Origin: Maribacter aquimaris
GTDB lineage: Bacteria; Bacteroidota; Bacteroidia; Flavobacteriales; Flavobacteriaceae
Assembly: GCF_014596745.1 (NCBI RefSeq)
Contig: NZ_JABTCF010000001.1
Coordinates: forward strand, 310,001 to 374,000
DNA length: 64,000 nt
Direction: 5' to 3'
A program made the position numbers and the translations under genes. Positions 1 to 64,000 of this stretch are shown in pieces (position 1 is the stretch's first letter; every line of letters begins with the position of its first letter). The notes under the pieces were generated by a model. It saw nothing but the letters and a program-made list of their open reading frames with translations, had not been told where the DNA came from and made no database searches.

Positions 1-144
1 TTCCTTTGGAAAAATATCCTTGAATATTCGCAAAATCGGTTCGATAAAAAGCGTTTTATCCTACTAAAAACTGCTCTACGTCGGAATTTTCACCCTTTTG
101 GTAGAAAAGCCATTTCCAAATACAATATCATATCAACCAATTTC

Positions 145-152
145 TAATTTTG
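145..152 (+). promoter_or_regulatory. -7 promoter box for the first lipoprotein gene
   Basis: TAATTTTG matches the Bacteroidota -7 consensus TAnnTTTG. Transcription would start near 158, which supports the ATG at 179 rather than an upstream TTG at 98. No TTG -33 box is seen at the usual distance. Confidence 0.45.
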
Positions 153-178
153 GAGGGAATAAACAACACTTAAGAAAT

Positions 179-622
179 ATGAAAATTAAAAGTTCCCTCT
201 CTGTATTAGCTTTGCTATGTGTAATGGTTTTTACTGGTTGTAAAAAAGATGACGTTGAAAAAGCCGTTATCCTCAATAGCGTAGAATACCAAATTTATGA
301 TGTATCCGATTCTGGTGTTTCCGGTACGGCTACCTTTACCCAGGAAGACAATGGTTCAACCCACGTATTGATCGAATTGGATGGAGCCAATACCTCTACC
401 AATCCTGCTTATATACGATATAACAGTGCCGCTGAAAGTGGTGATGTCGCCATTACCCTTTCCGTTTGCGAATGTGCTATCAGTAATACCACGATTACAA
501 CATTGAACAATGGCAATACCATTACGTACGAAGGACTGGTTGCCTTGAACGGACATATCACCATACATGATGCCAACGGTAACATTGTAGCCGTTGCTGA
601 TATAGGAGCTAATTCAAACTAA
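179..622 (+). CDS. Small exported lipoprotein of unknown function
   Basis: A 147-residue protein with a signal peptide ending in the lipobox FTGC (Cys21), followed by KKDD, so it should be exported and lipidated. The mature part is rich in Thr, Asn and Val and reads as a beta-sandwich-like fold, with a CEC pair in the middle. I do not recognise a family. The start at ATG 179 is chosen because it opens the signal peptide and lies behind a -7 box; the longer frame from TTG 98 would bury the signal sequence. It is followed by a strong bidirectional terminator and stands alone. Confidence 0.75.
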   Translation: MKIKSSLSVLALLCVMVFTGCKKDDVEKAVILNSVEYQIYDVSDSGVSGTATFTQEDNGSTHVLIELDGANTSTNPAYIRYNSAAESGDVAITLSVCECAISNTTITTLNNGNTITYEGLVALNGHITIHDANGNIVAVADIGANSN

Positions 623-640
623 TCACATATACAATAAACC

Positions 641-676
641 AAAAAAAGCCCTGACGCAACCGTCAGGGCTTTTTTT
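641..676. terminator. Bidirectional intrinsic terminator
   Basis: GCCCTGACG and CGTCAGGGC form a perfect stem around a 4-nt loop, with A-runs on the left and T-runs on the right. It serves the lipoprotein gene on the + strand and the convergent hypothetical gene on the - strand. Confidence 0.9.
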
Positions 677-696
677 ATACTCGAACATCATCATAC

Positions 697-1050
697 TCAA
701 TGATGAACGTATTTTGTCCTGGCCTCCTCCATATACGCTTCCACGCCCCGTTTCAAGGCATTGAATTCCGAATATTGTTCTTGTACCTTTTCATAATATC
801 TTTTTGTCGGATACTTATCCTCCCTTATGGACAGGATAATGGCCCTATTGACCTCGCCAAGGGTATCCAATCTGTTTCGCAGTGATTCTATCCGCTTAAA
901 ATCCGTATAGGTTTGCGGTTCGCAACTGTAGGAATTCAAATAATTACGTAATTGACCTACGTCCTGTAAATTACGTTCCAATCGATGGATCAATGCATTT
1001 GCGCTGGGCTCAAGACCTGTTGAACCCCTGGTATTTAATAATGTTCTCAT
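697..1050 (-). CDS. Hypothetical helical protein
   Basis: A 117-residue, charged and probably all-helical cytoplasmic protein with no signal peptide or membrane segment. It begins MRTLLNTRGSTG and ends in KYVHH. Leu/Arg/Glu-rich segments from about residue 20 to 110 suggest a helical bundle or coiled coil. No family recognised. It converges with the upstream lipoprotein gene and shares its terminator. The codon pattern is like its neighbours, so I take it as real. Confidence 0.6.
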   Translation of the reverse strand: MRTLLNTRGSTGLEPSANALIHRLERNLQDVGQLRNYLNSYSCEPQTYTDFKRIESLRNRLDTLGEVNRAIILSIREDKYPTKRYYEKVQEQYSEFNALKRGVEAYMEEARTKYVHH

Positions 1051-1320
1051 AGGATTTGATTTATGGGGTTAAACAAAAACTATTCTATTCCATTAAATTA
1101 CGAAATTATACCCACCCTTATCGATTCCAAATTCCTTATTATCAATATTTAACGGTAATTTAGTATTCCCTTAAAATAACTTTAGCATAAGGCATGAAAA
1201 AACCGGATCAAGAACAGTTTCTGGGTATTTATATTCATGCAAATAATCGAGTTAACCTAAATAGGAAGAATCCTGTATTTCTAACGCCTCTGAACGGGGT
1301 GCTAAAGAAGAAAGGACCCA

Positions 1321-1363
1321 TTTTCAATTTCGTTTTAAATCAAGTGGTTTCCGCATTGGGCGG
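1321..1363 (+). repeat. 43-bp direct repeat, copy 1
   Basis: Begins TTTTCAATTTCGTTTTAAAT and ends CCGCATTGGGCGG. It recurs at 1571-1613 with two substitutions, in the same orientation, 250 bp away. Confidence 0.85.
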
Positions 1364-1398
1364 GGGAAGCCGTCCATAGCGATAGCGCATAAGACCTT

Positions 1399-1486
1399 GT
1401 CATTTCGACAGAGCGAGGAACAAGCGACGAGAAATCCCATACCCCTATGCTAGTGCGATTCCTCTTCGTACCTCATTCGGAATGAC
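1399..1486. repeat. Solitary palindromic intergenic element
   Basis: Starts GTCATTTCGACAGAGCGAGG and ends TTCGGAATGAC. The inner parts GAGAAATCCC and GCGATTCCTC also pair, so the element folds as a long imperfect hairpin with a short loop. It is a single-copy relative of the tandem units found at 17.3-18.6, 22.2-23.1 and 42.0-42.4 kb. Confidence 0.75.
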
Positions 1487-1570
1487 AGGCTGACTTTAAA
1501 AAGAATGTCAGTCTTGTAAATCAATATTTCCATTGGTTTCAGTAAGTTAATCGTAAACTTTCCCGGCCTA

Positions 1571-1613
1571 TTTTCAATTTCGTTTTAAATCCAGTGATTT
1601 CCGCATTGGGCGG
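1571..1613 (+). repeat. 43-bp direct repeat, copy 2
   Basis: Second copy of the repeat at 1321-1363, differing at two positions (CAAGTGG versus CCAGTGA). The two copies bracket the palindromic element. Confidence 0.85.
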
Positions 1614-1874
1614 TGTGGCCCAGGGGGTTTACTTGCTTTTCCCAATATAGATCTCAGTAAAATGGCCAGGCTGTAGCTGGCTCCTCTAAACCACGGTATA
1701 CCATACCTTGGTTTTTCGGCCCTGTTTCTTTTTTATTCATCGGCTTGTCTATTGTTATTTAACGGTATTCATGAATGCTATGCATTTGAGGCAATACAAA
1801 AAAGAACAGAACACAAACTCCGGGATAGTTTATACTTTCTTTTTCCAATTCACACCCAACTTTTGGGATTGACC

Positions 1875-1905
1875 AAAAAAACCTCCATATGATTGGAGGT
1901 TTTTT
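1875..1905. terminator. Intrinsic terminator for the 1932-2264 gene
   Basis: ACCTCCA and TGGAGGT form the stem, with A7 on the left and T6 on the right. It lies 27 bp past the stop codon of the leftward gene. Confidence 0.85.
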
Positions 1906-1931
1906 ACAATGTAGTTTGGTTAAAAGGTTTA

Positions 1932-2264
1932 TTATTCCTCTTCAACAAAATCAATATCGGCCATAGCCTTGTTCATCTCATTGGAGAACGGATTTTTGCT
2001 GAGTACTTTCAAAAGTCTTTCCCTACGTCGTTCAGAAATATCCAATGTATCCAAAATCCGCTTCCGGAGCGCAATGGTATTTTCGCGTTTTTCCTTTAGT
2101 TGCTTCCGTTCTGCAACACTAAGCACCAAATCAGGTTCATACATTTCCATAATCGTATGCTTTTTCACTTCTTGGGCCGATGGCTTGTACTCCTGTGCCA
2201 TAAGAAGGTTGGTCCCCAATACAAAAAACAGGAAACCCACCACAGTTAATGTGTTTTTTTTCAT
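1932..2264 (-). CDS. Small secreted protein, unknown function
   Basis: A 110-residue protein with an N-terminal signal peptide ending near LLMAQ, then a highly charged, Glu/Lys/Arg-rich helical mature part containing RKQLKEKRENTIALRKRIL. It ends in DFVEEE. No lipobox cysteine, so it is probably periplasmic. Similar in size and style to the exported proteins at 2512 and 12053, but I see no clear residue alignment to them. Followed by its own terminator. Confidence 0.65.
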   Translation of the reverse strand: MKKNTLTVVGFLFFVLGTNLLMAQEYKPSAQEVKKHTIMEMYEPDLVLSVAERKQLKEKRENTIALRKRILDTLDISERRRERLLKVLSKNPFSNEMNKAMADIDFVEEE

Positions 2265-2434
2265 TTCGTAAGTAATAGCGTCTACCGAACAAGATAGTGA
2301 AAATATGATTCACCTCCCTTTCGCCTAAGCTTTTATCGAGTAAATAGGTCCTTAGGTCGGTATAATCCCCTATATCCAGACCTTGTAAGTATCATACGAC
2401 ACGGACAACGGGTTGTACTTCCTCTTGTACGGCA

Positions 2435-2482
2435 TAAAAAAACCGATATAACCCCTACCCTTTCGAATACGATTATATCGGT
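2435..2482 (-). terminator. Intrinsic terminator for the 2512-2859 gene
   Basis: On the - strand CCGATATAA pairs with TTATATCGG across a loop of about 22 nt and is followed by a T-run (A-run at 2435-2441 on the + strand). Confidence 0.7.
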
Positions 2483-2511
2483 GTGACTACCTTACTTAAA
2501 TGATAAGGTCC

Positions 2512-2859
2512 TTAGGGCTGTAACTTCGCCTTGGCCTTAAGGTATTTTTTGAGTTGCCCCTTGGAAAGCATGGCTGCCATATCCTCATTCTCTTGGGAGG
2601 TCAATTGTTTGAGCATTACGACCTTATCCGATTCCGAAATATTCAGTTTCCCTACTTTCGATTTTTTTACCATATAACCGGTAAGGGTTTGTTCAAAGTC
2701 CGCCAATTGGTCGGCCTCCAACCCCAATTCCGCCGTATACTTTTTTGTCAATTCCTTGGCCTTGGCCTTGATCAAGGCATCCCCATCCTGTAATATGGTA
2801 TTGGCGCTACCTATTTGTGCCAATAACAATGCACTAAAAAGCAAAATAAATTTTCTCAT
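2512..2859 (-). CDS. Small exported protein, paralogue of 12053-12478
   Basis: A 115-residue protein with a signal peptide (MRKFILLFSALLLAQIGSAN). The mature part is helical and lysine-rich. It aligns along its length with the protein at 12053: KELTKKYTAEL / ADITAKYQPRL, DFEQTLTGYMVKKSKV / DFQSTVARFLVKKKAV, VVMLKQLTSQENEDMAAML / KYELLKQLSSRETSAMADVL and AKAKLQP / IKSEIQP. Family unknown to me; a periplasmic helical role is the only inference. Ends at its own terminator. Confidence 0.7.
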   Translation of the reverse strand: MRKFILLFSALLLAQIGSANTILQDGDALIKAKAKELTKKYTAELGLEADQLADFEQTLTGYMVKKSKVGKLNISESDKVVMLKQLTSQENEDMAAMLSKGQLKKYLKAKAKLQP

Positions 2860-3050
2860 GGTTTGTGATTTTTATTTGATATCGTTTATCCTAAATGTCT
2901 TTATATATCGTGAAAAGGTATAAAAAAAACGGATGACCGTGGTGGCAAATCCACCAATTTATGAATCAATTACAATTTTCAGGCCAAAAGTGGATAACTG
3001 CCAAAAGGTTTGTTACCGGATATCAAAAATACTGCTTAACTTCGGGGCTT

Positions 3051-3058
3051 TAAATTTG
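3051..3058 (+). promoter_or_regulatory. -7 box close to the TerC-family start
   Basis: TAAATTTG ends 6 nt before the ATG at 3065. If used, it would give a message with almost no leader. No clear TTG at -33. Confidence 0.4.
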
Positions 3059-3064
3059 AGAAAT

Positions 3065-4006
3065 ATGTTGGTTTGGATCCTGTTTATTGCTTTGGTAATC
3101 GTTTTTTTAGCCCTCGACCTTGGTGTTTTCCACAAAACGGAGCATGTTATAAAAAGTAAGGAAGCTGGCTTATGGACAGCCGTTTGGGTTACCGTGGCAC
3201 TAAGTTTCAGCGGGGTCATCTATTGGTTGTTTTCTTCTGGTATGGTTGAAAACCCTACCGGCCTCACCCCCAACAATGCGGTACTGAAATATATTACAGG
3301 CTATCTTATTGAATTGTCCCTCAGCATCGATAATGTTTTTGTGATCGCCGTCATCTTCCAAGCTTTCAAGATTCCGGCCCTTTACCAACACCGGGTGCTG
3401 TTCTGGGGTATTCTTGGGGCAATCATCTTTCGTGGACTTATGATCCTCTTTGGAGTGGCCCTGATAACCAAATTTGATTGGATCATTTATGTTTTCGGGG
3501 TTTTCCTACTGTACACGGCCTTTAAAATGTTGAAATCCGATGAATCCCATTTCGATCCCAAAAAATCCTGGGTATTCCGACAGATAAAAAAGATATATCC
3601 AATAACCTCTACGATCAACAACCATGATTTCTTCGTTAAACGAATGGGCATCAATGCGGCCACTCCCCTATTTGTGGCCTTGATCATTATTGAGTTGACC
3701 GACGTGCTATTTGCGCTGGACAGTATTCCCGCGATTTTGGCGATCACAGCAGATCCCTTTATCGTCTTCAGTTCCAATATATTGGCCATACTGGGATTGC
3801 GATCCATGTATTTCCTGATCTCCAGGATGCTGGAAAAATTCAGGTATATCAACTACAGCCTTGTCGTGATCTTGGCTTTTGTCGGACTCAAAATGCTGTT
3901 CTCACACAATATTGAATTGCCTGAATGGGTTTCCTTAACGGTGATATCGGTTTCCTTGGTTGCCGGTATCATTGCCTCTTTGGCCATACCGGAAAAAAAG
4001 AAATAA
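3065..4006 (+). CDS. TerC-family integral membrane protein
   Basis: A 313-residue polytopic membrane protein of the TerC/Alx family, proposed to move metal ions (Mn2+ in studied Alx/YkoY relatives) across the inner membrane. Conserved acidic membrane motifs are visible: LALDLGVFHK near the N-terminus, ELSLSIDNVFVIAVIF in the first third and IIELTDVLFALDSIPAILAI in the last third. I count about eight or nine hydrophobic segments. The start at ATG 3065 is preferred because the frame upstream (from 2933) is hydrophilic and unlike the family. It ends directly in a strong terminator shared with the OmpA lipoprotein gene. Substrate is unproven. Confidence 0.88.
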   Translation: MLVWILFIALVIVFLALDLGVFHKTEHVIKSKEAGLWTAVWVTVALSFSGVIYWLFSSGMVENPTGLTPNNAVLKYITGYLIELSLSIDNVFVIAVIFQAFKIPALYQHRVLFWGILGAIIFRGLMILFGVALITKFDWIIYVFGVFLLYTAFKMLKSDESHFDPKKSWVFRQIKKIYPITSTINNHDFFVKRMGINAATPLFVALIIIELTDVLFALDSIPAILAITADPFIVFSSNILAILGLRSMYFLISRMLEKFRYINYSLVVILAFVGLKMLFSHNIELPEWVSLTVISVSLVAGIIASLAIPEKKK

Positions 4007-4040
4007 AAAAATCCCGACACCAAAATGTCGGGATTTTTTT
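4005..4040. terminator. Bidirectional intrinsic terminator
   Basis: ATCCCGACA and TGTCGGGAT pair around a short loop with flanking A- and T-runs. It begins at the stop codon of the TerC-family gene and serves the convergent OmpA lipoprotein gene too. Confidence 0.9.
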
Positions 4041-4063
4041 TAAGGGTTATGCTTTGACCCTAC

Positions 4064-4759
4064 TTAATTTCCGGTTTTCTGTTGGGCCTCTTCCTTGAGT
4101 TCCTCACTGGCCACAATAGCCAATTCTACCCTACGGTTTTTGGCTTTACCCTCTGTAGTGGCGTTATCGGCCTTCGGTTGGTTCTCCCCATACCATTTAA
4201 CCGTGAAGCGTTCCGGACTGATTCCCTGTGAAATCAAGTAGTTCGTTACTGATTCGGCCCGTTGTTGTGACAATTTCATATTGTAATCCTCTGGTCCGGC
4301 ACTATCGGTATGCCCTTCAACAAGGATATTACTTTTAGGATATTCCTTGAAAATACCGGCCAATTTATCCAATGTGGTTGCTGATGTTCCCTTTACATAG
4401 GATTTATTGGTGTCAAAATAAACACCGGCATCCTCAGTGAAGGTCACATTGATGCCCTCTCCCACACGGGTCACCTCTGCACCGGGTATTTCTTCCTCAA
4501 TACGTTCGGCCTGGCGATCCATACGGTCTCCGATATAACCACCGGCTACACCACCGACCACGGCTCCGATGATGGCCCCTAAGGCCGTATTGTTCCCTTT
4601 ACCGATGTTGTTTCCCAAAACTCCTCCGATTACGGCACCTCCACTGGCACCTATAACAGCTCCTTTTTGCTTTTTATTGGCATTTTGGGTAACGCTACAT
4701 CCTGTAATCAACACCATACATAATAGTACGTAAACACTCTTTCTTGCTAAAATTTTCAT
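4064..4759 (-). CDS. OmpA-family lipoprotein with glycine zipper
   Basis: A 231-residue outer-membrane lipoprotein. Signal peptide with lipobox LITGC (Cys21); residues about 33-80 are a glycine-zipper segment (GAVIGASGGAVIGGVLG and AIIGAVVGGVAGGYIGD), which is likely to insert in or pack against the membrane; residues about 110-215 are an OmpA C-terminal peptidoglycan-binding domain with VEGHTDSAG, YNMKLSQQRAESV and NRRVELAI. The combination matches the YiaD-like group. It probably tethers the outer membrane to peptidoglycan. The neighbour 4849-5331 is in the same direction but 89 bp away. Confidence 0.9.
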   Translation of the reverse strand: MKILARKSVYVLLCMVLITGCSVTQNANKKQKGAVIGASGGAVIGGVLGNNIGKGNNTALGAIIGAVVGGVAGGYIGDRMDRQAERIEEEIPGAEVTRVGEGINVTFTEDAGVYFDTNKSYVKGTSATTLDKLAGIFKEYPKSNILVEGHTDSAGPEDYNMKLSQQRAESVTNYLISQGISPERFTVKWYGENQPKADNATTEGKAKNRRVELAIVASEELKEEAQQKTGN

Positions 4760-4848
4760 TTGTTTTAATTTATTTTTTCCGTTGGATGAATTGGGGCAAA
4801 ACCATAATCCCTTATAGTGCTAGAATAGCTTTGTCCCTTATATTATTT

Positions 4849-5331
4849 TTATTTCTTGGTAAAATTATAAACGATGGTCACTTGTTCCCCATCAACTTGA
4901 TTGTTCGATTTCAAGATCATATTGGTTGGGGTCAATGTGTCTATATTCAAACGATACCCCAGTCCACCATCAATATCCTTGTTTTTGGCATCAATGAACT
5001 TAAACTGTAATTGGCTGGCGTAATTTTCTTCCCGATCGACCACCGACCATCGAATGTAACGGTCCCCACCATTACAAAGACTTGAAGGCGCTATGGTATA
5101 TCGCCCCGTACTGTTGTTATCCCTAAAAAACCAATTACTGCCCTCAAAACAGATATCCTGGGCATCATTGAAAATAATGGAAGAGAAGTTACCGGTGTTG
5201 TTCTCATAGGAAACGTCTTCCAGGATCCATGTACCACTTAAAAGATTTCTTTTTTCACGCGCTGCCTTTGATACAGAACAGGATGTCATCAACAATCCCA
5301 CTATCCCTATCAATACTACTATTTTTTTCAT
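4849..5331 (-). CDS. Lipocalin-like lipoprotein
   Basis: A 160-residue lipoprotein with lipobox MTSC (Cys18). The mature part has the lipocalin-like pattern common in Bacteroidota: LLSGTWILEDVSYEN at the start, FEGSNWFFRDNNSTGRYTI in the middle and beta-strands ending with MILKSNNQVDGEQV and VTIVYNFTKK. The ligand is unknown. The fold assignment rests on the GTW motif and strand pattern. It lies upstream of the OmpA lipoprotein gene on the same strand and may be co-transcribed. Confidence 0.75.
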   Translation of the reverse strand: MKKIVVLIGIVGLLMTSCSVSKAAREKRNLLSGTWILEDVSYENNTGNFSSIIFNDAQDICFEGSNWFFRDNNSTGRYTIAPSSLCNGGDRYIRWSVVDREENYASQLQFKFIDAKNKDIDGGLGYRLNIDTLTPTNMILKSNNQVDGEQVTIVYNFTKK

Positions 5332-5447
5332 GTTACTATTTTTGGGTTACAGCATATATATACGTTTCCAAAAAGATCTTGGATGTATTTTTTGAAGGAA
5401 TTTTTGACCCAATCGATAAATTTTATTGTCCATGACGTTCTCTGGAA

Positions 5448-7424
5448 TCAATACGCCAACAACTGCAATAAGGCACTTTCGAACCGACCTCTGGACAAGT
5501 AATTGTCTTCCAAGGTCTTGGCAAACGGAATCGGTGTTTCCAAACTGGCCACCCGTTTTACGGGAGCATCGAGATACTCGAAACAATTTTCCATCACCAA
5601 GGCTGAAATATCACTGGCAATACCCCCAAAGAGACTATCTTCCTGAAGAATGATGAGTTTCCCCGTCTTTTTCACCGAATCATACACCGCATCTATGTCC
5701 AAAGGTTGCAACGAACGCAAATCAATGACATCCGCTTGGATATTCGTATTGTTTTCCAAGGTTTCCAAGACCCAATGTACGCCCGCCCCATAACTGACGA
5801 TACTGATATCATTTCCTTCCTTCAAAAGACTGGCCTTACCTAACGGTAAGGTGTAGTAATCCTTGGGCACATCCTGATATACTCTTCGGTATAATCCTTT
5901 GTGTTCAAAAAACAATACTGGATTTGGATCGTTTATGGCCGTAGCCAACAAACCTTTGGCATCATAAGGGAAAGCGGGATATACCACTTTCAATCCCGGG
6001 GTTTTCGTAAACCAAGCCTCATTGGTCTGGGAATGGAAAGGTCCCGCAGCCATCCCTCCGCCACAAGGCATGCGAATGACCACATCGGCGTTTTCCGACC
6101 AGCGATAATGCGCCTTGGCCAGATAATTTACAATAGGATTAAACCCTGAACTCACAAAATCGGCAAATTGCATTTCCATGACGGCTTTCATTCCGTGGAT
6201 TGAGAGTCCCATGGCCGCAGAAACAATGGCCGACTCACAAATGGGGGTATTTCGGACCCGTTCTTTTCCAAATGCTTCCACAAATCCATCGGTAATCTTG
6301 AACACCCCTCCATATTCGGCCACATCCTGCCCCATGATAACGAGATCCTCATGTCGTTCCATCGATAGCCTTAGTCCGTCAGAAATGGCATCCACCAAAC
6401 GGATGTTCTTGATGTCCGGCCCCGGCCCTACTTCCTTATATTCAAAATCCTTATAGACATTGCGTATTTCAGTAAAGGTATCCGGAACAACTTCCTGTTC
6501 GGTAAAAGCCTTTTTCAAGTGTTCATCTATTTCAGCAATTAGCTGTTTTTTATACACTACGTCCTGCGCTTCGGTAAGAATGTTTTCATCCCGCAAATAC
6601 GCTGAATAGTTTTCCAAGGGATCCTTTGCCGCCCAGCGATCCATTAATTCCTGGGGTACATATTTGGTGCCACTGGCCTCTTCATGGCCCCGCATGCGAA
6701 AGGTCTTGAACTCCACCAACACAGGCCGTGGATTTTCCCGCATACTTTTACATAGGGAATCGATTTTGGTATACACTTCCAAGATGTTGTTCCCATCAAT
6801 GATATGCGATTCCATGCCATACCCTTTGCCTTTATCGGCCAAATGCTCGCACTTGAATTGTTCAGAAGTAGGTGTTGATAGTCCATACCCATTGTTCTCC
6901 ACACAGAATAATACGGGCAACCCCCATACCGCGGCCACGTTCAGGGCTTCATGGAAATCGCCTTCACTTGTGGCACCCTCCCCGGTAAACACTGCGGTTA
7001 CCTCCTTTTTTCCCTGTAAAAGTCCGGCCAAGGCAATGCCATCCGCCACCCCCAATTGAGGCCCTAGATGCGAGATCATACCCACTATCTTATACGCTTG
7101 GGTACCAAAATGGAAACTGCGGTCGCGTCCGTTGGTAAAGCCATTGGCCTTGCCCTGCCATTGTGAAAAAAGTCGGTACAAAGGAATGTCACGGGTGGTA
7201 AACACCCCTAAATTCCGATGCATGGGTAGTATATATTCCTCCGTGGCCATAGCTGTGGCCACCCCTACTGCGATAGCTTCCTGCCCTATACCACTGAACC
7301 ACTTGGATATCTTGCCTTGCCGTAATAAAATAAGCATTTTCTCCTCGATCATACGAGGTTTCAACATCGAGGTATAAAGCCTCAACCTCAAATCATTATC
7401 AAGATCGTATTTACCGTAATCCAT
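5448..7424 (-). CDS. 2-oxoacid dehydrogenase E1, alpha/beta fusion
   Basis: A 658-residue thiamine-diphosphate enzyme made of an E1 alpha half (residues about 15-320) joined to an E1 beta half (about 338-655). The alpha half carries the ThDP motif GEGATSEG (148-155) through ENNGYGLS (NN at 177-178); the beta half carries MGQDVAEYGGVFKITDG and the C-terminal transketolase domain with VIDLRSLQPLD. Bacteroidota commonly fuse these two subunits. It decarboxylates a 2-oxoacid and passes the acyl group to an E2 lipoamide; branched-chain 2-oxoacids are most likely, but pyruvate is not excluded. No E2 or E3 gene is in the window. A second, divergent fusion lies at 51932-54346. Confidence 0.88.
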   Translation of the reverse strand: MDYGKYDLDNDLRLRLYTSMLKPRMIEEKMLILLRQGKISKWFSGIGQEAIAVGVATAMATEEYILPMHRNLGVFTTRDIPLYRLFSQWQGKANGFTNGRDRSFHFGTQAYKIVGMISHLGPQLGVADGIALAGLLQGKKEVTAVFTGEGATSEGDFHEALNVAAVWGLPVLFCVENNGYGLSTPTSEQFKCEHLADKGKGYGMESHIIDGNNILEVYTKIDSLCKSMRENPRPVLVEFKTFRMRGHEEASGTKYVPQELMDRWAAKDPLENYSAYLRDENILTEAQDVVYKKQLIAEIDEHLKKAFTEQEVVPDTFTEIRNVYKDFEYKEVGPGPDIKNIRLVDAISDGLRLSMERHEDLVIMGQDVAEYGGVFKITDGFVEAFGKERVRNTPICESAIVSAAMGLSIHGMKAVMEMQFADFVSSGFNPIVNYLAKAHYRWSENADVVIRMPCGGGMAAGPFHSQTNEAWFTKTPGLKVVYPAFPYDAKGLLATAINDPNPVLFFEHKGLYRRVYQDVPKDYYTLPLGKASLLKEGNDISIVSYGAGVHWVLETLENNTNIQADVIDLRSLQPLDIDAVYDSVKKTGKLIILQEDSLFGGIASDISALVMENCFEYLDAPVKRVASLETPIPFAKTLEDNYLSRGRFESALLQLLAY

Positions 7425-7510
7425 GCGTTATAGTATAATCACCATAAATGTAACAAAAAAGATAGGAGAGGCATTAAAAAGCGCCTCCGTTTCAATTGAA
7501 CATTAATTTG

Positions 7511-7518
7511 TAATTTTG
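7511..7518 (+). promoter_or_regulatory. -7 box for the oxygenase gene
   Basis: TAATTTTG lies 21 nt before ATG 7540. The TTG at 7516 overlaps this box and would be upstream of transcription, so it is not the start. Confidence 0.5.
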
Positions 7519-7539
7519 ATTTCAGTTAAAAATACAACT

Positions 7540-8490
7540 ATGGATATGATACCCAGTGTGGACTTGAAGGATTTTGTTTCTGGTGATCCCCAAAGAAAAC
7601 AGAAATTCATTACCGAAATAGGAAATGCCTTTGAGGAGATTGGCTTTGTGGCCTTGAGCGGACATTTTCTTTCGGATATGTTGGTCAAGGACCTATACAA
7701 AGAGGTTAAGAACTTTTTTGACCTACCACAGGAAATCAAGGATAAATATGAAATCGAAGGTATTGGCGGACAACGTGGGTACACTTCTTTCGGAAAGGAA
7801 CACGCCAAGGGTAAAAAGGAGGGTGACTTAAAGGAATTCTGGCATTTCGGCCAATATGTGGTGGACAATCCAAAATTGGAGGCCGAATATCCGGCCAATA
7901 TCATGGTCACTGAATTGGAAAGATTCAATAGCGTAGGCAAAGAGACCTATAAGATGCTTGAAAAGACCGCAAAATATGTCCTACGCGCCCTAGCCCTGCA
8001 TTTGGGGCTGGACGAATATTACTTTGATAAGTTCATCTTGAACGGTAACTCCATTCTAAGGCCTATCCATTATCCGCCCATTACCTCAGAACCCAAAAAT
8101 GCCGTTAGGGCTGCCGCCCATGGCGACATCAACCTGATAACCTTATTAATGGGTGCCCATGGTCGTGGCCTACAGGTCAAGAACCATGAAGGGGAATGGA
8201 TCGATGCCATCGCCAAACCGGACCAATTGATGATCAATGTTGGGGATATGTTATCACGCCATACCAATAATAAATTGAAATCGACCATACACCAAGTGGT
8301 GAACCCACCCAAGGAATTATGGGGTACCTCGCGATATTCCATTCCGTTCTTTATGCATCCCATTAGCGAAATGCCCTTAAATTGCCTGGAGCATTGTATC
8401 GATGCGGAACACCCGAAACAATTCGAGGACATTACCGCCGGGGAATTCCTTCATGAAAGGTTGATTGAATTGGGATTGATAAAAAAATAG
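7540..8490 (+). CDS. Isopenicillin N synthase-like 2-oxoglutarate/Fe(II) oxygenase
   Basis: A 316-residue soluble non-haem iron oxygenase. The C-terminal jelly-roll shows the iron triad H194-x-D196 (AAHGDINLITLL) and His251 (STIHQVV), and the 2-oxoglutarate-binding RYS pair Arg265/Ser267 (SRYSIPFFMHP). The N-terminus (IPSVDLKDF) fits the DIOX_N domain. Length is normal for the family. The substrate cannot be read from sequence; penicillin synthesis is unlikely here because no ACV synthetase or cephalosporin genes are near. The SUI1 gene follows 3 bp after the stop and is probably in the same operon. Confidence 0.85.
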   Translation: MDMIPSVDLKDFVSGDPQRKQKFITEIGNAFEEIGFVALSGHFLSDMLVKDLYKEVKNFFDLPQEIKDKYEIEGIGGQRGYTSFGKEHAKGKKEGDLKEFWHFGQYVVDNPKLEAEYPANIMVTELERFNSVGKETYKMLEKTAKYVLRALALHLGLDEYYFDKFILNGNSILRPIHYPPITSEPKNAVRAAAHGDINLITLLMGAHGRGLQVKNHEGEWIDAIAKPDQLMINVGDMLSRHTNNKLKSTIHQVVNPPKELWGTSRYSIPFFMHPISEMPLNCLEHCIDAEHPKQFEDITAGEFLHERLIELGLIKK

Positions 8491-8493
8491 TTT

Positions 8494-8820
8494 ATGGATT
8501 TAAGTGACCAGCTCAAGAACCTTTTCCCAGAACACGAACCCTCCGAAAATAAACCCGAGACACCCACATCGGATATATGGATGCAGGAGGCCCCTATTCT
8601 ATGCAAATACGAGAAACGCAAGGGTAAACCCATTACCATCTTGGAAGGGTATACCGGTGCGGATACCGATTTTAAGAAGTTGACCAAGGAGTTAAAAACG
8701 AAATTAAGCGTTGGGGGCACCTATAAAAATGAACGAATCATCATTCAGGGGGATTACCGGGATAAGATCATGCAAATACTTCAAGATAAAGGATTTAAAG
8801 TGAAACGTGTCGGAGGGTAA
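8494..8820 (+). CDS. SUI1/eIF1-like translation factor (YciH type)
   Basis: A 108-residue protein. The variable N-terminal 45 residues are followed by an SUI1 domain with KRKGKPITILEGYTG, LKTKLSVGGTYKN and IIIQGDYRDKIMQILQDKGF, the core pattern of eIF1/YciH. Bacterial members bind the small ribosomal subunit and may affect initiation fidelity, but the physiological role is unclear. It starts 3 bp after the oxygenase stop. Confidence 0.88.
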   Translation: MDLSDQLKNLFPEHEPSENKPETPTSDIWMQEAPILCKYEKRKGKPITILEGYTGADTDFKKLTKELKTKLSVGGTYKNERIIIQGDYRDKIMQILQDKGFKVKRVGG

Positions 8821-8877
8821 CCCCACCCAAAAAGCAACTTGATTTTTAAGGGTTGCGTAGTTTACTGTTAATTTTTT

Positions 8878-8906
8878 TTGTAATTTTCAATTATATATTA
8901 CTTTTA
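8878..8906 (+). promoter_or_regulatory. Promoter for the DUF1835 gene
   Basis: TTG at 8878-8880 and TACTTTTA at 8899-8906 (7 of 8 to TAnnTTTG) with an 18-nt spacer fit the Bacteroidota promoter. The ATG is at 8935. Confidence 0.5.
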
Positions 8907-8934
8907 TTCGCCAAAACCAAAAAGAAACCTAAAG

Positions 8935-9867
8935 ATGAGTTCCCTATTACATATAACCAATGGTGATAGCTTGACCGATAGGTTGAGGTCCCTGAATTTA
9001 AAAGGAGATATAATCACATGGCGCGAAATGCTATGTGAAGGTAAGACGTTGACCACTGTGGGAAGCGAAACTTTTTGGAAAACCAGATTCGAATTCCTTA
9101 ACAAGAATTATAAGGTTTCAAAATCCTGGTTTATTGAAAAGACCTTAAAGGAATACCGCTCCCTCTGTAACCACAAGCAACAGGATGAGATTGTGCTCTG
9201 GTTCGAATACGACCTGTTCTGTCAAATAAACATGTTGGCTGTTATTAGCTGGTTAAAGACCCACCGTAAATATGCCAAAATCTCATTGGTGAGCTGTGGC
9301 AAGGAGGACAAGACCGATAAAATGTACGGTTTCGATGAGTTGAAGAATGATTACATCATGGACCTTTTTGAGAAAAGGGTCGAATTAAAACAGGATGATA
9401 TCGAATATGCCGACTATGTTTGGCAATTATACTGTAGCGACAACCCGATACGCTTGGAAAATCTTTCCGATTTTGACAATTACAGGTTCGACTACCTTTC
9501 CGGAGCTATAACGGCCCACCTAAAAAGGTTCCCGACCATTAAAAACGGTCTGAACGAATTGGAAAACCATATTTTGGAATTGTCGGTCGACAAAAAACCC
9601 AAATCGAAGAAAGAACTCTTAACGACAGTCATCTCAGACCAAGGATTATACGGTTTTGGAGACACCCAGATCGATCGCATCATCACCACGTTAAAACCCT
9701 TATACCACTCCTTCAACCCCGTCCGCTTAACAAAAAAAGGAAAAGAAATACTAGAGGCACAAACCAGTTATTACGCCTGCATTCAAGATAATGATGCGTA
9801 TTTGGGAGGCGCCCTAAAATACAATTACCTTTACAACACTGAATCTGACAGAATTCTAAAATTATAA
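8935..9867 (+). CDS. DUF1835 domain protein
   Basis: A 310-residue soluble protein. The N-terminal part matches DUF1835: LLHITNGDSLTDRLR, GDIITWREMLCEGKT and IVLWFEYDLFCQINML. The C-terminal half is helical with a winged-helix-like stretch (residues about 225-275, KKELLTTVISDQGLYGFGD and NPVRLTKKGKEIL). Molecular function is unknown; the N-terminal region resembles nucleotide-dependent folds. The stop is one base before the ATG of a nucleoside phosphorylase gene, so the two are almost surely co-translated and may act in one nucleotide-related process. Confidence 0.8.
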   Translation: MSSLLHITNGDSLTDRLRSLNLKGDIITWREMLCEGKTLTTVGSETFWKTRFEFLNKNYKVSKSWFIEKTLKEYRSLCNHKQQDEIVLWFEYDLFCQINMLAVISWLKTHRKYAKISLVSCGKEDKTDKMYGFDELKNDYIMDLFEKRVELKQDDIEYADYVWQLYCSDNPIRLENLSDFDNYRFDYLSGAITAHLKRFPTIKNGLNELENHILELSVDKKPKSKKELLTTVISDQGLYGFGDTQIDRIITTLKPLYHSFNPVRLTKKGKEILEAQTSYYACIQDNDAYLGGALKYNYLYNTESDRILKL

Positions 9868-9868
9868 C

Positions 9869-10735
9869 ATGTTAGAAGCTTCCGAGCTCATCCTAAATGC
9901 TGATAACAGCATCTACCACCTTAATTTATTACCAGAAGACCTATCGGATACCATTATAATCGTGGGCGATCAAAATCGTGTAGCACAGGTATCCAAGCAT
10001 TTCGACATTATTGAGGTCAAAAAAGAAAAACGGGAGTTCATCACCCATACCGGAAGATTGAAAGGTAAACGACTCACCGTACTATCCACGGGAATAGGAA
10101 CGGACAATATCGATATTGTCCTGAACGAACTGGATGCCTTGGCCAATATCGACTTTGATTCAAGGAAAATCAAAAAGGAATTCAAGCAACTGAAGATTGT
10201 ACGTATCGGAACATCGGGAGCCGTTCAAAAAGACATTCCGGTGGATTCCTATGTATTGAGCGATTACGCCCTAGGTTTCGATGGGGTGTTACACTTCTAC
10301 GAAAATGAAGGTCTATGCGATGACGAATTTTCGAAAGCCTTTGTAGAACACACCAACTGGTCAAACAAAAAACCTTGGCCCTATCTCGTCAAATGTGATG
10401 AAACCTTACGGGAAAGACTGCGTTCAAATCGTATACGATATGGTGTAACAGGTACTAATTCAGGTTTTTACGGACCTCAAGGCCGTAAATTACGTTTAAA
10501 CCTGCAAGATGATACCCTAAATGACAAAATAACCTCTTTCAAGTATAAGGACTTGAAGATCACCAACCTCGAAATGGAATCTTCGGCTATTTACGGACTG
10601 AGCAAGTTACTGGGACACCAAGCGGTCTCCCTAAATTGTATCATCGCCAATAGGGTTTTGGGTGAATTTTCCGAGAATCCACGAAAAACCATAAATGGTT
10701 TGATCAAGTATACCTTGGACAAGTTGACCGAGTAA
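9869..10735 (+). CDS. Nucleoside phosphorylase family protein
   Basis: A 288-residue member of the PNP/UDP phosphorylase superfamily. Features include IIVGDQNRVAQVSKHFD near the N-terminus, LTVLSTGIGTDNIDIV (phosphate-site glycine loop), IVRIGTSGAVQ and LEMESSAIYGLSKLLG, which has the conserved Met-Glu pair that contacts ribose. It should split a nucleoside with phosphate into a base and ribose-1-phosphate; base preference is not decided, though the overall layout is closest to uridine phosphorylases. It follows the DUF1835 gene with a 1-bp gap. Confidence 0.85.
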   Translation: MLEASELILNADNSIYHLNLLPEDLSDTIIIVGDQNRVAQVSKHFDIIEVKKEKREFITHTGRLKGKRLTVLSTGIGTDNIDIVLNELDALANIDFDSRKIKKEFKQLKIVRIGTSGAVQKDIPVDSYVLSDYALGFDGVLHFYENEGLCDDEFSKAFVEHTNWSNKKPWPYLVKCDETLRERLRSNRIRYGVTGTNSGFYGPQGRKLRLNLQDDTLNDKITSFKYKDLKITNLEMESSAIYGLSKLLGHQAVSLNCIIANRVLGEFSENPRKTINGLIKYTLDKLTE

Positions 10736-10844
10736 CCAACAGGTCATTTTATTGGGGAGCTACAACTGAAATCCCCAAAAGATAATATCTTTGAAAAGAA
10801 AGGATATCTTTCGCTATAATTATTGTATTTCATAGCCATTTAAA

Positions 10845-11699
10845 ATGAAAAAAGTAAAGATCATCGGTGTTCCCGAACATTTCAACATGCCCTGGCACTT
10901 AGCCATCGAAGAAGAGGCCTTTGAGGAACGGGGAATTGACCTTGAATGGACCGATATACCTGAAGGCACAGGCAAAATGTGCCAAATGCTCGAAAACCAG
11001 GAAACCGATTTGGCCATTATCCTGACCGAAGGACTCGTTAAAAGCATTACCGAGGGTAATCCCGCAAAGATCGTTCAGGAATATATTGCCACCCCATTGC
11101 AATGGGGAATCCATGTAGGGGCAAAAAGCACCTACACGTCCATCAAAGCGCTTAAAAACACCAAAACGGCCATTAGTAGGTTTGGCAGCGGAAGTCATCT
11201 TATGGCATACGTACATGCCCAAGATGAAGGCTGGGACACGGATAAACTACAATTTGAGGTCATCAACAACCTCGATGGTGCCGTGGAAGCCTTAACAAAG
11301 GGTACCGCTGATTATTTTATGTGGGAACACTTTACCACCAAACCCTTGGTAGACCAGCAAGTATTCCGAAGATTGGGCGATTGCCCCACCCCTTGGCCTT
11401 GCTTCGTCATTGCCGCTACCGATAGTTTTATACAGGAAAATGCTTCCACCCTAGCGCATATTCTGGAAATCATAAACATCTATACGGACGACTTTAAAAA
11501 AATACCGAGCATTGACCGAACCTTGGCCAACCGCTATGAACAAAAACTTGAGGACATTCAGGAATGGCTGTCCATGACACGATGGAGTCAATCCCAATTA
11601 AAACCCCAAACGGTTGAAAAGGTACAGGACACTTTGATGGACTTAAAATTAATAGTGAAACAAAAGCCATATACCGACATCACCTTCTCCAAAGGGTAG
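10845..11699 (+). CDS. Orphan type 2 substrate-binding protein, no signal peptide
   Basis: A 284-residue protein with the two-lobed NMT1/THI5-like solute-binding fold: VKIIGVPEHFNMPWHLAIEE at the start, EERGIDLEWTDIPEGTGKM, LAIILTEGLVKSI, SRFGSGSHLMAYVHAQDEGW and AVEALTKGTADYFMWEHF. It begins MKKVKIIGVPEH and has no signal peptide or lipobox, and there are no ABC permease or ATPase genes nearby. It may therefore be a cytosolic binding protein or an enzyme of the THI5/MqnA kind rather than a transporter part. Function and ligand unknown. Confidence 0.75.
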   Translation: MKKVKIIGVPEHFNMPWHLAIEEEAFEERGIDLEWTDIPEGTGKMCQMLENQETDLAIILTEGLVKSITEGNPAKIVQEYIATPLQWGIHVGAKSTYTSIKALKNTKTAISRFGSGSHLMAYVHAQDEGWDTDKLQFEVINNLDGAVEALTKGTADYFMWEHFTTKPLVDQQVFRRLGDCPTPWPCFVIAATDSFIQENASTLAHILEIINIYTDDFKKIPSIDRTLANRYEQKLEDIQEWLSMTRWSQSQLKPQTVEKVQDTLMDLKLIVKQKPYTDITFSKG

Positions 11700-12052
11700 C
11701 CATTATCCTTGGATACACCTAAATACCACGATTGGAAATTTGCGGAATAGTATGCTTTCTTCATTAAGGCCATCCAGCGGATCGGTGCAGTAATACGCAC
11801 TATCGTTCAAATCAATCCCTTAACGAAAACCCATGGCGACCTTCATCTTCCCAAACAACGCTATAAACATTACATTATTTTCTCAATAATCTAAAATAGA
11901 GTGTTTTAAGTATATTACTTAAAGCTTTAGTTTTATTTTATGGCTATGAATTTTATACTATTTTTAATATTTTGGGTCTTGACATTACGGTTATCCCATT
12001 CTAATTTTGTGGTGGAAACTTAACGGTTCATTGATTTAAACCTTTTGTAATT
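11700..12052. other. Intergenic region, 353 bp
   Basis: No intact gene. The - strand over about 11700-11850 reads as two short frames separated by one stop (MKVAMGFR, stop, GIDLNDSAYYCTDPLDG...), which could be a decayed coding remnant. The right end is AT-rich and carries a good promoter. Confidence 0.4.
11979..12009 (+). promoter_or_regulatory. Promoter for the small exported protein gene
   Basis: TTG at 11979-11981 and TAATTTTG at 12002-12009 with a 20-nt spacer. The ATG is at 12053, giving a leader of about 37 nt. Confidence 0.65.
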
Positions 12053-12478
12053 ATGAAAGCCAGTACCTTTTCATTAGCAAGATTTTTGATTGTATTGATT
12101 TTTCTTTTTCTTACCCCTTCCCTCTTTGCACAAACCTTATATGCCTTGAAAATAGATCGGAAGATTCGATTCAAGGCAGCGGACATAACGGCCAAATATC
12201 AACCTAGATTGGTCATGGGTCCTGAACAGGCTTTGGACTTTCAATCAACCGTGGCCCGTTTTTTAGTGAAGAAAAAAGCCGTGGAAGAGGATCAAACCCT
12301 TTCCCCAATGGCCAAATATGAATTATTGAAACAACTATCGAGTCGTGAAACCTCAGCAATGGCCGATGTACTGGAGTCCTATCGTTGGCAAGAATACATG
12401 CGCATCAAAAGTGAGATCCAACCCATACCTAAACCCGAGAAGGCCATAACGCTGGAGGATGCCATTGTCATTCATTGA
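12053..12478 (+). CDS. Small exported protein, paralogue of 2512-2859
   Basis: A 141-residue protein with a signal peptide ending around LFAQ. The mature helical region aligns with the 2512 protein, sharing (V/M)KKK.., LLKQLSSRET / MLKQLTSQEN and the I/L-QP ending before an extra tail (IPKPEKAITLEDAIVIH). Family not recognised. It converges with ung across only 19 bp. The preceding promoter is one of the clearest in the window, which suggests steady expression. Confidence 0.7.
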   Translation: MKASTFSLARFLIVLIFLFLTPSLFAQTLYALKIDRKIRFKAADITAKYQPRLVMGPEQALDFQSTVARFLVKKKAVEEDQTLSPMAKYELLKQLSSRETSAMADVLESYRWQEYMRIKSEIQPIPKPEKAITLEDAIVIH

Positions 12479-12497
12479 CAGTACCCCAACTATACAT

Positions 12498-13163
12498 TTA
12501 CCAATCAATAGGTTCCTTTCCCATTTGCTGCAAGAGCGCATTGGTGGCACTAAAATGCTTGTTGCCAAACCAGTACCCGCGATTGGCACTTAATGGGGAT
12601 GGGTGTCCCGAAGTTAGGATATGATGCTTGTTTGCATCAATCAACTTGGCCTTTTTTTTGGCATATCCACCCCAAAGTAGGAAAACAATACCTTCACGTT
12701 CTTTGGAGATGGTCTTTATGACGCTATCCGTAAAGGTTTCCCAGCCTTTTCTTTGATGGCTTCCCGCTGCATGGGCCCTTACGGTCAAAGTAGCATTTAA
12801 AAGCAATACACCATGGTCTGCCCAGCGTTCCAGATTACCACTTTTGGGATAGGGCTTCCCCAAATCGGTTTCGATTTCCTTAAAGATATTGATCAATGAT
12901 GGGGGATGCGGTATGCCATCCGTTACGGAAAAACAGAGTCCATTGGCTTGGTTAGGGCCATGATAAGGGTCCTGCCCAATAATGACCACTTTGGTCTTTT
13001 GAAACGGACTATGGTCAAAAGCCGCAAAGATCTGTTTGCCCGGTGGGTAACAGGTATGCTCTTGATACTCTTTTTTGACAAAATCGACCAGCCCCTTAAA
13101 ATAAGGTTGATCAAATTCGTTTGCAAGCGGCTGTTTCCAGCTATCGTGGATATCGATGGTCAA
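12498..13163 (-). CDS. ung: Uracil-DNA glycosylase, family 1
   Basis: Removes uracil from DNA at the start of base excision repair. The water-activating loop GQDPYHGPNQ and the HPSPLSANRG loop are intact. I choose the TTG at 13161-13163 as start: it gives 221 residues (the E. coli enzyme has 229), puts the catalytic Asp at 65 and the catalytic His at 187, almost exactly the E. coli positions 64 and 187, and lies about 30 nt behind a TATTTTTG box. The frame stays open upstream to 13262, but that part is hydrophilic and unlike the family. Convergent with the small exported protein gene. Confidence 0.93.
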   Translation of the reverse strand: MTIDIHDSWKQPLANEFDQPYFKGLVDFVKKEYQEHTCYPPGKQIFAAFDHSPFQKTKVVIIGQDPYHGPNQANGLCFSVTDGIPHPPSLINIFKEIETDLGKPYPKSGNLERWADHGVLLLNATLTVRAHAAGSHQRKGWETFTDSVIKTISKEREGIVFLLWGGYAKKKAKLIDANKHHILTSGHPSPLSANRGYWFGNKHFSATNALLQQMGKEPIDW

Positions 13164-13191
13164 AATGGATGTTTTTTCATGATTACAACCA

Positions 13192-13199
13192 CAAAAATA
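13192..13199 (-). promoter_or_regulatory. -7 box for ung
   Basis: On the - strand TATTTTTG, 28 nt before the proposed TTG start. It supports the shorter reading of ung. No -33 TTG was found. Confidence 0.4.
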
Positions 13200-13337
13200 A
13201 TCATCCCGGACTTTAATCCTTGAATTTATAGGGAATCTTCCGTTTACGTGCGCAATTTCCACCCACGACGCGGGAAGCCTTACATAAAATAGTCCACCTA
13301 AGATAGGTCGGCCCTACGCCGACGCTTGGACAACAGG

Positions 13338-14387
13338 TTATTTCGACAATTGCTGGTTGAGGTTTTCTTGCTGCCTTACACGATATTTTAGGGTATTCAA
13401 ATAACGGAGTGCATCGTTTATTTCGTAATCGGTATAGGATTTTGAGGCCCATTGTATCGCGGATTCCAAATCCCCGTTGATCTCATTGCTTATGGCCATA
13501 TTATAACAGGCACGTCCGGCCACCTTGCTATCTTTATTCGAGGTTTCCAACTGCCAAAGTTCAGCGGCACCTTCCCAATCCCCCGCCTGGGCCCTCCGTT
13601 GGGCAATTTTAAAATTATTGGTGCCCTTTACGAAATAATCCCTATTGACCCGATGTGAATAGGGCAATATACGCTGGGCATAGTCCTTCCCGATATATGT
13701 ACTTGTACTCAAAACCGCTTCTTTTCTACCCATGATAGCTTCATAGGCCTTAACGGGATTGATCCCTTTCCCTACAGAAACCACGGGGTCATTATAAACC
13801 AACTCATCGGCAATGCGACGGCTATAGGGGTCATAGATACGCCATCCGTTCTTAACCAAGGTATTCAAGGTCAATTCATGGGCGGGCACCGATGCCTTTA
13901 TTCCCAGATCATTGGGCAATTGCATGGTAGTCATCTTATAGGTCACTCGGGTATCGGTATCGTAAAACGCCAATGAAAATATGGCGTCTACTTTATATTG
14001 CTCGCACAGGGATTCTATATCTTCCCAGTTCAATGGCGCTGGAAACACACTGAGCCCCTTCTTCAATTGGGGATTATCCTGGATAATCACCACCTCTTGT
14101 ATGTTTTGGTTTTGTTGCAGTTGTTCTTTTAAGGCCAAAACAGCGGCTTTGGAACCCTCTTCATCAAAATGCAAGCCCTCCACCGATAAAAGTTTATCGA
14201 CCTGATCGGCAACCTTATTTCCCTCGGCAGGCAAACTGCGGTTGATAATCCCTATTCGGGTTACATCCTTGGAAAGGGTTACGGGTGCCGGTTCAATGGC
14301 ACTCATGGTCAGATTGTTGGTCGCACTGCAACCTACAAAAAGTAAGGATAACAAGGCTATTGCAATAAATGGGTTACGATTTCTCAT
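13338..14387 (-). CDS. DUF6340-like lipoprotein
   Basis: A 349-residue lipoprotein with lipobox LFVGC (Cys20). The first part (residues 30-180) has TRIGIINRSLPAEGNK and an alternating alpha/beta pattern with LCEQYKVDAIFSLAFYDTD; the last 90 residues are a TPR-like helical repeat (AQRRAQAGDWEGAAELWQLE and CYNMAISNEINGDLESAIQWA). This layout matches a Bacteroidota lipoprotein family I know as DUF6340. The role is unknown; the TPR part suggests protein contacts at the outer membrane. The family label is from recall. Confidence 0.75.
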   Translation of the reverse strand: MRNRNPFIAIALLSLLFVGCSATNNLTMSAIEPAPVTLSKDVTRIGIINRSLPAEGNKVADQVDKLLSVEGLHFDEEGSKAAVLALKEQLQQNQNIQEVVIIQDNPQLKKGLSVFPAPLNWEDIESLCEQYKVDAIFSLAFYDTDTRVTYKMTTMQLPNDLGIKASVPAHELTLNTLVKNGWRIYDPYSRRIADELVYNDPVVSVGKGINPVKAYEAIMGRKEAVLSTSTYIGKDYAQRILPYSHRVNRDYFVKGTNNFKIAQRRAQAGDWEGAAELWQLETSNKDSKVAGRACYNMAISNEINGDLESAIQWASKSYTDYEINDALRYLNTLKYRVRQQENLNQQLSK

Positions 14388-14534
14388 TGGGTTGGATTTT
14401 GAATAGAACGTAAAAAGAATGGCTTATCGTATATACAAGCAGTAAAATCAATCGATCAGGAAGCCAAAAAACCGATAGAAAAACAAGGTATTTGGTTAAG
14501 GATTTCAAAAGTTCGCCATATCATCCCTAAATCA

Positions 14535-14542
14535 TACCTTTG
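14535..14542 (+). promoter_or_regulatory. -7 box for the MutS2-like gene
   Basis: TACCTTTG, 20 nt before the ATG at 14563. The -33 position has TTC rather than TTG with 20-nt spacing. Confidence 0.45.
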
Positions 14543-14562
14543 CAATCGATTTATAAAGGCAA

Positions 14563-16734
14563 ATGGGTACGATTCATTCAAAAACACTTCAAGATTTAGA
14601 ATTCGATACGGTATTGAAACAGCTTTCCGTACGCTGCACTACCGAATTGGGTAAACAGAGGGCTTTGGACATTGCCCCATTACCCGATGTGGAAGCCATA
14701 CATCGCCAACTGGGACAAACTTCTGAGTATTTATCCTCCCTGATCAGTGACAATCGTATTCCCAACCATGGGTTTGACAGTATAGACGGAGACCTGAAAT
14801 TGCTCAAAATCGAAAACACCACCCTTGAGATCATTGGTTTTCGACGTATTGGAAACATTTGCAAGACCGTTGCCGACCATAAAAAGTTCTTTAAGAAATT
14901 CAAGGAGTATTTCCCTTTGTTGTTCGAGGCTACGGAAGAAATCCAACTAAACACCGAAATACCGGCACATATTGATTCCGTTATCGACCGTTTTGGGGAG
15001 ATCAAGGACAATGCCTCCGATAAATTATTGAGCATACGCCAAGAAATCAATGAGGTAAAAGGAAAGATCAACCAAAGTTTCGCTTCGGCATTGAACACCT
15101 ATAAAACTTCCGATTATTTGGATGACATTCGGGAGTCGGTCGTTGAGAACCGTCGGGTCTTGGCGGTAAAGGCGATGTATCGCAAGAAAGTAAAAGGTAC
15201 GGTTATGGGATCCTCCAAAACCGGTAGTATCGTCTATATAGAGCCTGAGGCCTCCTTGCGATACAGCAGGCAACTGAACAATCTGGAATTCGATGAACGG
15301 GAGGAAGTACAGCGGATCCTTAATGAACTAACGGGGCGCATTCGGCCCTTTTCCCCTTTTTTAAGCGATTATCAAGAATACTTGGCCCATATGGATATTA
15401 CCGCGGGCAAAGCAAAGTACGCCTCTGAAATGAACGCCATATTGCCGAAAATCAGTGAGGAGCGTAAGATGTTCTTAAGGGATGCCTACCATCCCCTACT
15501 TTTCCTAAGCAATAAGTTGAAACGTGCGAAAACGTATCCGCAGACCATAGAATTACAGCCAGACAACCGGATCATCGTTATTTCGGGTCCCAATGCCGGG
15601 GGGAAGAGTATTACCCTAAAAACCATTGGCTTGCTACAGGTCATGTTGCAAAGCGGTTTTTTGGTCCCTGTGCACGAACGCTCCTCCATGTGCTTGTTCA
15701 AAAAGGTCCTTACGGATATCGGGGACAACCAATCCATCGAAAACCATTTGAGCACCTATAGCTATCGGCTAAAGAACATGAACAATTTCTTGAGGAAATG
15801 CAATAGCAAGACCTTGTTCCTAATCGATGAATTCGGGACCGGAAGTGACCCTGAGTTGGGAGGGGCCTTGGCCGAGGCCTTCCTAGAGGTGTTCTATGAA
15901 CGTGGAGCCTATGGAGTGATTACCACCCACTACGCCAATTTAAAGGCCTTGGCCAATGAATTGCCGCATTGTACGAATGCGAACATGCTCTTTAATTCGA
16001 AAACCTTGGAACCCACCTTCCAATTGGTATTGGGACAAGCGGGTAGCTCGTTCACTTTTGAGGTGGCACAAAAGAACGGCATCCCCTACTCGCTCATCAA
16101 CAAGGCAAAGAAGAAGATAGAGCGCGGAAAAGTACGCTTTGATGCCACCATAGCCAAACTACAGAAAGAACGCAGCAAAATGGCTGAAACAGGCTCTAAA
16201 CTGCATGAGGAGGAGTTAAAGGCAAGGGAAGAAGCCCGTAGACTTGAAACCTTGAACTCCAAGATCAAATCCAAACTGGAGAATTATCAGGAATTATACG
16301 ACCACAACCAGCGAATGATCTATTTGGGAAATAAGGTGAATACTGCTGCGGAACACTATTTCCACGATAAGAAAAAACGGGTGTTGGTTTCAGAATTGTT
16401 GCGTATTGTGGAGACCGAGAACAGTAAACGCAAGAAGAAGCCCGTCAAGGAAGTGAAAGCAGCACGGGCCAAGAAAGTCCAGGTGGCCCAGGAAGTAGAA
16501 AAAGAAGTCAAGGTTATACGCGAAAAAAAGAAAGTAGCGAAAAAGAAAGCGGTCATCGCCGAAAAGAACAAGCCCCGCCCTGTTTTTAATATCGGGGACC
16601 GTGTGCGAATGATAGATGGTAAGGCCGTTGGCAGTATCGATAACCTGGAAAAGAACAAGGCATTCGTGAATTATGGCCTGTTCACCACCAATGTAAGTGT
16701 GGATCAGTTGGAGTTGGTGGAGGCCAAAAAATAA
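14563..16734 (+). CDS. MutS2-like ATPase lacking the Smr domain
   Basis: A 723-residue MutS-family ATPase: MutS2-type core and lever helices (1-300), ATPase domain with Walker A GPNAGGKS at about 344-351 and Walker B LIDEFGTGSDPELGG at about 421, the signature GVITTHYANLKALA, then a long coiled coil (about 510-590). The end is unusual: a Lys/Ala/Glu-rich linker (about 620-665) and a KOW-like stretch (FNIGDRVRMIDGKAVGSID) in place of the C-terminal Smr nuclease domain of typical MutS2 (about 780 residues). MutS2 proteins are linked to suppression of recombination or rescue of collided ribosomes. It starts behind a TACCTTTG box and stands alone. Confidence 0.88.
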   Translation: MGTIHSKTLQDLEFDTVLKQLSVRCTTELGKQRALDIAPLPDVEAIHRQLGQTSEYLSSLISDNRIPNHGFDSIDGDLKLLKIENTTLEIIGFRRIGNICKTVADHKKFFKKFKEYFPLLFEATEEIQLNTEIPAHIDSVIDRFGEIKDNASDKLLSIRQEINEVKGKINQSFASALNTYKTSDYLDDIRESVVENRRVLAVKAMYRKKVKGTVMGSSKTGSIVYIEPEASLRYSRQLNNLEFDEREEVQRILNELTGRIRPFSPFLSDYQEYLAHMDITAGKAKYASEMNAILPKISEERKMFLRDAYHPLLFLSNKLKRAKTYPQTIELQPDNRIIVISGPNAGGKSITLKTIGLLQVMLQSGFLVPVHERSSMCLFKKVLTDIGDNQSIENHLSTYSYRLKNMNNFLRKCNSKTLFLIDEFGTGSDPELGGALAEAFLEVFYERGAYGVITTHYANLKALANELPHCTNANMLFNSKTLEPTFQLVLGQAGSSFTFEVAQKNGIPYSLINKAKKKIERGKVRFDATIAKLQKERSKMAETGSKLHEEELKAREEARRLETLNSKIKSKLENYQELYDHNQRMIYLGNKVNTAAEHYFHDKKKRVLVSELLRIVETENSKRKKKPVKEVKAARAKKVQVAQEVEKEVKVIREKKKVAKKKAVIAEKNKPRPVFNIGDRVRMIDGKAVGSIDNLEKNKAFVNYGLFTTNVSVDQLELVEAKK

Positions 16735-16912
16735 GACTGCTTCTCCCCAATATTGGGTTGTACTGAATTTGATTATCAATATATTACAATAATCGTATAT
16801 GATTTTTAACTAAAAACAAACACCTTTGATTATGGAATTGGAAACCATTTCCTTTGAAAAGGTTATACTTATCTTTCCAGGGAATTGAAACACAACAACA
16901 GTGAAATAAAAT

Positions 16913-17320
16913 ATGGAGGATACTAAGAAAATAGTGCTTTTTGATGGCGTTTGTAATCTCTGCAATCGGTCTATCCAATTTATCATAAGACATGATAAAA
17001 AGGATGAATTCCGTTTTGCAACCCTTCAAGGTGACCTAGGAAAACAACTGGTGAAAGAGCGTCATATCGATACGGAAACCGTAGATTCCATTATTCTTAT
17101 CGAACCTGGTGTAGCTTATTATACCAAGTCGACCGCGGCCTTGAAAATAGGGATTTCCTTTGGTGGCGCATGGAAAATGCTAACCGTACTGGAATTGATT
17201 CCCAGTAGCTTAAGTGATATCGTATACGATTTTATTGCCCGTAACCGATACCAATGGTACGGCAAAAAAGACGCCTGTATGATACCTACACCCGAACTAA
17301 AGTCCAAGTTTTTGGAATAG
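16913..17320 (+). CDS. Thiol-disulfide oxidoreductase, DCC family
   Basis: A 135-residue thioredoxin-like protein of the DCC (DUF393) family. The defining motif is near the N-terminus: LFDGVCNLCNRSIQF (Cys14 and Cys17), followed by FIIRHDKKDEFRFATLQGD and the family-typical C-terminus VYDFIARNRYQWYGKKDAC. Predicted to catalyse thiol-disulfide exchange in the cytoplasm; partner unknown. The first palindromic repeat array begins 14 nt after its stop. Confidence 0.88.
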   Translation: MEDTKKIVLFDGVCNLCNRSIQFIIRHDKKDEFRFATLQGDLGKQLVKERHIDTETVDSIILIEPGVAYYTKSTAALKIGISFGGAWKMLTVLELIPSSLSDIVYDFIARNRYQWYGKKDACMIPTPELKSKFLE

Positions 17321-17333
17321 AAGCCCCCCCCTT

Positions 17334-18634
17334 GTCATTTCGAAGAAGCAACGCGACTGAGAAATCCCATCAAGCCAAGCCACGTCCTAATCAACAATCC
17401 ACAAAGATTTACGAAAACTAGGATGTGATTCCTCGGCGCTATCGCTTTGTCGGAATGACCAACACGTCATTTCCAAGGAGGAACGACTGAGAAATCACAG
17501 TATGCCAAGCTGCGTCTTAAACAACATTCAACAAAGGTTTACGAAAACTAGGATGTGATTACTAGCATACGTTCGGAATGACCCACCGTCATTTCGAAGA
17601 AGCAACGCGACTGAGAAATCCCATCAAGTCAAGCCACGTCTAAATCAACAATCCACAAAGATTTACGAAAACCAGGATGTGATTCCTCGGCGCTATCGCT
17701 TTGTCGGAATGACCCACCGTCATTTCGAAGAAGCAACGCGACTGAGAAATCCCATCAAACCGAGCCGCATCTTAATCAACTATCCACAAAGGTTTACGAA
17801 AACTAGGATGTGATTCCTCGGCGCTATCGCTTTGTCGGAATGACCCCTCCGTCATTTCGAAGGAGGAACGCGACTGAGAAATCCCATCAAACCGAGCCAC
17901 TTCTTAATCAACCATCCACAAGGGTTTTTACCAAGCGGGATGTGATTCCCCACATACGTTCGGAACGACCCACCGTCATTTCGAAGGAGGAACGACTGAG
18001 AAATCACATCAAGCCAAGCCACGTCTAAATCAACAATCCACAAAGATTTACGAAAACCAGGATGTGATTCCTCGGCGCTATCGCTTTGTCGGAATGACCC
18101 ACCGTCATTTCGAAGGAGGAACGACTGAGAAATCACATCAAGCCAAGCCACGTCTTAAACAACAATCCACAAAGATTTACGAAAACCAGGATGTGATTCC
18201 CCACATACGTTCGGAACGACCCACCGTCATTTCGAAGGAGGAACGCGACTGAGAAATCCCATCAAACCGAGCCACGTCTTAATCAACCATCCACAAGGGT
18301 TTTTACCAAGCGGGATGTGATTCCCCACATACATTCGGAACGACCTACCGTCATTTCAAAGGAGGAACGCGACTGAGAAATCAAAGTATGCCGAGCTGCG
18401 TCTTAAACAACATTCAACAAAGGTTTACGAAAACTAGGATGTGATTCCTCGGCGCTATCGCTTTGTCGGAATGACCAACACGTCATTTCCAAGAAGGAAC
18501 GATTGGGAAATCACATCAAGCCAAGCCACGTCTTAATCAACAATCCACAAAGATTTACGAAAACCAGGATGCGATTCCCCTCATACGTTCGGAATGACCC
18601 ACCGTCATTTCGAAGGAGGAATTATTGGGACACC
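17334..18634. repeat. Tandem array 1 of palindromic intergenic repeats
   Basis: Ten full units and an eleventh left end, starting with GTCATTTC at 17334, 17466, 17588, 17719, 17851, 17975, 18104, 18226, 18350, 18482 and 18604 (period 122-132 bp). Each unit has a left arm (GTCATTTCGAAGGAGGAACG, then GAGAAATC), a middle of about 50 bp (AAGCCAAGCCACGTC... TTTACGAAAAC) and a right arm (GATGTGATTCC, then TCGGAATGAC) that is an imperfect inverse of the left. Two right-arm variants alternate: a long one with CTCGGCGCTATCGCTTTGTC and a short one with CCCCACATACGTTC. Open frames inside are artefacts. Confidence 0.92.
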
Positions 18635-18842
18635 CTATCCCCTACCACAAACCAGCACACGGCTTAAATCGTATACGGTTATTCGTCCAGTTAAAAGTAA
18701 AATGCTATTGGTTTACCAGGACGATATACATCTTCCCTAACCCAAAACACACTTTTCCTCACCCCTTGCCCCCTTTCACGCAACCGTGGTTTTTTAATTG
18801 TCTTTCAAGAGGGACCTTAGATAAACTTTAAAATCCAACACA
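18635..18842. other. Short intergenic spacer
   Basis: About 200 bp between the repeat array and the MuiA-like gene. No gene or clear promoter was found. Confidence 0.4.
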
Positions 18843-20879
18843 ATGAAAAAATTAGTACTTCTCCTCTTTCTAATCCCCATACTATTCTACGGGAACGATA
18901 AAAAAATACCGACGAAGATCAAAGAGGTCACCGTATTCCTAAGTGGTGCCCAAATAACACGAGTGGCACAGGTACAGCTTACCCCTGGAACGAGTGAATT
19001 TACACTTATCGGACTCTCCCCCCAAATCGATGAAAGCAGCATCCGGATTTCAGGGTTAAAGTCAGCCTCCATCCTGTCCTTGCAATTTGACATTGATTAT
19101 TTATCCCCTTTAGAAGACAATCCGCAAATAACCAATCTTCAAAAAGCAATCGATGGGCACGAACATCAAATTGCGTTACTAAAAAACAATATCTCCGGGT
19201 TCGAGGAAGAACAAAAGGTCATCAATGCCAATAGATTGATCGGTGGAAACAACACCGCCTTGGATTTGGACCGGATCAAACAGATAAGCTCGTATTACCG
19301 TGAGCGGATAATAGCCATTAAAAATGAAATACTGCAAACCGATCAAACCATAGGGTTGTTGAACCTAGAACTTGAAAAATATCGCAAACAATTGGTCGAA
19401 ATCAACAACACCCCAATCAAGGAACAAGGCGTAATACGCCTGAAAATAGACACTTCCATAGCTACAACCTTACCACTTCAAATATCGTATACGATTAAGG
19501 ATGCCGGATGGATACCGAATTATGACATAAAATCACGTCAATTGGACGCCCCCTTGCGACTGACCTATAAAGCCCATGTGTATCAAAAAACGGGGGTGGA
19601 CTGGAATAACGTCAAAATCAGTCTATCCACAGGAAATCCATCCTTGAATATCGTCAAACCGGATATGGGCCCAAAGTATCTCAACTTTATAAACCCTAAT
19701 GCTGCGCGACATCAAGGGCCTATTAAGAAACAAAAATATTTTTATAACCCCACGGTCAAAGAAGTCATGGGTCAGGTCACAGACGCATCGGGAATGCCCC
19801 TACCCGGAGCAAATGTAATGATCAAAGGCACCTCCTTGGGTACCCTAACCGATTATGACGGCAATTATTCGTTGGAAGTCCCTAATGGAAAGGAATTGGC
19901 CATTACATACATAGGGTACACCCGTTTAGAAATCCCCATCTATAGTTCGATTATTAATTGCCGTTTAGAGGAAAGTGCCGAACTCCTTGAAGAAGTGGTG
20001 GTAACAGGTTATGGTATCTCCGGATCTTCGTCCGGGGTAAGGATTAGGGGCTTATCCAGTAAATCAAACCATACGAAAACCCCTGAACCCGTTACCCCAC
20101 TATATATTATCGACGGAGTGCCTGTTGATGGCTTTATTGAGGGGGATTTGGATGAAAACGAAATCCAATCCATCGACATCCTGAAAGGAGACAATGCCAT
20201 CAGCTTATATGGTAATCGCGGAGGTCATGGTGTTATTGTCATTACCACAAAGAAAAGCACTGTGGATACAGGGGCTACAAATACCAAGTTCGTCATTAAG
20301 AAACCTTATTCCCTACCCTCAAATGGGGACATAACGGCCATTGAACTGAATACTTTTGAATTAAAGGCCGAATACAGCTATTTTGCGGCTCCCGTCCTCA
20401 ATGAAAATGTTTTCATGACAGCAACCGTTATGGATTGGGAACAACATAGCATGTTGCCGGGAGAGGCCAACGTTTATTTTGAGGGAAGGCTTGCTGGAAA
20501 AACAACGATTGATCCGTATACAACGGACAAGGAAATAACCTTATCCCTGGGTATTGATCCCGACATCACCGTGACCCGCTCACAGGATCGGAATTTTAAA
20601 AGTAGATCTTTCACTGGGAGCAATCGCATCCTCGACAGAACCTACGAATTAGTGGTAAAAAACAACAAATCCACTCCCGTACAAATAAAACTGATGGATC
20701 GTGTGCCCTTATCCCAGAACAAGGAGATAAAAGTAGATGACATCGAACCGAACAATGCTTCCTTGAATGCCAAAAAAGGCCTATTGACTTGGGAGCTTCA
20801 AATAGCCCCAAAACAAAGTACAACGGAAACTTTTTCCTTCAAGGTAAAATACCCAAAACACAAGTCCATTTCGATTTAA
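18843..20879 (+). CDS. MuiA-like DUF4139 protein with inserted SusC-type plug segment
   Basis: A 678-residue exported protein (signal peptide about 1-16). Residues 20-125 match the DUF4140 N-terminal domain (IKEVTVFLSGAQITRVA); about 90-195 is coiled coil; about 205-300 and 475-678 are the two parts of DUF4139 (SYTIKDAGWIPNYDIKS; ELKAEYSYFAAPVLNENVFM; VKNNKSTPVQIKLMDRVPLS). Between them, at about 305-470, sits a carboxypeptidase-D regulatory-like domain (GQVTDASGMPLPGANVMIKG) and a TonB-plug-like stretch (EVVVTGYG, TPLYIIDGVPVDG, IQSIDILKGDNAISLYG, GVIVITTKK), as in SusC transporters but with no barrel. Function unknown; mucoidy inhibitor A is the name of the parent family only. Confidence 0.85.
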   Translation: MKKLVLLLFLIPILFYGNDKKIPTKIKEVTVFLSGAQITRVAQVQLTPGTSEFTLIGLSPQIDESSIRISGLKSASILSLQFDIDYLSPLEDNPQITNLQKAIDGHEHQIALLKNNISGFEEEQKVINANRLIGGNNTALDLDRIKQISSYYRERIIAIKNEILQTDQTIGLLNLELEKYRKQLVEINNTPIKEQGVIRLKIDTSIATTLPLQISYTIKDAGWIPNYDIKSRQLDAPLRLTYKAHVYQKTGVDWNNVKISLSTGNPSLNIVKPDMGPKYLNFINPNAARHQGPIKKQKYFYNPTVKEVMGQVTDASGMPLPGANVMIKGTSLGTLTDYDGNYSLEVPNGKELAITYIGYTRLEIPIYSSIINCRLEESAELLEEVVVTGYGISGSSSGVRIRGLSSKSNHTKTPEPVTPLYIIDGVPVDGFIEGDLDENEIQSIDILKGDNAISLYGNRGGHGVIVITTKKSTVDTGATNTKFVIKKPYSLPSNGDITAIELNTFELKAEYSYFAAPVLNENVFMTATVMDWEQHSMLPGEANVYFEGRLAGKTTIDPYTTDKEITLSLGIDPDITVTRSQDRNFKSRSFTGSNRILDRTYELVVKNNKSTPVQIKLMDRVPLSQNKEIKVDDIEPNNASLNAKKGLLTWELQIAPKQSTTETFSFKVKYPKHKSISI

Positions 20880-20932
20880 TATCAGTTTTCATAAAGAAGT
20901 GTGAAAAGCAACGTAAATCGGAAGTGATCCGT

Positions 20933-20940
20933 TAATTTTG
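20933..20940 (+). promoter_or_regulatory. -7 box for the MscS-type gene
   Basis: TAATTTTG. The RNA would start near 20946, just before the hairpin at 20953-20981, and ATG 20996 follows. Confidence 0.5.
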
Positions 20941-20952
20941 CACCACTCAATT

Positions 20953-20981
20953 GGGGTTCGTCAATACACTGTACGAACCCC
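20953..20981 (+). promoter_or_regulatory. 5' leader hairpin of the MscS-type gene
   Basis: GGGGTTCGT and ACGAACCCC form a perfect 9-bp stem with an 11-nt loop, ending 14 nt before the ATG. No T-run follows, so it is not a terminator; it could be an mRNA structure or an operator. Confidence 0.5.
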
Positions 20982-20995
20982 AAAAATCAAAATTT

Positions 20996-22240
20996 ATGAT
21001 AATGACTTCACATTGGATTTTTGATTTTTTGGTAGATCGTGGATTTTCCGATTCATGGGCTGAGACTATCAATATGCTCATTTTGCTGTTAATAGTTTTG
21101 ATCGTACTTTTTGTTTTTGATTATTTTTTACGAAAAGTCATTGTGGGTATATTCAATCGCCTATCCCTCTTATCCAAATCAAAATTCGATGACCTATTGG
21201 TAAAAAACAAAGTACCTAGGAACATTGCCCATATTATTCCCGTGGTTGTGGCTTATAAGGCCATTCCAGAAATATTCCGGGATTTCCCGAATGCAGAAAT
21301 CTTTTTCTCCAAAACCATAGAGGTCTTTGGTATAGTGTTATTCCTATGGGTCGTTCGCAGTTTGCTGAATACGTTTAAGGACTTCCTTAAATCCCTCGCC
21401 AGTCTTCGGGATAAACCCATAGATAGCTACATACAGGTATTTATGATATTTGCTTGGTCTATTGGGTTGTTCTATGCCTTTTCGATTATTTCAGGTATTG
21501 AACTTTGGAAATTCCTTACGGCATTAGGTACCGCATCGGCGGTCATAATCCTTGTTTTCAAGGATACCATTTTAGGGTTTGTTGCCAGTATACAAGTCTC
21601 TATCAATGATATGGTACGTATAGGGGATTGGATTACTTTTGAGAAATACGGGGCTGATGGTGATGTTATTGAAATAACCCTAGCAACGGTAAAAGTGCAG
21701 AATTTCGATAAGACCATTACCACGATTCCAACCTATGCCTTAATCTCCGACTCCTTCAAGAACTGGAGGGGCATGGATGATTCAGGGGGAAGACGTATCA
21801 AAAGGGCCCTTATCATCAAACAGGAAAGCATCAAATTCTTGACCAAAGAAAGTGTTGAGGCCCTTAAAAAGATTGAATTGATTCGTAATTATCTTGAAAC
21901 CCGGGGTAAAGCCATTAACACCTTCAATAGTGAAAATGAAATAGACAAATCACTTTTGATCAATGGAAAGAACCTTACGAACGTGGGGGTTTTCAGAAAA
22001 TATATCGATACTTATATCAACGCCCATTCCGGAATAAACAAGGACATGACCATTATGGTGCGTCATTTGGAACCTACCCCTCAAGGATTGCCCATTGAGG
22101 TCTACGCCTTTAGTAGTGATAAACGGTGGGCCAATTACGAATATATCATGGCCGATATTTTCGATCATCTTTTGGCGGCCATACCCTATTTTGAACTGGA
22201 AGGTTTTGAATTGCCCAGTAGTGCCAATTTTAAGAAATAG
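20996..22240 (+). CDS. MscS-family mechanosensitive ion channel
   Basis: A 414-residue inner-membrane channel. Hydrophobic segments occupy roughly residues 15-40, 70-125 and 150-205; the pore-lining helix is followed by the MscS core pattern LVFKDTILGFVASIQVSIND, MVRIGDWITFEKYGADGDVI and VKVQNFDKTITTIPTYALIS. The C-terminal cytoplasmic part has IMVRHLEPTPQGLPIEVYAF, typical of the YbdG-like larger MscS subgroup. It should release solutes on hypo-osmotic shock. The start at ATG 20996 (or 21002) is favoured since TTG 20951 falls within the leader. Repeat array 2 starts 4 nt after the stop. Confidence 0.9.
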   Translation: MIMTSHWIFDFLVDRGFSDSWAETINMLILLLIVLIVLFVFDYFLRKVIVGIFNRLSLLSKSKFDDLLVKNKVPRNIAHIIPVVVAYKAIPEIFRDFPNAEIFFSKTIEVFGIVLFLWVVRSLLNTFKDFLKSLASLRDKPIDSYIQVFMIFAWSIGLFYAFSIISGIELWKFLTALGTASAVIILVFKDTILGFVASIQVSINDMVRIGDWITFEKYGADGDVIEITLATVKVQNFDKTITTIPTYALISDSFKNWRGMDDSGGRRIKRALIIKQESIKFLTKESVEALKKIELIRNYLETRGKAINTFNSENEIDKSLLINGKNLTNVGVFRKYIDTYINAHSGINKDMTIMVRHLEPTPQGLPIEVYAFSSDKRWANYEYIMADIFDHLLAAIPYFELEGFELPSSANFKK

Positions 22241-22243
22241 GAA

Positions 22244-23105
22244 GTCATTTCGAAGGAAGAACGACTGGAAAATCACAGTAAGCCGAGCTGCGCCTTAAAC
22301 AACATTCAACAAAGCTTTACGAAAACTAGGATGTGATTCCTCGGCGCTATCGCTTTGTCGGAATGACCAACCCGTCATTTCGAAGGAGGAACAACTGGGA
22401 AATCACAGTATGCCGAGCTGCGCCTAAACAACATTCAACAAAGTTTTACGACAACTAGGATGTGATTCCTCGGCGCTATCGCTTTGTCGGAATGACCTAC
22501 CGTCATTTCGAAGGAAGAACGACTGGAAAATCACAGTAAGCCGAGCTGCGCCTTAAACAACATTCAACAAAGCTTTACGAAAACTAGGATGTGATTCCTC
22601 GGCGCTATCGCTTTGTCGGAATGACCTACCGTCATTTCGAAGGAGGAACGACTGGGAAATCACAGTATGCCGAGCTGCGCCTTAAACAACATTCAACAAA
22701 GGTTTACGAAAATTAGGATGTGATTCCTCGGCGCTATCGCTTTGTCGAAAGGACCTACCGTCATTTCGAAGGAGGAACGACTGGGAAATCACTGTATGCC
22801 AAGCTGCGCCTTAAACAACATTCAACAAAGATTTATGAAAACTAGGATGTGATTCCTCGGCACTATCGCTTTGTCGGAATGACCAACCCGTCATTTCGAG
22901 GAAGGAACGACTGGGAAATCACAGTATGCCGAGCTGCGCCTAAACAACATTCATCAAAGGTTTATGAAAACTAGGATGTGATTCCTCGGCGCTATCGCTT
23001 TGTCGGAATGACCTAGCGTCATTTCTAAGGAGGAACGACTGGGAAATCACAGTAAGCCGAGCTGCGTCTTAAACAACATTCATCAAAGGTTTATGAAAAT
23101 CAGGA
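22244..23105. repeat. Tandem array 2 of palindromic intergenic repeats
   Basis: Six full units and a seventh that lost its right arm; GTCATTTC occurs at 22244, 22374, 22502, 22631, 22760, 22890 and 23018 (period 128-130 bp). All complete units carry the long right arm (CTCGG, CTATCGCTTTGTCG). The middle differs from array 1 by its own consensus (AAGCCGAGCTGCGCCTTAAA) shared among the units, which indicates local amplification. It fills the gap between the 3' ends of two convergent genes. Confidence 0.92.
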
Positions 23106-23142
23106 AGTACTCTTACCAAGGGTCTTTATAAAACCCTGCGTC

Positions 23143-24468
23143 CTACTTGACTTCATCCAAGTGGTCATCCCAATTCTCAACATGGGGCTCGCCGAGTTTA
23201 CCTACCGATTTTGCCACAACCGTCGCAACCGTGGCATCCCCGGTCACATTGATTATGGTACGACACATATCCAAGGGACGGTCTACCGCGAATATCAAAG
23301 CCAAGCCAATAGCGAGTTTATCCGCTGGGAAACCTACGGATTCCAATACAATGACCAACATAACCATGCCCGCTCCTGGTACCGCAGCAGAACCTATTGA
23401 TGCCAGTAAGGCCGTAAGTACGATGATCAATTGGTCCCCCAACCCTAGGTGAAAGTCCAACGCTTGGGCGATAAATACGGCTGCAACACCTTGGTAAAGG
23501 CTTGTACCGTCCATATTGATGGTAGCCCCTACCGGTAATACAAAACTGGAAACTTCCTTGTCCACACCAATGTGCTCTTCCACCCTTTCCATAGTCACAG
23601 GCAAGGTTGCTGCACTCGAACTGGTCGAAAATGCCAATAATTGGGCCGGACTAATCTCCTTTAAAAACCAAAATGGATTCTTCTTTGTATATACCGAAAT
23701 TAAGATCATATAGAAAACAACCATGAAAAACAACCCCAACACCACAACCCCAGCATACTTAAGCAAAGCCAATAACAGATCGGGGTCACTTGAGGATACC
23801 ACAACACCGGCCAATAGGGCAAAAACAGCCACTGGTGCTGTTAACATGATCAAATCGACCATTTTCAAAACCACATCGTTAAGGGCATCAAAAAATCTTT
23901 TAAGGGGTTTTGATTTTTCCTCCCCGATCAACAACATGGAAATACCCATAAAGATGGTGAAGAATATCACCTGGAGCATCAATCTATTATCGCTCATCGA
24001 CTTTATGGCGTTGTCCGGCACCATATTGACCAGAAAACTAAGCGGACCCGCCTCCTTTTGTTTTGAAGCTTCCGCTATTTTAGAAGTGACCCCACTATCA
24101 TTGGCGTAGGCCGTAGTCAACCTATCAATGGTGTCTTGTGAGATGCCGTCACCGGGACGCATGATATTGACCAAAATCAACCCAATGGTAATGGCCACAA
24201 TCGTGGTACATACATAAATCACTATGGTTCGAATACCGATATTCCTGAATTTTGAAATATCCTTAAGATCGGAAATACCCTTGATCAAGGACGCAATTAT
24301 CAATGGAATGGCTATTAACTTCAGGAGTTTGACAAAAATAGTACCTAGTGGTTGGATCCAGTCTGAAACAAAATCCCCACCCCAACTTATCTGTGTCATG
24401 GCAAATCCGAATAATATTCCAAGGAACATTCCCAAGATTATCTGCCAGTGCAATTCCATTTTCTTCAT
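23143..24468 (-). CDS. Dicarboxylate/amino acid:cation symporter (DAACS family)
   Basis: A 441-residue inner-membrane symporter of the glutamate transporter fold. It begins with LHWQIILGMFLGILFG, has the serine-rich HP1 hairpin FSTSSSAATLPVTMERVEE, the TM7 motif GATINMDGTSLYQGVAAVFI (NMDGT) and the HP2 region GSAAVPGAGMVML, then LALIFAVDRPLDMCRTIINV with the substrate-contacting Asp and Arg. Likely imports glutamate, aspartate or C4-dicarboxylates with Na+ or H+. An insertion near residues 125-150 (ANDSGVTSKIAEASKQKEAG) is a periplasmic loop. aroC lies 62 bp upstream. Confidence 0.92.
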   Translation of the reverse strand: MKKMELHWQIILGMFLGILFGFAMTQISWGGDFVSDWIQPLGTIFVKLLKLIAIPLIIASLIKGISDLKDISKFRNIGIRTIVIYVCTTIVAITIGLILVNIMRPGDGISQDTIDRLTTAYANDSGVTSKIAEASKQKEAGPLSFLVNMVPDNAIKSMSDNRLMLQVIFFTIFMGISMLLIGEEKSKPLKRFFDALNDVVLKMVDLIMLTAPVAVFALLAGVVVSSSDPDLLLALLKYAGVVVLGLFFMVVFYMILISVYTKKNPFWFLKEISPAQLLAFSTSSSAATLPVTMERVEEHIGVDKEVSSFVLPVGATINMDGTSLYQGVAAVFIAQALDFHLGLGDQLIIVLTALLASIGSAAVPGAGMVMLVIVLESVGFPADKLAIGLALIFAVDRPLDMCRTIINVTGDATVATVVAKSVGKLGEPHVENWDDHLDEVK

Positions 24469-24529
24469 AGACCTATATTTAAATTGGAATGGAAATATAC
24501 CAATTTGTTTGGAAAGGTCGAAGAAGTGG

Positions 24530-25594
24530 CTACAATTTTATCGTCCGCTCCAGTAAAGAATAATCGGCAAGGACCAATGCCGCCATGGCCTCAACAATAG
24601 GTACCGCCCTTGGAACGACACAGGGATCGTGACGGCCTTTACCCTTTGTCACTACCTTGTTTCCTTCTTTATCAATGGTTTCATAAGGCTGTATCACCGT
24701 GGCTACCGGCTTAAAGGCAACATTGAAATAAATATCCATTCCATTACTGATGCCTCCTTGAATACCCCCACTGTGATTGGTTTTAGTGCTTCCGTCCGGG
24801 TTGTATTGATCATTGTGCTTACTACCCTTCATTTTGACCCCTTCAAATCCACTTCCGTATTCAAACCCCTTTACAGCATTGATAGACAACATGGCCTTAC
24901 CCAATTCAGCATGTAGTTTGTCAAAAACAGGCTCTCCCAAACCAATGGGTACATTTTGGATAACACAGGAGATCACCCCCCCGATAGTATCTCCCTCTTT
25001 ACGCACATTCTTGATATAATCCTCCATTTTCGAAGCCATCTCGGGGTCTGGGCAACGTACAGGATTTGATTCAATCAATGAAAAATCGAGCTCTTGATAA
25101 TCCTTGGCCAGTTTCAAGTCACCAACCTGGGAAACATAAGCATTGATTTTTATACCTGACAGGAATTGTTTGGCAATAGCCCCGGCCACTACCCTACTGG
25201 CGGTTTCCCGGGCCGAACTCCGACCCCCTCCGCGATAATCGCGGAAACCATACTTTTGATCATAGACATAATCGGCATGGGAAGGCCTGTAAGAATCTTT
25301 AATATGCGAATAGTCGCCAGATTTTTGATTCGTATTGTGAATGGCAAAACCAATGGGTGTTCCCGTGGTTTTGCCTTCGAATATTCCGGAATAGAATTCC
25401 ACGGTATCGGGCTCCTTACGCTGGGTCACTATGGCCGATTGACCTGGTTTACGCCGGTCAAGTTCCTTTTGGATGGCCTTGAGGTCAATTGAAATCCCTG
25501 GGGGACATCCATCTAAAACCCCGCCAATTGCAGCGCCATGCGATTCCCCGAAAGTGGATAATTTAAAAAGGTTACCAAAAGTATTCCCAGCCAT
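24530..25594 (-). CDS. aroC: Chorismate synthase
   Basis: Catalyses the last step of the shikimate pathway, EPSP to chorismate, with reduced FMN. All signatures are visible: [20 protein letters not shown] (residues 5-24), the [20 protein letters not shown] stretch around residue 120 and the [10 protein letters not shown] segment near 280. The 354-residue length is normal. A clean promoter lies immediately upstream. Downstream the DAACS gene is on the same strand with 61 bp between, so read-through is possible. Confidence 0.97.
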
Positions 25595-25615
25595 ACATAT
25601 TTATTAAGTGAGTGC

Positions 25616-25644
25616 CAAAGATAATTGTTAATGAACGGATTCAA
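25616..25644 (-). promoter_or_regulatory. Promoter for aroC
   Basis: On the - strand TTG (25644-25642), an 18-nt spacer and TATCTTTG (25623-25616), an exact TAnnTTTG. RNA would start near 25610, 15 nt before the ATG. Confidence 0.65.
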
Positions 25645-25647
25645 AAA

Positions 25648-28554
25648 TCAATTTACCAAAGCATTTTTTAAGATTGTAATAGGATGCATTGCATCCCTGT
25701 CGGTGCCGTCCTTTATTTGGTGTCTACAACTGGTTCCGTTGGCCGATATAATGGTCGAATCACCACTCTGACGGATGGCAGGAAACAATTTAAGCTCCCC
25801 GATTTGCATACTTACATCGTAATGCTCTTTTTCATACCCAAAGGAACCGGCCATACCACAGCAACCGGAACTAATGATGGTCACCGAATAATTTTCGGGC
25901 AAATTGAGGATATCAAAAGTCACTTTTTGATTCGACAATGCCTTTTGATGACAATGGTTATGTATTTTAATGGTTTTGGCCTCTTTGGTAAATCTATCGG
26001 AAGTCAATAGACCTTTCTCAATCTCTTTGGCCAAAAATTCCTCAATTAAAAATACGTTATCCGCAATCGCCTTCACCCCTTCTTGATCCGGGACCAATCT
26101 TTTGTATTCATCCCTAAAGGATAATATGGCCGATGGTTCTATTCCAAGCACCGGGGTATCCTGTCCTAAAAACAATTTCAATTCCTTGACATTTGCAATA
26201 GCCAATTTTTTAGCCTGTTTCAAAAACCCTTTTGACAAATAGGTCCGTCCACTTTCCGCATAAAACAATTGAATATCATACCCCAGTCGGGTAAGCAATT
26301 CTATAGCATCCTTACCGAGATCGGTATCCATATAATGGGTAAACTCATCAATATAAAGAACTACCTTTCTTTTTATTTTATTTTCCTGTAATTTAGTATT
26401 TTGAAGATGCTTGTTAAAATTAAAACTTGAAACTTTTGGCATAGACCGTTCCTTGGCGACGCCAACCGATTGCTTTAACAATCCACTAAGCCATTCGGAG
26501 CCATAAACAGCATTGGTAAGCCAGGCCACCTTACTACTGATTTTATTGAGTTCGGTATTGTATGCAAAGAGTTTGCTTCGCAAAGAATACCCATTTTGTT
26601 CTTGGTATTGATATAGAAATTCCGCCTTAAGGCTGGCAATATCCACATTACTGGGACATTCACTGGCACAAGCCTTACAACTTAAACAAAGGTCGAAAAC
26701 CTCCTTTAATTCACTTTGATTGAATTTATTGGAGCCAGCCCCGTTGGTCAAAAATTCACGAAAGGCATTGGCCCTTCCCCTCGTTGTATCTTTTTCGTTC
26801 TTTGTGGCGTGGTAACTAGGGCACATACCTCCTTTGGCATGGTGGGTCTTTCGGCAATCGCCACTCCCATTACATTTTTCCGTAGCCTTTAAAATCCCCT
26901 CACTATCGGAAAAATCCATTAAGGTCGGGATTTCCGGTTCATCCCTATCGATCTCATAACGCAGGGATTCATCCATAGGGTAGGCATCGACGATCTTTCC
27001 AGGATTGAAAACCCCCTTAGGGTCAAAAGAAGCCTTGATCCGCTTGAGAAGTTCGTAATTCTTTTCCCCAATCATCAATGGGATAAACTCTGCACGGACA
27101 ATACCATCACCATGTTCCCCACTAAAAGAACCTCGATATTTTTTGGTCAGTTTAGCGACATCCGTGGTTATAGAACGAAACAAAGCCACATCCTTGGATT
27201 TCTTAAGGTTCAGTATCGGCCTCAAATGCAGTTCACCTGCACCGGCGTGGGCATAATAAACCGCATTTTGTTTATACCCTTTCATGATTTCACTGAATTC
27301 TGCAATAAAATCCTTCAGGTCCTCAAGAGCAACCGCCGTATCCTCAATACAGGCCACGGCCTTCATATCCCCAACGATATTACCCAAGAGCCCAAGTCCC
27401 GCTTTTCGAAGTTCAACGGCTTTCGCTATATCTCCCCCATAAAGAATAGGATTGGCATAGCTTAATCCGGAAGCTTTTATAGTCACAATAAGTTTTTGGA
27501 TCTCGTTTTGAAGTTCTTCCTCACTATCTGCCTTTAGTTCCAGCATCAATAACGCCGCTGGATCCCCTTCCACAAAAAATCGATTTTTGAGTTGGGTGGT
27601 ATTGTTTTTGGTACAATCCAAAATAACCTTATCCATCATTTCGCATAAGTGCAAACCATGCCCCATAACAGGGACCACATCACTCAAACAATCTTCCAAG
27701 GTCGTATAATGCGTGACCACCATGGCGGAATACTTTGGTGGTATTTCATCTAAATGTACCGTAATTTCAGTGGTGAAAGCCAAGGTTCCCTCACTTCCTG
27801 TAAGCAGGTTACAGTAGTTGAAGGTTTCTTCGGGACCATCGAAGATGCTGCTTTTCAGCAATTCATCAATCGCATATCCGGTATTTCGCCTATGAATTTC
27901 CGGTTTTGGGAATTCACTCTTTATCTCTTCTTGTATTTCCTTATTAGACAACTCATTGAATACGTCTTTATAAATCTTTCCTTCAAGGCCGTCCAAAGCA
28001 ATTTTTTCTTGGAATTCCCTTTTTGAAAGAGGTTTGAATTCCACTTCGGAACCATCGGACAATATTGTTTTTAAGGAAATAACCTTATCCCTAGTCACCC
28101 CATATTGGATGGATGTAGTCCCAGAAGAGTTGTTTCCGACCATTCCCCCCAACATACAACGGTTCGATGTAGACGTATTCGGTCCAAAAAACAATCCGTG
28201 TGGTTCCAGGTATTGATTAAGTTCATCACGAATGACGCCCGGCTGTATGGTTACCCGTTTATTTGCAACATCCAAATCAATGATCTGGGTAAAGTGTTTT
28301 GATACATCAACAACGATTCCGTCACCCACACACTGTCCGGCCAATGAAGTACCTGCCGTCCTTGGAATAATCCCCATGTTATTTTTGGAAGCGAATTCCA
28401 CTATTTTCTTAATGTCCCCAACATTCTTAGGAAAAGCAACAGCCTTAGGTATTTTACGGTAAACCGAGGCGTCTGTGGCATACAAGGTTGTACTTAAGTT
28501 ATCCGTCAGTAATTCGCCTGCAAGTTCCTGCCTCAACACATTCATATTCTCCAT
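25648..28554 (-). CDS. FAD-linked oxidase / Fe-S dehydrogenase (GlcD-GlcF or Dld-like fusion)
   Basis: A 968-residue flavo-iron-sulfur protein. Residues about 30-225 form the FAD_binding_4 (PCMH) domain with IIPRTAGTSLAGQCVGDGIV and NRCMLGGMVGNNSSGTTSIQ; about 260-520 is the FAD-oxidase C domain (YYAHAGAGELHLRPILNL, SFSGEHGDGIVRAEFI); about 600-660 holds ferredoxin-like clusters with CLSCKACASECPSN; the C-terminus has two cysteine-rich CCG-type elements (HNHCHQKALS and SSGCCGMAGSFGYEKEHYD). It probably oxidises a 2-hydroxyacid such as D-lactate, glycolate or D-2-hydroxyglutarate and passes electrons to the respiratory chain. Start at ATG 28554. Confidence 0.88.
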   Translation of the reverse strand: MENMNVLRQELAGELLTDNLSTTLYATDASVYRKIPKAVAFPKNVGDIKKIVEFASKNNMGIIPRTAGTSLAGQCVGDGIVVDVSKHFTQIIDLDVANKRVTIQPGVIRDELNQYLEPHGLFFGPNTSTSNRCMLGGMVGNNSSGTTSIQYGVTRDKVISLKTILSDGSEVEFKPLSKREFQEKIALDGLEGKIYKDVFNELSNKEIQEEIKSEFPKPEIHRRNTGYAIDELLKSSIFDGPEETFNYCNLLTGSEGTLAFTTEITVHLDEIPPKYSAMVVTHYTTLEDCLSDVVPVMGHGLHLCEMMDKVILDCTKNNTTQLKNRFFVEGDPAALLMLELKADSEEELQNEIQKLIVTIKASGLSYANPILYGGDIAKAVELRKAGLGLLGNIVGDMKAVACIEDTAVALEDLKDFIAEFSEIMKGYKQNAVYYAHAGAGELHLRPILNLKKSKDVALFRSITTDVAKLTKKYRGSFSGEHGDGIVRAEFIPLMIGEKNYELLKRIKASFDPKGVFNPGKIVDAYPMDESLRYEIDRDEPEIPTLMDFSDSEGILKATEKCNGSGDCRKTHHAKGGMCPSYHATKNEKDTTRGRANAFREFLTNGAGSNKFNQSELKEVFDLCLSCKACASECPSNVDIASLKAEFLYQYQEQNGYSLRSKLFAYNTELNKISSKVAWLTNAVYGSEWLSGLLKQSVGVAKERSMPKVSSFNFNKHLQNTKLQENKIKRKVVLYIDEFTHYMDTDLGKDAIELLTRLGYDIQLFYAESGRTYLSKGFLKQAKKLAIANVKELKLFLGQDTPVLGIEPSAILSFRDEYKRLVPDQEGVKAIADNVFLIEEFLAKEIEKGLLTSDRFTKEAKTIKIHNHCHQKALSNQKVTFDILNLPENYSVTIISSGCCGMAGSFGYEKEHYDVSMQIGELKLFPAIRQSGDSTIISANGTSCRHQIKDGTDRDAMHPITILKNALVN

Positions 28555-28646
28555 GATCGATACGGTACAATTTATCGCGTAAAATTAAGATATTATTTTC
28601 AGCAATGTAAAGAATCCTTATTTTTACAACTCAAAAATCAAATCTT

Positions 28647-29138
28647 ATGAAATTTTTAAAAACACTTACGTTAATTGCTTGTATTGCTTCATTTTCGACT
28701 GTGTTCAGTCAGGAAATCTCAGAACACGCCATAGGTTTACGTATGGGGGACAGTGATGGTTTTGGAGCGGAAATCTCTTATCAAAAGTCACTTTCACGAT
28801 ATAATCGACTTGAGGTTGATTTAGGATGGAGGGACAATCGTAATTTCAGTGCCTTTAAACTTTCAGGAATTTACCAATGGGTGTTGCCCCTAGACGGTAA
28901 TTTCAATTGGTACTACGGTGTAGGCGGTGGATTGGGAAATGTAGATTTTGACTATCTTACCAATGATGATGACGGGCTATTTATTTTTGGTGCGGGTGAT
29001 ATAGGTGTAGAATATAATTTTGACATACCCCTTCTGATTTCACTGGATTTCAGACCTGAAATAGGTTTGATAGGATACGATGGTTTCTCGGACAATTTCG
29101 ACTTTGATATTGCCTTGGGAATACGGTACCAATTCTAA
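28647..29138 (+). CDS. Small outer-membrane beta-barrel protein
   Basis: A 163-residue protein with a signal peptide (about 1-22, ending TVFSQ). The mature part is an alternating amphipathic strand pattern with aromatic turns (LEVDLGWRDN, FKLSGIYQWVLPL, NWYYGVGGGLGNVDFDY) and a C-terminal strand ending in aromatic Phe (DIALGIRYQF), typical of eight-stranded OmpX/OmpW-size barrels. Exact function unknown. It stands alone and ends in a terminator. Confidence 0.8.
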   Translation: MKFLKTLTLIACIASFSTVFSQEISEHAIGLRMGDSDGFGAEISYQKSLSRYNRLEVDLGWRDNRNFSAFKLSGIYQWVLPLDGNFNWYYGVGGGLGNVDFDYLTNDDDGLFIFGAGDIGVEYNFDIPLLISLDFRPEIGLIGYDGFSDNFDFDIALGIRYQF

Positions 29139-29161
29139 ACAACTGACAACCATACAAGAAC

Positions 29162-29190
29162 AAAGCCCCCAACATTTGCCGGGGGCTTTT
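29162..29190 (+). terminator. Intrinsic terminator
   Basis: AAAGCCCCC and GGGGGCTTTT around a 10-nt loop, 23 bp after the barrel gene. Confidence 0.88.
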
Positions 29191-29241
29191 TATTTATGGG
29201 CAGTTATAACTACATTTACACTTCTATAAAAAACATAACGA

Positions 29242-30372
29242 ATGAAAAACATTTTATTACCCCTGATTGCCTTGGGAATTTTAGCTTCTTGCAACTCAAA
29301 ACCAGAAGGTTACACAATCAACGGAACATTAACCGGTGATGTCGCCGATAGTACTGCGGTATATTTAAAGAAAGCAGGCAAGCAAAATGGCCTTGTCAAT
29401 GTTGATACAACCATGGTCGTTAACGGAAACTTTGTGTTCACAGGTCAAAAAAACAGTCCTGAAATGCATTTTATCTTTGTAGACCAACTTGGTGGTTATG
29501 CAGCTACTATAGTGGAGAATGGTGAAATTGAATTTACGGCCCACAAAGACAGCCTTGGTTTTGCCAAAGCCATCGGCACCCCACAAAATGAATTTCTATA
29601 CGATTTTCAAAAAAACTCAAGGGAAGTATCAAATCAGGCAATAAACATACAAAAAGACCTTAGAACCGCTACCGGGGCAAGGGATACTGTTTTAGTAAAC
29701 TCATTACAAGAAGAACTGAATGAGTTACGGGGCGAGTACGAAGCTTTTGAACTTGACTATATAAAATCACACCCCAATGCTTTGATTTCCGCTTTATTGA
29801 TCGATAGAGCCATTAACACCAAAACATCGACTGGGGAAGAGCTTCGGGAATTGTATGATGGTCTCACCCCTGAAATCAAGGAAACTGAAGCCGCCAAGAA
29901 AGTCATGAAAACCCTGGATGCCTTAAATAAGAAGGAAGCCAGTTCCAAAAACACCAGCGTAGGTGCCATTGCCCCTGATTTTTCAGCCCCATCACCCTCA
30001 GGGGAATTTTTAGCCCTTAGCGATGTCAAGGGTAAGGTTACCCTTATTGATTTTTGGGCCGCATGGTGCAGACCTTGTCGTGCCGAAAACCCCAACGTTG
30101 TAAAGGTGTACAACAAATACAAGGAAAAAGGACTGAGTATCATCGGTGTTTCCTTGGATAAAACAGCGGAAGCCTGGAAAAAGGCCATCAGTGATGACGG
30201 ATTGGAATGGCACCATGTTTCAAATATTGCCTATTTTGATGATGCCATCGCGAAATTATACAATGTTGACGCCATACCCGCTACTTTCTTACTGGATGAA
30301 AATGGAGTCATTGTTGCCAAAAACCTAAGAGGCCCTGCTTTGGAGGCCCGTATTTCGGAATTGCTTGATTGA
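29242..30372 (+). CDS. TlpA-like disulfide reductase lipoprotein with DUF4369
   Basis: A 376-residue envelope lipoprotein. Signal peptide with lipobox LASC (Cys16); residues about 22-120 are a DUF4369 beta domain (GYTINGTLTGDVADSTAVYL); about 120-230 a helical linker; about 240-376 a thioredoxin fold with the redox motif WAAWCRPCRAENP (Cys near 276 and 279) and the cis-Pro region VDAIPATFLLDENG. It should reduce disulfides in the periplasm, for example during cytochrome c maturation or repair of exported proteins. Followed by a strong terminator. Confidence 0.9.
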   Translation: MKNILLPLIALGILASCNSKPEGYTINGTLTGDVADSTAVYLKKAGKQNGLVNVDTTMVVNGNFVFTGQKNSPEMHFIFVDQLGGYAATIVENGEIEFTAHKDSLGFAKAIGTPQNEFLYDFQKNSREVSNQAINIQKDLRTATGARDTVLVNSLQEELNELRGEYEAFELDYIKSHPNALISALLIDRAINTKTSTGEELRELYDGLTPEIKETEAAKKVMKTLDALNKKEASSKNTSVGAIAPDFSAPSPSGEFLALSDVKGKVTLIDFWAAWCRPCRAENPNVVKVYNKYKEKGLSIIGVSLDKTAEAWKKAISDDGLEWHHVSNIAYFDDAIAKLYNVDAIPATFLLDENGVIVAKNLRGPALEARISELLD

Positions 30373-30391
30373 TCGGGCAACCCGCAATAAC

Positions 30392-30430
30392 AAAAAGCCC
30401 TTCAAGTGTATTATACTTGAAGGGCTTTTT
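30392..30430. terminator. Bidirectional intrinsic terminator
   Basis: AGCCCTTCAAGT and ACTTGAAGGGCT form a perfect 12-bp stem, 7-nt loop, with A- and T-runs; it lies between the convergent tlpA-like and rhomboid genes. Confidence 0.92.
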
Positions 30431-30518
30431 ATGTTTTACAACCTTATTACAAAAAACAGGCGTATGGCAATTAAAATCACCAAGAGCTATTTCGAAGCTC
30501 CATAAAAACAAATGGCTT

Positions 30519-31169
30519 TTAAATTTTACCCAATTTTTCCATCACGAATAGGATAACAATAGGAATGGCCAAGAGAATAACCATTAAGGTGTCGGTAACC
30601 AAAAGCTCGGGCTTGAACAACAATGTCGCGACATAACCTCCAATCGCACCTCCAAAATGGGCTGTATGTCCAATATTACCCAAACGCTTTTTCATTCCAT
30701 AAATAGAATATAACAAATATCCGATACCCAATACATAGGCCGGTAAAGGTATAGGTATGAACATGATTCCCAATCGCATGTCGGGCTGTAATAATATGGC
30801 CGCATACAATATTCCCGTAACCGCTCCACTTGCCCCAACAGCACTATAGTAAGGTTCATCCTTATGGAAAAACAACGCCAATAGGCTTCCGGCAATTAGA
30901 CTTACAAAATAAATCCCCACGAATTTCGCTGGACCGAACCACGAAATGACCACATCGGCAAAAAAATATAGCGTGAACATATTCATAAAGAGGTGGGACA
31001 TATCCACATGCAGAAAACCTGATGTCAACATTCTATCTTTTTGTCCCGCCTTTATCGCGCCAATTCCAAACTTATACCGTTCGAAAAAATTGGTGTCATT
31101 AAATCCTTTTAAGGATACGAGTACATTGGCCGCTATAATGGCAATGGTAGCGATGTGTAAATTATACAT
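30519..31169 (-). CDS. Rhomboid-family intramembrane serine protease
   Basis: A 216-residue polytopic membrane protease. Catalytic features: HVDMSHLFMNMFTLYFF (His/Asn of TM2), VGASGAVTGILYAA (GxSG serine in TM4) and GHTAHFGGAIGGYVATLLF (catalytic His in TM6). It cleaves other membrane proteins within the bilayer; substrate unknown. I use the ATG at 31169 (MYNLHIATIAI) because the frame's first ATG at 31196 lies inside the -7 box that drives the gene. Divergent from the acyltransferase gene. Confidence 0.9.
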   Translation of the reverse strand: MYNLHIATIAIIAANVLVSLKGFNDTNFFERYKFGIGAIKAGQKDRMLTSGFLHVDMSHLFMNMFTLYFFADVVISWFGPAKFVGIYFVSLIAGSLLALFFHKDEPYYSAVGASGAVTGILYAAILLQPDMRLGIMFIPIPLPAYVLGIGYLLYSIYGMKKRLGNIGHTAHFGGAIGGYVATLLFKPELLVTDTLMVILLAIPIVILFVMEKLGKI

Positions 31170-31193
31170 GTTATGAAGCGTTACATTTCGTGT

Positions 31194-31211
31194 CAAATAT
31201 AGCTATATTTG
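31194..31211. promoter_or_regulatory. Back-to-back divergent -7 boxes forming an 18-bp palindrome
   Basis: CAAATATAGCTATATTTG is a perfect palindrome. Read rightwards it ends in TATATTTG (31204-31211, 18 nt before the ATG of the acyltransferase); read leftwards it ends in the same box (31201-31194, 24 nt before the rhomboid ATG). No TTG -33 box is at the usual distance on either side. Confidence 0.6.
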
Positions 31212-31229
31212 CGGTTTACTACATAATTC

Positions 31230-32108
31230 ATGCAGCTACTTGCCTTTATTTTAATCTACCCATTATTGTGGGTTATTTCAATTCTGCCCCATCATTTGTT
31301 TTATGGGTTTTCCAATTTTATGTTCTTTTTGGTATATCGGGTTATCGGGTATCGTAAAAAAGTGGTTCGCGGTAATCTGGAATTGGTTTTTCCAGACAAA
31401 TCCAAAGAGGAATTAAATGCAATAGAAAAGGATTTTTACCACCATATGTGCGACATGTTCCTGGAAATGGTCAAAGGTATGAATCTTTCAAAAGAAGCCT
31501 TTAAAAGGAAATACAACGTTACCAATATCGAGGTTCTTCATGAAATCGAGAAAGAGAAAAGCATATTACTTGTTTGTGCACATTACGCCAACTGGGAATG
31601 GAACGTAAGCCTTAGCAATTACACGGCTTCCAAGGGCTATGCCGTTTACCAAAAAATAAGCAATCCTTATTTTGACAAACTGGTCAAGAAAATCAGGGCC
31701 AAACACCACACCAGCCTAATCACCCAAAAAGAAACCATCAAAACCGTTATACAGAATCACCAAGATAACATTAGGGCCATATACGGTATGGTCAGTGACC
31801 AATCTCCCCAAGCCCAACGAGCCCAATATTGGAAAGAATTCATGGGGGTTAAGGTCCCAGTCTTTAACGGTGCGGAAAATTTAGCACGAAAACTTGATCT
31901 TGCCGTTGTATTCTTAAAAGTCAGTAAAGTAAAACGTGGTTACTACAATGCAGAGTTCATACCTATTACCACGGCCGGAAGCAACACTGCAAAAAACGAA
32001 ATCACGGATAAGTTCCTCGCCCTTACCGAACAACAGATCAAGGAACGTCCGGAACTATATTTTTGGACCCATCGCCGTTGGAAACACAGAGACAAGGCCC
32101 CTAAATAG
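31230..32108 (+). CDS. LpxL/HtrB-type lysophospholipid (lipid A) acyltransferase
   Basis: A 292-residue membrane-anchored acyltransferase. An N-terminal hydrophobic segment (1-40) is followed by the HX4E motif in LLVCAHYANWEWNVSL, VYQKISNPYFDKLVKKIR, and GMVSDQSPQAQRAQYWKEFMG; the C-terminal IKERPELYFWTHRRWKHRDK is characteristic of the lauroyl/myristoyl transferase family. It adds a secondary acyl chain to lipid A or a similar lipid at the inner membrane. Driven by the palindromic divergent promoter. The convergent gene begins 13 bp past its stop. Confidence 0.9.
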   Translation: MQLLAFILIYPLLWVISILPHHLFYGFSNFMFFLVYRVIGYRKKVVRGNLELVFPDKSKEELNAIEKDFYHHMCDMFLEMVKGMNLSKEAFKRKYNVTNIEVLHEIEKEKSILLVCAHYANWEWNVSLSNYTASKGYAVYQKISNPYFDKLVKKIRAKHHTSLITQKETIKTVIQNHQDNIRAIYGMVSDQSPQAQRAQYWKEFMGVKVPVFNGAENLARKLDLAVVFLKVSKVKRGYYNAEFIPITTAGSNTAKNEITDKFLALTEQQIKERPELYFWTHRRWKHRDKAPK

Positions 32109-32121
32109 GGTACACAAACTT

Positions 32122-32907
32122 CTAGTTCGATTGATAAACCAAGGTGGCTATTACAATGCAATGATCACTGGCATAATTTTCACAAACTATTTCATAATCG
32201 ATGACCTTCCACCGTTCTGGCATGTTGTACAAAATATGATCCAGACAAACTTTCGGTTGATTTGCAGGCCAAGTTTTTTGTCTGGCCTCGGGAATTTGGG
32301 GTTTATAGAATGTTTTCCTTAGTATTTTCAAGGTTTCACTGTCAGGACCATCATTCAAATCGCCAACCAACAACGTTGGGTATTCGGATGCTCCCAAGAC
32401 CTCATTAATGGCTTTTGCCTGCATTAGTCGATCCGTATTATCGCCCAAATGATCCAAATGCGTACCCACGAATTGAATGACATTTCCGTTTTTTGTCTTT
32501 ACCCTAGTCAATAGCGCAGCTCTCGGTTCAGAACTACTCTGGTGTGGCAACGGAATATTCTCGGAAGCAATAAAACTTAACTTGGAAAGAACCGCCTCAC
32601 CGTACTCCCCTCCATCAAAGTACATCGCCCTTGCGAATAAGGATACCATATTGGTACGTATGCCAATTTCTGTCGGCAAATCAAATTTCTTTGCCCTATT
32701 GGTTTTAAAATCGACTTCCTGCATGGCAACCAAGTCAGGCTTGTACTTATTTATCACTCCGGCAATGGTGTCTAGATTGAAATCATTTTTAGTGGTTGCC
32801 CCATGCAGTATATTAAAACTTATCACCTTTAAAGTATCGGTTTGGGAATACCCATTGAAGTAAACACAGAATACAACACAAAGTAGTAACCTTATTTTAT
32901 TTGCCAT
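32122..32907 (-). CDS. Exported endonuclease/exonuclease/phosphatase-family protein
   Basis: A 261-residue protein with a signal peptide (MANKIRLLLCVVFCVYFNG). All fold motifs are present: LKVISFNILHGATTK (Asn), PDLVAMQEVDF (metal Glu), VGTHLDHLGD, LLVGDLNDGPDS (Asp/Asn) and the terminal YASDHCIVIATLV (Asp-His). The reaction may be a nuclease, phosphodiesterase or sphingomyelinase-like hydrolysis in the periplasm. The frame stays open for 52 more codons, but those overlap glmM; the signal peptide fixes the start at ATG 32907, 10 bp after the glmM stop, suggesting one operon. Confidence 0.85.
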   Translation of the reverse strand: MANKIRLLLCVVFCVYFNGYSQTDTLKVISFNILHGATTKNDFNLDTIAGVINKYKPDLVAMQEVDFKTNRAKKFDLPTEIGIRTNMVSLFARAMYFDGGEYGEAVLSKLSFIASENIPLPHQSSSEPRAALLTRVKTKNGNVIQFVGTHLDHLGDNTDRLMQAKAINEVLGASEYPTLLVGDLNDGPDSETLKILRKTFYKPQIPEARQKTWPANQPKVCLDHILYNMPERWKVIDYEIVCENYASDHCIVIATLVYQSN

Positions 32908-32917
32908 AGCTTGAATT

Positions 32918-34306
32918 TTAGATGCCTGAAATCTCCTTGATCTCACCGATAATCCGATCCGCCAGTCCGTCAGCTTCACTTTGACTTTTGGCTTCCGTAT
33001 AAATTCGGATAATAGGTTCGGTATTCGATTTACGTAAGTGCACCCAATTTTCGGCAAAATCAACCTTTACACCATCAATGGTGGAAACTTCCTCCCCTGC
33101 ATATTTATCTGCCATGGCTTTTAAGATACCATCAACATCCAATTCAGGAGTCAATTGAATTTTCTTTTTGCTCATAAAATAGCTTGGATAGCTATCACGC
33201 AGTTCCTTAACCGTTCCACCCTTTTCTGCCATCAACATCAAAAACAAGGCTGTACCGACCAAAGCGTCACGACCATAATGACTTTCAGGATAGATGATAC
33301 CACCGTTACCTTCACCTCCAATTATAGCCTTATTCGCCTTCATCTTGGTCACTACATTCACTTCACCTACCGCTGCAGCCTCATAAGTGCCCCCATGCTT
33401 TTCGGTAATATCCCGTAACGCCCTTGAGGACGAAAGGTTGGAAACCGTATTTCCTTTTGTTTTCCCCAGCACATAGTCGGCACAAGCCACCAAGGTATAT
33501 TCCTCACCGAACATTTCCCCATCATTACTGATAAATGCCAATCGATCAACATCCGGATCTACCACAATACCGAAATCGGCCTTTTCCTTGACAACCCGTT
33601 CACAGATATCACCCAAATGCTCCTTTAATGGCTCAGGGTTATGGGGAAATTCACCGGTTGGATCACAATACAATTTCACCACTTCAACCCCTAAGGTCTC
33701 CAATAACTTAGGGATAACGATACCCCCTGTTGAATTGACCCCATCGACCACCACTTTAAAGTTGGCCTTTCTAATGGTATCGGCATCAACCAAGTCAAGG
33801 TCTAAAACCTCATCAATATGAATATCGATATACGCATCATTCTTGGTTATACTACCCAAGTCATCAACCGCTGCGAATGTGAAATCCTCACTTTCCGCAA
33901 TCCCAAGGATCTTGGCCCCCTGCGAAGCATCCAAGAACTCCCCTTTTTCATTCAGGAGTTTCAAAGCGTTCCATTGTTTGGGATTATGACTGGCAGTCAA
34001 TATAATGCCACCATCCGCTTTTTCCAAAGGAACGGCAATTTCAACGGTAGGTGTTGTTGACAAATCCAAATCAATGACATCAATTCCCAATCCCACCAAA
34101 GTGGAAACCACAAGGTTTTGAATCATCTCACCGGACAATCTTGCATCCCTACCTATGACCACTTTCAATTTTTCCTTTTTTGAATAGCCTTTTAGCCATA
34201 TACCATAGGCGGCTGCAAATTTAACCGCATCAATAGGTGTTAGGTTTTCACCTGGTTGACCCCCTATAGTACCTCTTATCCCTGAAATTGATTTAATAAG
34301 CGTCAT
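32918..34306 (-). CDS. glmM: Phosphoglucosamine mutase
   Basis: A 462-residue alpha-D-phosphohexomutase: converts glucosamine-6-phosphate to glucosamine-1-phosphate for peptidoglycan and lipopolysaccharide precursors. Active-site phosphoserine Ser106 in ILTASHNPKQWNALKLL, metal site DPDVDR at 250-255, sugar-binding GEGNGG at 331-336 and the phosphate loop RKSNTEPIIRIYTEA near the C-terminus. Members of this clade may also accept glucose or mannose phosphates; glmM is preferred from the TASHNP context and overall length. A -7 box lies just upstream. Confidence 0.87.
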   Translation of the reverse strand: MTLIKSISGIRGTIGGQPGENLTPIDAVKFAAAYGIWLKGYSKKEKLKVVIGRDARLSGEMIQNLVVSTLVGLGIDVIDLDLSTTPTVEIAVPLEKADGGIILTASHNPKQWNALKLLNEKGEFLDASQGAKILGIAESEDFTFAAVDDLGSITKNDAYIDIHIDEVLDLDLVDADTIRKANFKVVVDGVNSTGGIVIPKLLETLGVEVVKLYCDPTGEFPHNPEPLKEHLGDICERVVKEKADFGIVVDPDVDRLAFISNDGEMFGEEYTLVACADYVLGKTKGNTVSNLSSSRALRDITEKHGGTYEAAAVGEVNVVTKMKANKAIIGGEGNGGIIYPESHYGRDALVGTALFLMLMAEKGGTVKELRDSYPSYFMSKKKIQLTPELDVDGILKAMADKYAGEEVSTIDGVKVDFAENWVHLRKSNTEPIIRIYTEAKSQSEADGLADRIIGEIKEISGI

Positions 34307-34326
34307 GATTTTTATAAATTTTTATG

Positions 34327-34334
34327 CAAATATA
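34327..34334 (-). promoter_or_regulatory. -7 box for glmM
   Basis: On the - strand TATATTTG, 20 nt before the ATG at 34306. No well-placed -33 TTG. Confidence 0.45.
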
Positions 34335-34400
34335 AAAGACTAATGCCAATCCTAACCTTCAATTTGGTAAATTCGACCTTATGAACCATATAATAGCCCT

Positions 34401-34985
34401 ATGAATTTTCTGGCCCATATTTATCTTTCCTTCGGTGATAAGGAAATTGCCATAGGCAACTTTATTGCCGATAGCATCCGTGGAAATAAAATTGACCACT
34501 TACCAAGTCGCATTCAAAAAGGGGTCATATTGCATCGGGAAATAGACACCTATACCGATTCGCACCCTATCCCCAAAATAAGTAGCAAACGCTTACACAA
34601 AAACTACAGTCATTATAGCCGGGTAATCGTTGATATCTATTATGACCATTTTTTAGCCAAGAATTGGAAACACTATTCCGATACGCCATTAAAGATATTC
34701 GTGAATGATTTTTATGACCTATTGGAAGATAATTACGCGATACTACCAACAGGTGTCCAACGAATGATGCCTTATATGATCAGTGATGATTGGTTGTTCA
34801 ATTATTCTAAAATGGAGGGTATCGACAAGGTATTGCAGGGTATGGACCGAAGGACAAAAAATAGGTCAAAAATGAATTTTGCCATTTTAGACCTGGAAGA
34901 ACACTATTCGGATTTCGAAAAGGAATTCACTTCTTTTTTTAATGAATTGATAACTTTCTCAAAACAAAAATATAAATCACTATAG
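34401..34985 (+). CDS. Acyl carrier protein phosphodiesterase-like protein (AcpH family)
   Basis: A 194-residue soluble protein. The start MNFLAHIYLSFGDKEIAIGNFIADSIRG and LQKGVILHREIDTYTDSHP (written in the protein as IQKGVILHREIDTYTDSHPI) are characteristic of AcpH, as is YDHFLAKNWKHYSDTPLK. AcpH removes the 4'-phosphopantetheine arm from acyl carrier protein, but Bacteroidota members are untested. First gene of a rightward run; gamma-glutamyltransferase follows after 12 bp. Confidence 0.83.
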   Translation: MNFLAHIYLSFGDKEIAIGNFIADSIRGNKIDHLPSRIQKGVILHREIDTYTDSHPIPKISSKRLHKNYSHYSRVIVDIYYDHFLAKNWKHYSDTPLKIFVNDFYDLLEDNYAILPTGVQRMMPYMISDDWLFNYSKMEGIDKVLQGMDRRTKNRSKMNFAILDLEEHYSDFEKEFTSFFNELITFSKQKYKSL

Positions 34986-34997
34986 CTTGTATATCAA

Positions 34998-36710
34998 ATG
35001 TTAGTAACAAATAAATTAAAGCCTTACTTTAAATATTTTTTTCTGGTATCCATTGCGCTTTCCCTAACAGAATGCAAGAAACAACCAGCCAAACCCACGG
35101 GATTGGTAGCGGAAAAAGCCATGGTTGTTTCCGCACGTAAAGAAGCTTCGTCCATTGGGATCGAAATACTTAAAAAAGGGGGAAATGCCTTCGATGCCAT
35201 GGTCGGCACGGAACTGGCCTTGGCTGCGGCTTATCCATTTGCAGGAAATCTAGGAGGTGGTGGCTTTATGGTCTACCGAAAGGCTAACGGGGATGTAGGC
35301 GCCTTGGATTATCGCGAAAAAGCCCCGTTATCCGCCCACAAAGACATGTATTTGGATTCGCTTGGAAATGTCATTCCCGGAAAAAGTACTATTGGAGCCA
35401 CTGCCGTTGGTGTTCCCGGCACTATCGCTGGCATCTTTAAAGTACACGAAGCATTTGGAAGCTTACCCATAAAAGATATCATCAACCCGGTAATCAGGTT
35501 GGTTGAACAAGGTGTTGTTGTCACAGAAAAGCAAGCTGCCCGACTCGAACATTACAGAAAACAAATACTTGAGGTAAATGGTGATAATACATTGTTTTTC
35601 AATACCTGTTCAGCAGGTGACACCTTAAAATACCCTGCTTTGGCAAACACGTTGAGGCGTATCGTCAAGAATGGACGTGATGAGTTTTATAAGGGAGAAA
35701 CCGCAAAGATATTATCGACATTCATTCAAGACCAAGGAGGGTATGTCACTATGGCAGACCTAGCCAAGTACGAGGCAAAATGGCGCCAGCCCATCACATT
35801 CGACTATAAGGACCTTAGAATAATATCAATGAGTCCCCCTAGTAGTGGAGGCGTTACCATGAATCAGATATTCAAAATGATCGAACCCTATGAAATATCC
35901 GATTTTGGACATAATTCCACCAAAACCATTCAATTGTTCACTGAAGCCTGCAGGCGTGCTTATGCAGACCGTAACTTCTATTTGGGTGACCCTGATTTTG
36001 TCGATATTCCCCTTGATGTATTGTTGAGCAATACATACTTAGCAGGTCGCATGGAAGACTTTACTTTCAATAAAGCTACCTTATCCTCTGAAATGGAACG
36101 CGGTAAGATTCAAATTTCAGAAAGTTCCGAAACCACGCACTACTCCATTGTCGACCAAGAAGGCAATGCCGTATCGGTTACCACCACCTTAAATGGGGCT
36201 TATGGTTCCAAGTTGTATTGTGATGAATTAGGGTTTTTCCTTAACAACGAAATGGATGATTTCAGTGCCAAACCCGGAGTACCGAATATGTTTGGACTTA
36301 TAGGTGCCGATGCAAATAGTATCGCTCCAGAAAAAAGAATGCTAAGTTCAATGACCCCAACCATTGTTGAAAAAGATGGTAAACTTTGGCTCGTGGTTGG
36401 AAGTCCAGGGGGATCGACCATCATTACGGCAGTGGCCCAAACCATCTTGAACACTTACGAATTCGACATGAGCATGCAAGAAGCCGTCAACGCACCGAGA
36501 TTCCACCATCAGTGGTTACCAGACTTTATCGTATTTGAACCAGATGGTTTTTCAACGGAAATTAAGAAGGAATTAAAATCGAAGGGATATATCATCAATG
36601 AAGACCGTACACCAATCCTCGGCAAGGTAGATGCCATCCGAATGTTACCCGACGGAAGCTTGGAAGGCGGTGCAGACAAACGGGGTGATGATACTGCCGT
36701 AGGCTTTTAA
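34998..36710 (+). CDS. ggt: Gamma-glutamyltransferase
   Basis: A 570-residue exported N-terminal-nucleophile hydrolase. It is made as a proenzyme that cleaves itself before Thr379 (SETTHYSIVDQEGNAVSVTT), giving a large and a small subunit; the nucleophile context TTHYS, the oxyanion/Gly pair PGGSTII and LDYREKAPLSAHKDM match the family. The N-terminus (FFLVSIALSLTEC) is a signal peptide with a lipobox-like end, though Glu just before Cys is unusual. Breaks down glutathione and gamma-glutamyl peptides in the periplasm. It lies 18 bp before the next gene. Confidence 0.92.
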   Translation: MLVTNKLKPYFKYFFLVSIALSLTECKKQPAKPTGLVAEKAMVVSARKEASSIGIEILKKGGNAFDAMVGTELALAAAYPFAGNLGGGGFMVYRKANGDVGALDYREKAPLSAHKDMYLDSLGNVIPGKSTIGATAVGVPGTIAGIFKVHEAFGSLPIKDIINPVIRLVEQGVVVTEKQAARLEHYRKQILEVNGDNTLFFNTCSAGDTLKYPALANTLRRIVKNGRDEFYKGETAKILSTFIQDQGGYVTMADLAKYEAKWRQPITFDYKDLRIISMSPPSSGGVTMNQIFKMIEPYEISDFGHNSTKTIQLFTEACRRAYADRNFYLGDPDFVDIPLDVLLSNTYLAGRMEDFTFNKATLSSEMERGKIQISESSETTHYSIVDQEGNAVSVTTTLNGAYGSKLYCDELGFFLNNEMDDFSAKPGVPNMFGLIGADANSIAPEKRMLSSMTPTIVEKDGKLWLVVGSPGGSTIITAVAQTILNTYEFDMSMQEAVNAPRFHHQWLPDFIVFEPDGFSTEIKKELKSKGYIINEDRTPILGKVDAIRMLPDGSLEGGADKRGDDTAVGF

Positions 36711-36728
36711 GTAAACAACCACAATAAA

Positions 36729-38327
36729 ATGATCCAGTCCTATAAAAGAAAACCCGAATTGGCCACCCATTATGACGCCATCCTCATAGGCTCAGGTATG
36801 GGAAGTCTTGCAACTGCTGCGATTCTAGCGAAAGAAGGGCAAAAAGTATTGATTTTAGAGCGTCATTATACCGCAGGCGGCTTCACCCATATCTTTAAGC
36901 GTAAAGGTTATGAGTGGGATGTGGGTATCCATTACATTGGGGAAGTGCAACGCGCCAATAGCGTCACAAAACTATTATTTGACTATATCAGTGACGGTAA
37001 CCTAAAATGGGCCGATATGGGAGAAGTCTATGACCGTATCATCATTGGGGACAAATCCTTCGATTTTGTAAAGGGCGTCAAAAACTTCAAACAACAACTA
37101 TCCGAATACTTTCCCGAAGAGCAAAAGGCCATTGACGACTATATCGATATGGTTTTTGCCAGTACCAAGACAGCCCGAAGTTTTTTTGCCGAAAAGGCCT
37201 TGCCTCCCCTAATTTCCAAGTTTATAGGCAAGAGGATGCGCAAGCCATATCTTAAATTCTCCGACCAGACCACTTATGATGTATTGAGTCGGTTGACCAA
37301 CAACAAAGAACTCATCAAAGTACTGACCGGACAATATGGAGATTATGGATTACCCCCAAAAAAGAGTAGCTTTTCAATGCATGCCGCCCTGGTTAGACAT
37401 TATTTCAGCGGCGGGAGTTTTCCGATAGGAGGTTCATCGCAAATTATCGAAACCATCGCTCCTGTCATCGAAAAATCCGGTGGTACCATTCTGATCAATG
37501 CCGAAGTGGACAAAATACTGATCGAAAACAATACAGCGACCGGTGTATTAATGGCGGATGGAAAAACCCTACATGCCAAGCACATTATTAGCGGGGCCGG
37601 AATTATGACGACCTACAAGAAACTATTGCCCGACGCCATTCGGAAAAAACACAACTTAGACGAACAATTAAGGCATATACAACGTTCCGTATCCCATGCA
37701 TGCCTTTATATTGGATTGGAGGGCTCACCAGAAGAATTGAAATTACCCAAAACCAATTTATGGATTTATCCTGAAGGGACCGAGGACCATGACACCATCG
37801 TGGATAATTTCCTAAAGGACAATGAAGCCCCCTTACCGGTTATATACATATCCTTTCCCTCAGCAAAAGACCCGGATTGGTCCAATCGCTACCCTGGAAA
37901 AAGCACTATTGACATCATCACCATAGAGCCTTATGAAAATTATGCCAAATGGGAAGGCACACGATGGATGAAACGGGGTACGGATTACGAAGAACGCAAA
38001 GAAAAAACCGCACAAAGACTGTTGGAAGCCCTATACAAACAACTACCCCACTTAAGGGGTCATGTGGATTATTATGAGCTTTCCTCCCCCCTAACCACAA
38101 AACACTTTGTAAATTATGACCAAGGGGAAATTTACGGCATAGACCATACACCCAAACGCTTTAGACAGAGATTCCTGAAACCGGGCACCCCAATCAAGAA
38201 TTTCTTTTTAACCGGACAGGATATTGTTACGGCAGGAGTGGCAGGTGCCCTATTCGCAGGGGTATTGACCGCATCGGCAATCACGAAAAAGAATATCATT
38301 AAAAAAGCAATGCAAAAGACCACATAA
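36729..38327 (+). CDS. RetSat/phytoene desaturase-like FAD oxidoreductase
   Basis: A 532-residue flavoprotein. The N-terminal FAD-binding motif is DAILIGSGMGSLATAAILAK followed by VLILERHYTAGGFTHIFKRK and WDVGIHYIGE; the C-terminal FAD contact is FLTGQDIVTAGVAGALFAG. This matches the all-trans-retinol 13,14-reductase / carotenoid isomerase-like branch of the phytoene desaturase superfamily. Substrate unknown (a carotenoid, retinoid or other polyene or lipid). It is separated by 4 bp from the next gene, a strong sign of co-translation. Confidence 0.85.
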   Translation: MIQSYKRKPELATHYDAILIGSGMGSLATAAILAKEGQKVLILERHYTAGGFTHIFKRKGYEWDVGIHYIGEVQRANSVTKLLFDYISDGNLKWADMGEVYDRIIIGDKSFDFVKGVKNFKQQLSEYFPEEQKAIDDYIDMVFASTKTARSFFAEKALPPLISKFIGKRMRKPYLKFSDQTTYDVLSRLTNNKELIKVLTGQYGDYGLPPKKSSFSMHAALVRHYFSGGSFPIGGSSQIIETIAPVIEKSGGTILINAEVDKILIENNTATGVLMADGKTLHAKHIISGAGIMTTYKKLLPDAIRKKHNLDEQLRHIQRSVSHACLYIGLEGSPEELKLPKTNLWIYPEGTEDHDTIVDNFLKDNEAPLPVIYISFPSAKDPDWSNRYPGKSTIDIITIEPYENYAKWEGTRWMKRGTDYEERKEKTAQRLLEALYKQLPHLRGHVDYYELSSPLTTKHFVNYDQGEIYGIDHTPKRFRQRFLKPGTPIKNFFLTGQDIVTAGVAGALFAGVLTASAITKKNIIKKAMQKTT

Positions 38328-38331
38328 CCCA

Positions 38332-39039
38332 ATGATCAAAAAACTTTTAAAAATTGGCCTTGTACTATCCATTATTTTTTTGGTCGGAGCCTTTGCCATC
38401 TATTTAATTTATAATGAACCCGTACCCATAGGACAACCTGGTGCGCAAGCGGATGCCTTGGCCCATAAAATGGTAAATGCCGTGAACGGAAAAGCTTACA
38501 GCCATACCCGTTATATCGAATGGTCGTTCCGAGATGGAAAACACAGGTACAAGTGGGACAAGGAATTGGGTAAAGTCAGTGTCACTTGGGACGAGACCAC
38601 CGTAAACCTGAATCTTAATAATCCCCAAAAGAGCCAAGTGACAAAAGCCGGTGAAGTGATTTCCGACATGAAAAAACGTAAATCGACCATTGAAAAATCA
38701 ATTTCAATGTTCAACAATGATTCATTTTGGCTTGTGGCCCCTTTCAAGGTCTTCGACAAAGGGGTTGTCCGTAGCCTAGTAAATATGGATGATGGCTCTG
38801 AAGCCCTATTGGTTTCTTACACTTCAGGGGGCAGCACACCTGGGGATTCTTATTTATGGGAATTACAGCCCAACGGTTTCCCTAAAAGTTTTAAAATGTG
38901 GGTCAGCATTATTCCCTTGGGTGGCATGAAGGCAACCTGGGATGATTGGCAATTGACAGAAAGTGGTGCCTTTCTACCCAAAACACACCAGTTAGGACCA
39001 ATGACTATTGACATGGGCAATGTAAAAGGTTACAATTAA
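38332..39039 (+). CDS. Membrane-anchored protein of unknown function
   Basis: A 235-residue protein with one N-terminal membrane anchor (LKIGLVLSIIFLVGAFAIYLIY) and a periplasmic domain with many tryptophans and beta-strands: HTRYIEWSFRDGKHRYKWD, GKVSVTWDETTVNLNLN, SFWLVAPFKVFDKGVVRSL and GMKATWDDWQLTESGAFLP. The pattern resembles LolA/lipoprotein-fold proteins that hold lipids, but no family is recognised. It starts 4 bp after the flavoprotein gene, so it may handle the same lipophilic substrate. Confidence 0.7.
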   Translation: MIKKLLKIGLVLSIIFLVGAFAIYLIYNEPVPIGQPGAQADALAHKMVNAVNGKAYSHTRYIEWSFRDGKHRYKWDKELGKVSVTWDETTVNLNLNNPQKSQVTKAGEVISDMKKRKSTIEKSISMFNNDSFWLVAPFKVFDKGVVRSLVNMDDGSEALLVSYTSGGSTPGDSYLWELQPNGFPKSFKMWVSIIPLGGMKATWDDWQLTESGAFLPKTHQLGPMTIDMGNVKGYN

Positions 39040-39118
39040 AGTGAATATCCATCAGATATTTAGTTTAACACTATCCTAGACGTTATTTTTATATCCCAGA
39101 AGCAAACAATACAATCGA

Positions 39119-41314
39119 ATGCCGGAAAAAAAGAAGTTCGGAACCTTTGCAGGTGTTTTCACACCGTCTATCCTCACCATCCTAGGGGTCATCATGTACA
39201 TGCGGCTGGGCTGGGTAGTTGGCAATGCCGGACTCTTGGGTACCTTGGGGATCATACTCATCGCCCATCTGATTGCCGTGAGCACTGGCTTAAGCGTTTC
39301 GTCCATTGCTACAGATAAAAAAATCGGAGCCGGGGGCATCTATTATGTGCTTTCAAGAAGTATGGGCATTCCCATTGGCGGGTCTATCGGTATTGCCCTA
39401 TATGTAGGTACCGCTTTTTCCATTGCCTTATATCTTATCGGTTTTTCAGAAAGCTTCAATTCGTATTTCGGTTTTGGAACGACAGTAGACGATTTTCGGA
39501 TTACGGGAACAATAGCCCTTTTGGCTTTGACCGTATTGGCAATGATCAGTACATCCTTGGCCCTTAAAGCCCAATTTTTTATATTGGCGGCCATAGCATT
39601 ATCCTTAATTTCCATTTTTTTCGGAACCACGGAATTGGCCCCACATTCGGTGGCCATGTTTTCCAATGAGAATTCTGTTTCCTTGGAAGTTGTTTTCGCT
39701 GTTTTTTTTCCAGCCGTTACGGGCTTCACAGCAGGTATAGCCATGAGTGGCGACCTGAAGGACCCCAAAAAATCAATACCCATCGGCACCCTTGCCGCCA
39801 TCGCAACAGGACTCATCGTCTATATCGTTTTAGCCGTATTTATATCTTTTACCGTTCGACCTGATATTTTAAGGTCGGATTATAATATCCTAATGAAAAT
39901 AGCCCTATTCGCCCCTGTCGTGGTTGCAGGCATCTGGGGAGCTACGCTCTCCTCTGCATTAGGCGGCATTCTAGGAGGTCCCAGGATTTTACAAGCCATG
40001 TCTATCGACAAGGTCACCCCTAGGATCTTCGGAAAGGGACGAGGCAGCAACAACGAACCTATCAACGCCCTTTTCCTGGTTTTTGTAATTGCTGAGGCAG
40101 GTATTCTAATTGGGGAATTGGATGTTATTGCCCGCGTGGTATCCATGTTCTATTTAACCGCATATGGCTTTATCAATATTTCATATTTCCTCGAAAGCTG
40201 GGCCAATCCGGATTTTCAACCCAGCTTTAAGATCAAACGGTGGATCGGACTGCTTGGTTTTATCGCCTGTTTTTCAGTCATGTTCAAATTGGACATGACC
40301 GCTATGATAGCGGCCCTTGTCGTGATAACGGTATTATACTATGCCTTGCAACGGAAAGAAGTAAAAATACAGTCCAACGACGTTTGGGGCAGTGTCTGGG
40401 AAAATGTCGTCAACAAAGGACTAAAGAAAATTGATGCCAAAGAATACCAAAACACAAATTGGAACCCCAATATAATTCTGTTTAGCGGTAAGAGCGACCA
40501 TCAAAAGTATTTGCTCGAATTGGGAAAAACAGTTTCTGGCAGAACTGGAATAGTGACTAATTTCAAACTTATTCTTGATACCGAAAACAACATTCCCCTG
40601 CGCAAGACCGAACAAACGATACGGGATGAAAACTTTCAAGAACTGGGTATCTTCGCCAGACAAATTAAGATTGATAATATTTATTCGGGTATTACCAACA
40701 TCGCTTCCACCTTTGGTTTCTCAGGGGTCGAACCCAATACCATAATGATGGGTTGGCCCAAAGGGTTGGAAAATTCAATAGAATATTCCAAAATGACAGA
40801 AACACTCCTGCATTTGGACTATAACCTGTTGTATTTGGATTTTGACCGGAAAGCAAAATTCGGAAACTATGGTTCTGTGGATTTTTGGTGGCGAGAAACC
40901 GATAGCAAAAATGCGGAAATGATGCTTAATATCGCCCGATTCATTATCGCTTCACCCCGATGGGATAATCCGGATATCAGGGTTCTTTTCGTAAACAACA
41001 ATAATGTTGCCGTTGACTTGATCCATGATAAGATCGCTAAATTAGTGGAAGACCTTCGGGTGAAGGTACAGATCAAAATCATTAATAATGCCGTGGAACA
41101 AAAACCGTTTTATGATATAATCGCCGAGGAGTCCTCCTCAACCGACTTAACTTTAGTGGGCATTCCCGATTACAAAATTGAAAAACAGGCTGAATTTGTA
41201 ATGAGGACCAACCATTTATTCCAAACTATCGGTTCCACACTACTTGTAAAGGCCTCCCATAATTTCAATGAATTGGATCTGGACTTGTCACAAAGCAAAG
41301 CAACCGAAAAATAA
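39119..41314 (+). CDS. SLC12-like cation-chloride / amino acid permease
   Basis: A 731-residue transporter of the APC superfamily. About 12 membrane segments lie in residues 10-430, starting with KFGTFAGVFTPSILTILGVI and MYMRLGWVVGNAGLLG, the hallmark beginning of the SLC12 cation-chloride cotransporters; TM6-like VTGFTAGIAMSGDLKDPKKS is also typical. Residues about 440-731 form a soluble cytoplasmic domain (LFSGKSDHQKYLLELGKTVS, NTIMMGWP, LVGIPDY) like the SLC12 C-terminal regulatory domain. Probably carries Na+/K+/Cl- or amino acids; the ion set is not readable. Overlaps the next gene by one base. Confidence 0.85.
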   Translation: MPEKKKFGTFAGVFTPSILTILGVIMYMRLGWVVGNAGLLGTLGIILIAHLIAVSTGLSVSSIATDKKIGAGGIYYVLSRSMGIPIGGSIGIALYVGTAFSIALYLIGFSESFNSYFGFGTTVDDFRITGTIALLALTVLAMISTSLALKAQFFILAAIALSLISIFFGTTELAPHSVAMFSNENSVSLEVVFAVFFPAVTGFTAGIAMSGDLKDPKKSIPIGTLAAIATGLIVYIVLAVFISFTVRPDILRSDYNILMKIALFAPVVVAGIWGATLSSALGGILGGPRILQAMSIDKVTPRIFGKGRGSNNEPINALFLVFVIAEAGILIGELDVIARVVSMFYLTAYGFINISYFLESWANPDFQPSFKIKRWIGLLGFIACFSVMFKLDMTAMIAALVVITVLYYALQRKEVKIQSNDVWGSVWENVVNKGLKKIDAKEYQNTNWNPNIILFSGKSDHQKYLLELGKTVSGRTGIVTNFKLILDTENNIPLRKTEQTIRDENFQELGIFARQIKIDNIYSGITNIASTFGFSGVEPNTIMMGWPKGLENSIEYSKMTETLLHLDYNLLYLDFDRKAKFGNYGSVDFWWRETDSKNAEMMLNIARFIIASPRWDNPDIRVLFVNNNNVAVDLIHDKIAKLVEDLRVKVQIKIINNAVEQKPFYDIIAEESSSTDLTLVGIPDYKIEKQAEFVMRTNHLFQTIGSTLLVKASHNFNELDLDLSQSKATEK

Positions 41315-41976
41315 TGGGTATGAATCCAACAAAACAGTGGTTTAGCATATTGGTGTTGGCCCAGGTAATTTCAGCGATAATAGCCACTGCGACGGACGTG
41401 TTCATTTTTAAGATAAGTGTTGCCGCCATTGGTGCGATAATCCTATTGATTGCATTTTCCAAAAAATTAAGGAGCGCATTTGATGTATGGGTCGTTATTC
41501 TCGCTTTTGTCAGTTCTATGATCGGGGATTACTACCTATCGCACATGAACGGAAACAACTCCATGTTCGTTATTGGTATTTCCCTGTATTTATTGGCGCA
41601 TATTGGTTATTTGATTTTTTCCTTACTCAACGGTACCATACGATGGAGGTATACCCTTTTAATCACAACTGCGTTTTTGATTTTCTTTTACTTTTCGCTT
41701 TACCCGAACATTCCCGATAAAGGCCTTATGGTTACGGTATTGTTTTACTTGATTGTATCCTGTGTTTCTTTGGGTGCTGCAATGGGTATTAAAGCTTTAC
41801 CTAAAATAAAACTGCCCTACGTTTTTGGAATCGCATTGGTTTTATTTTCTGATACTATTATCTCCTTTAAGGAATTCGTGCATTATGATGCATTGAACGT
41901 CCTGATTTTGCCCACTTATTATCTTGCCCAAATTGCTATTACCATTGCCCTGTACAATAAAAGCAAGTGCAATTAG
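41314..41976 (+). CDS. Lysoplasmalogenase (YhhN family)
   Basis: A 220-residue polytopic membrane protein (about 7-8 hydrophobic segments) of the YhhN/TMEM86 family, known to hydrolyse the vinyl-ether bond of lysoplasmalogens. Conserved acidic membrane positions appear in FVSSMIGDYYLSHM, LFSDTIISFKEF and the final ILPTYYLAQIAITIALY. The ATG shares its A with the TAA of the transporter gene (TAATG), so translation is coupled. Start codon context is weak otherwise. Confidence 0.83.
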   Translation: MGMNPTKQWFSILVLAQVISAIIATATDVFIFKISVAAIGAIILLIAFSKKLRSAFDVWVVILAFVSSMIGDYYLSHMNGNNSMFVIGISLYLLAHIGYLIFSLLNGTIRWRYTLLITTAFLIFFYFSLYPNIPDKGLMVTVLFYLIVSCVSLGAAMGIKALPKIKLPYVFGIALVLFSDTIISFKEFVHYDALNVLILPTYYLAQIAITIALYNKSKCN

Positions 41977-42031
41977 CATCAAAAAAATGCAGGGTGTTAT
42001 AGGGCGTGCCGTGGTTGGAATAACCTCGCCA

Positions 42032-42355
42032 GTCATTTCGAAGGAGGTACGACTGAGAAATCGCATTAAGCCGATTAAAATAACCATACATTAATTTTTT
42101 GCCCAATAGCAGGATGTGATTCCTCGACCTTATCGCTTTGTCGAAAGGACCAAAACGTCATTTCGAAGGAGATACGACTGGGAAATTGCATTAAGCCTAT
42201 TAAAATAACCATGCTTTACATTGTAGTCCACCAGCAGAATGGGAGTCCCTCGACCCTATCGCTTTGTCGGAAGGACCAAAACGTCATTTCGAAGGAGGTA
42301 CGACCGAGAAATCGCATTAAGCCGATTAAAATAACCATACAATACATTTTTGCCG
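42032..42355. repeat. Tandem array 3 of palindromic intergenic repeats
   Basis: Two full units and a third left half, with GTCATTTC at 42032, 42157 and 42283 (period 125-126 bp). The left arm is the usual GTCATTTCGAAGGAGGTACG and the right arm CTATCGCTTTGTCG, but the middle is different and AT-rich (AAGCCGATTAAAATAACCAT), so this is a distinct subfamily. Confidence 0.88.
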
Positions 42356-42435
42356 GGTTTAACTACATAACAATAACCCACAATAAAAGAATCCCTAAAA
42401 ATTCGCTATTTTTAAACCTATAAAAGAAGACTCCT

Positions 42436-42861
42436 ATGACATTACGTATTTTACAAAAAGATGATATAACCCCTGATTTAAGTAAGCAGGTCCATGACCT
42501 GTTTCAAGTATTGAGCGCTGACATAGTACAACGGGATATAGCCCAAGTAATGGCACAAGGCAACGAATTCATCTTTGCAGGCTGTTGGGAGGACGAAAAA
42601 TTGGTAGGAATGGCTACCTTGGCAACCTATAAGGTCATCTCGGGCTATAAAGGAATGGTCGAGGATGTGGTACTATTAGAGGAATATCGAGGCAAAGGGC
42701 TTGGCAGAAAGTTAATGGAGCTCCTTATTCGGGAAGGGCAAAACCTTCATCTGTCCGAAATATTGCTTTTCAGTGGACACCATCGAAAACCGGCCATTGC
42801 CCTATACACCAGTTTGGGTTTCAATCTAAAGAACAGCGGCATGTACACCCTGAAGCTATAA
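42436..42861 (+). CDS. GNAT-family N-acetyltransferase
   Basis: A 141-residue acetyl-CoA-dependent acyltransferase. The GNAT core is visible: VEDVVLLEEYRGKGLGRKLM contains the R-G-x-G-x-G/A acetyl-CoA loop, preceded by LVGMATLATYKVIS and followed by KPAIALYTSLGFNLKNSGMY. Acceptor unknown. It converges with the S24 repressor gene with only one base between their stops. Confidence 0.88.
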   Translation: MTLRILQKDDITPDLSKQVHDLFQVLSADIVQRDIAQVMAQGNEFIFAGCWEDEKLVGMATLATYKVISGYKGMVEDVVLLEEYRGKGLGRKLMELLIREGQNLHLSEILLFSGHHRKPAIALYTSLGFNLKNSGMYTLKL

Positions 42862-42862
42862 G

Positions 42863-43624
42863 TTAGTTTCTACCTTGGTTGAACTGATTTTTCAATTCCT
42901 CCATGGACTCTTGTAATTGTCGTAATAGTCCCTTTTCCGTAGTGGCATCTATCCCAAAGGTTATCTTACTGTTTACCTGCCATATTTCCTGCACCTGTTG
43001 CGGTTCAATTTCGTAAGGTGGATAGGTTTCATTCAAGGATATTAAAGTGATATTGTTGGAAGCAGGGGCCTTTTCGATTTTCTTGACCAAGACAGCATCC
43101 TGCAAAACCACCACATAAATTTTATTGGGACTTACATGTGAAATATCCTCAACCGCTTTGGCCAAAACCCATTCCCCCGGTTTCAAATTAGGCAACATAC
43201 TATCACCCTCAACCTGAAAACCCCTATACGTGGCATTCCTGAATTCCGGCAACGGCAAATCAAATGCCGGTAATTGCTTATACCAACTCGTATCCTGTAT
43301 GTTTTGCGGATACCCTGCGGCAGCCTTCGCATTTACCAATACCATATTTTCATTATCCGAGGAATCCACGGTAACGACCTTAGGAATCACACTTGTGTTG
43401 GAAGTCTCCAAATACTGCATCCCACTTTCCCCAAACAACCATAAGGGGTTTATCTTGAATTGTTTCAAAAGCTCGGCAACTACCCTACCCGATAATTTTG
43501 TCCTCCCTCTTTCTATATCCGCCGTTGTACTACTAATACCCAAAACCTTTGCAAATTCGGCCTGCGTATACCCCAAGGTCCTTCGAACCTCGGTAAACCG
43601 TTTTAATATAAGTTCATTTTCCAT
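42863..43624 (-). CDS. LexA-like HTH-S24 repressor
   Basis: A 253-residue regulator. Residues 5-60 form an XRE-type helix-turn-helix (LGYTQAEFAKVLGISSTTAD); 95-225 form a peptidase S24 domain with an Ala-Gly self-cleavage site at 103-104 (KAAAGYPQ), nucleophile Ser142 (EGDSMLPNLKPGE) and general-base Lys181 (VLVKKIEK). DNA damage (RecA filament) or another cue would trigger self-cleavage and derepression, as for LexA and phage CI. It faces the 61-residue ORF and repair gene across three palindromic operators, one in its own promoter. Residues after 225 are a short helical tail. Confidence 0.9.
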   Translation of the reverse strand: MENELILKRFTEVRRTLGYTQAEFAKVLGISSTTADIERGRTKLSGRVVAELLKQFKINPLWLFGESGMQYLETSNTSVIPKVVTVDSSDNENMVLVNAKAAAGYPQNIQDTSWYKQLPAFDLPLPEFRNATYRGFQVEGDSMLPNLKPGEWVLAKAVEDISHVSPNKIYVVVLQDAVLVKKIEKAPASNNITLISLNETYPPYEIEPQQVQEIWQVNSKITFGIDATTEKGLLRQLQESMEELKNQFNQGRN

Positions 43625-43637
43625 AATCCCTGTCCGG

Positions 43638-43693
43638 TCGAGCGCAGTCGAGACCTAAATCAATGAATAGTACTACCTCTCGACTGCGCTCGA
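43638..43693. repeat. 16-bp inverted repeat in the repressor leader
   Basis: TCGAGCGCAGTCGAGA at 43638-43653 and its perfect inverse TCTCGACTGCGCTCGA at 43678-43693, with a 24-nt loop. It would form a hairpin in the 5' leader of the repressor mRNA, 14 nt from the ATG. The arm sequence is a dispersed repeat I associate with flavobacterial genomes. Confidence 0.85.
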
Positions 43694-43717
43694 GGGGCTA
43701 TATTGGTTTTCACTTCC

Positions 43718-43746
43718 CAAAGATACATATTTAGGAATATATCCAA
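43718..43746 (-). promoter_or_regulatory. Promoter of the S24 repressor gene
   Basis: On the - strand TTG (43746-43744), an 18-nt spacer and TATCTTTG (43725-43718). Operator 1 (43734-43744) lies inside the spacer and touches the -33 box, which implies autorepression. Confidence 0.7.
43734..43744. promoter_or_regulatory. Operator 1 (repressor side)
   Basis: GGAATATATCC, a GGA-x5-TCC near-palindrome in an AT-rich context, within the repressor promoter spacer. Confidence 0.6.
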
Positions 43747-43755
43747 AATATTATT

Positions 43756-43766
43756 GGAATATTTCC
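43756..43766. promoter_or_regulatory. Operator 2 (middle)
   Basis: GGAATATTTCC. Its centre is 22 bp from that of operator 1. Confidence 0.6.
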
Positions 43767-43773
43767 ATAATTA

Positions 43774-43784
43774 GGAATTATTCC
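43774..43784. promoter_or_regulatory. Operator 3 (repair-gene side)
   Basis: GGAATTATTCC. Its centre is 18 bp from that of operator 2, and it ends one base before the rightward -7 box. Confidence 0.6.
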
Positions 43785-43785
43785 A

Positions 43786-43793
43786 TATTTTTG
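43786..43793 (+). promoter_or_regulatory. -7 box for the 61-residue ORF and repair gene
   Basis: TATTTTTG, immediately after operator 3 and 20 nt before ATG 43814. No well-placed TTG -33, so it may be a weak or activator-assisted promoter when derepressed. Confidence 0.5.
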
Positions 43794-43813
43794 GATTATA
43801 TACCAATAGCAAG

Positions 43814-43999
43814 ATGACAAATACTACAATTCAGGACAAACTTGGTTTTTTCGCCCAAGCAGGCACAAGGGAGGTCCTTAGTGGAAACAAGATGGTCAAT
43901 ATTATTTTGGCCCGAACGAACACCCGGCCCGTATTGGCCAAAAAGGGTGTCGATAAAGATCGATTTGCCAGAAACAGCGTTCAATTAAGCTTATTTTAA
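43814..43999 (+). CDS. 61-residue protein ending in a clamp-binding motif; possible radical-SAM remnant
   Basis: A short protein beginning MTNTTIQDKLGFFAQAG and ending QLSLF, the consensus peptide by which repair proteins dock on the DNA polymerase sliding clamp. It lies behind an operator-controlled promoter and 5 bp before a TIGR03915-type gene. In related genomes, as I recall, that gene follows a ~400-residue radical-SAM repair protein (TIGR03916) whose ends look similar (an ...EKL..LADAAKYDV-like start and a clamp motif at the end). This ORF may be the fused ends left by an internal deletion, or a functional microprotein. No cysteines, so no Fe-S cluster. Confidence 0.6.
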   Translation: MTNTTIQDKLGFFAQAGTREVLSGNKMVNIILARTNTRPVLAKKGVDKDRFARNSVQLSLF

Positions 44000-44004
44000 A
44001 AATT

Positions 44005-44664
44005 ATGGAGAATTCTAGGGTATTAATCTATGATGGGAGTTTCAATGGTTTTCTTACTTCCTTACATATTGCACTTGAAAACAATATAGAAGTAATGGGG
44101 TTCCAAAAAAACAAAACCAAGCAAGAAGGACTTTTTATGGACCAGCTGGTCATTACCACCGATAAGACCAAGGCGGAATCCATTTGGAAAAGCCTCGAAA
44201 AGAAAAGTCACACGGCCATTCGAAGGATTTATTTTGCCTTTTTGAGTGAGGCTGATGGGATTGATTTTATGCTTTACGAATATGTCAGGAAATTATACGG
44301 CATGCTGAATGTCCACGATTTGGAACAATCCGCATTGATTGAAACCAAAATTTCCAAATTGGCATTGCAAGTGAACAGGGAGAAATCGTATACTGAAAGC
44401 ACTGTGGATTTTCAAAAGGACGATGTTTGCATATATTATGCTGAATTGGAACCCAGTTTCAATATACTACCCCTCATCTCCCGACATTTTAGGTATAAAT
44501 ACCCGAAACAACATTGGATCATCTATGATAACAAACGCCAATATGGTGTATATTACAATGGCATTTCCCTAGAAATTATTTCAAGGGAAACCAAGGAGAG
44601 CTACTTAATGGGTAAAATACATGCCAATCCTTATTTAGAGACAAGCTACAGGATGGCCATGTAA
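44005..44664 (+). CDS. TIGR03915-type putative DNA repair protein, C-terminally short
   Basis: A 219-residue soluble protein. It begins with VLIYDGSFNGFLTSLHIALE and has IWKSLEKKSHTAIRRIYFAFLS, FMLYEYVRKLYG, YYAELEPSFNILPLISRHFR and WIIYDNKRQYGVYYNGISLE, a pattern I know as the TIGR03915 family that partners a radical-SAM protein in a presumed DNA repair or modification system. Family members I recall are about 250 residues and end in a basic, aromatic tail (MPKRYWKYL-like); here the protein stops at YLETSYRMAM, so about 35-40 residues seem missing. It is 5 bp downstream of the 61-residue ORF and probably under the S24 repressor. Confidence 0.75.
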   Translation: MENSRVLIYDGSFNGFLTSLHIALENNIEVMGFQKNKTKQEGLFMDQLVITTDKTKAESIWKSLEKKSHTAIRRIYFAFLSEADGIDFMLYEYVRKLYGMLNVHDLEQSALIETKISKLALQVNREKSYTESTVDFQKDDVCIYYAELEPSFNILPLISRHFRYKYPKQHWIIYDNKRQYGVYYNGISLEIISRETKESYLMGKIHANPYLETSYRMAM

Positions 44665-44676
44665 TAACCGTCAAAA

Positions 44677-45204
44677 TCACTTGGTCCTATCCCCAACAAA
44701 ATGGTCGCTCTTATTTTGGAAAAGCACATTAAAAGAGGTTAAACTACCATAAATACGGGTTATATATTGCTGTAAATCAACTTTTTCCTGGTCATCCAAA
44801 TTCTTGCTGGCGTTTATCTTTTGTTCCATCACCCGAATCCTGTCCCGCACCATAACAATTTTATGAAAGAAGGTATCTATGGGTATTTCCTTATCCGAAA
44901 GACTGGCCTCACCAGGTTTGAGGACCAAGGAGCCGCCTTTCCATTTACTGGCCAAAGCTGTCGCATTATTGATATCGCTCCACTTTCTCAAAATCGATAT
45001 CAAACTTAACTCAACATCAGAAAAGCTAACCGTGTCCACTTCATCGGTAACAGCTTCTATAACATCAAATTGCGAATCGATATCAATAGTTTCCAATCCG
45101 CCATCGATAAAAGTTACCCAATACTGTTGTGAGGTAAGGTTGGTCACAACCCCTTTACCCAATTCAGGATGCTCGATCCTAGAACCTATGCCTAATAATT
45201 TCAT
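44677..45204 (-). CDS. Conserved hypothetical protein with KOW/SH3-like N-terminus
   Basis: A 175-residue soluble protein. Residues 1-50 (MKLLGIGSRIEHPELGKGVV, YWVTFIDGGLETIDID) look like the small beta-barrel that also occurs at the C-terminus of UvrD/PcrA helicases (here at 60026, TRFGRGEVINMEG). The remaining part is helical (LISILRKWSDINNATALASKWKGG; MVRDRIRVMEQKINASKNL). Function unknown; it is divergent from uvrA. The start at ATG 45204 is chosen because it opens the conserved barrel and lies behind a good promoter; the frame is open upstream to 45366 across that promoter. Confidence 0.72.
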   Translation of the reverse strand: MKLLGIGSRIEHPELGKGVVTNLTSQQYWVTFIDGGLETIDIDSQFDVIEAVTDEVDTVSFSDVELSLISILRKWSDINNATALASKWKGGSLVLKPGEASLSDKEIPIDTFFHKIVMVRDRIRVMEQKINASKNLDDQEKVDLQQYITRIYGSLTSFNVLFQNKSDHFVGDRTK

Positions 45205-45227
45205 AATAAAAATGATGAATTTTAAAT

Positions 45228-45257
45228 CAAAAATAACTTTCAGGATTGATAAATCAA
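45228..45257 (-). promoter_or_regulatory. Promoter of the 44677-45204 gene
   Basis: On the - strand TTG (45257-45255), a 19-nt spacer and TATTTTTG (45235-45228), an exact -7 box 23 nt before the ATG. Confidence 0.65.
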
Positions 45258-45292
45258 AACTTCGGCAGCTTCCATTTAATAGGGCAAAACCG

Positions 45293-45300
45293 TACCTTTG
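45293..45300 (+). promoter_or_regulatory. -7 box for uvrA
   Basis: TACCTTTG, 18 nt before the ATG at 45319. The TTG at 45298 is inside the box and cannot be the start. No GGAAT-type operator is near it. Confidence 0.5.
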
Positions 45301-45318
45301 CAACTTTGCCATAAAAGG

Positions 45319-48153
45319 ATGACAAACTACGAGGAAAATATCGAGGTCAAAGGAGCACGCGTGCACAACCTCAAAAATATAGATGTAACGATACCCAGGG
45401 AGAAATTGGTGGTCATCACCGGTCTGTCCGGAAGTGGTAAGTCATCACTTGCCTTCGACACTATTTATGCCGAAGGTCAGCGTAGGTACATCGAAACCTT
45501 TTCGGCCTATGCCCGACAATTCTTGGGTGGACTTGAGCGGCCCGATGTCGATAAGATCGATGGACTCTCCCCTGTTATAGCCATTGAACAGAAGACCACC
45601 TCCAAATCACCGAGATCCACAGTGGGCACCATTACGGAAATCTATGACTTCCTAAGGTTGCTTTTTGCCCGTGCTGGAGATGCCTATAGCTATAATACTG
45701 GAGAGAAAATGGTCAGTTATAGCGATGAGCAGATCAAAGAACTCATAAAAACGGATTATGATGGCAAAAGAATTAATATTCTCGCCCCAATCATCAAATC
45801 GAGAAAAGGACATTACCGGGAGTTGTTTGAGCAAATCGCAAAACAAGGCTTCGTAAAGGTCCGTGTAGATGGTGAAATCAAGGATATTGTCAAGGGAATG
45901 AAGGTCGACCGTTACAAGACCCATGATATTGAAATTGTCATAGATCGCCTAAAAATCTCCGAGGACGCGGAATTGGACAAACGAATAACCGAATCCTTGA
46001 ATACCGCTATGTATAGTGGTGATAATGTATTGATGGTTTTGGAGGAAGGTACCAAAGAACCTCGGTATTTCAGTCGTGACCTTATGTGTCCGTCAACAGG
46101 TATTTCCTATCCAACGCCCGAACCCAACACCTTTTCCTTCAATTCACCCAAGGGCATGTGCAATCGATGCAACGGCTTGGGTCACGTATACGAGGTAAAT
46201 GAGTTGAAGATTTTCCCAAATAAAAAACTTTCTATCCATGCCGGTGGTATTGCCCCCTTAGGGCCGTACAAGAAGTCTTGGGCATTCAAACAAATCGAAA
46301 CCATAGCCAAACGTTATGATTTTGAACTATCAGACCCCATTGATAAAATTCCCAATGAAGCCATTGATGTTTTATTGCATGGAGGAAAGGATAGTTTTGA
46401 TATCGAATCGAAAACCTTGGGCGTAAAACGCAATTATAAGATCGATTACGAAGGCATATCGCACTTCATCAAAAACCAGTTCGAAGAATCTGATAGCACT
46501 TCCATTAAACGATGGGCCAAGGAGTATATGGACAAGATTACCTGTCCCACCTGCAACGGTACACGGTTACGCAAAGAATCGTTGAATTTTAAGATTGAAG
46601 AGAAAACCATTGCCGAAATATCCCATATGGATATTGCTGAAGTCGCTGATTTTTTCAACGGATTGGAAAAGAGATTAAAAGGCAACCAGCTTAAGATTGC
46701 CGAGGAAATCATCAAGGAGATCAAAACCAGGATCCAGTTCTTATTGGATGTCGGTTTGGATTACCTTTCCTTGGACCGCAGTTCCAAATCACTTTCTGGG
46801 GGCGAGGCGCAACGTATTCGTTTGGCTACCCAAATAGGGACTCAATTGGTCGGTGTACTTTATATATTGGATGAGCCGAGTATTGGCCTTCACCAACGGG
46901 ACAACAACCGATTGATAAGCTCCTTGGAAGCCCTTCGGGATATAGGAAATTCAATCATTGTGGTGGAACACGACCGCGATATGATCGAAAGGGCCGATCA
47001 TGTTATCGATATCGGACCAAAAGCCGGTCATCATGGAGGTGAAATCATATCACAAGGTACCCCTGAGGAACTAAAACACCACAACACGTTAACGGCCGAT
47101 TACATTACGGGGGTGCGAACAATAGCCATACCCAAAAAACGCAGAAAAGGGAATGGTAAAAACATTGTACTATCGGGTTGTACAGGGAATAATTTAAAGA
47201 ACGTAAGTATTCGTATTCCCTTAGGCAAAATGATCGGGGTAACCGGGGTATCAGGCAGTGGCAAATCCACATTGATCAATGAAACCCTCTACCCTATTAT
47301 GAACGCACATTATTTTAATGGCGTTCGTAAGCCCATGCCCTATAAATCAATAAAAGGGCTAGAGCACATCGATAAAGTCATAGACATCAACCAAAGTCCG
47401 ATTGGACGCACCCCCCGGTCCAACCCAGCCACATATACAGGCGTATTCAGTGAAATACGCTCCCTTTTCTCAAAAACCCCAGAGGCAGCCATAAGAGGTT
47501 ATAAGCCAGGACGGTTTAGTTTTAATGTCAAAGGTGGTAGGTGTGAAACTTGTCAAGGTGGTGGTCTCCGGGTAATTGAAATGAACTTTTTACCGGATGT
47601 ATATGTCGAATGCGAAACATGTAATGGCAAGCGTTTTAATAGGGAGACCCTGGAAATACGATATAAGGGGAAATCAATCTCCGATGTTTTGGAAATGACC
47701 ATAAACGATGCCGTCGATTTTTTTGAATTGATCCCCAAAATCCACAGAAAACTAAAGACCATTCAAGATGTGGGATTAGGTTATATTTCACTAGGGCAGC
47801 AATCCACCACTCTTTCCGGTGGAGAGGCCCAACGGATAAAATTGGCAACCGAACTTTCAAAACGGGATACTGGCAATACTTTTTATATCTTGGACGAGCC
47901 AACCACGGGGCTACATTTTGAAGATATAAGGGTCTTAATGGAAGTACTGAACAAACTCGTAGACAAGGGGAATACCGTCTTGGTGATCGAGCATAATCTG
48001 GATGTCATTAAAATGGCCGACCATATCATCGATATAGGATACGAAGGTGGTCGTGGTGGAGGAATGGTCGTTGCCGAAGGCACGCCCGAAGAAATCTGTA
48101 AAAACCAAAAAAGTTACACCGCACAATTTTTAAGACCTGAATTGGGTTTATAA
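45319..48153 (+). CDS. uvrA: Excinuclease ABC subunit A
   Basis: A 944-residue DNA damage-recognition ATPase of nucleotide excision repair. Two ABC modules: Walker [21 protein letters not shown] (about residue 34) and [18 protein letters not shown] (about 645); signatures [16 protein letters not shown] and [16 protein letters not shown]; zinc modules with [24 protein letters not shown] and the pair [16 protein letters not shown] / [16 protein letters not shown]. Length is normal. Start chosen at ATG 45319 ([20 protein letters not shown]), preceded by AAAAGG and the -7 box. Not adjacent to uvrB. Confidence 0.98.
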
Positions 48154-48228
48154 TTGTGATCAATACGATTAGTAATGGTAAAGCATTATTAAATCGAATG
48201 AAATACATCATAAAACATAAGTTATACA

Positions 48229-48915
48229 ATGAGAAAAGAGCAACATTTTAAAGGTTGGAATGAAATCAAGACCAACGATTCCTGGGCCATATTCAAAATC
48301 ATGGGTGAATTTGTCAGTGGTTTTGAGAAAATGAGTAAAATTGGACCTTGTGTCTCTGTTTTTGGTTCTGCTCGGACCAAGGAGAATATGGAATTTTACC
48401 AACTTGCCGTCGATATTTCGAAAAGAATCGCTGAGGCCGGCTATGGGGTTATTACCGGTGGTGGACCAGGAATAATGGAAGCAGGTAACAAAGGGGCCCA
48501 TTTGGCAGGAGGTACTTCCGTTGGACTGAATATAGACCTTCCTTTTGAGCAACATGACAATCCATATATAGACAGTGATAAAAGTCTTGATTTTGATTAT
48601 TTCTTCGTTCGAAAGGTAATGTTCGTAAAGTATTCCCAAGGTTTTGTGGTTATGCCAGGGGGTTTTGGTACTTTGGACGAGTTATTTGAAGCCATAACCT
48701 TGATACAAACCAACAAAATTGAAAAATTTCCTATTATCTTAGTGGGTTCCAAGTTTTGGGGAGGATTAATCAATTGGGTCAAAGACACGATGCTAAAAGC
48801 CGGAAATATTAGTGAGAAGGATTTAGACCTTATAAAAATGGTCGATACAGCGGATGAAGTTGTTGATATCCTTGATTCTTTCTACAAAGGCCGTTCTTTA
48901 AGCCCAAATTTCTAA
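48229..48915 (+). CDS. LOG-family TIGR00730 Rossmann-fold protein
   Basis: A 228-residue member of the Lonely Guy family. The nucleotide-binding loop GVITGGGPGIMEAGNKGAH and the defining PGGFGTLDELFEAITLIQT (about 143) are intact. Members split nucleotide 5'-monophosphates into base and ribose-5-phosphate (cytokinin-activating in plants; AMP or other nucleotides in bacteria). This is the longer bacterial type with an N-terminal extension (residues 1-40). Its TAA is followed at once by the ATG of the next gene. Confidence 0.9.
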   Translation: MRKEQHFKGWNEIKTNDSWAIFKIMGEFVSGFEKMSKIGPCVSVFGSARTKENMEFYQLAVDISKRIAEAGYGVITGGGPGIMEAGNKGAHLAGGTSVGLNIDLPFEQHDNPYIDSDKSLDFDYFFVRKVMFVKYSQGFVVMPGGFGTLDELFEAITLIQTNKIEKFPIILVGSKFWGGLINWVKDTMLKAGNISEKDLDLIKMVDTADEVVDILDSFYKGRSLSPNF

Positions 48916-51768
48916 ATGGGATCATTGAAAAAGAAAGTATATCATAATTTCCTTTTGGGTATTACAACCTTTCTACTAGGGTTTCAATATGCGCATTGCC
49001 AGCATGTGAACACCCTATCCGTTAGGTTGAACGGGGATACCAAGGAATTGAACATACAGCAAGAATTCATTTATAAGAATTCTTCAAAGTATACGTTGGA
49101 TGTACTCTATTTCAATGATTGGGCACACGCCTACTCAGACAAAAACACAGGTCTTGCCAAAAGATTTGCGCAGGAATTCAAAAAAAGCCTCCACTTGGCA
49201 AAAGACCAGGAACGTGGCAAAACCACCATTCTAAGTGCCGTGGATGACGAGTACAGGGGGTTGAACTGGGAGCGGACAGCTGAAAAGGACATTCTAAAGA
49301 TTGCCCTGAATAAACCCCTAAAACCGGGTGACCAGGTTCAGCTCTATATGACCTACACTGTTAAATTACCTCCAGACAAGTATACATCATATGGTTACAA
49401 TAACAGGAATGAGTACTATTTAAAAGATTGGTATTTGTCCCCTGCCGTTTTCAATAATGGCAAATGGCATTTGTATTCCAACAAGGATCTCGAGGATTTA
49501 TATACCGATATTACCACAACCCGGGTTAGTTTCCAATACCCTAGGAAACTTTACCTAACCACCAATTACAGAAACCTTGGCACTTCCAATTTTTCTAACG
49601 GCAAACAAACCCAGCTCGAAGCCTTAAAGCAAAAGAATTGTGAGATCATCCTGAGTCCGTTCCAAAAATTCAAGACACATGTAACGCCCTATATGACCGT
49701 GGTCACCGATTTGCATTCACCCAAATATGATGCAATATCCCAAGGTATTTCAATAGACAAGATATCCAAATTCATATATGATAATCTTGGCAAATACCCC
49801 CATTCACAACTATTGGTAAGCCAAAAAAATTACAATAAGAGTCCTTTATATGGTATAAGCCAATTACCGAATTTTATAAGGCCTTATGAAGAGCAATTTC
49901 AGTTTGAAATGAAATTCCTGAAAACGGCATTGAACAAGTTCCTGGAAGAAACCCTATACCTCGATCCCAGAAAAGAACAATGGTTAAAGGATGCCATTGC
50001 CAATTACCTAATGATAGATTATGTGGAAGAGTATTATCCCAACCAAAAACTCTTGGGTAAACTATCGAAAATGTGGGGTATACGCGGGTTTAATTTGGCG
50101 AAAATGGACTTTAACGAACAATATCCATTTCTGTATATGCTCACGGCCCGGAAAAATCTGGACCAACCCCTTAGGACACCGAATGACTCCCTTATAAAAT
50201 TCAATCAAAAAATTGCCAATAAATATAAGGCCGGTATGGGTTTATCCTATTTGGCCGATTACATTGGAAAGGACAAGATCGATAAAAGTATCAAAACCTA
50301 TTTCAAGCATTATTCCTTGAATTCCGCCAAAGTAATCGATTTCGAATCCATTTTAAAACGATCGACCGATACTGATATTGATTGGTTTTTCAGGGATTAC
50401 CTCTCAACATCCAAAAAGATAGATTTCAAAATAAAAAAAATCACCAAATTGGATGATTCCTTAAGAATCACACTCAAGAATAAGGAAGGGACGAATGTTC
50501 CCATTTCCCTTTTTGGCATCAAGAACGATACTGTTATTTCCAAATACTGGTTTACCGATATTACATCCGAGAAAACCTTTACCATTCCACGAGGCGAGGA
50601 AGAACGAATGGTCTTGAACTACGACCACAAAATACCTGAATTCAATGAAAGGGATAACTGGAAATCATTGAAAGGATTTTTTTCGAGCAACAAAAAATTA
50701 CAATTTCGGTTTTTTAAGGATACCGAAGACCCTTATTACAATCAAGTCTTCTATGTTCCCGTCCTTAATTTCAATATTTATGACGGTTGGTCTCCCGGTA
50801 TGCGGATCTACAACAAAACCTTTTTGGAAAAACCCTTCGTTTACGACTTTGCTCCCTCGTATGCCATTAAGGAAAAGGCTTTGGTCGGGTTCGGTAAATT
50901 CAACTACCGTAAATATTTAAGCAAAAGCGGCCTTTATGTGGCCAATTACGGCCTAAGGGGCTCAACATCACATTATCAGGCGAATTCAAGATATACGACC
51001 ATTACCCCTTCGATAGGTTTTGGATGGCGCCCTGACGACCTACGATCGAACAAAAGGGATTTCCTGAGTATACGCCACGTCAATGTATTCCGAAGTCTGG
51101 ATGAAAACCTTGAAAATGTCGAAACAGACCCCGATTACAGCGTTTTAAACGCACGTTTCACCCATAGGGACAATGGTATAGTCGATTATTTTTCTTGGTT
51201 CGCAGATGCTCAATATAGTAAAGACTTTAGCAAACTTTCTTTTGAACTCGAGTATCGTAAATTGTTTGAGAACAATAGGCAATTCAATTTTAGGTTTTTC
51301 GCAGGTAAGTTCCTGAACAACACCATACAACCCAACATCAAGTTTTTCGACTTTGCCCTTGACAGGCCCAATGATTACCTCTTCGATTATAGCTACTTGG
51401 GGCGATCTGAAGAGACGGGCATTTACAGTCAACAAATCATTATCGCAGAAGGCGGGTTTAAGTCAAAATTGGACAACCCATTCTCGAATAACTGGATGGC
51501 TACCGTAAATACCAGCATCAATGTTTGGCGTTGGATTGAATTCTACAGTGATTTCGGGTTTATAAAAAGAAAGGAGACAAAAGAGCGGTTGGTCTACGAC
51601 TCGGGTATTCGCTTAAATTTGGTCACTGATTATTTTGAACTCTATTTCCCATTGTACTCCAATAATGGATGGGAAGTATCCCAACCCAGTTATGAGGAGA
51701 AAATACGATTCATAGTTACCCTTAGCCCTAAGACACTGACAGGGTTGTTTACGAGAAAATGGTTCTAA
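48916..51768 (+). CDS. Inactive M1-peptidase-like protein fused to an outer-membrane barrel
   Basis: A 950-residue exported protein. Signal peptide about 1-29; residues about 30-550 resemble M1 (gluzincin) aminopeptidases, with an N-terminal beta domain, a helical domain and the segment KEQWLKDAIANYLMIDYVEE that corresponds to the WLDEGFA region of M1. The HExxH zinc motif is absent: the matching helix reads MKFLKTALNKFLEETLYLDP. Residues about 620-950 are beta-strands typical of an outer-membrane barrel (SGLYVANYGLRGS, TPSIGFGWRPDD, NFRFFAGKFLN, ending VTLSPKTLTGLFTRKWF). Role unknown; non-catalytic binding or transport is an inference. Starts directly after the LOG gene stop. Confidence 0.75.
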   Translation: MGSLKKKVYHNFLLGITTFLLGFQYAHCQHVNTLSVRLNGDTKELNIQQEFIYKNSSKYTLDVLYFNDWAHAYSDKNTGLAKRFAQEFKKSLHLAKDQERGKTTILSAVDDEYRGLNWERTAEKDILKIALNKPLKPGDQVQLYMTYTVKLPPDKYTSYGYNNRNEYYLKDWYLSPAVFNNGKWHLYSNKDLEDLYTDITTTRVSFQYPRKLYLTTNYRNLGTSNFSNGKQTQLEALKQKNCEIILSPFQKFKTHVTPYMTVVTDLHSPKYDAISQGISIDKISKFIYDNLGKYPHSQLLVSQKNYNKSPLYGISQLPNFIRPYEEQFQFEMKFLKTALNKFLEETLYLDPRKEQWLKDAIANYLMIDYVEEYYPNQKLLGKLSKMWGIRGFNLAKMDFNEQYPFLYMLTARKNLDQPLRTPNDSLIKFNQKIANKYKAGMGLSYLADYIGKDKIDKSIKTYFKHYSLNSAKVIDFESILKRSTDTDIDWFFRDYLSTSKKIDFKIKKITKLDDSLRITLKNKEGTNVPISLFGIKNDTVISKYWFTDITSEKTFTIPRGEEERMVLNYDHKIPEFNERDNWKSLKGFFSSNKKLQFRFFKDTEDPYYNQVFYVPVLNFNIYDGWSPGMRIYNKTFLEKPFVYDFAPSYAIKEKALVGFGKFNYRKYLSKSGLYVANYGLRGSTSHYQANSRYTTITPSIGFGWRPDDLRSNKRDFLSIRHVNVFRSLDENLENVETDPDYSVLNARFTHRDNGIVDYFSWFADAQYSKDFSKLSFELEYRKLFENNRQFNFRFFAGKFLNNTIQPNIKFFDFALDRPNDYLFDYSYLGRSEETGIYSQQIIIAEGGFKSKLDNPFSNNWMATVNTSINVWRWIEFYSDFGFIKRKETKERLVYDSGIRLNLVTDYFELYFPLYSNNGWEVSQPSYEEKIRFIVTLSPKTLTGLFTRKWF

Positions 51769-51879
51769 ATCCTTGCCATATCCCCAATTATTAAGCCAAT
51801 ATTTTTTCAAATCAGAAATATTACCTACTTATTTACAAAATTTATTAATAATTGTTAAATATTTTAACCTATTTATCAA

Positions 51880-51910
51880 TTGCAAAATCGCAAGTCGTTT
51901 GGTACTTTTG
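51880..51910 (+). promoter_or_regulatory. Promoter of the second E1 fusion gene
   Basis: TTG at 51880-51882, a 20-nt spacer and TACTTTTG at 51903-51910; the ATG is at 51932. One of the best matches in the window. Confidence 0.7.
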
Positions 51911-51931
51911 TAAAAAGTCAAACCACAGTAT

Positions 51932-54346
51932 ATGGACATCTCTCCAAAAACAAGTACAGATATTTCTTTTGATGATTTTAGAACCCAGATCCTACAAGAT
52001 TACCAAATAGCCTTCATGAGTAGGGTGTGTAGCCTTTTAGGGCGAAAAGAAGTACTTACGGGGAAGGCTAAGTTCGGTATATTCGGAGATGGTAAGGAAT
52101 TACCCCAATTAGCCATGGCTCGAGCTTTTCGCAATGGGGATTTTAGAAGTGGTTATTATCGCGACCAGACCTTTATGATGGCGTTGGGACTGCTTAGCCC
52201 CAAGGAATTCTTTCATGGTCTTTATGCCACTACGGACATCAACAAGGAACCCATGAGTGCCGGAAGGCAAATGGGTGGCCATTTTATGACCTTTAGCTTA
52301 AACGAAGATGGCTCTTGGAAAGACCTAACACAACAAAAAAACAGTAGTGCCGACATTTCTTGTACTTCAGGCCAAATGCCGCGATTACTTGGACTGGCCC
52401 AAGCTTCCAAGGTATATCGTCATTTGACTGGCGTAGATGCCACCAAATTCTCTGACAAGGGCAATGAGGTCGCTTGGGGTACAATAGGGAACGCCAGTAC
52501 AAGTGAAGGATTATTTTTTGAAACGATCAATGCAGGTGGTGTACTTCAAGTCCCTATGATCGTGAGCGTTTGGGATGATGAATATGGTATTTCCGTACCG
52601 GCCAAATACCACACGACCAAAGAGGATATTTCGAAACTGTTATCCGGATTTCAAAGGGATGAAGATCACGCAGGATATGAATTGTTAAAGGTAAAGGGTT
52701 GGGACTATACGGCATTGATGCATGTATATGAAAACGCTTCGGATATCGCCAGGGAACAACATGTACCCGTAATCATACATGTAACGGATCTGACACAGCC
52801 TCAAGGCCACTCCTCCTCCGGTTCACATGAAAGATATAAAAGCGCTGAACGCCTTCAATGGGAAAAGGACAATGACTGTAATAAACGTTTTAAGGAATGG
52901 ATTTTGGAATCGGGAATTGCAACACCCGAAGAACTTTCCAAAATGGAACGGGAAATACGACAAAAGGTAAGGGCTTCAAAAAATGATGCTTGGGCCGAAT
53001 TTTTGGATCAGCATAAAAAAATGAAAAAAGTGCTGTTAGACCTAATGAACAATGTCGCCAGCAAAAGTGCCAATCGCAATTTCATAGCCAAGTTAAGAAA
53101 CGACCTTATCGCCATAGAAGAACCCCTTAAGAAGGATTTAGGGGTTATTTCCCGAAAAGCCTTACGCTATCTGATAGGGGAAGAATCCCAAGAAAAGGAT
53201 GCCTTGGTCAATTGGGTAAATGATTTTCTCGACAAGTCGCAACATAAATTCAGTAGTAACCTATATAGTGACAAACCTAATAGGGCCACCAATATCCCGG
53301 CGGTCAAACCCATTTACAACACCGACATTCTAGAAGAAGTTGATGGTAGGGTTATATTAAGGGATAATTTTGACAGATTATTCGATAAATATCCAGAAGC
53401 CATGGTCTTTGGTGAGGACAGTGGTACGATAGGAGACGTTAACCAAGGCTTGGAAGGGCTTCAAAAAAAATATGGGAAAATACGGGTTGCCGATACGGGA
53501 ATACGGGAATCCACGATTATAGGACAAGGTATAGGATTAGCGCTTAGAGGGTTACGCCCCATAGCTGAAATCCAGTACCTGGATTATATTTTTTATGCCA
53601 CTTCTCCGCTAACCGATGATTTGGCCACGATGCTTTACCGAAGTTCAGGAAAACAAAAAGCGCCACTTATTGTGCGTACCAGAGGACATCGACTGGAAGG
53701 TATTTGGCATTCCGGATCCCCAATGGGAGGCCTTATTAACCTTTTGAGGGGTATGTACATTCTGACGCCCAGGAATATGACCCAAGCAGCTGGTTTTTAC
53801 AACACCTTAATGAAAAGTGACGAACCGGCCTTGGTCATAGAAAGTTTGAACGGGTATCGCTTAAAAGAGAGAAAACCTGAAAACCTTGGGGAGTTCTGTA
53901 CCCCCATCGGGGTGGTCGAGACCTTAAAAACCGGTAATGACATTACTTTGGTTTCCTATGGATCTACAGTGCGCATTGTGTTAAGGGTGGCCAAGGAACT
54001 TGCCGAGGTAGGTATAGATGCCGAGGTCATCGATGCCCAGACCCTATTGCCATTCGACATCAATCATGATACCGTTAAAAGTGTTCAAAAAACCAATAGA
54101 CTATTGGTTATAGACGAAGATGTACCAGGTGGATGTTCAGCATATTTAATACGCGAAATAGTAGAGAAACAAGGTGCATTCAAGTATCTGGATAGCCAAC
54201 CCCAAACATTGACCAGTAAAGCACACCGACCAGCATATGGCTCGGATGGTGACTACTTTTCAAAACCAAATGCCGAGGATATTTTCGAAACGGTTTATGC
54301 CATCATGCATGAAGCCAGTCCTTCCGATTATCCTAAATTAAGATAA
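51932..54346 (+). CDS. ThDP-dependent 2-oxoacid dehydrogenase E1-like alpha/beta fusion, divergent type
   Basis: An 804-residue enzyme with an E1 alpha-like half (about 20-340), a helical linker (about 345-465) and an E1 beta-like half (about 470-800: VFGEDSGTIGDVNQGLEGLQ, IAEIQYLDYIFYATSPLTDD, VIDAQTLLPFDINHD). Its ThDP motif departs from the norm: the usual GDG...NN is replaced by GNASTSEG (186-193) and WDDEYGIS (215-219 DDEYG). It has the long linker that the 658-residue paralogue lacks. Probably still ThDP-dependent on a branched-chain or other 2-oxoacid, but substrate and E2 partner are unknown. Good promoter in front, terminator behind. Confidence 0.85.
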   Translation: MDISPKTSTDISFDDFRTQILQDYQIAFMSRVCSLLGRKEVLTGKAKFGIFGDGKELPQLAMARAFRNGDFRSGYYRDQTFMMALGLLSPKEFFHGLYATTDINKEPMSAGRQMGGHFMTFSLNEDGSWKDLTQQKNSSADISCTSGQMPRLLGLAQASKVYRHLTGVDATKFSDKGNEVAWGTIGNASTSEGLFFETINAGGVLQVPMIVSVWDDEYGISVPAKYHTTKEDISKLLSGFQRDEDHAGYELLKVKGWDYTALMHVYENASDIAREQHVPVIIHVTDLTQPQGHSSSGSHERYKSAERLQWEKDNDCNKRFKEWILESGIATPEELSKMEREIRQKVRASKNDAWAEFLDQHKKMKKVLLDLMNNVASKSANRNFIAKLRNDLIAIEEPLKKDLGVISRKALRYLIGEESQEKDALVNWVNDFLDKSQHKFSSNLYSDKPNRATNIPAVKPIYNTDILEEVDGRVILRDNFDRLFDKYPEAMVFGEDSGTIGDVNQGLEGLQKKYGKIRVADTGIRESTIIGQGIGLALRGLRPIAEIQYLDYIFYATSPLTDDLATMLYRSSGKQKAPLIVRTRGHRLEGIWHSGSPMGGLINLLRGMYILTPRNMTQAAGFYNTLMKSDEPALVIESLNGYRLKERKPENLGEFCTPIGVVETLKTGNDITLVSYGSTVRIVLRVAKELAEVGIDAEVIDAQTLLPFDINHDTVKSVQKTNRLLVIDEDVPGGCSAYLIREIVEKQGAFKYLDSQPQTLTSKAHRPAYGSDGDYFSKPNAEDIFETVYAIMHEASPSDYPKLR

Positions 54347-54363
54347 CCTTATACTACCTTTTT

Positions 54364-54390
54364 AAAAATCCACCGATCGGTGGATTTTTT
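54364..54390. terminator. Intrinsic terminator
   Basis: AAAAATCCACCGATCGGTGG then ATTTTTT: a perfect palindromic stem 18 bp after the E1 gene. Confidence 0.9.
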
Positions 54391-54580
54391 TATGTTCCAT
54401 TTCATCTAAAACTTTTTTGGCAAGAAATATAATAAATGTCGAAAAAATGGATTCCAGGAACGCCAAAAATCCTCTGTTTTAGCATAAATCTTTTGTTCAC
54501 AAGCCTTTACCAAACCCAACATCGCCTTTTAGATTAATTAAAAAATTGGTACTTTTAATGGCTTTCAAATTTTACACTTT

Positions 54581-54958
54581 ATGAAAAACAACCTTACCTC
54601 CCAAATCGGCTTGGCTTTCCTAAGAATAGCTCCTTCAATAATGATGATCACCCATGGTCTTCCCAAGTTCCAGAAGTTGATAAGTGGTAATTTTGAATTC
54701 GGAGATCCTATCGGAATCGGCGCAACCCCTTCCTTGTTTCTTACCGTAATTGCTGAGTTCTTTTGCCCTATTTTAATCATCATAGGGATTAAAACGCGTT
54801 TAATGGCCATACCACCGGCGATAACCATGTTGGTCGCTGCATTCATAGTTCATGCGGCCGACCCTTTTGGTAAAAAGGAAATGGCTTTGGTTTATTTGGT
54901 TTTCTTTGTAGCGATTATCTTATTAGGACCTGGAAAATTCAGTGTTGACAAGCGGTGA
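54581..54958 (+). CDS. DoxX-family membrane protein
   Basis: A 125-residue protein with four hydrophobic segments. The family pattern is clear: IGLAFLRIAPSIMMITHGLP at the start, FLTVIAEFFCPILIIIGIKT in the middle and MALVYLVFFVAIILLGPGKF at the end. Members are quinone-linked or envelope redox proteins, with function mostly unknown. It converges with holA with one base between the stops. Confidence 0.88.
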   Translation: MKNNLTSQIGLAFLRIAPSIMMITHGLPKFQKLISGNFEFGDPIGIGATPSLFLTVIAEFFCPILIIIGIKTRLMAIPPAITMLVAAFIVHAADPFGKKEMALVYLVFFVAIILLGPGKFSVDKR

Positions 54959-54959
54959 T

Positions 54960-55961
54960 TTATAAAATATTCACCAATAACTCCTTCAATAAATCCGATG
55001 AGGGCAAGGCATTGGCCCCTACCCCTTTTCCTTTAAGATCCATCTCCCGTAAATGGGAAACGATGGCACTTACCTTTTTCATGGGATAATTCCTTGCAGC
55101 GACTTGGTACTCTTCCACAAAATATGGGTTTATCCTTAAGGCACTGGCCACATTCTTCGGTGAACGGTCATTCAGTCCATGATACTGCAGTAATTGTGAA
55201 AAAAAGCTGTGCAATAAGGTTACCGTCAATACAAACGGATTGTCTTTTGGGTTTTGGGAAAAATAGTTGATTATCTTATAAGCCTTAAGCACGTCTCTCT
55301 CCCCGATGGCCTTTTTCAATTCAAAATTATTGTAGTCTTTACTTATACCAATATGTTCCTCAATATTTTCAGAGGTTATCTGACTTTCTTTGGGAAGGAT
55401 CATGGTAAGCTTCACCAATTCCTTACTGATCCTACTTAAATCGGTTCCCAAATTTTCAACAAGTAATATCGATGCCTTATGGGAGATGCTGTAACCTTTA
55501 CTTTGCAGTACCTTCCGTATCCAGTCGGAAACTTGGTTCTCATATAATTTCTTACTCTCGAATAAGACGCCATTTTTTTGTACTACCTTGTATAACTTCT
55601 TGCGTTTATCCAACTTTTTATACTTGTAACAAATAACCAGTACTGTTGTCGGTTGTGGATTTTCCGCATAATGGATCAGTTGCTCAATGGTTCTTGAAAG
55701 GTCCTGGGCCTCCTTGACGATAACCACTTGACGTTCGGACATCATTGGGTAGCGCTTGGCTTGCCCCACGATTTCATCGATATTGACGTCTTTACCATAA
55801 AGGACCATTTGGTTAAAACCCTTCTCCTCTTCCGACAGTACATTTTTCTCAATGAACTGGGAAATCATATCAATATAATAAGGCTCTTCCCCAAAGAGGA
55901 AATATAACGGACTAATATTTCCCTTTCGAATATTGGCTACTATTTGTTTTACTTCTTCCAT
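54960..55961 (-). CDS. holA: DNA polymerase III delta subunit
   Basis: A 333-residue clamp-loader subunit that opens the sliding clamp. It begins with the family-typical ANIRKGNISPLYFLFGEEPY and YIDMISQFIEKNVL, then SERQVVIVKEAQDLSRTIEQ in the first AAA+ domain, and has the collar-domain pattern toward the C-terminus (VTLLHSFFSQLLQYHGL; AARNYPMKKVSAIVSHLREM). Length is as expected. Divergent from the HSDR_N gene with a 26-bp gap. Confidence 0.92.
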   Translation of the reverse strand: MEEVKQIVANIRKGNISPLYFLFGEEPYYIDMISQFIEKNVLSEEEKGFNQMVLYGKDVNIDEIVGQAKRYPMMSERQVVIVKEAQDLSRTIEQLIHYAENPQPTTVLVICYKYKKLDKRKKLYKVVQKNGVLFESKKLYENQVSDWIRKVLQSKGYSISHKASILLVENLGTDLSRISKELVKLTMILPKESQITSENIEEHIGISKDYNNFELKKAIGERDVLKAYKIINYFSQNPKDNPFVLTVTLLHSFFSQLLQYHGLNDRSPKNVASALRINPYFVEEYQVAARNYPMKKVSAIVSHLREMDLKGKGVGANALPSSDLLKELLVNIL

Positions 55962-55987
55962 TCAAAAAAAATCATCAAATTTGTCAC

Positions 55988-56434
55988 ATGCAACGGCTAA
56001 ACTTCCCTGTCTATGATTTTCGATTCAAAAATAGCGAAAATAACATCCATATTTTTGATGCCATCCGTAAAAAATTCGTGGTATTGCAACCCGAGGAATG
56101 GGTTCGCCAAAATGTGGTGCAATTCTTGATCCACGAAAAAAAATATCCAATAAGCCTGATCAATGTTGAGAAACAAGTTACTGTAAACAAAATAAAGAAA
56201 AGGTATGATGTCGTTGTTTTTGACAGCTTGGGCAACATTATCCTCTTAGTTGAGTGTAAAGCCCCACAAATTGCCATTACACAACATACTTTTGATCAAA
56301 TTGCAAGATACAACATGCAATTAAGGGCTACGTACTTAATGGTTACCAATGGCCTGCAGCATTTTTATTGCAAAATGGACTATGACAGAGAAAAATATAT
56401 GTTTTTAGAGCAAATTCCTGATTTTAGCCGTTAA
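55988..56434 (+). CDS. Stand-alone HSDR_N (PD-(D/E)XK-like) domain protein
   Basis: A 148-residue protein that is just the N-terminal nuclease-like domain of type I restriction HsdR. Motifs: KKRYDVVVFDSLGNIILLVE with Asp, then ECKAP (E-x-K), and FDQIARYNMQLRATYLMVTN (QxxxY-like helix). No helicase domain and no hsdM/hsdS genes nearby. Common beside holA in Bacteroidota, as I recall; function unknown, perhaps DNA end-processing. Next to a GT2 gene, 12 bp downstream. Confidence 0.88.
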   Translation: MQRLNFPVYDFRFKNSENNIHIFDAIRKKFVVLQPEEWVRQNVVQFLIHEKKYPISLINVEKQVTVNKIKKRYDVVVFDSLGNIILLVECKAPQIAITQHTFDQIARYNMQLRATYLMVTNGLQHFYCKMDYDREKYMFLEQIPDFSR

Positions 56435-56446
56435 TTTGCAAGCGTT

Positions 56447-57448
56447 TTGAAAATAGCGATAGTCATATTAAATTGGAATGGAGAGGTTCTTTTGGAAAGA
56501 TACCTGCCTTCAGTAATACAATATTCGGAAGGCGCCGATATTTATGTGGCCGATAATGCTTCCACCGATAGTTCAATCGATTTCCTAAACAACAATTTCC
56601 CTCAGATCAACATCATAAGGAATACCTCCAATGGAGGGTTTGCCAAGGGCTATAACGACGCTTTGAAAAAAGTAGAGGCCGATGTGTTTTGCTTATTGAA
56701 CAATGATGTTGAAGTTACCCCGAATTGGTTGGCACCTATTAAAGAGGTTATGGAAAACAGGCCTAATGTCGATATCGTACAGCCAAAAATCCTTGACCTA
56801 ATGCGCAAGGATCATTTTGAGTATGCTGGTGCGGCAGGAGGATTCATAGACCAATTGGGATACCCTTTTTGCCGGGGACGTATTTTTCAGGAACTGGAAA
56901 AAGACGAGGGGCAATACGATGATATTCGTGAGATATTTTGGGCCACTGGCGCATGTATGTTCATCAAAAGTGAGGTATTTCATGTCTTGGGTGGTTTTGA
57001 TGAGGAATATTTTGCACACCAAGAGGAAGTTGATCTGTGTTGGCGCGCCAAGAATATTGGCTATGGGGTGTATTATGTAGGCACTTCAAAAGTATATCAT
57101 TTAGGTGGCTCGACACTGAGCAACATGAATCCTAAAAAGACTTACCTGAATTTTAGGAATTCCCTTTTCTCGATAACAAAGAACCTACCCAGACGCAAAG
57201 CCTTATTGATTATTTTATTTCGATTGCTCCTAGATGGCGTTGCTGCCCTACGTTTTGTCTTTCAAGCTAAATTCAGTCACTGTGCAGCCATTCTAAAAGC
57301 CCATTTTAGCTTTTACACTAAGTTTTGGAAGATGTATAGAAAACGGGAGAAATCAAGTTTTTTAAAAAATTACTACATCACTAAATCCATAGTATGGTCC
57401 CATTTCGTAGATGGAGTAAGGAAATTTAACATTTTAGTAAAAGATTAA
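56447..57448 (+). CDS. Family 2 glycosyltransferase
   Basis: A 333-residue GT-A fold transferase of the rhamnosyl/galactosyltransferase type. KIAIVILNWNGEVLLERYLP opens it; DNASTDSSIDFLNNNFP, GFAKGYNDALKKVEADVFCL and LLNNDVEVTPNWLAPI (DxD-like metal site) follow; then ATGACMFIKSEVFHVLGGFD and FAHQEEVDLCWRAKNIGYGV with the catalytic Glu/Asp. The C-terminal 100 residues are basic and hydrophobic, membrane-associated. It transfers a sugar in cell-surface polysaccharide synthesis; donor unknown. The frame begins with a TTG codon at 56447 (gcgTTTTGAAAATAG context), and no better ATG is near. Confidence 0.86.
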   Translation: MKIAIVILNWNGEVLLERYLPSVIQYSEGADIYVADNASTDSSIDFLNNNFPQINIIRNTSNGGFAKGYNDALKKVEADVFCLLNNDVEVTPNWLAPIKEVMENRPNVDIVQPKILDLMRKDHFEYAGAAGGFIDQLGYPFCRGRIFQELEKDEGQYDDIREIFWATGACMFIKSEVFHVLGGFDEEYFAHQEEVDLCWRAKNIGYGVYYVGTSKVYHLGGSTLSNMNPKKTYLNFRNSLFSITKNLPRRKALLIILFRLLLDGVAALRFVFQAKFSHCAAILKAHFSFYTKFWKMYRKREKSSFLKNYYITKSIVWSHFVDGVRKFNILVKD

Positions 57449-57481
57449 CTAATTTAGCTGATACAAAGAACGCGAATTGTA

Positions 57482-57489
57482 TAATTTTG
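57482..57489 (+). promoter_or_regulatory. -7 box for the OmpA-family gene
   Basis: TAATTTTG, giving a leader of about 60 nt to the ATG at 57558. No -33 TTG seen. Confidence 0.45.
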
Positions 57490-57557
57490 ATACAGAATTT
57501 AGTCCTTTTATTCTTTAAGAAGTTTATCAATAATTAAAACAAGTTATAACGGAGATT

Positions 57558-58409
57558 ATGAAGAAAATTATTTTAGGTTGTTTAGGCATAACTATGTTGT
57601 TATCGTCATGTGTTTCACAAAAGAAATATTCAGATTTAGAGGCCAAGCACAAAGAAGCCCAGGATTTATTAAATTCAGCAACGGTTAAATTGAACAGTTG
57701 TTTGGAGGATAAAGCCACGGCATCTTCAAGATTGCAGACCCTTGAGGATCAAAATGCATTCTTAAAGGCGAATAATCAAGAGTTGATCAATAACATGGGT
57801 AATTTGACCACCTTAACGACAAAAGGTGCGGAAAACCTTGAAAAATCACTAGAGAGCTTACAGGAAAAAGACCTTACCATCAGAAAATTACAAAATGCCA
57901 TTACAAGAAGGGATTCTGTAAACCTTGCTTTGGTACAGAGCTTGAAAGGTGTGTTGGGTAATTTGGATGATGAGGATATTGAGATCAGCGTTGAAAAAGG
58001 CGTTGTATTTGTCTCCATTTCCGACAAACTATTATTCAGTAGCGGAAGTTATAACGTAACCAATAGGGCCAAACAAGTCCTAGGTAAGGTTGCACAGGTC
58101 GTTAACAACAAGCCTGATTTCGAATTCATGGTAGAGGGCCATACTGATGATGTCCCTTACAGAAAAGGTGTTTTATTGGATAACTGGGACTTGAGTGTTA
58201 AGAGAGCTACTGCTGTTGTTCGAATCTTACAGAAGGATTACAACGTTGATCCTAAGCGTATGACTGCTGCCGGTAGAGCTGAATATGTACCTGTTTCACA
58301 AACAGAAAAATCCAAAAACAGAAGAACACGAATCGTGGTACTTCCAAAAATCGATCAATTCTATAGTATGATTGAAGAAGGAATGAAAGATCCTGCTATC
58401 AATAATTAG
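57558..58409 (+). CDS. OmpA-family lipoprotein with coiled-coil spacer
   Basis: A 283-residue outer-membrane lipoprotein. Lipobox LLSSC (Cys18); a coiled-coil region (about 25-125: KKYSDLEAKHKEAQDLLNS, LQTLEDQNAFLKANNQELI); and an OmpA peptidoglycan-binding domain (about 145-265) with VEGHTDDVPYRKG, SVKRATAVVRILQ and NRRTRIVVLP. This resembles the Bacteroidota OmpA/MotB-like group. Likely anchors the outer membrane to peptidoglycan. RBS-like GGAG lies 7 nt before the ATG. Ends at a strong terminator. Confidence 0.9.
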   Translation: MKKIILGCLGITMLLSSCVSQKKYSDLEAKHKEAQDLLNSATVKLNSCLEDKATASSRLQTLEDQNAFLKANNQELINNMGNLTTLTTKGAENLEKSLESLQEKDLTIRKLQNAITRRDSVNLALVQSLKGVLGNLDDEDIEISVEKGVVFVSISDKLLFSSGSYNVTNRAKQVLGKVAQVVNNKPDFEFMVEGHTDDVPYRKGVLLDNWDLSVKRATAVVRILQKDYNVDPKRMTAAGRAEYVPVSQTEKSKNRRTRIVVLPKIDQFYSMIEEGMKDPAINN

Positions 58410-58426
58410 ATTGCATAACAAATTCT

Positions 58427-58464
58427 AAAAAACCGCCCAAGCATATTGTTTGGGCGGTTTTTTT
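58427..58464. terminator. Bidirectional intrinsic terminator
   Basis: ACCGCCCAA and TTGGGCGGT, with an A-run before and a T-run after; between convergent OmpA and YrdC/Sua5 genes. Confidence 0.92.
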
Positions 58465-58479
58465 ATACCTTTTTATTTC

Positions 58480-59100
58480 TTAAAAAATATCTATACTTCC
58501 TTTTCCTTCCCTAAGAATTTCGGGTTCTTCCTCGGATAGGTCAATTACGGTAGATGCGACATTGTCCCCATACCCCCCATCAATAACTATATCGACAAGG
58601 TTATTCCACTTTTCATAGATAAGTTCGGGATCCGTAGTATACTCCAACAACTCATCCTCATCATAAATCGATGTGGATACAATTGGATTCCCCAATTCCC
58701 TGACCAAAGTCTGGGCGATGGCATTATCCGGAATCCGAATACCAACAGTTTTCTTTTTCTTGAAATCCTTAGGCAAATTGGAACTACCGGGTAAAATGAA
58801 CGTATAAGGGCCAGGAAGTGCCCTTTTTAAGATCTTAAAGGTTGAAGTGTCTATCTGACGTACATAATCGGAAAGGTTGCTTAAATCGGCGCAAATAAAG
58901 GACCAATTGGACTTTGCCAATTTAACACCCTTGATCCGTGCTATTTTCTCCAACGCCCGGGTGTTCGTAATATCACAACCAAGTCCGTATACCGTATCCG
59001 TTGGATAAATGATAAGTCCTCCTTTTCGAAGGACCTTGATTACTTTTGCTATCTCCTTCGGATTGGGGTTCTCTTCGTATATTTTGATCAGTTCCGCCAT
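58480..59100 (-). CDS. YrdC/Sua5-family threonylcarbamoyl-AMP synthase
   Basis: A 206-residue YrdC-domain protein: GGLIIYPTDTVYGLGCDITN, NWSFICADLSNLSDYVRQID, LPGPYTFILPGSSNLPKDFK and GIRIPDNAIAQTLVRELGNP with ISTSIYDEDE-like SxS motif (STSIYDEDEL). It makes threonylcarbamoyl-AMP for the t6A modification of tRNA, or belongs to the related YciO group of less certain role; the length and KKKKTVGIRIP sequence fit the YciO-type branch. Last gene of the leftward pcrA-GH16-yrdC group (12-bp gap). Confidence 0.86.
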   Translation of the reverse strand: MAELIKIYEENPNPKEIAKVIKVLRKGGLIIYPTDTVYGLGCDITNTRALEKIARIKGVKLAKSNWSFICADLSNLSDYVRQIDTSTFKILKRALPGPYTFILPGSSNLPKDFKKKKTVGIRIPDNAIAQTLVRELGNPIVSTSIYDEDELLEYTTDPELIYEKWNNLVDIVIDGGYGDNVASTVIDLSEEEPEILREGKGSIDIF

Positions 59101-59112
59101 AATGCTATTTCT

Positions 59113-59997
59113 TTATTGGGTTACCTGGTAAACCCTAACATAATCAATTTCCATAGTTGACGGAAAAATAGTATCATCCACGCCTTCTTTTCCGCCCCAA
59201 TTGCCGCCTACAGCAATATTCATAAGAAAGTAAAAGGGTTTTGAGAAAGGCCAATTACTTTCATTATAATCCTTTGGCCTCCTAAAGGTAAATATAATAT
59301 TTTCGATATCATCAATATAGAATTTCATATACTCCTCGGACCATAGCATCCCATAATTATGAAAATCCTCTTCTGCCGACTCCAGTTCAACAGGTCCCGA
59401 AGAGGCCTCCGTACCATCAACATGGTTATTGGCCGTACTGTGTATGGTAAAATGAACGTTGTTCGGGTCATAACTTACATATTCCATGATATCTATTTCA
59501 CCACAAGCAGGCCATCCCACAGTGGAAATATTGTCCCCAAGCATCCACAAAGCCGGCCATAGACCGTTCCCTCTTGCTTCAGGTAATTTTGCCCTTATTT
59601 CCATTCGGCCATAAACAAATGATTTCTTACTGTTCAATCGTGTTGAGGTATAATCCCCCACTTTTTGTCCTGTCCCAACTTTCTTGGCAATGATCTTTAA
59701 AGTGCCATTGCTTATTTCTACATTGTCATTTGCAACATAGTTCTGCCATTCATTATTGCCCCAGCCGTGCTGTCCGGTTTCAAACTTCCAATCCGTATCG
59801 GCAAGGGAATTACCATCAAATTCATCGCTCCATACCAATGTTGCTCGATTCCAATAATCTGGGGCATTTACATCCCAGTCTTCTTGCTGAACCCCACTCC
59901 CCTGTTCCTTTTCCTTACTGCTTGGGGATTCATTACAGGATTGAACCATCAATACCAAAAAAATCAAAACAGAATATCCTAAATGATGATTTTTCAT
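59113..59997 (-). CDS. GH16 beta-glucanase (laminarinase-like) lipoprotein
   Basis: A 294-residue surface lipoprotein hydrolase: lipobox VQSC (Cys21), a short Ser/Glu/Gln-rich linker, and one GH16 domain (about 50-292). The catalytic motif is ACGEIDIMEYVSY with nucleophile Glu167, Asp169 and acid/base Glu172. Also WSDEFDGNSL, KKSFVYGRMEIRAKLPEARG, NGLWPALWMLGDN and PFYFLMNIAVGGNWGG. Likely splits beta-1,3- or mixed glucans such as algal laminarin. No SusC/D genes are beside it. Lies 28 bp after the pcrA stop. Confidence 0.93.
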   Translation of the reverse strand: MKNHHLGYSVLIFLVLMVQSCNESPSSKEKEQGSGVQQEDWDVNAPDYWNRATLVWSDEFDGNSLADTDWKFETGQHGWGNNEWQNYVANDNVEISNGTLKIIAKKVGTGQKVGDYTSTRLNSKKSFVYGRMEIRAKLPEARGNGLWPALWMLGDNISTVGWPACGEIDIMEYVSYDPNNVHFTIHSTANNHVDGTEASSGPVELESAEEDFHNYGMLWSEEYMKFYIDDIENIIFTFRRPKDYNESNWPFSKPFYFLMNIAVGGNWGGKEGVDDTIFPSTMEIDYVRVYQVTQ

Positions 59998-60025
59998 TGA
60001 ACCGTATATTATTAACCATTATTAT

Positions 60026-62365
60026 TTAATCCCCTTTAGAGGAAATCACTTCCAATTTAGCAAAACGCAACAACAACTTCTTCACATCTCCCTGATCGAA
60101 TTTTATTTCCGCTTTTCTGTCATTTCCTACACCTTCCATGTTGATGACCTCCCCTCTCCCAAATCGGGTGTGGTTAACAATGGCCCCTACTTTGAGGTTA
60201 CTATCTATTGCATTTGTATTACCTATAGGTTTTGCCAGTTCTGGTTTCAACTTTCTTAGCTTACGCAATTGGTTTTCGTTGGGCTTGCCTATTGGTGGGG
60301 GTGTGCCTGTTTTAGGTTTTATTTGTCGTAACCTGCTTTTATCCACTTCCCCGAAAATATCGGCATCAATCAATGTTTTATATCGATACCCTTTATCTAT
60401 CGGTGTTAGGTTCTCCACGTATTTTTCGTCAATTTCCTCAAGGAACCGACTGGGTTCCGCATCGATAAGCTTACCCCACCGATATCGATTCTGTGTATAA
60501 GTTAAATAGGCCTGTTCTTCGGCCCTGGTCAATGCCACATAAAACAACCTTCGTTCCTCTTCCAATTCGCTGCGGGTATTCATACTCATGGCCGAGGGGA
60601 ATAAATCCTCCTCCATCCCTACAATATATACATAGGGAAATTCGAGGCCTTTTGCCAAGTGGATAGTCATCAAGGCCACCCTATCATCATCACCGGTATC
60701 ATTGTCCAAATCTGTAGCTAGGGCCACATCCTCCAAAAACTCCCCTATATTTCCGTTGGCATCGGCAATTTCCTTTTGTCCCTCAACAAAATCCTTTATA
60801 CCATTAAGCAATCCCTCAATATTTTCCATTCGGGCAATCCCTTCGGGGGTGCCATCCTTTTTAAATTCAAGAAGAATCCCTGTTTTTTTGGCAACATGTT
60901 CCGCTAGGGCAAAGGCATCGGCACCTTCGTTCATAATTTGAAAACTCTTGATCATGGTGACAAAATCCTGTAGTTTTCGTTTCGTACCAGCATTGATTTT
61001 CAGATTGATCCTATCCAAATTCTCAATAACCTCAAAAATGGATCGGCCGTAATGATTGGCGGCCACAACCAATTTATCCAACGTTGTCTGACCAATACCC
61101 CGGGCAGGGAAATTGATGACCCGTTTTAAGGCTTCCTCATCCTTCGGGTTTATCACCAGTCGTAAATAGGACAACACATCCTTGATCTCCTTCCGCTGAT
61201 AAAATGAAAGTCCACCATAAATACGGTACGGAATATCCCTTTTTCGCAGTGCATCCTCAATGGATCTGGACTGTGAATTGGTGCGATAGAGCACTGCAAA
61301 ATCACCATTGGGCAGCTGTTGTTGCATTTTGTTCTCAAAAATGGAACCTGCCACAAACCGGCCTTCCTCGGCATCTGTAATGCTACGGTGTATTTTTATA
61401 GGCGGACCATCATCATTGTCCGTCCATACTTCTTTTTCAAGTTGGTTCTTATTGTTCGCGATAATGGAGTTCGCTGCGTTAACGATGTTCTTGGTAGAAC
61501 GGTAATTCTGTTCCAACCGATACATCCCAACGTTATCGTAATCGCGCTGAAAGTTTAGGATATTACTGATATTGGCCCCCCTGAACGAATAGATACTTTG
61601 TGCATCATCACCTACCACGCAAATATTCTGGTACCGATCGGAAAGTGCCTTAACAATCAAATACTGGGAATGGTTGGTATCTTGGTACTCATCTACCAAA
61701 ATATATCGGAACCGGTCCTGATATTTCATTAAAACCTCTGGGAACCGCGTCAAAAGCTCATTGGTCCGCAATAATAGATCATCAAAATCCATTGCACCGG
61801 CCTTAAAACAACGATTTACATATTCTTCATAAATTTCACCTGTTCTAGGACGTTTGGCCATGGCATCCGACTCGATCAATTCGGGATTCTGCATATAAGC
61901 CTTTACCGTAATCAAACTGTTCTTGTATGAAGATATCTTATTCTGTATCTGTTTATACTTATAAATATCCTTATCCAATCCCATTTCCTTGATAATGGAA
62001 GCTATCAAACGTTGGGAATCCTGTGTATCGTAAATAGTGAAATTACTTGGGTAACCCAGTTTATCCCCGTCATAACGCAATAATCTTGCAAAAACGGAGT
62101 GAAAGGTACCCATCCAAAGATTTTTAGCTTCCGAATCACCAACGATATCAGCGATTCGTTTTTTCATTTCCCTTGCCGCTTTATTGGTAAAGGTCAGTGC
62201 CAAAATATTAAATGAGTCCACACCTTGCGCCATTAAGTGCGCAATACGGTATGTTAGAACCCGCGTCTTTCCAGAACCGGCACCGGCAATAACCATTAAC
62301 GGACCGTCTTTATGCAGTACGGGAGCCTTTTGGGCCTCATTTAATTCATCTATAAAATTTTTCAA
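60026..62365 (-). CDS. pcrA: UvrD/PcrA-type superfamily 1 DNA helicase
   Basis: A 779-residue 3'-5' helicase for repair and replication restart. Motifs: Q motif LNEAQKAPVLHKDG, Walker A VIAGAGSGKTRVLTYRIAHL (about 25-40), Ia ALTFTNKAAREMK, II LVDEYQDTNHSQYLI, III VVGDDAQSIYSFRGANI, IV LEQNYRSTKNIVNAANSII, V TIHLAKGLEFPYVYIVGMEE and VI LFYVALTRAEEQAYLTYTQN. The C-terminus has the Tudor-like TRFGRGEVINMEGVG. I take the TTG at 62363-62365 (then KNFIDELNEAQ) as start, as it matches the usual N-terminus; TTG 62374 is an alternative. A 9-bp inverted repeat lies just upstream. Confidence 0.95.
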   Translation of the reverse strand: MKNFIDELNEAQKAPVLHKDGPLMVIAGAGSGKTRVLTYRIAHLMAQGVDSFNILALTFTNKAAREMKKRIADIVGDSEAKNLWMGTFHSVFARLLRYDGDKLGYPSNFTIYDTQDSQRLIASIIKEMGLDKDIYKYKQIQNKISSYKNSLITVKAYMQNPELIESDAMAKRPRTGEIYEEYVNRCFKAGAMDFDDLLLRTNELLTRFPEVLMKYQDRFRYILVDEYQDTNHSQYLIVKALSDRYQNICVVGDDAQSIYSFRGANISNILNFQRDYDNVGMYRLEQNYRSTKNIVNAANSIIANNKNQLEKEVWTDNDDGPPIKIHRSITDAEEGRFVAGSIFENKMQQQLPNGDFAVLYRTNSQSRSIEDALRKRDIPYRIYGGLSFYQRKEIKDVLSYLRLVINPKDEEALKRVINFPARGIGQTTLDKLVVAANHYGRSIFEVIENLDRINLKINAGTKRKLQDFVTMIKSFQIMNEGADAFALAEHVAKKTGILLEFKKDGTPEGIARMENIEGLLNGIKDFVEGQKEIADANGNIGEFLEDVALATDLDNDTGDDDRVALMTIHLAKGLEFPYVYIVGMEEDLFPSAMSMNTRSELEEERRLFYVALTRAEEQAYLTYTQNRYRWGKLIDAEPSRFLEEIDEKYVENLTPIDKGYRYKTLIDADIFGEVDKSRLRQIKPKTGTPPPIGKPNENQLRKLRKLKPELAKPIGNTNAIDSNLKVGAIVNHTRFGRGEVINMEGVGNDRKAEIKFDQGDVKKLLLRFAKLEVISSKGD

Positions 62366-62384
62366 TACAATCAAGAATTTAGTG

Positions 62385-62409
62385 CGGTGAATTTAGCACT
62401 AATTCACCG
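62385..62409. promoter_or_regulatory. Inverted repeat upstream of pcrA
   Basis: CGGTGAATT and AATTCACCG, a perfect 9-bp inverted repeat with a 7-nt spacer (TAGCACT), ending 19 nt before the proposed TTG start on the pcrA side. Could be an operator or a leader hairpin. Confidence 0.5.
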
Positions 62410-62498
62410 GACCCTAAAAAGCTAAACCCAATAATTATGAACAATGAAAATTGAATATTCTTTCAATTTGAATATATTTAGGCATAAAAAGTCCGAAT

Positions 62499-63023
62499 AT
62501 GCCCCAATTTAACCCGATTCCTTTATTTCTTGGTTTCATTCTTAGCCTATCTTTAGGTGCACAATCCAAGAAAGCCGGACCGATAATTTCAGATTTCGGG
62601 GAAGTATGGACCATAAATGCCCCTGATTTCAAAACCGATACCTCGATGGATTTCAAAGCGGTCTTCGACATTATGAATTCCCCTGATGACCCCAGTAAAT
62701 TAAATACGACCATTGAAACTGCCGCCCGTTTCTTGAATATGCATGCCCAAAACAGCGTTCCCGTTGAACAGTTGAAAGTCGCATTGGTAATACATAATAA
62801 GGCCTCAAAAGATATTATCACGAACAAAGCCTATCGAACACGATACGGAACCGATAACCCTAATATTGAATTGATCAAAGCCCTTTTAGCTTCAGGTGGA
62901 CAATCATCTATGGCACGGGGCATAGCTAAGGAAGAACTAATCGATGGGGTTCAATTATCACTTTCGGCAATGACCGCTTTGATCCAATTTCAAAATAACG
63001 ATTACAAACTAATCAAATTCTAA
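62499..63023 (+). CDS. Exported DsrE/F-like protein
   Basis: A 174-residue protein with a signal peptide (about 1-22, ending LSLGAQ). The mature part follows the DsrE-like fold of exported Bacteroidota proteins: ETAARFLNMHAQNSVPVEQL, KVALVIHNKASKDIITNKAY, NIELIKALLASGGQSSMARG and LIDGVQLSLSAMTALIQFQN. No active-site cysteine is present, so sulfur relay is unlikely. Function unknown. The M20 gene starts 11 bp downstream, and both code for periplasmic proteins, so they probably share a transcript. Confidence 0.8.
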   Translation: MPQFNPIPLFLGFILSLSLGAQSKKAGPIISDFGEVWTINAPDFKTDTSMDFKAVFDIMNSPDDPSKLNTTIETAARFLNMHAQNSVPVEQLKVALVIHNKASKDIITNKAYRTRYGTDNPNIELIKALLASGGQSSMARGIAKEELIDGVQLSLSAMTALIQFQNNDYKLIKF

Positions 63024-63034
63024 ATCGGATACTT

Positions 63035-64000
63035 ATGAATAAATGCTACAGCTTAGTGCTACTTCTTATCGGAAGTTTGGCGTTCGCCCAAAATCCAAAT
63101 CTTAACAAAGACTACCGGGCCATTGAAAATAAGGTCATTGAATGGCGAAGGGAAATACATCAAAATCCTGAACTTTCGAATCGTGAGTTTAAAACAGCCG
63201 AAAAAATTGCCAAACACTTAAAATCCTTGGGTCTTGAGGTTCAAACCGGGGTTGCCCATACCGGGGTTGTTGGTATTTTAAAAGGAGAACAGGATGGAAA
63301 AGTCATTGCCTTAAGGGCCGATATCGATGCCTTACCTGTCTATGAACGGAATGACCTTCCTTATAAATCCAATGTTACTTCGGAATTCCTGGGAGAAAAG
63401 GTCGGAGTGATGCACGCCTGCGGCCATGACACGCATACTGCTATTTTAATGGGGGTTGCCGAGGTCCTATCCAAAAATAAGGACAAGATCAAAGGAACCG
63501 TAAAATTCATATTCCAACCTGCTGAGGAAGGTCCACCACCAGGAGAAGAAGGCGGTGCCCTATTAATGGTGAAAGAAGGGGTTCTAAAAAATCCTGATGT
63601 CGATGCCATTTTCGGACTTCATATTAATTCAAATACGCCGGTTGGCATAATACGGTATAAATCAGGAGGAACAATGGCCGCTGCCCAGAGTTTCACCATA
63701 AACGTTAAAGGTAAGCAAAGTCATGGTTCCCAGCCCTGGTCGGGTGTTGATCCTATTTTGATCAGTGCCAAAATCATTGACGGATTACAAACCATTATAA
63801 GTCGAGAAACTGATTTGACCAACGAAGCAGCTGTAATTACCGTTGGAAAAATCAAAAGTGGGGTGCGGTTCAACATTATCCCGGAAAGTGCAGAAATGAT
63901 TGGAACGATACGAACGTTAGACTACGATATGAAAGACCATATCAACAAAAGAATGATGGAAATGGTGCCTGCTATTGCCAAGGCTTTTGGTGGTGATGCT
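63035..64000 (+). CDS. Exported M20-family amidohydrolase (partial, runs off the window)
   Basis: The reading frame is open from ATG 63035 to the end of the window (322 codons), so only the N-terminal part is seen. Signal peptide MNKCYSLVLLLIGSLAFAQ; then an M20D/IAA-amino acid hydrolase-type domain with EWRREIHQNPELSNREFKTA, IALRADIDALPVYER, the metal-binding MHACGHDTHTAILMG (about residue 127) and FQPAEEGPPPGEEGGA with the catalytic Glu pair, and the lid domain beginning INVKGKQSHGSQPWSGVDPI. It hydrolyses an N-acyl or amide bond of an amino acid derivative or peptide in the periplasm; substrate unknown. Confidence 0.92.
   Translation, partial: MNKCYSLVLLLIGSLAFAQNPNLNKDYRAIENKVIEWRREIHQNPELSNREFKTAEKIAKHLKSLGLEVQTGVAHTGVVGILKGEQDGKVIALRADIDALPVYERNDLPYKSNVTSEFLGEKVGVMHACGHDTHTAILMGVAEVLSKNKDKIKGTVKFIFQPAEEGPPPGEEGGALLMVKEGVLKNPDVDAIFGLHINSNTPVGIIRYKSGGTMAAAQSFTINVKGKQSHGSQPWSGVDPILISAKIIDGLQTIISRETDLTNEAAVITVGKIKSGVRFNIIPESAEMIGTIRTLDYDMKDHINKRMMEMVPAIAKAFGGDA

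Follow-up and report, generated by a model that had tools for sequence, protein, structure and literature searches.

A putative SOS locus of Maribacter aquimaris combines a divergent three-operator region with a 61-residue protein resembling both ends of a radical-SAM enzyme

Introduction

The GGA-N5-TCC group of non-canonical LexA repressors, found mainly in Flavobacteriaceae, was published with its regulon and motif in 2021 (Sanchez-Osuna et al., PMC8565304). According to the accessible text of that paper, these repressors combine HTH_3 and S24 domains, an Ala-Gly scissile bond, and a Ser-Lys pair; they have the motif in their own promoters, several copies per promoter also being noted; and their SOS targets include dinB and an SplB-like radical-SAM gene. 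EMSA binding and mitomycin-C induction are reported there for another flavobacterium of the same motif group, the repressor tested being that of S. agarivorans. Another comparison, by description only, is UmuDAb-DdrR of Acinetobacter (PMC11332147), where a non-LexA damage repressor likewise goes with a genus-specific accessory protein; DdrR is a corepressor, whereas nothing suggests such a role for the small protein described below. DUF4130 (TIGR03915) proteins are called predicted mutagenesis-related enzymes in the accessible part of another study (PMC3765255).

TIGR03915 normally accompanies a radical-SAM protein, TIGR03916. The pair, presumably the COG1573-COG4277 operon of the 2021 non-canonical LexA paper, is an uncharacterized system for which no functional study was found in the open-licence literature; it is present in 32 of 149 genomes sampled from the same family, TIGR03915 occurring in all 32 that have TIGR03916. 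The locus considered here lies in a 64,000-nucleotide stretch of Maribacter aquimaris DNA (the window), and its new part is an operon in which a microprotein and a solitary TIGR03915 gene stand under SOS operators.

Layout of the locus

A preliminary description of positions 42863-44664 had placed an S24 repressor divergent from a 61-residue ORF and a TIGR03915-type gene, with three similar 11-bp near-palindromes between them. The ORFs, the near-palindromes, and every other coordinate checked out, as follows:

42863..43624, minus strand: HTH-S24 repressor ORF, 253 aa, putative GGA-N5-TCC-type non-canonical LexA (A103-G104, S142/K181)
43718..43725, minus strand: repressor promoter -7 box TATCTTTG; comparable TANNTTTG in most of 14 cassettes
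43734..43744, no strand: operator 1, GGAATATATCC, 25.7 bits
43744..43746, minus strand: repressor promoter -33 TTG, 18-base spacer, one base common with operator 1
43756..43766, no strand: operator 2, GGAATATTTCC, 25.6 bits
43774..43784, no strand: operator 3, GGAATTATTCC, 26.5 bits
43786..43793, plus strand: -7 box of the microprotein-TIGR03915 operon, TATTTTTG; TANNTTTG after operator 3 in most relatives
43793..43803, no strand: imperfect fourth operator, GGATTATATAC, near the expected transcription start
43814..43999, plus strand: 61-aa microprotein, with an N-terminal segment and C-terminal QLSLF collinear with the TIGR03916 ends
44005..44664, plus strand: solitary, C-terminally shortened TIGR03915/DUF4130 protein, 219 aa
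44677..45204, minus strand: neighbouring ORF, 175 aa, without family match; between cassette and uvrA in many relatives
45319..48153, plus strand: neighbouring uvrA, which many relatives also have beside the cassette; not preceded by an operator here

The 175-aa ORF is listed as a neighbour of conserved position, not as a member of the regulon.

Repressor, operators, and regulon

In a Pfam search the repressor scores over the cut-offs for both HTH_3 (PF01381, 31.0 bits, N-terminal) and S24 (PF00717, 51.6 bits, C-terminal). Its proposed self-cleavage residues, Ala103-Gly104 (the scissile bond) and Ser142 with Lys181 (the dyad), were correctly identified earlier and show no variation across 18 aligned homologues; the Maribacter polysiphoniae repressor is 99% identical. 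Together with the three GGA-N5-TCC sites in its own promoter (25.6-26.5 bits) and further sites before other SOS genes (dinB and the PA0069 gene), these features support in silico a LexA-like repressor. Neither repressor nor motif is new: they fit the published Flavobacteriaceae GGA-N5-TCC group, and no difference from it was found for the repressor itself in the accessible text (PMC8565304).

The repressor promoter, TTG and TATCTTTG 18 bases apart, reads exactly as first described. Operator 1 does lie in its spacer, apart from the shared base, and operator 3 does abut the -7 box of the operon, with one base between. As a plain word the operator is not rare: allowing one mismatch, GGAATWWTTCC occurs 16 times in the window, against 13.2 expected. 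The evidence for the operators is clustering and conservation. They are the only sites of at least 12 bits in the window; no site of at least 20 bits arose in 20 first-order Markov simulations of 64 kb; and the array, with spacings of 22/23 and then 18 bp, is present in 80 of 107 distinct repressor loci, on which grounds chance operators were rejected. This set (119 loci with repressor, 114 after removal of identical rows, 107 with distinct repressors) is non-random, being made up of the window repressor's nearest relatives and deliberately fetched enzyme-less loci, and counts of states in it are not frequencies. The imperfect fourth site, absent from the preliminary description, has a counterpart at +19 in 8 of the 14 cassettes, one fixed rule being applied to all. 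In silico, the operators are predicted to cover both divergent promoters.

Elsewhere in the genome, operators were sought with a single pattern, GGAWWWWWTCCA, which misses sites without the flanking A and gave 87 matches against 55 for a reversed control. The GGA-N5-TCC box is common to dinB and the PA0069 radical-SAM gene, both in this genome and in relatives; among the latter, dinB has a pair of operators spaced by 19 bp in 10 of 10 and the PA0069 gene has paired operators in 9 of 9, while a second dinB paralogue has them in none of 10. The regulon is thus confirmed in silico. No site was found at recA of this genome or at uvrA in the window, and a wider regulon including either was rejected for this genome; of the damage genes named earlier as possible carriers of the box, dinB has it and recA does not. 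The idea of a flavobacterial regulon built on something other than the classical LexA box holds up in silico, and had already been published in 2021. The SOS part of the locus confirms that published work in another genus, and its three-operator divergent geometry is an addition to the published picture. Neither this geometry nor the microprotein nor the solitary TIGR03915 gene is described in the accessible text of the earlier paper, whose main text has no occurrence of “DUF4130,” “clamp,” or “hypothetical” (PMC8565304).

The microprotein

Residues 57-61 of the 61-aa protein are QLSLF. The clamp-type motif was recognized in the preliminary description, where the likeness of the protein to both ends of TIGR03916 went unmentioned. 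Clamp-binding repair proteins carry a QLxLF-type pentapeptide, and QLxLF is also found at or near the C-terminal end of 29 of 29 radical-SAM proteins (of 30 distinct proteins, L023, listed end QLQLF, was dropped for having no recognized start; 28 are in the N-terminal column table). Unlike known clamp-binding repair proteins, the microprotein has no catalytic domain, and it is a candidate binder by motif. It lacks a TIGR03916 profile match, a CxxxCxxC cluster, and indeed any cysteine.

By profile-profile comparison, microprotein residues 1-36 align with TIGR03916 residues 1-36 (score 27.0) and residues 44-61 with its C-terminal QLxLF segment (25.2), so that the two are collinear at both ends; 300 column shuffles gave at most 17.6, and four decoy profiles 10.2-14.1. 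The aligned stretches are short (36 and 18 columns, with an unalignable middle), and the aligner's own probabilities for them are 32% and 21%. Most microproteins were collected by a filter for clamp-type endings, which misses altered ends such as that of L183 (QPSLFD); their shared ending and the C-terminal match are therefore partly by construction, whereas the N-terminal match was not subject to this selection. When anchored at the start, the N-terminal register with the radical-SAM protein has z of at least 1.6 in 25 of 28 rows; the three failures (L047, L141, L158) have fronts shorter by 2-3 residues. Sliding eight microproteins pairwise along the radical-SAM N-terminus gave a weak result (p ≤ 0.002 for three, one of them in the wrong register); the start-anchored and profile tests replaced this comparison after the register had been seen, and were not blind. 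In a listing of gap ORFs made regardless of ending, an ORF of 55-67 aa lies 2-6 bases before TIGR03915 in 8 of 14 cassettes (window included), and all eight have QLxLF at the end, followed by one residue in L046, L047, and L051.

At first glance this could be an ordinary SOS locus in which a small ORF happens to lie between promoter and gene: the repressor and motif are published (PMC8565304), and the ORF matches nothing in NCBIfam up to E 1 and has no significant Pfam hit. The 28 distinct microproteins in one slot nevertheless have a common N-terminal pattern that was not selected for, and the profile scores are far over those of shuffles, so this already disfavoured explanation is very improbable. 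A microprotein profile, built from the same and related loci, has hits with E below 1e-10 in 8 of 149 genomes, always at this locus; five weak matches (E 0.016-0.096) beyond these were taken as noise, and copies elsewhere in genomes were rejected.

The solitary TIGR03915 protein

The downstream protein matches TIGR03915 with 128.8 bits (curated cut-off 112.25) over profile positions 1-195 of 243, without the C-terminal tail of a full-length match. Like members of the TIGR03916-TIGR03915 pair, it has the core YDGSFxGFL, W61, K127, E131, P156, D175, and R178, the operon slot, and the SOS operators. Unlike them, it has no radical-SAM partner, the profile search finding no TIGR03916 match in this genome, and is preceded by the 61-aa protein resembling the two ends of that enzyme; besides the tail, it has lost H128, R129, and R135 (L097 numbering), which are each present in 42 of 42 radical-SAM-paired rows (counted after four very divergent rows, L185, L186, L188, and L189, were dropped) and are S, Y, and D here. 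The clamp motif has not moved into TIGR03915: none was found in 103 sequences. The earlier interpretation is partly supported. Its LexA-like repressor, operators, and regulon stand in silico, as does the family assignment of this gene; the regulon is not new, and the label of repair gene holds only in part, this protein lacking partner, patch, and tail.

Losses of this kind might mean that the microprotein and the shortened TIGR03915 are on their way out and that only the repressor matters. Enzyme-less TIGR03915 proteins sit on long branches of the tree, with conserved residues lost, and two loci have neither gene. Both frames, however, are open across many genera; dN/dS is below 1 in computable pairs, at 0.00-0.42 for the microprotein and 0.06-0.32 for TIGR03915 (counts being small in the closest pairs); and the microprotein's N-terminal residues are conserved while its middle drifts. 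Both genes look to be under selection, and decay is quite unlikely.

A possible mechanism

The cassette can, with moderate confidence, be read as the home locus of a flavobacterial non-canonical LexA, and the microprotein as a clamp adaptor that arose from the enzyme, has no catalytic activity, and is induced in the SOS response. In the undamaged cell, the S24 repressor would sit on the three operators, covering both divergent promoters and keeping itself and the operon low. DNA damage would lead to RecA-stimulated self-cleavage at A103-G104, freeing both promoters as well as those of dinB and the PA0069 radical-SAM gene elsewhere. Ancestrally, the induced operon may have consisted of TIGR03916 and TIGR03915, the radical-SAM gene later being replaced by a derived 61-aa protein that kept the N-terminal segment and clamp-type tail and dispensed with the catalytic domain. 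As an adaptor, the microprotein would hold the DNA sliding clamp by its tail and TIGR03915, or another former contact, by its N-terminal segment, thereby placing that contact at the clamp during damage.

The operon slot across relatives

Within the operon, microprotein and radical-SAM gene occupy one and the same slot. Stubs of the latter, from its 5' end in L166 and from its 3' end in L154, show that it has been lost from there; in L130 and L167 the slot holds a different small ORF, and these two ORFs, searched along with two microproteins, had no Pfam match. Deletion in place was dropped as the sole route and can be at most part of the account, because in L141 (Zeaxanthinibacter enoshimensis) and L158 the order is operators, microprotein, intact radical-SAM gene, and TIGR03915.

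This order would suit an independent or copied small gene, either an old SOS clamp peptide encoded ahead of the radical-SAM gene or a tandem copy of part of that gene, left as sole survivor when the enzyme was lost; the microprotein could then still be a clamp adaptor, but not a product of deletion in place. On the tree of S24 and UvrA the microprotein state changes some 10-11 times, only four changes being forced by well supported branches, which would allow few origins and many losses (the trees are quick SH-aLRT trees in which long branches meet). On the other hand, both trees pair L141 with L158 as sisters, and scoring found no microprotein at 40 further radical-SAM loci; and the match of both microprotein ends to the enzyme's, in the same order, would be explained by a partial copy but not by an unrelated gene. 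An independent or copied origin is possible, if somewhat doubtful.

TIGR03915 also persists without the microprotein, since 36 of 107 loci were scored with neither partner (L183, among them, does carry a microprotein, the one ending QPSLFD). This would accord with a microprotein that delivers no TIGR03915 and simply fills the clamp pocket, slowing replication or limiting polymerases during damage; with a clamp-type motif at its end and no enzyme domain, a small protein would be suited to such competition. The N-terminal segment is nonetheless kept, in register with the enzyme's, and in the eight cassettes with closely spaced genes TIGR03915 follows within a few bases, suggesting joint function; a mere clamp blocker is unlikely.

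Returning to the adaptor reading, its fullest form is put forward tentatively, at less than even chances: that a radical-SAM repair enzyme of flavobacterial lineages was emptied of its catalytic body (repeatedly, if L129 is a separate case), leaving an SOS-controlled protein of ~60 residues made up of its partner-facing N-terminus and clamp-type C-terminus; that TIGR03915 concomitantly lost its H-R-R surface and tail; and that the pair took on a new non-catalytic role at the replication clamp. If the microprotein is such a hollowed-out enzyme, then the peptides by which a repair enzyme makes its contacts can survive the loss of its chemistry and turn into a small regulator. The wiring of TIGR03916 and TIGR03915 would also be hinted at: the N-terminus of the former to its partner, its C-terminus to the clamp, and the lost TIGR03915 patch to the enzyme or the enzyme's product.

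As to structure, a sequence search of the PDB with TIGR03915 turned up no relative (E up to 1), and the predicted radical-SAM fold (pLDDT 48.8) is too poor for use. The radical-SAM profile gives weak matches to RuvA, and modelled TIGR03915 is weakly similar in fold to DHH-type entries (best E 3.7e-4, TM 0.41, 8% identity).

The repressor, its operators and its regulon

Rechecked coordinates place the three genes and the operators where the preliminary description had them:

42863-43624 (-), HTH-S24 repressor
43734-43744, 43756-43766 and 43774-43784, operators 1, 2 and 3
43814-43999 (+), microprotein ORF
44005-44664 (+), TIGR03915 ORF

The repressor (253 aa; HTH_3 and S24 domains by profile search) shares 99% identity with its Maribacter polysiphoniae counterpart, and the residues earlier proposed for self-cleavage (A103-G104, S142, and K181) are the same in all 18 homologues aligned. 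Its dN/dS is 0.01-0.06 for computable pairs, some pairs being saturated or having few changes. According to Sanchez-Osuna et al. (2021; PMC8565304), S24 repressors of this class are confined to Bacteroidetes, and one group, mainly from Flavobacteriaceae, binds a GGA-N5-TCC box, with EMSA and mitomycin-C induction for S. agarivorans. The window repressor shares the testable features of this published group.

Fourteen cassettes, including that of the window, contain 40 sites of the form GGA-W5-TCC, every one followed by A; the array, with spacings of 22 or 23 and then 18 bp, is found at 80 of 107 distinct repressor loci. The three operators are the only window sites of at least 12 bits, and no site of at least 20 bits arose in 20 Markov simulations of 64 kb. 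Operator 1 overlaps the repressor promoter (TTG-18-TATCTTTG) and operator 3 ends one base ahead of the operon -7 box, so that occupancy should shut both promoters. The repressor would then hold down both divergent promoters until its cleavage, presumably RecA-stimulated. An inverted repeat, read by eye (43637-43697, GTCGAGCGCAGTCGAGA ... TCTCGACTGCGCTCGAG), lies between the start of the repressor and its promoter and resembles an intergenic repeat element.

GGAWWWWWTCCA is matched 87 times in the window's genome, and its reversed control 55 times. In the stretches covered around these matches, only three places have sites of at least 21.6 bits, namely the cassette, a gene for DNA polymerase IV, and a radical-SAM gene of the PA0069 family; the next-best site (19.8 bits) is inside a long ORF. 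Ten relatives were compared, taken from loci and genomes already in the analysis. Two sites 19 bp apart are found at dinB in 10 of 10 and at the PA0069 gene in all nine having it; a second dinB paralogue has sites in none of the ten. Of the damage genes that the preliminary description proposed to scan for the box, dinB carries it, and recA of the window's genome has no site. This agrees with the regulon published in PMC8565304, including its lack of recA induction in S. agarivorans.

TIGR03915 without its usual partner

The 219-aa ORF matches TIGR03915 at 128.8 bits. Its usual operon partner, the radical-SAM protein TIGR03916 (here “the enzyme”), is absent from the window's genome by profile search. 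Among 149 same-family genomes, 47 have TIGR03915 and 32 have TIGR03916, always with TIGR03915, which is alone in 15. The model match reaches position 242 or 243 in all 32 paired copies, and ends at 190-229 in 13 of the 15 unpaired ones, the exceptions being one genome reaching 243 (G026) and one with a scrap of 197-241 (G132).

Retention of TIGR03915 residues by partner
Residue; enzyme-paired (42 proteins); microprotein-paired (27); partnerless (31)
H128; 42/42; 4/27; 3/31
R129; 42/42; 8/27; 12/31
R135; 42/42; 6/27; 2/31
Each tail residue (214 onward) conserved in the paired set; -; at most 11/27; at most 16/31

YDGSFxGFL, W61, K127, E131, P156, D175, and R178 are largely retained. Values of dN/dS are 0.06-0.32 for TIGR03915 and 0.00-0.42 for the microprotein (computable pairs; some saturated or with few changes); both genes look selected, with one part of TIGR03915 apparently freed.

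For an enzyme-paired member (L097, pLDDT 80), the predicted fold has a weak likeness to DHH phosphoesterases in the PDB (best E 3.7e-4, TM 0.41); ranks 1-7 are taken by RecJ proteins, by a DHH-domain protein, and by a PAP phosphatase, an enzyme of DHH type. The open-licence literature searched for TIGR03915, DUF4130, TIGR03916, and COG4277 yielded PMC8565304 and PMC3765255; the latter predicts DUF4130 to be a mutagenesis-related enzyme and links it with SplB-like radical-SAM proteins and with uracil-DNA glycosylases.

TIGR03915 ends in A-V, A-A, A-I, or A-M in 71 of 103 proteins (window 44662-44664), even where the tail is otherwise gone; this might be a protease tag.

A microprotein resembling both ends of the enzyme

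When gap ORFs were listed regardless of ending, 8 of 14 cassettes had one of 55-67 aa, 2-6 bases before TIGR03915, and all eight end in QLxLF or QLxLF plus one residue; that of the window (61 aa) ends in QLSLF. QLxLF is also near the end of 29 of 29 distinct radical-SAM proteins, whose N-terminus, in the 28 of the column table, follows [MV]-x-[FY]-x-R-x3-KL-x-[IV]-LADAAKYD. Widening the set to 28 distinct microproteins relied on a QLxLF-type ending, so the N-terminus is their only unselected feature. Anchored at the start, 25 of these exceed their own shuffles (z 1.6-4.8) and three do not; the window microprotein retains enzyme residues I6, K9, L10, and A14.

The best two local profile alignments pair microprotein 1-36 with enzyme 1-36 (score 27.0) and microprotein 44-61 with enzyme columns 404-421 of 428 (25.2), the QLxLF segment, beyond which some enzymes extend a few residues. 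Among 300 column-shuffled microprotein profiles the top score was 17.6, and decoys (repressor, two TIGR03915, reversed enzyme) gave 10.2-14.1. The probabilities assigned by the aligner itself are only 32% and 21%, which is modest; the case for likeness comes from the comparison with shuffles, from collinearity, and from the shared slot in the operon. A microprotein profile, partly built from the same loci, finds 8 of the 149 genomes at E <1e-10, all at this locus.

We lean toward a non-catalytic adaptor, in which QLSLF would bind the sliding clamp and the N-terminal segment would dock on TIGR03915 or some other former partner; this leaning already allows for the collection of the wider set by its ending. 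A clamp blocker could use the same ending, and is rather doubtful given the second, N-terminal likeness. A mere remnant, with both genes looking selected, is quite improbable. The microprotein is not described in the titles and abstracts found in open-licence literature on clamp-binding SOS microproteins, the radical-SAM/UDG operon, later studies of LexA of this kind in Flavobacterium or Maribacter, or a DHH link.

Origin of the microprotein

On an S24+UvrA tree of 114 rows, enzyme presence requires 16-17 changes (seven forced by strong branches) and microprotein state 10-11 (four forced). Enzyme loss recurs across loci: on the TIGR03915 tree one microprotein-bearing locus (L129) and several partnerless copies are nested within the enzyme-paired clade, L166 has an enzyme gene reduced to a 5' stub, and L154 only the last enzyme codons, ahead of TIGR03915. 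L141 and L158, which carry both genes, speak against deletion in place as the sole route. Excision in place, and partial tandem copying followed by enzyme loss, are both possible. As the source, a small gene of independent or copied origin is possible but less probable; its likelihood is partly separate from those for function, so that they do not sum to one.

Two further Flavobacteriaceae loci, L130 and L167, have a different, unrelated-looking ORF of ~50 aa in the microprotein slot before TIGR03915; the two are alike (LE..RN..L..GYDYVV.KS..KK) and have no Pfam matches.

Neighboring sequences

A 175-aa ORF at 44677-45204, with no family match, is conserved beside uvrA in several relatives (73-87% identity where found). 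At locus L194, several ORF-like segments of like sequence (MGLNWARxDIVGMI...) lie 3' of dinB, and suggest a short repeat family.
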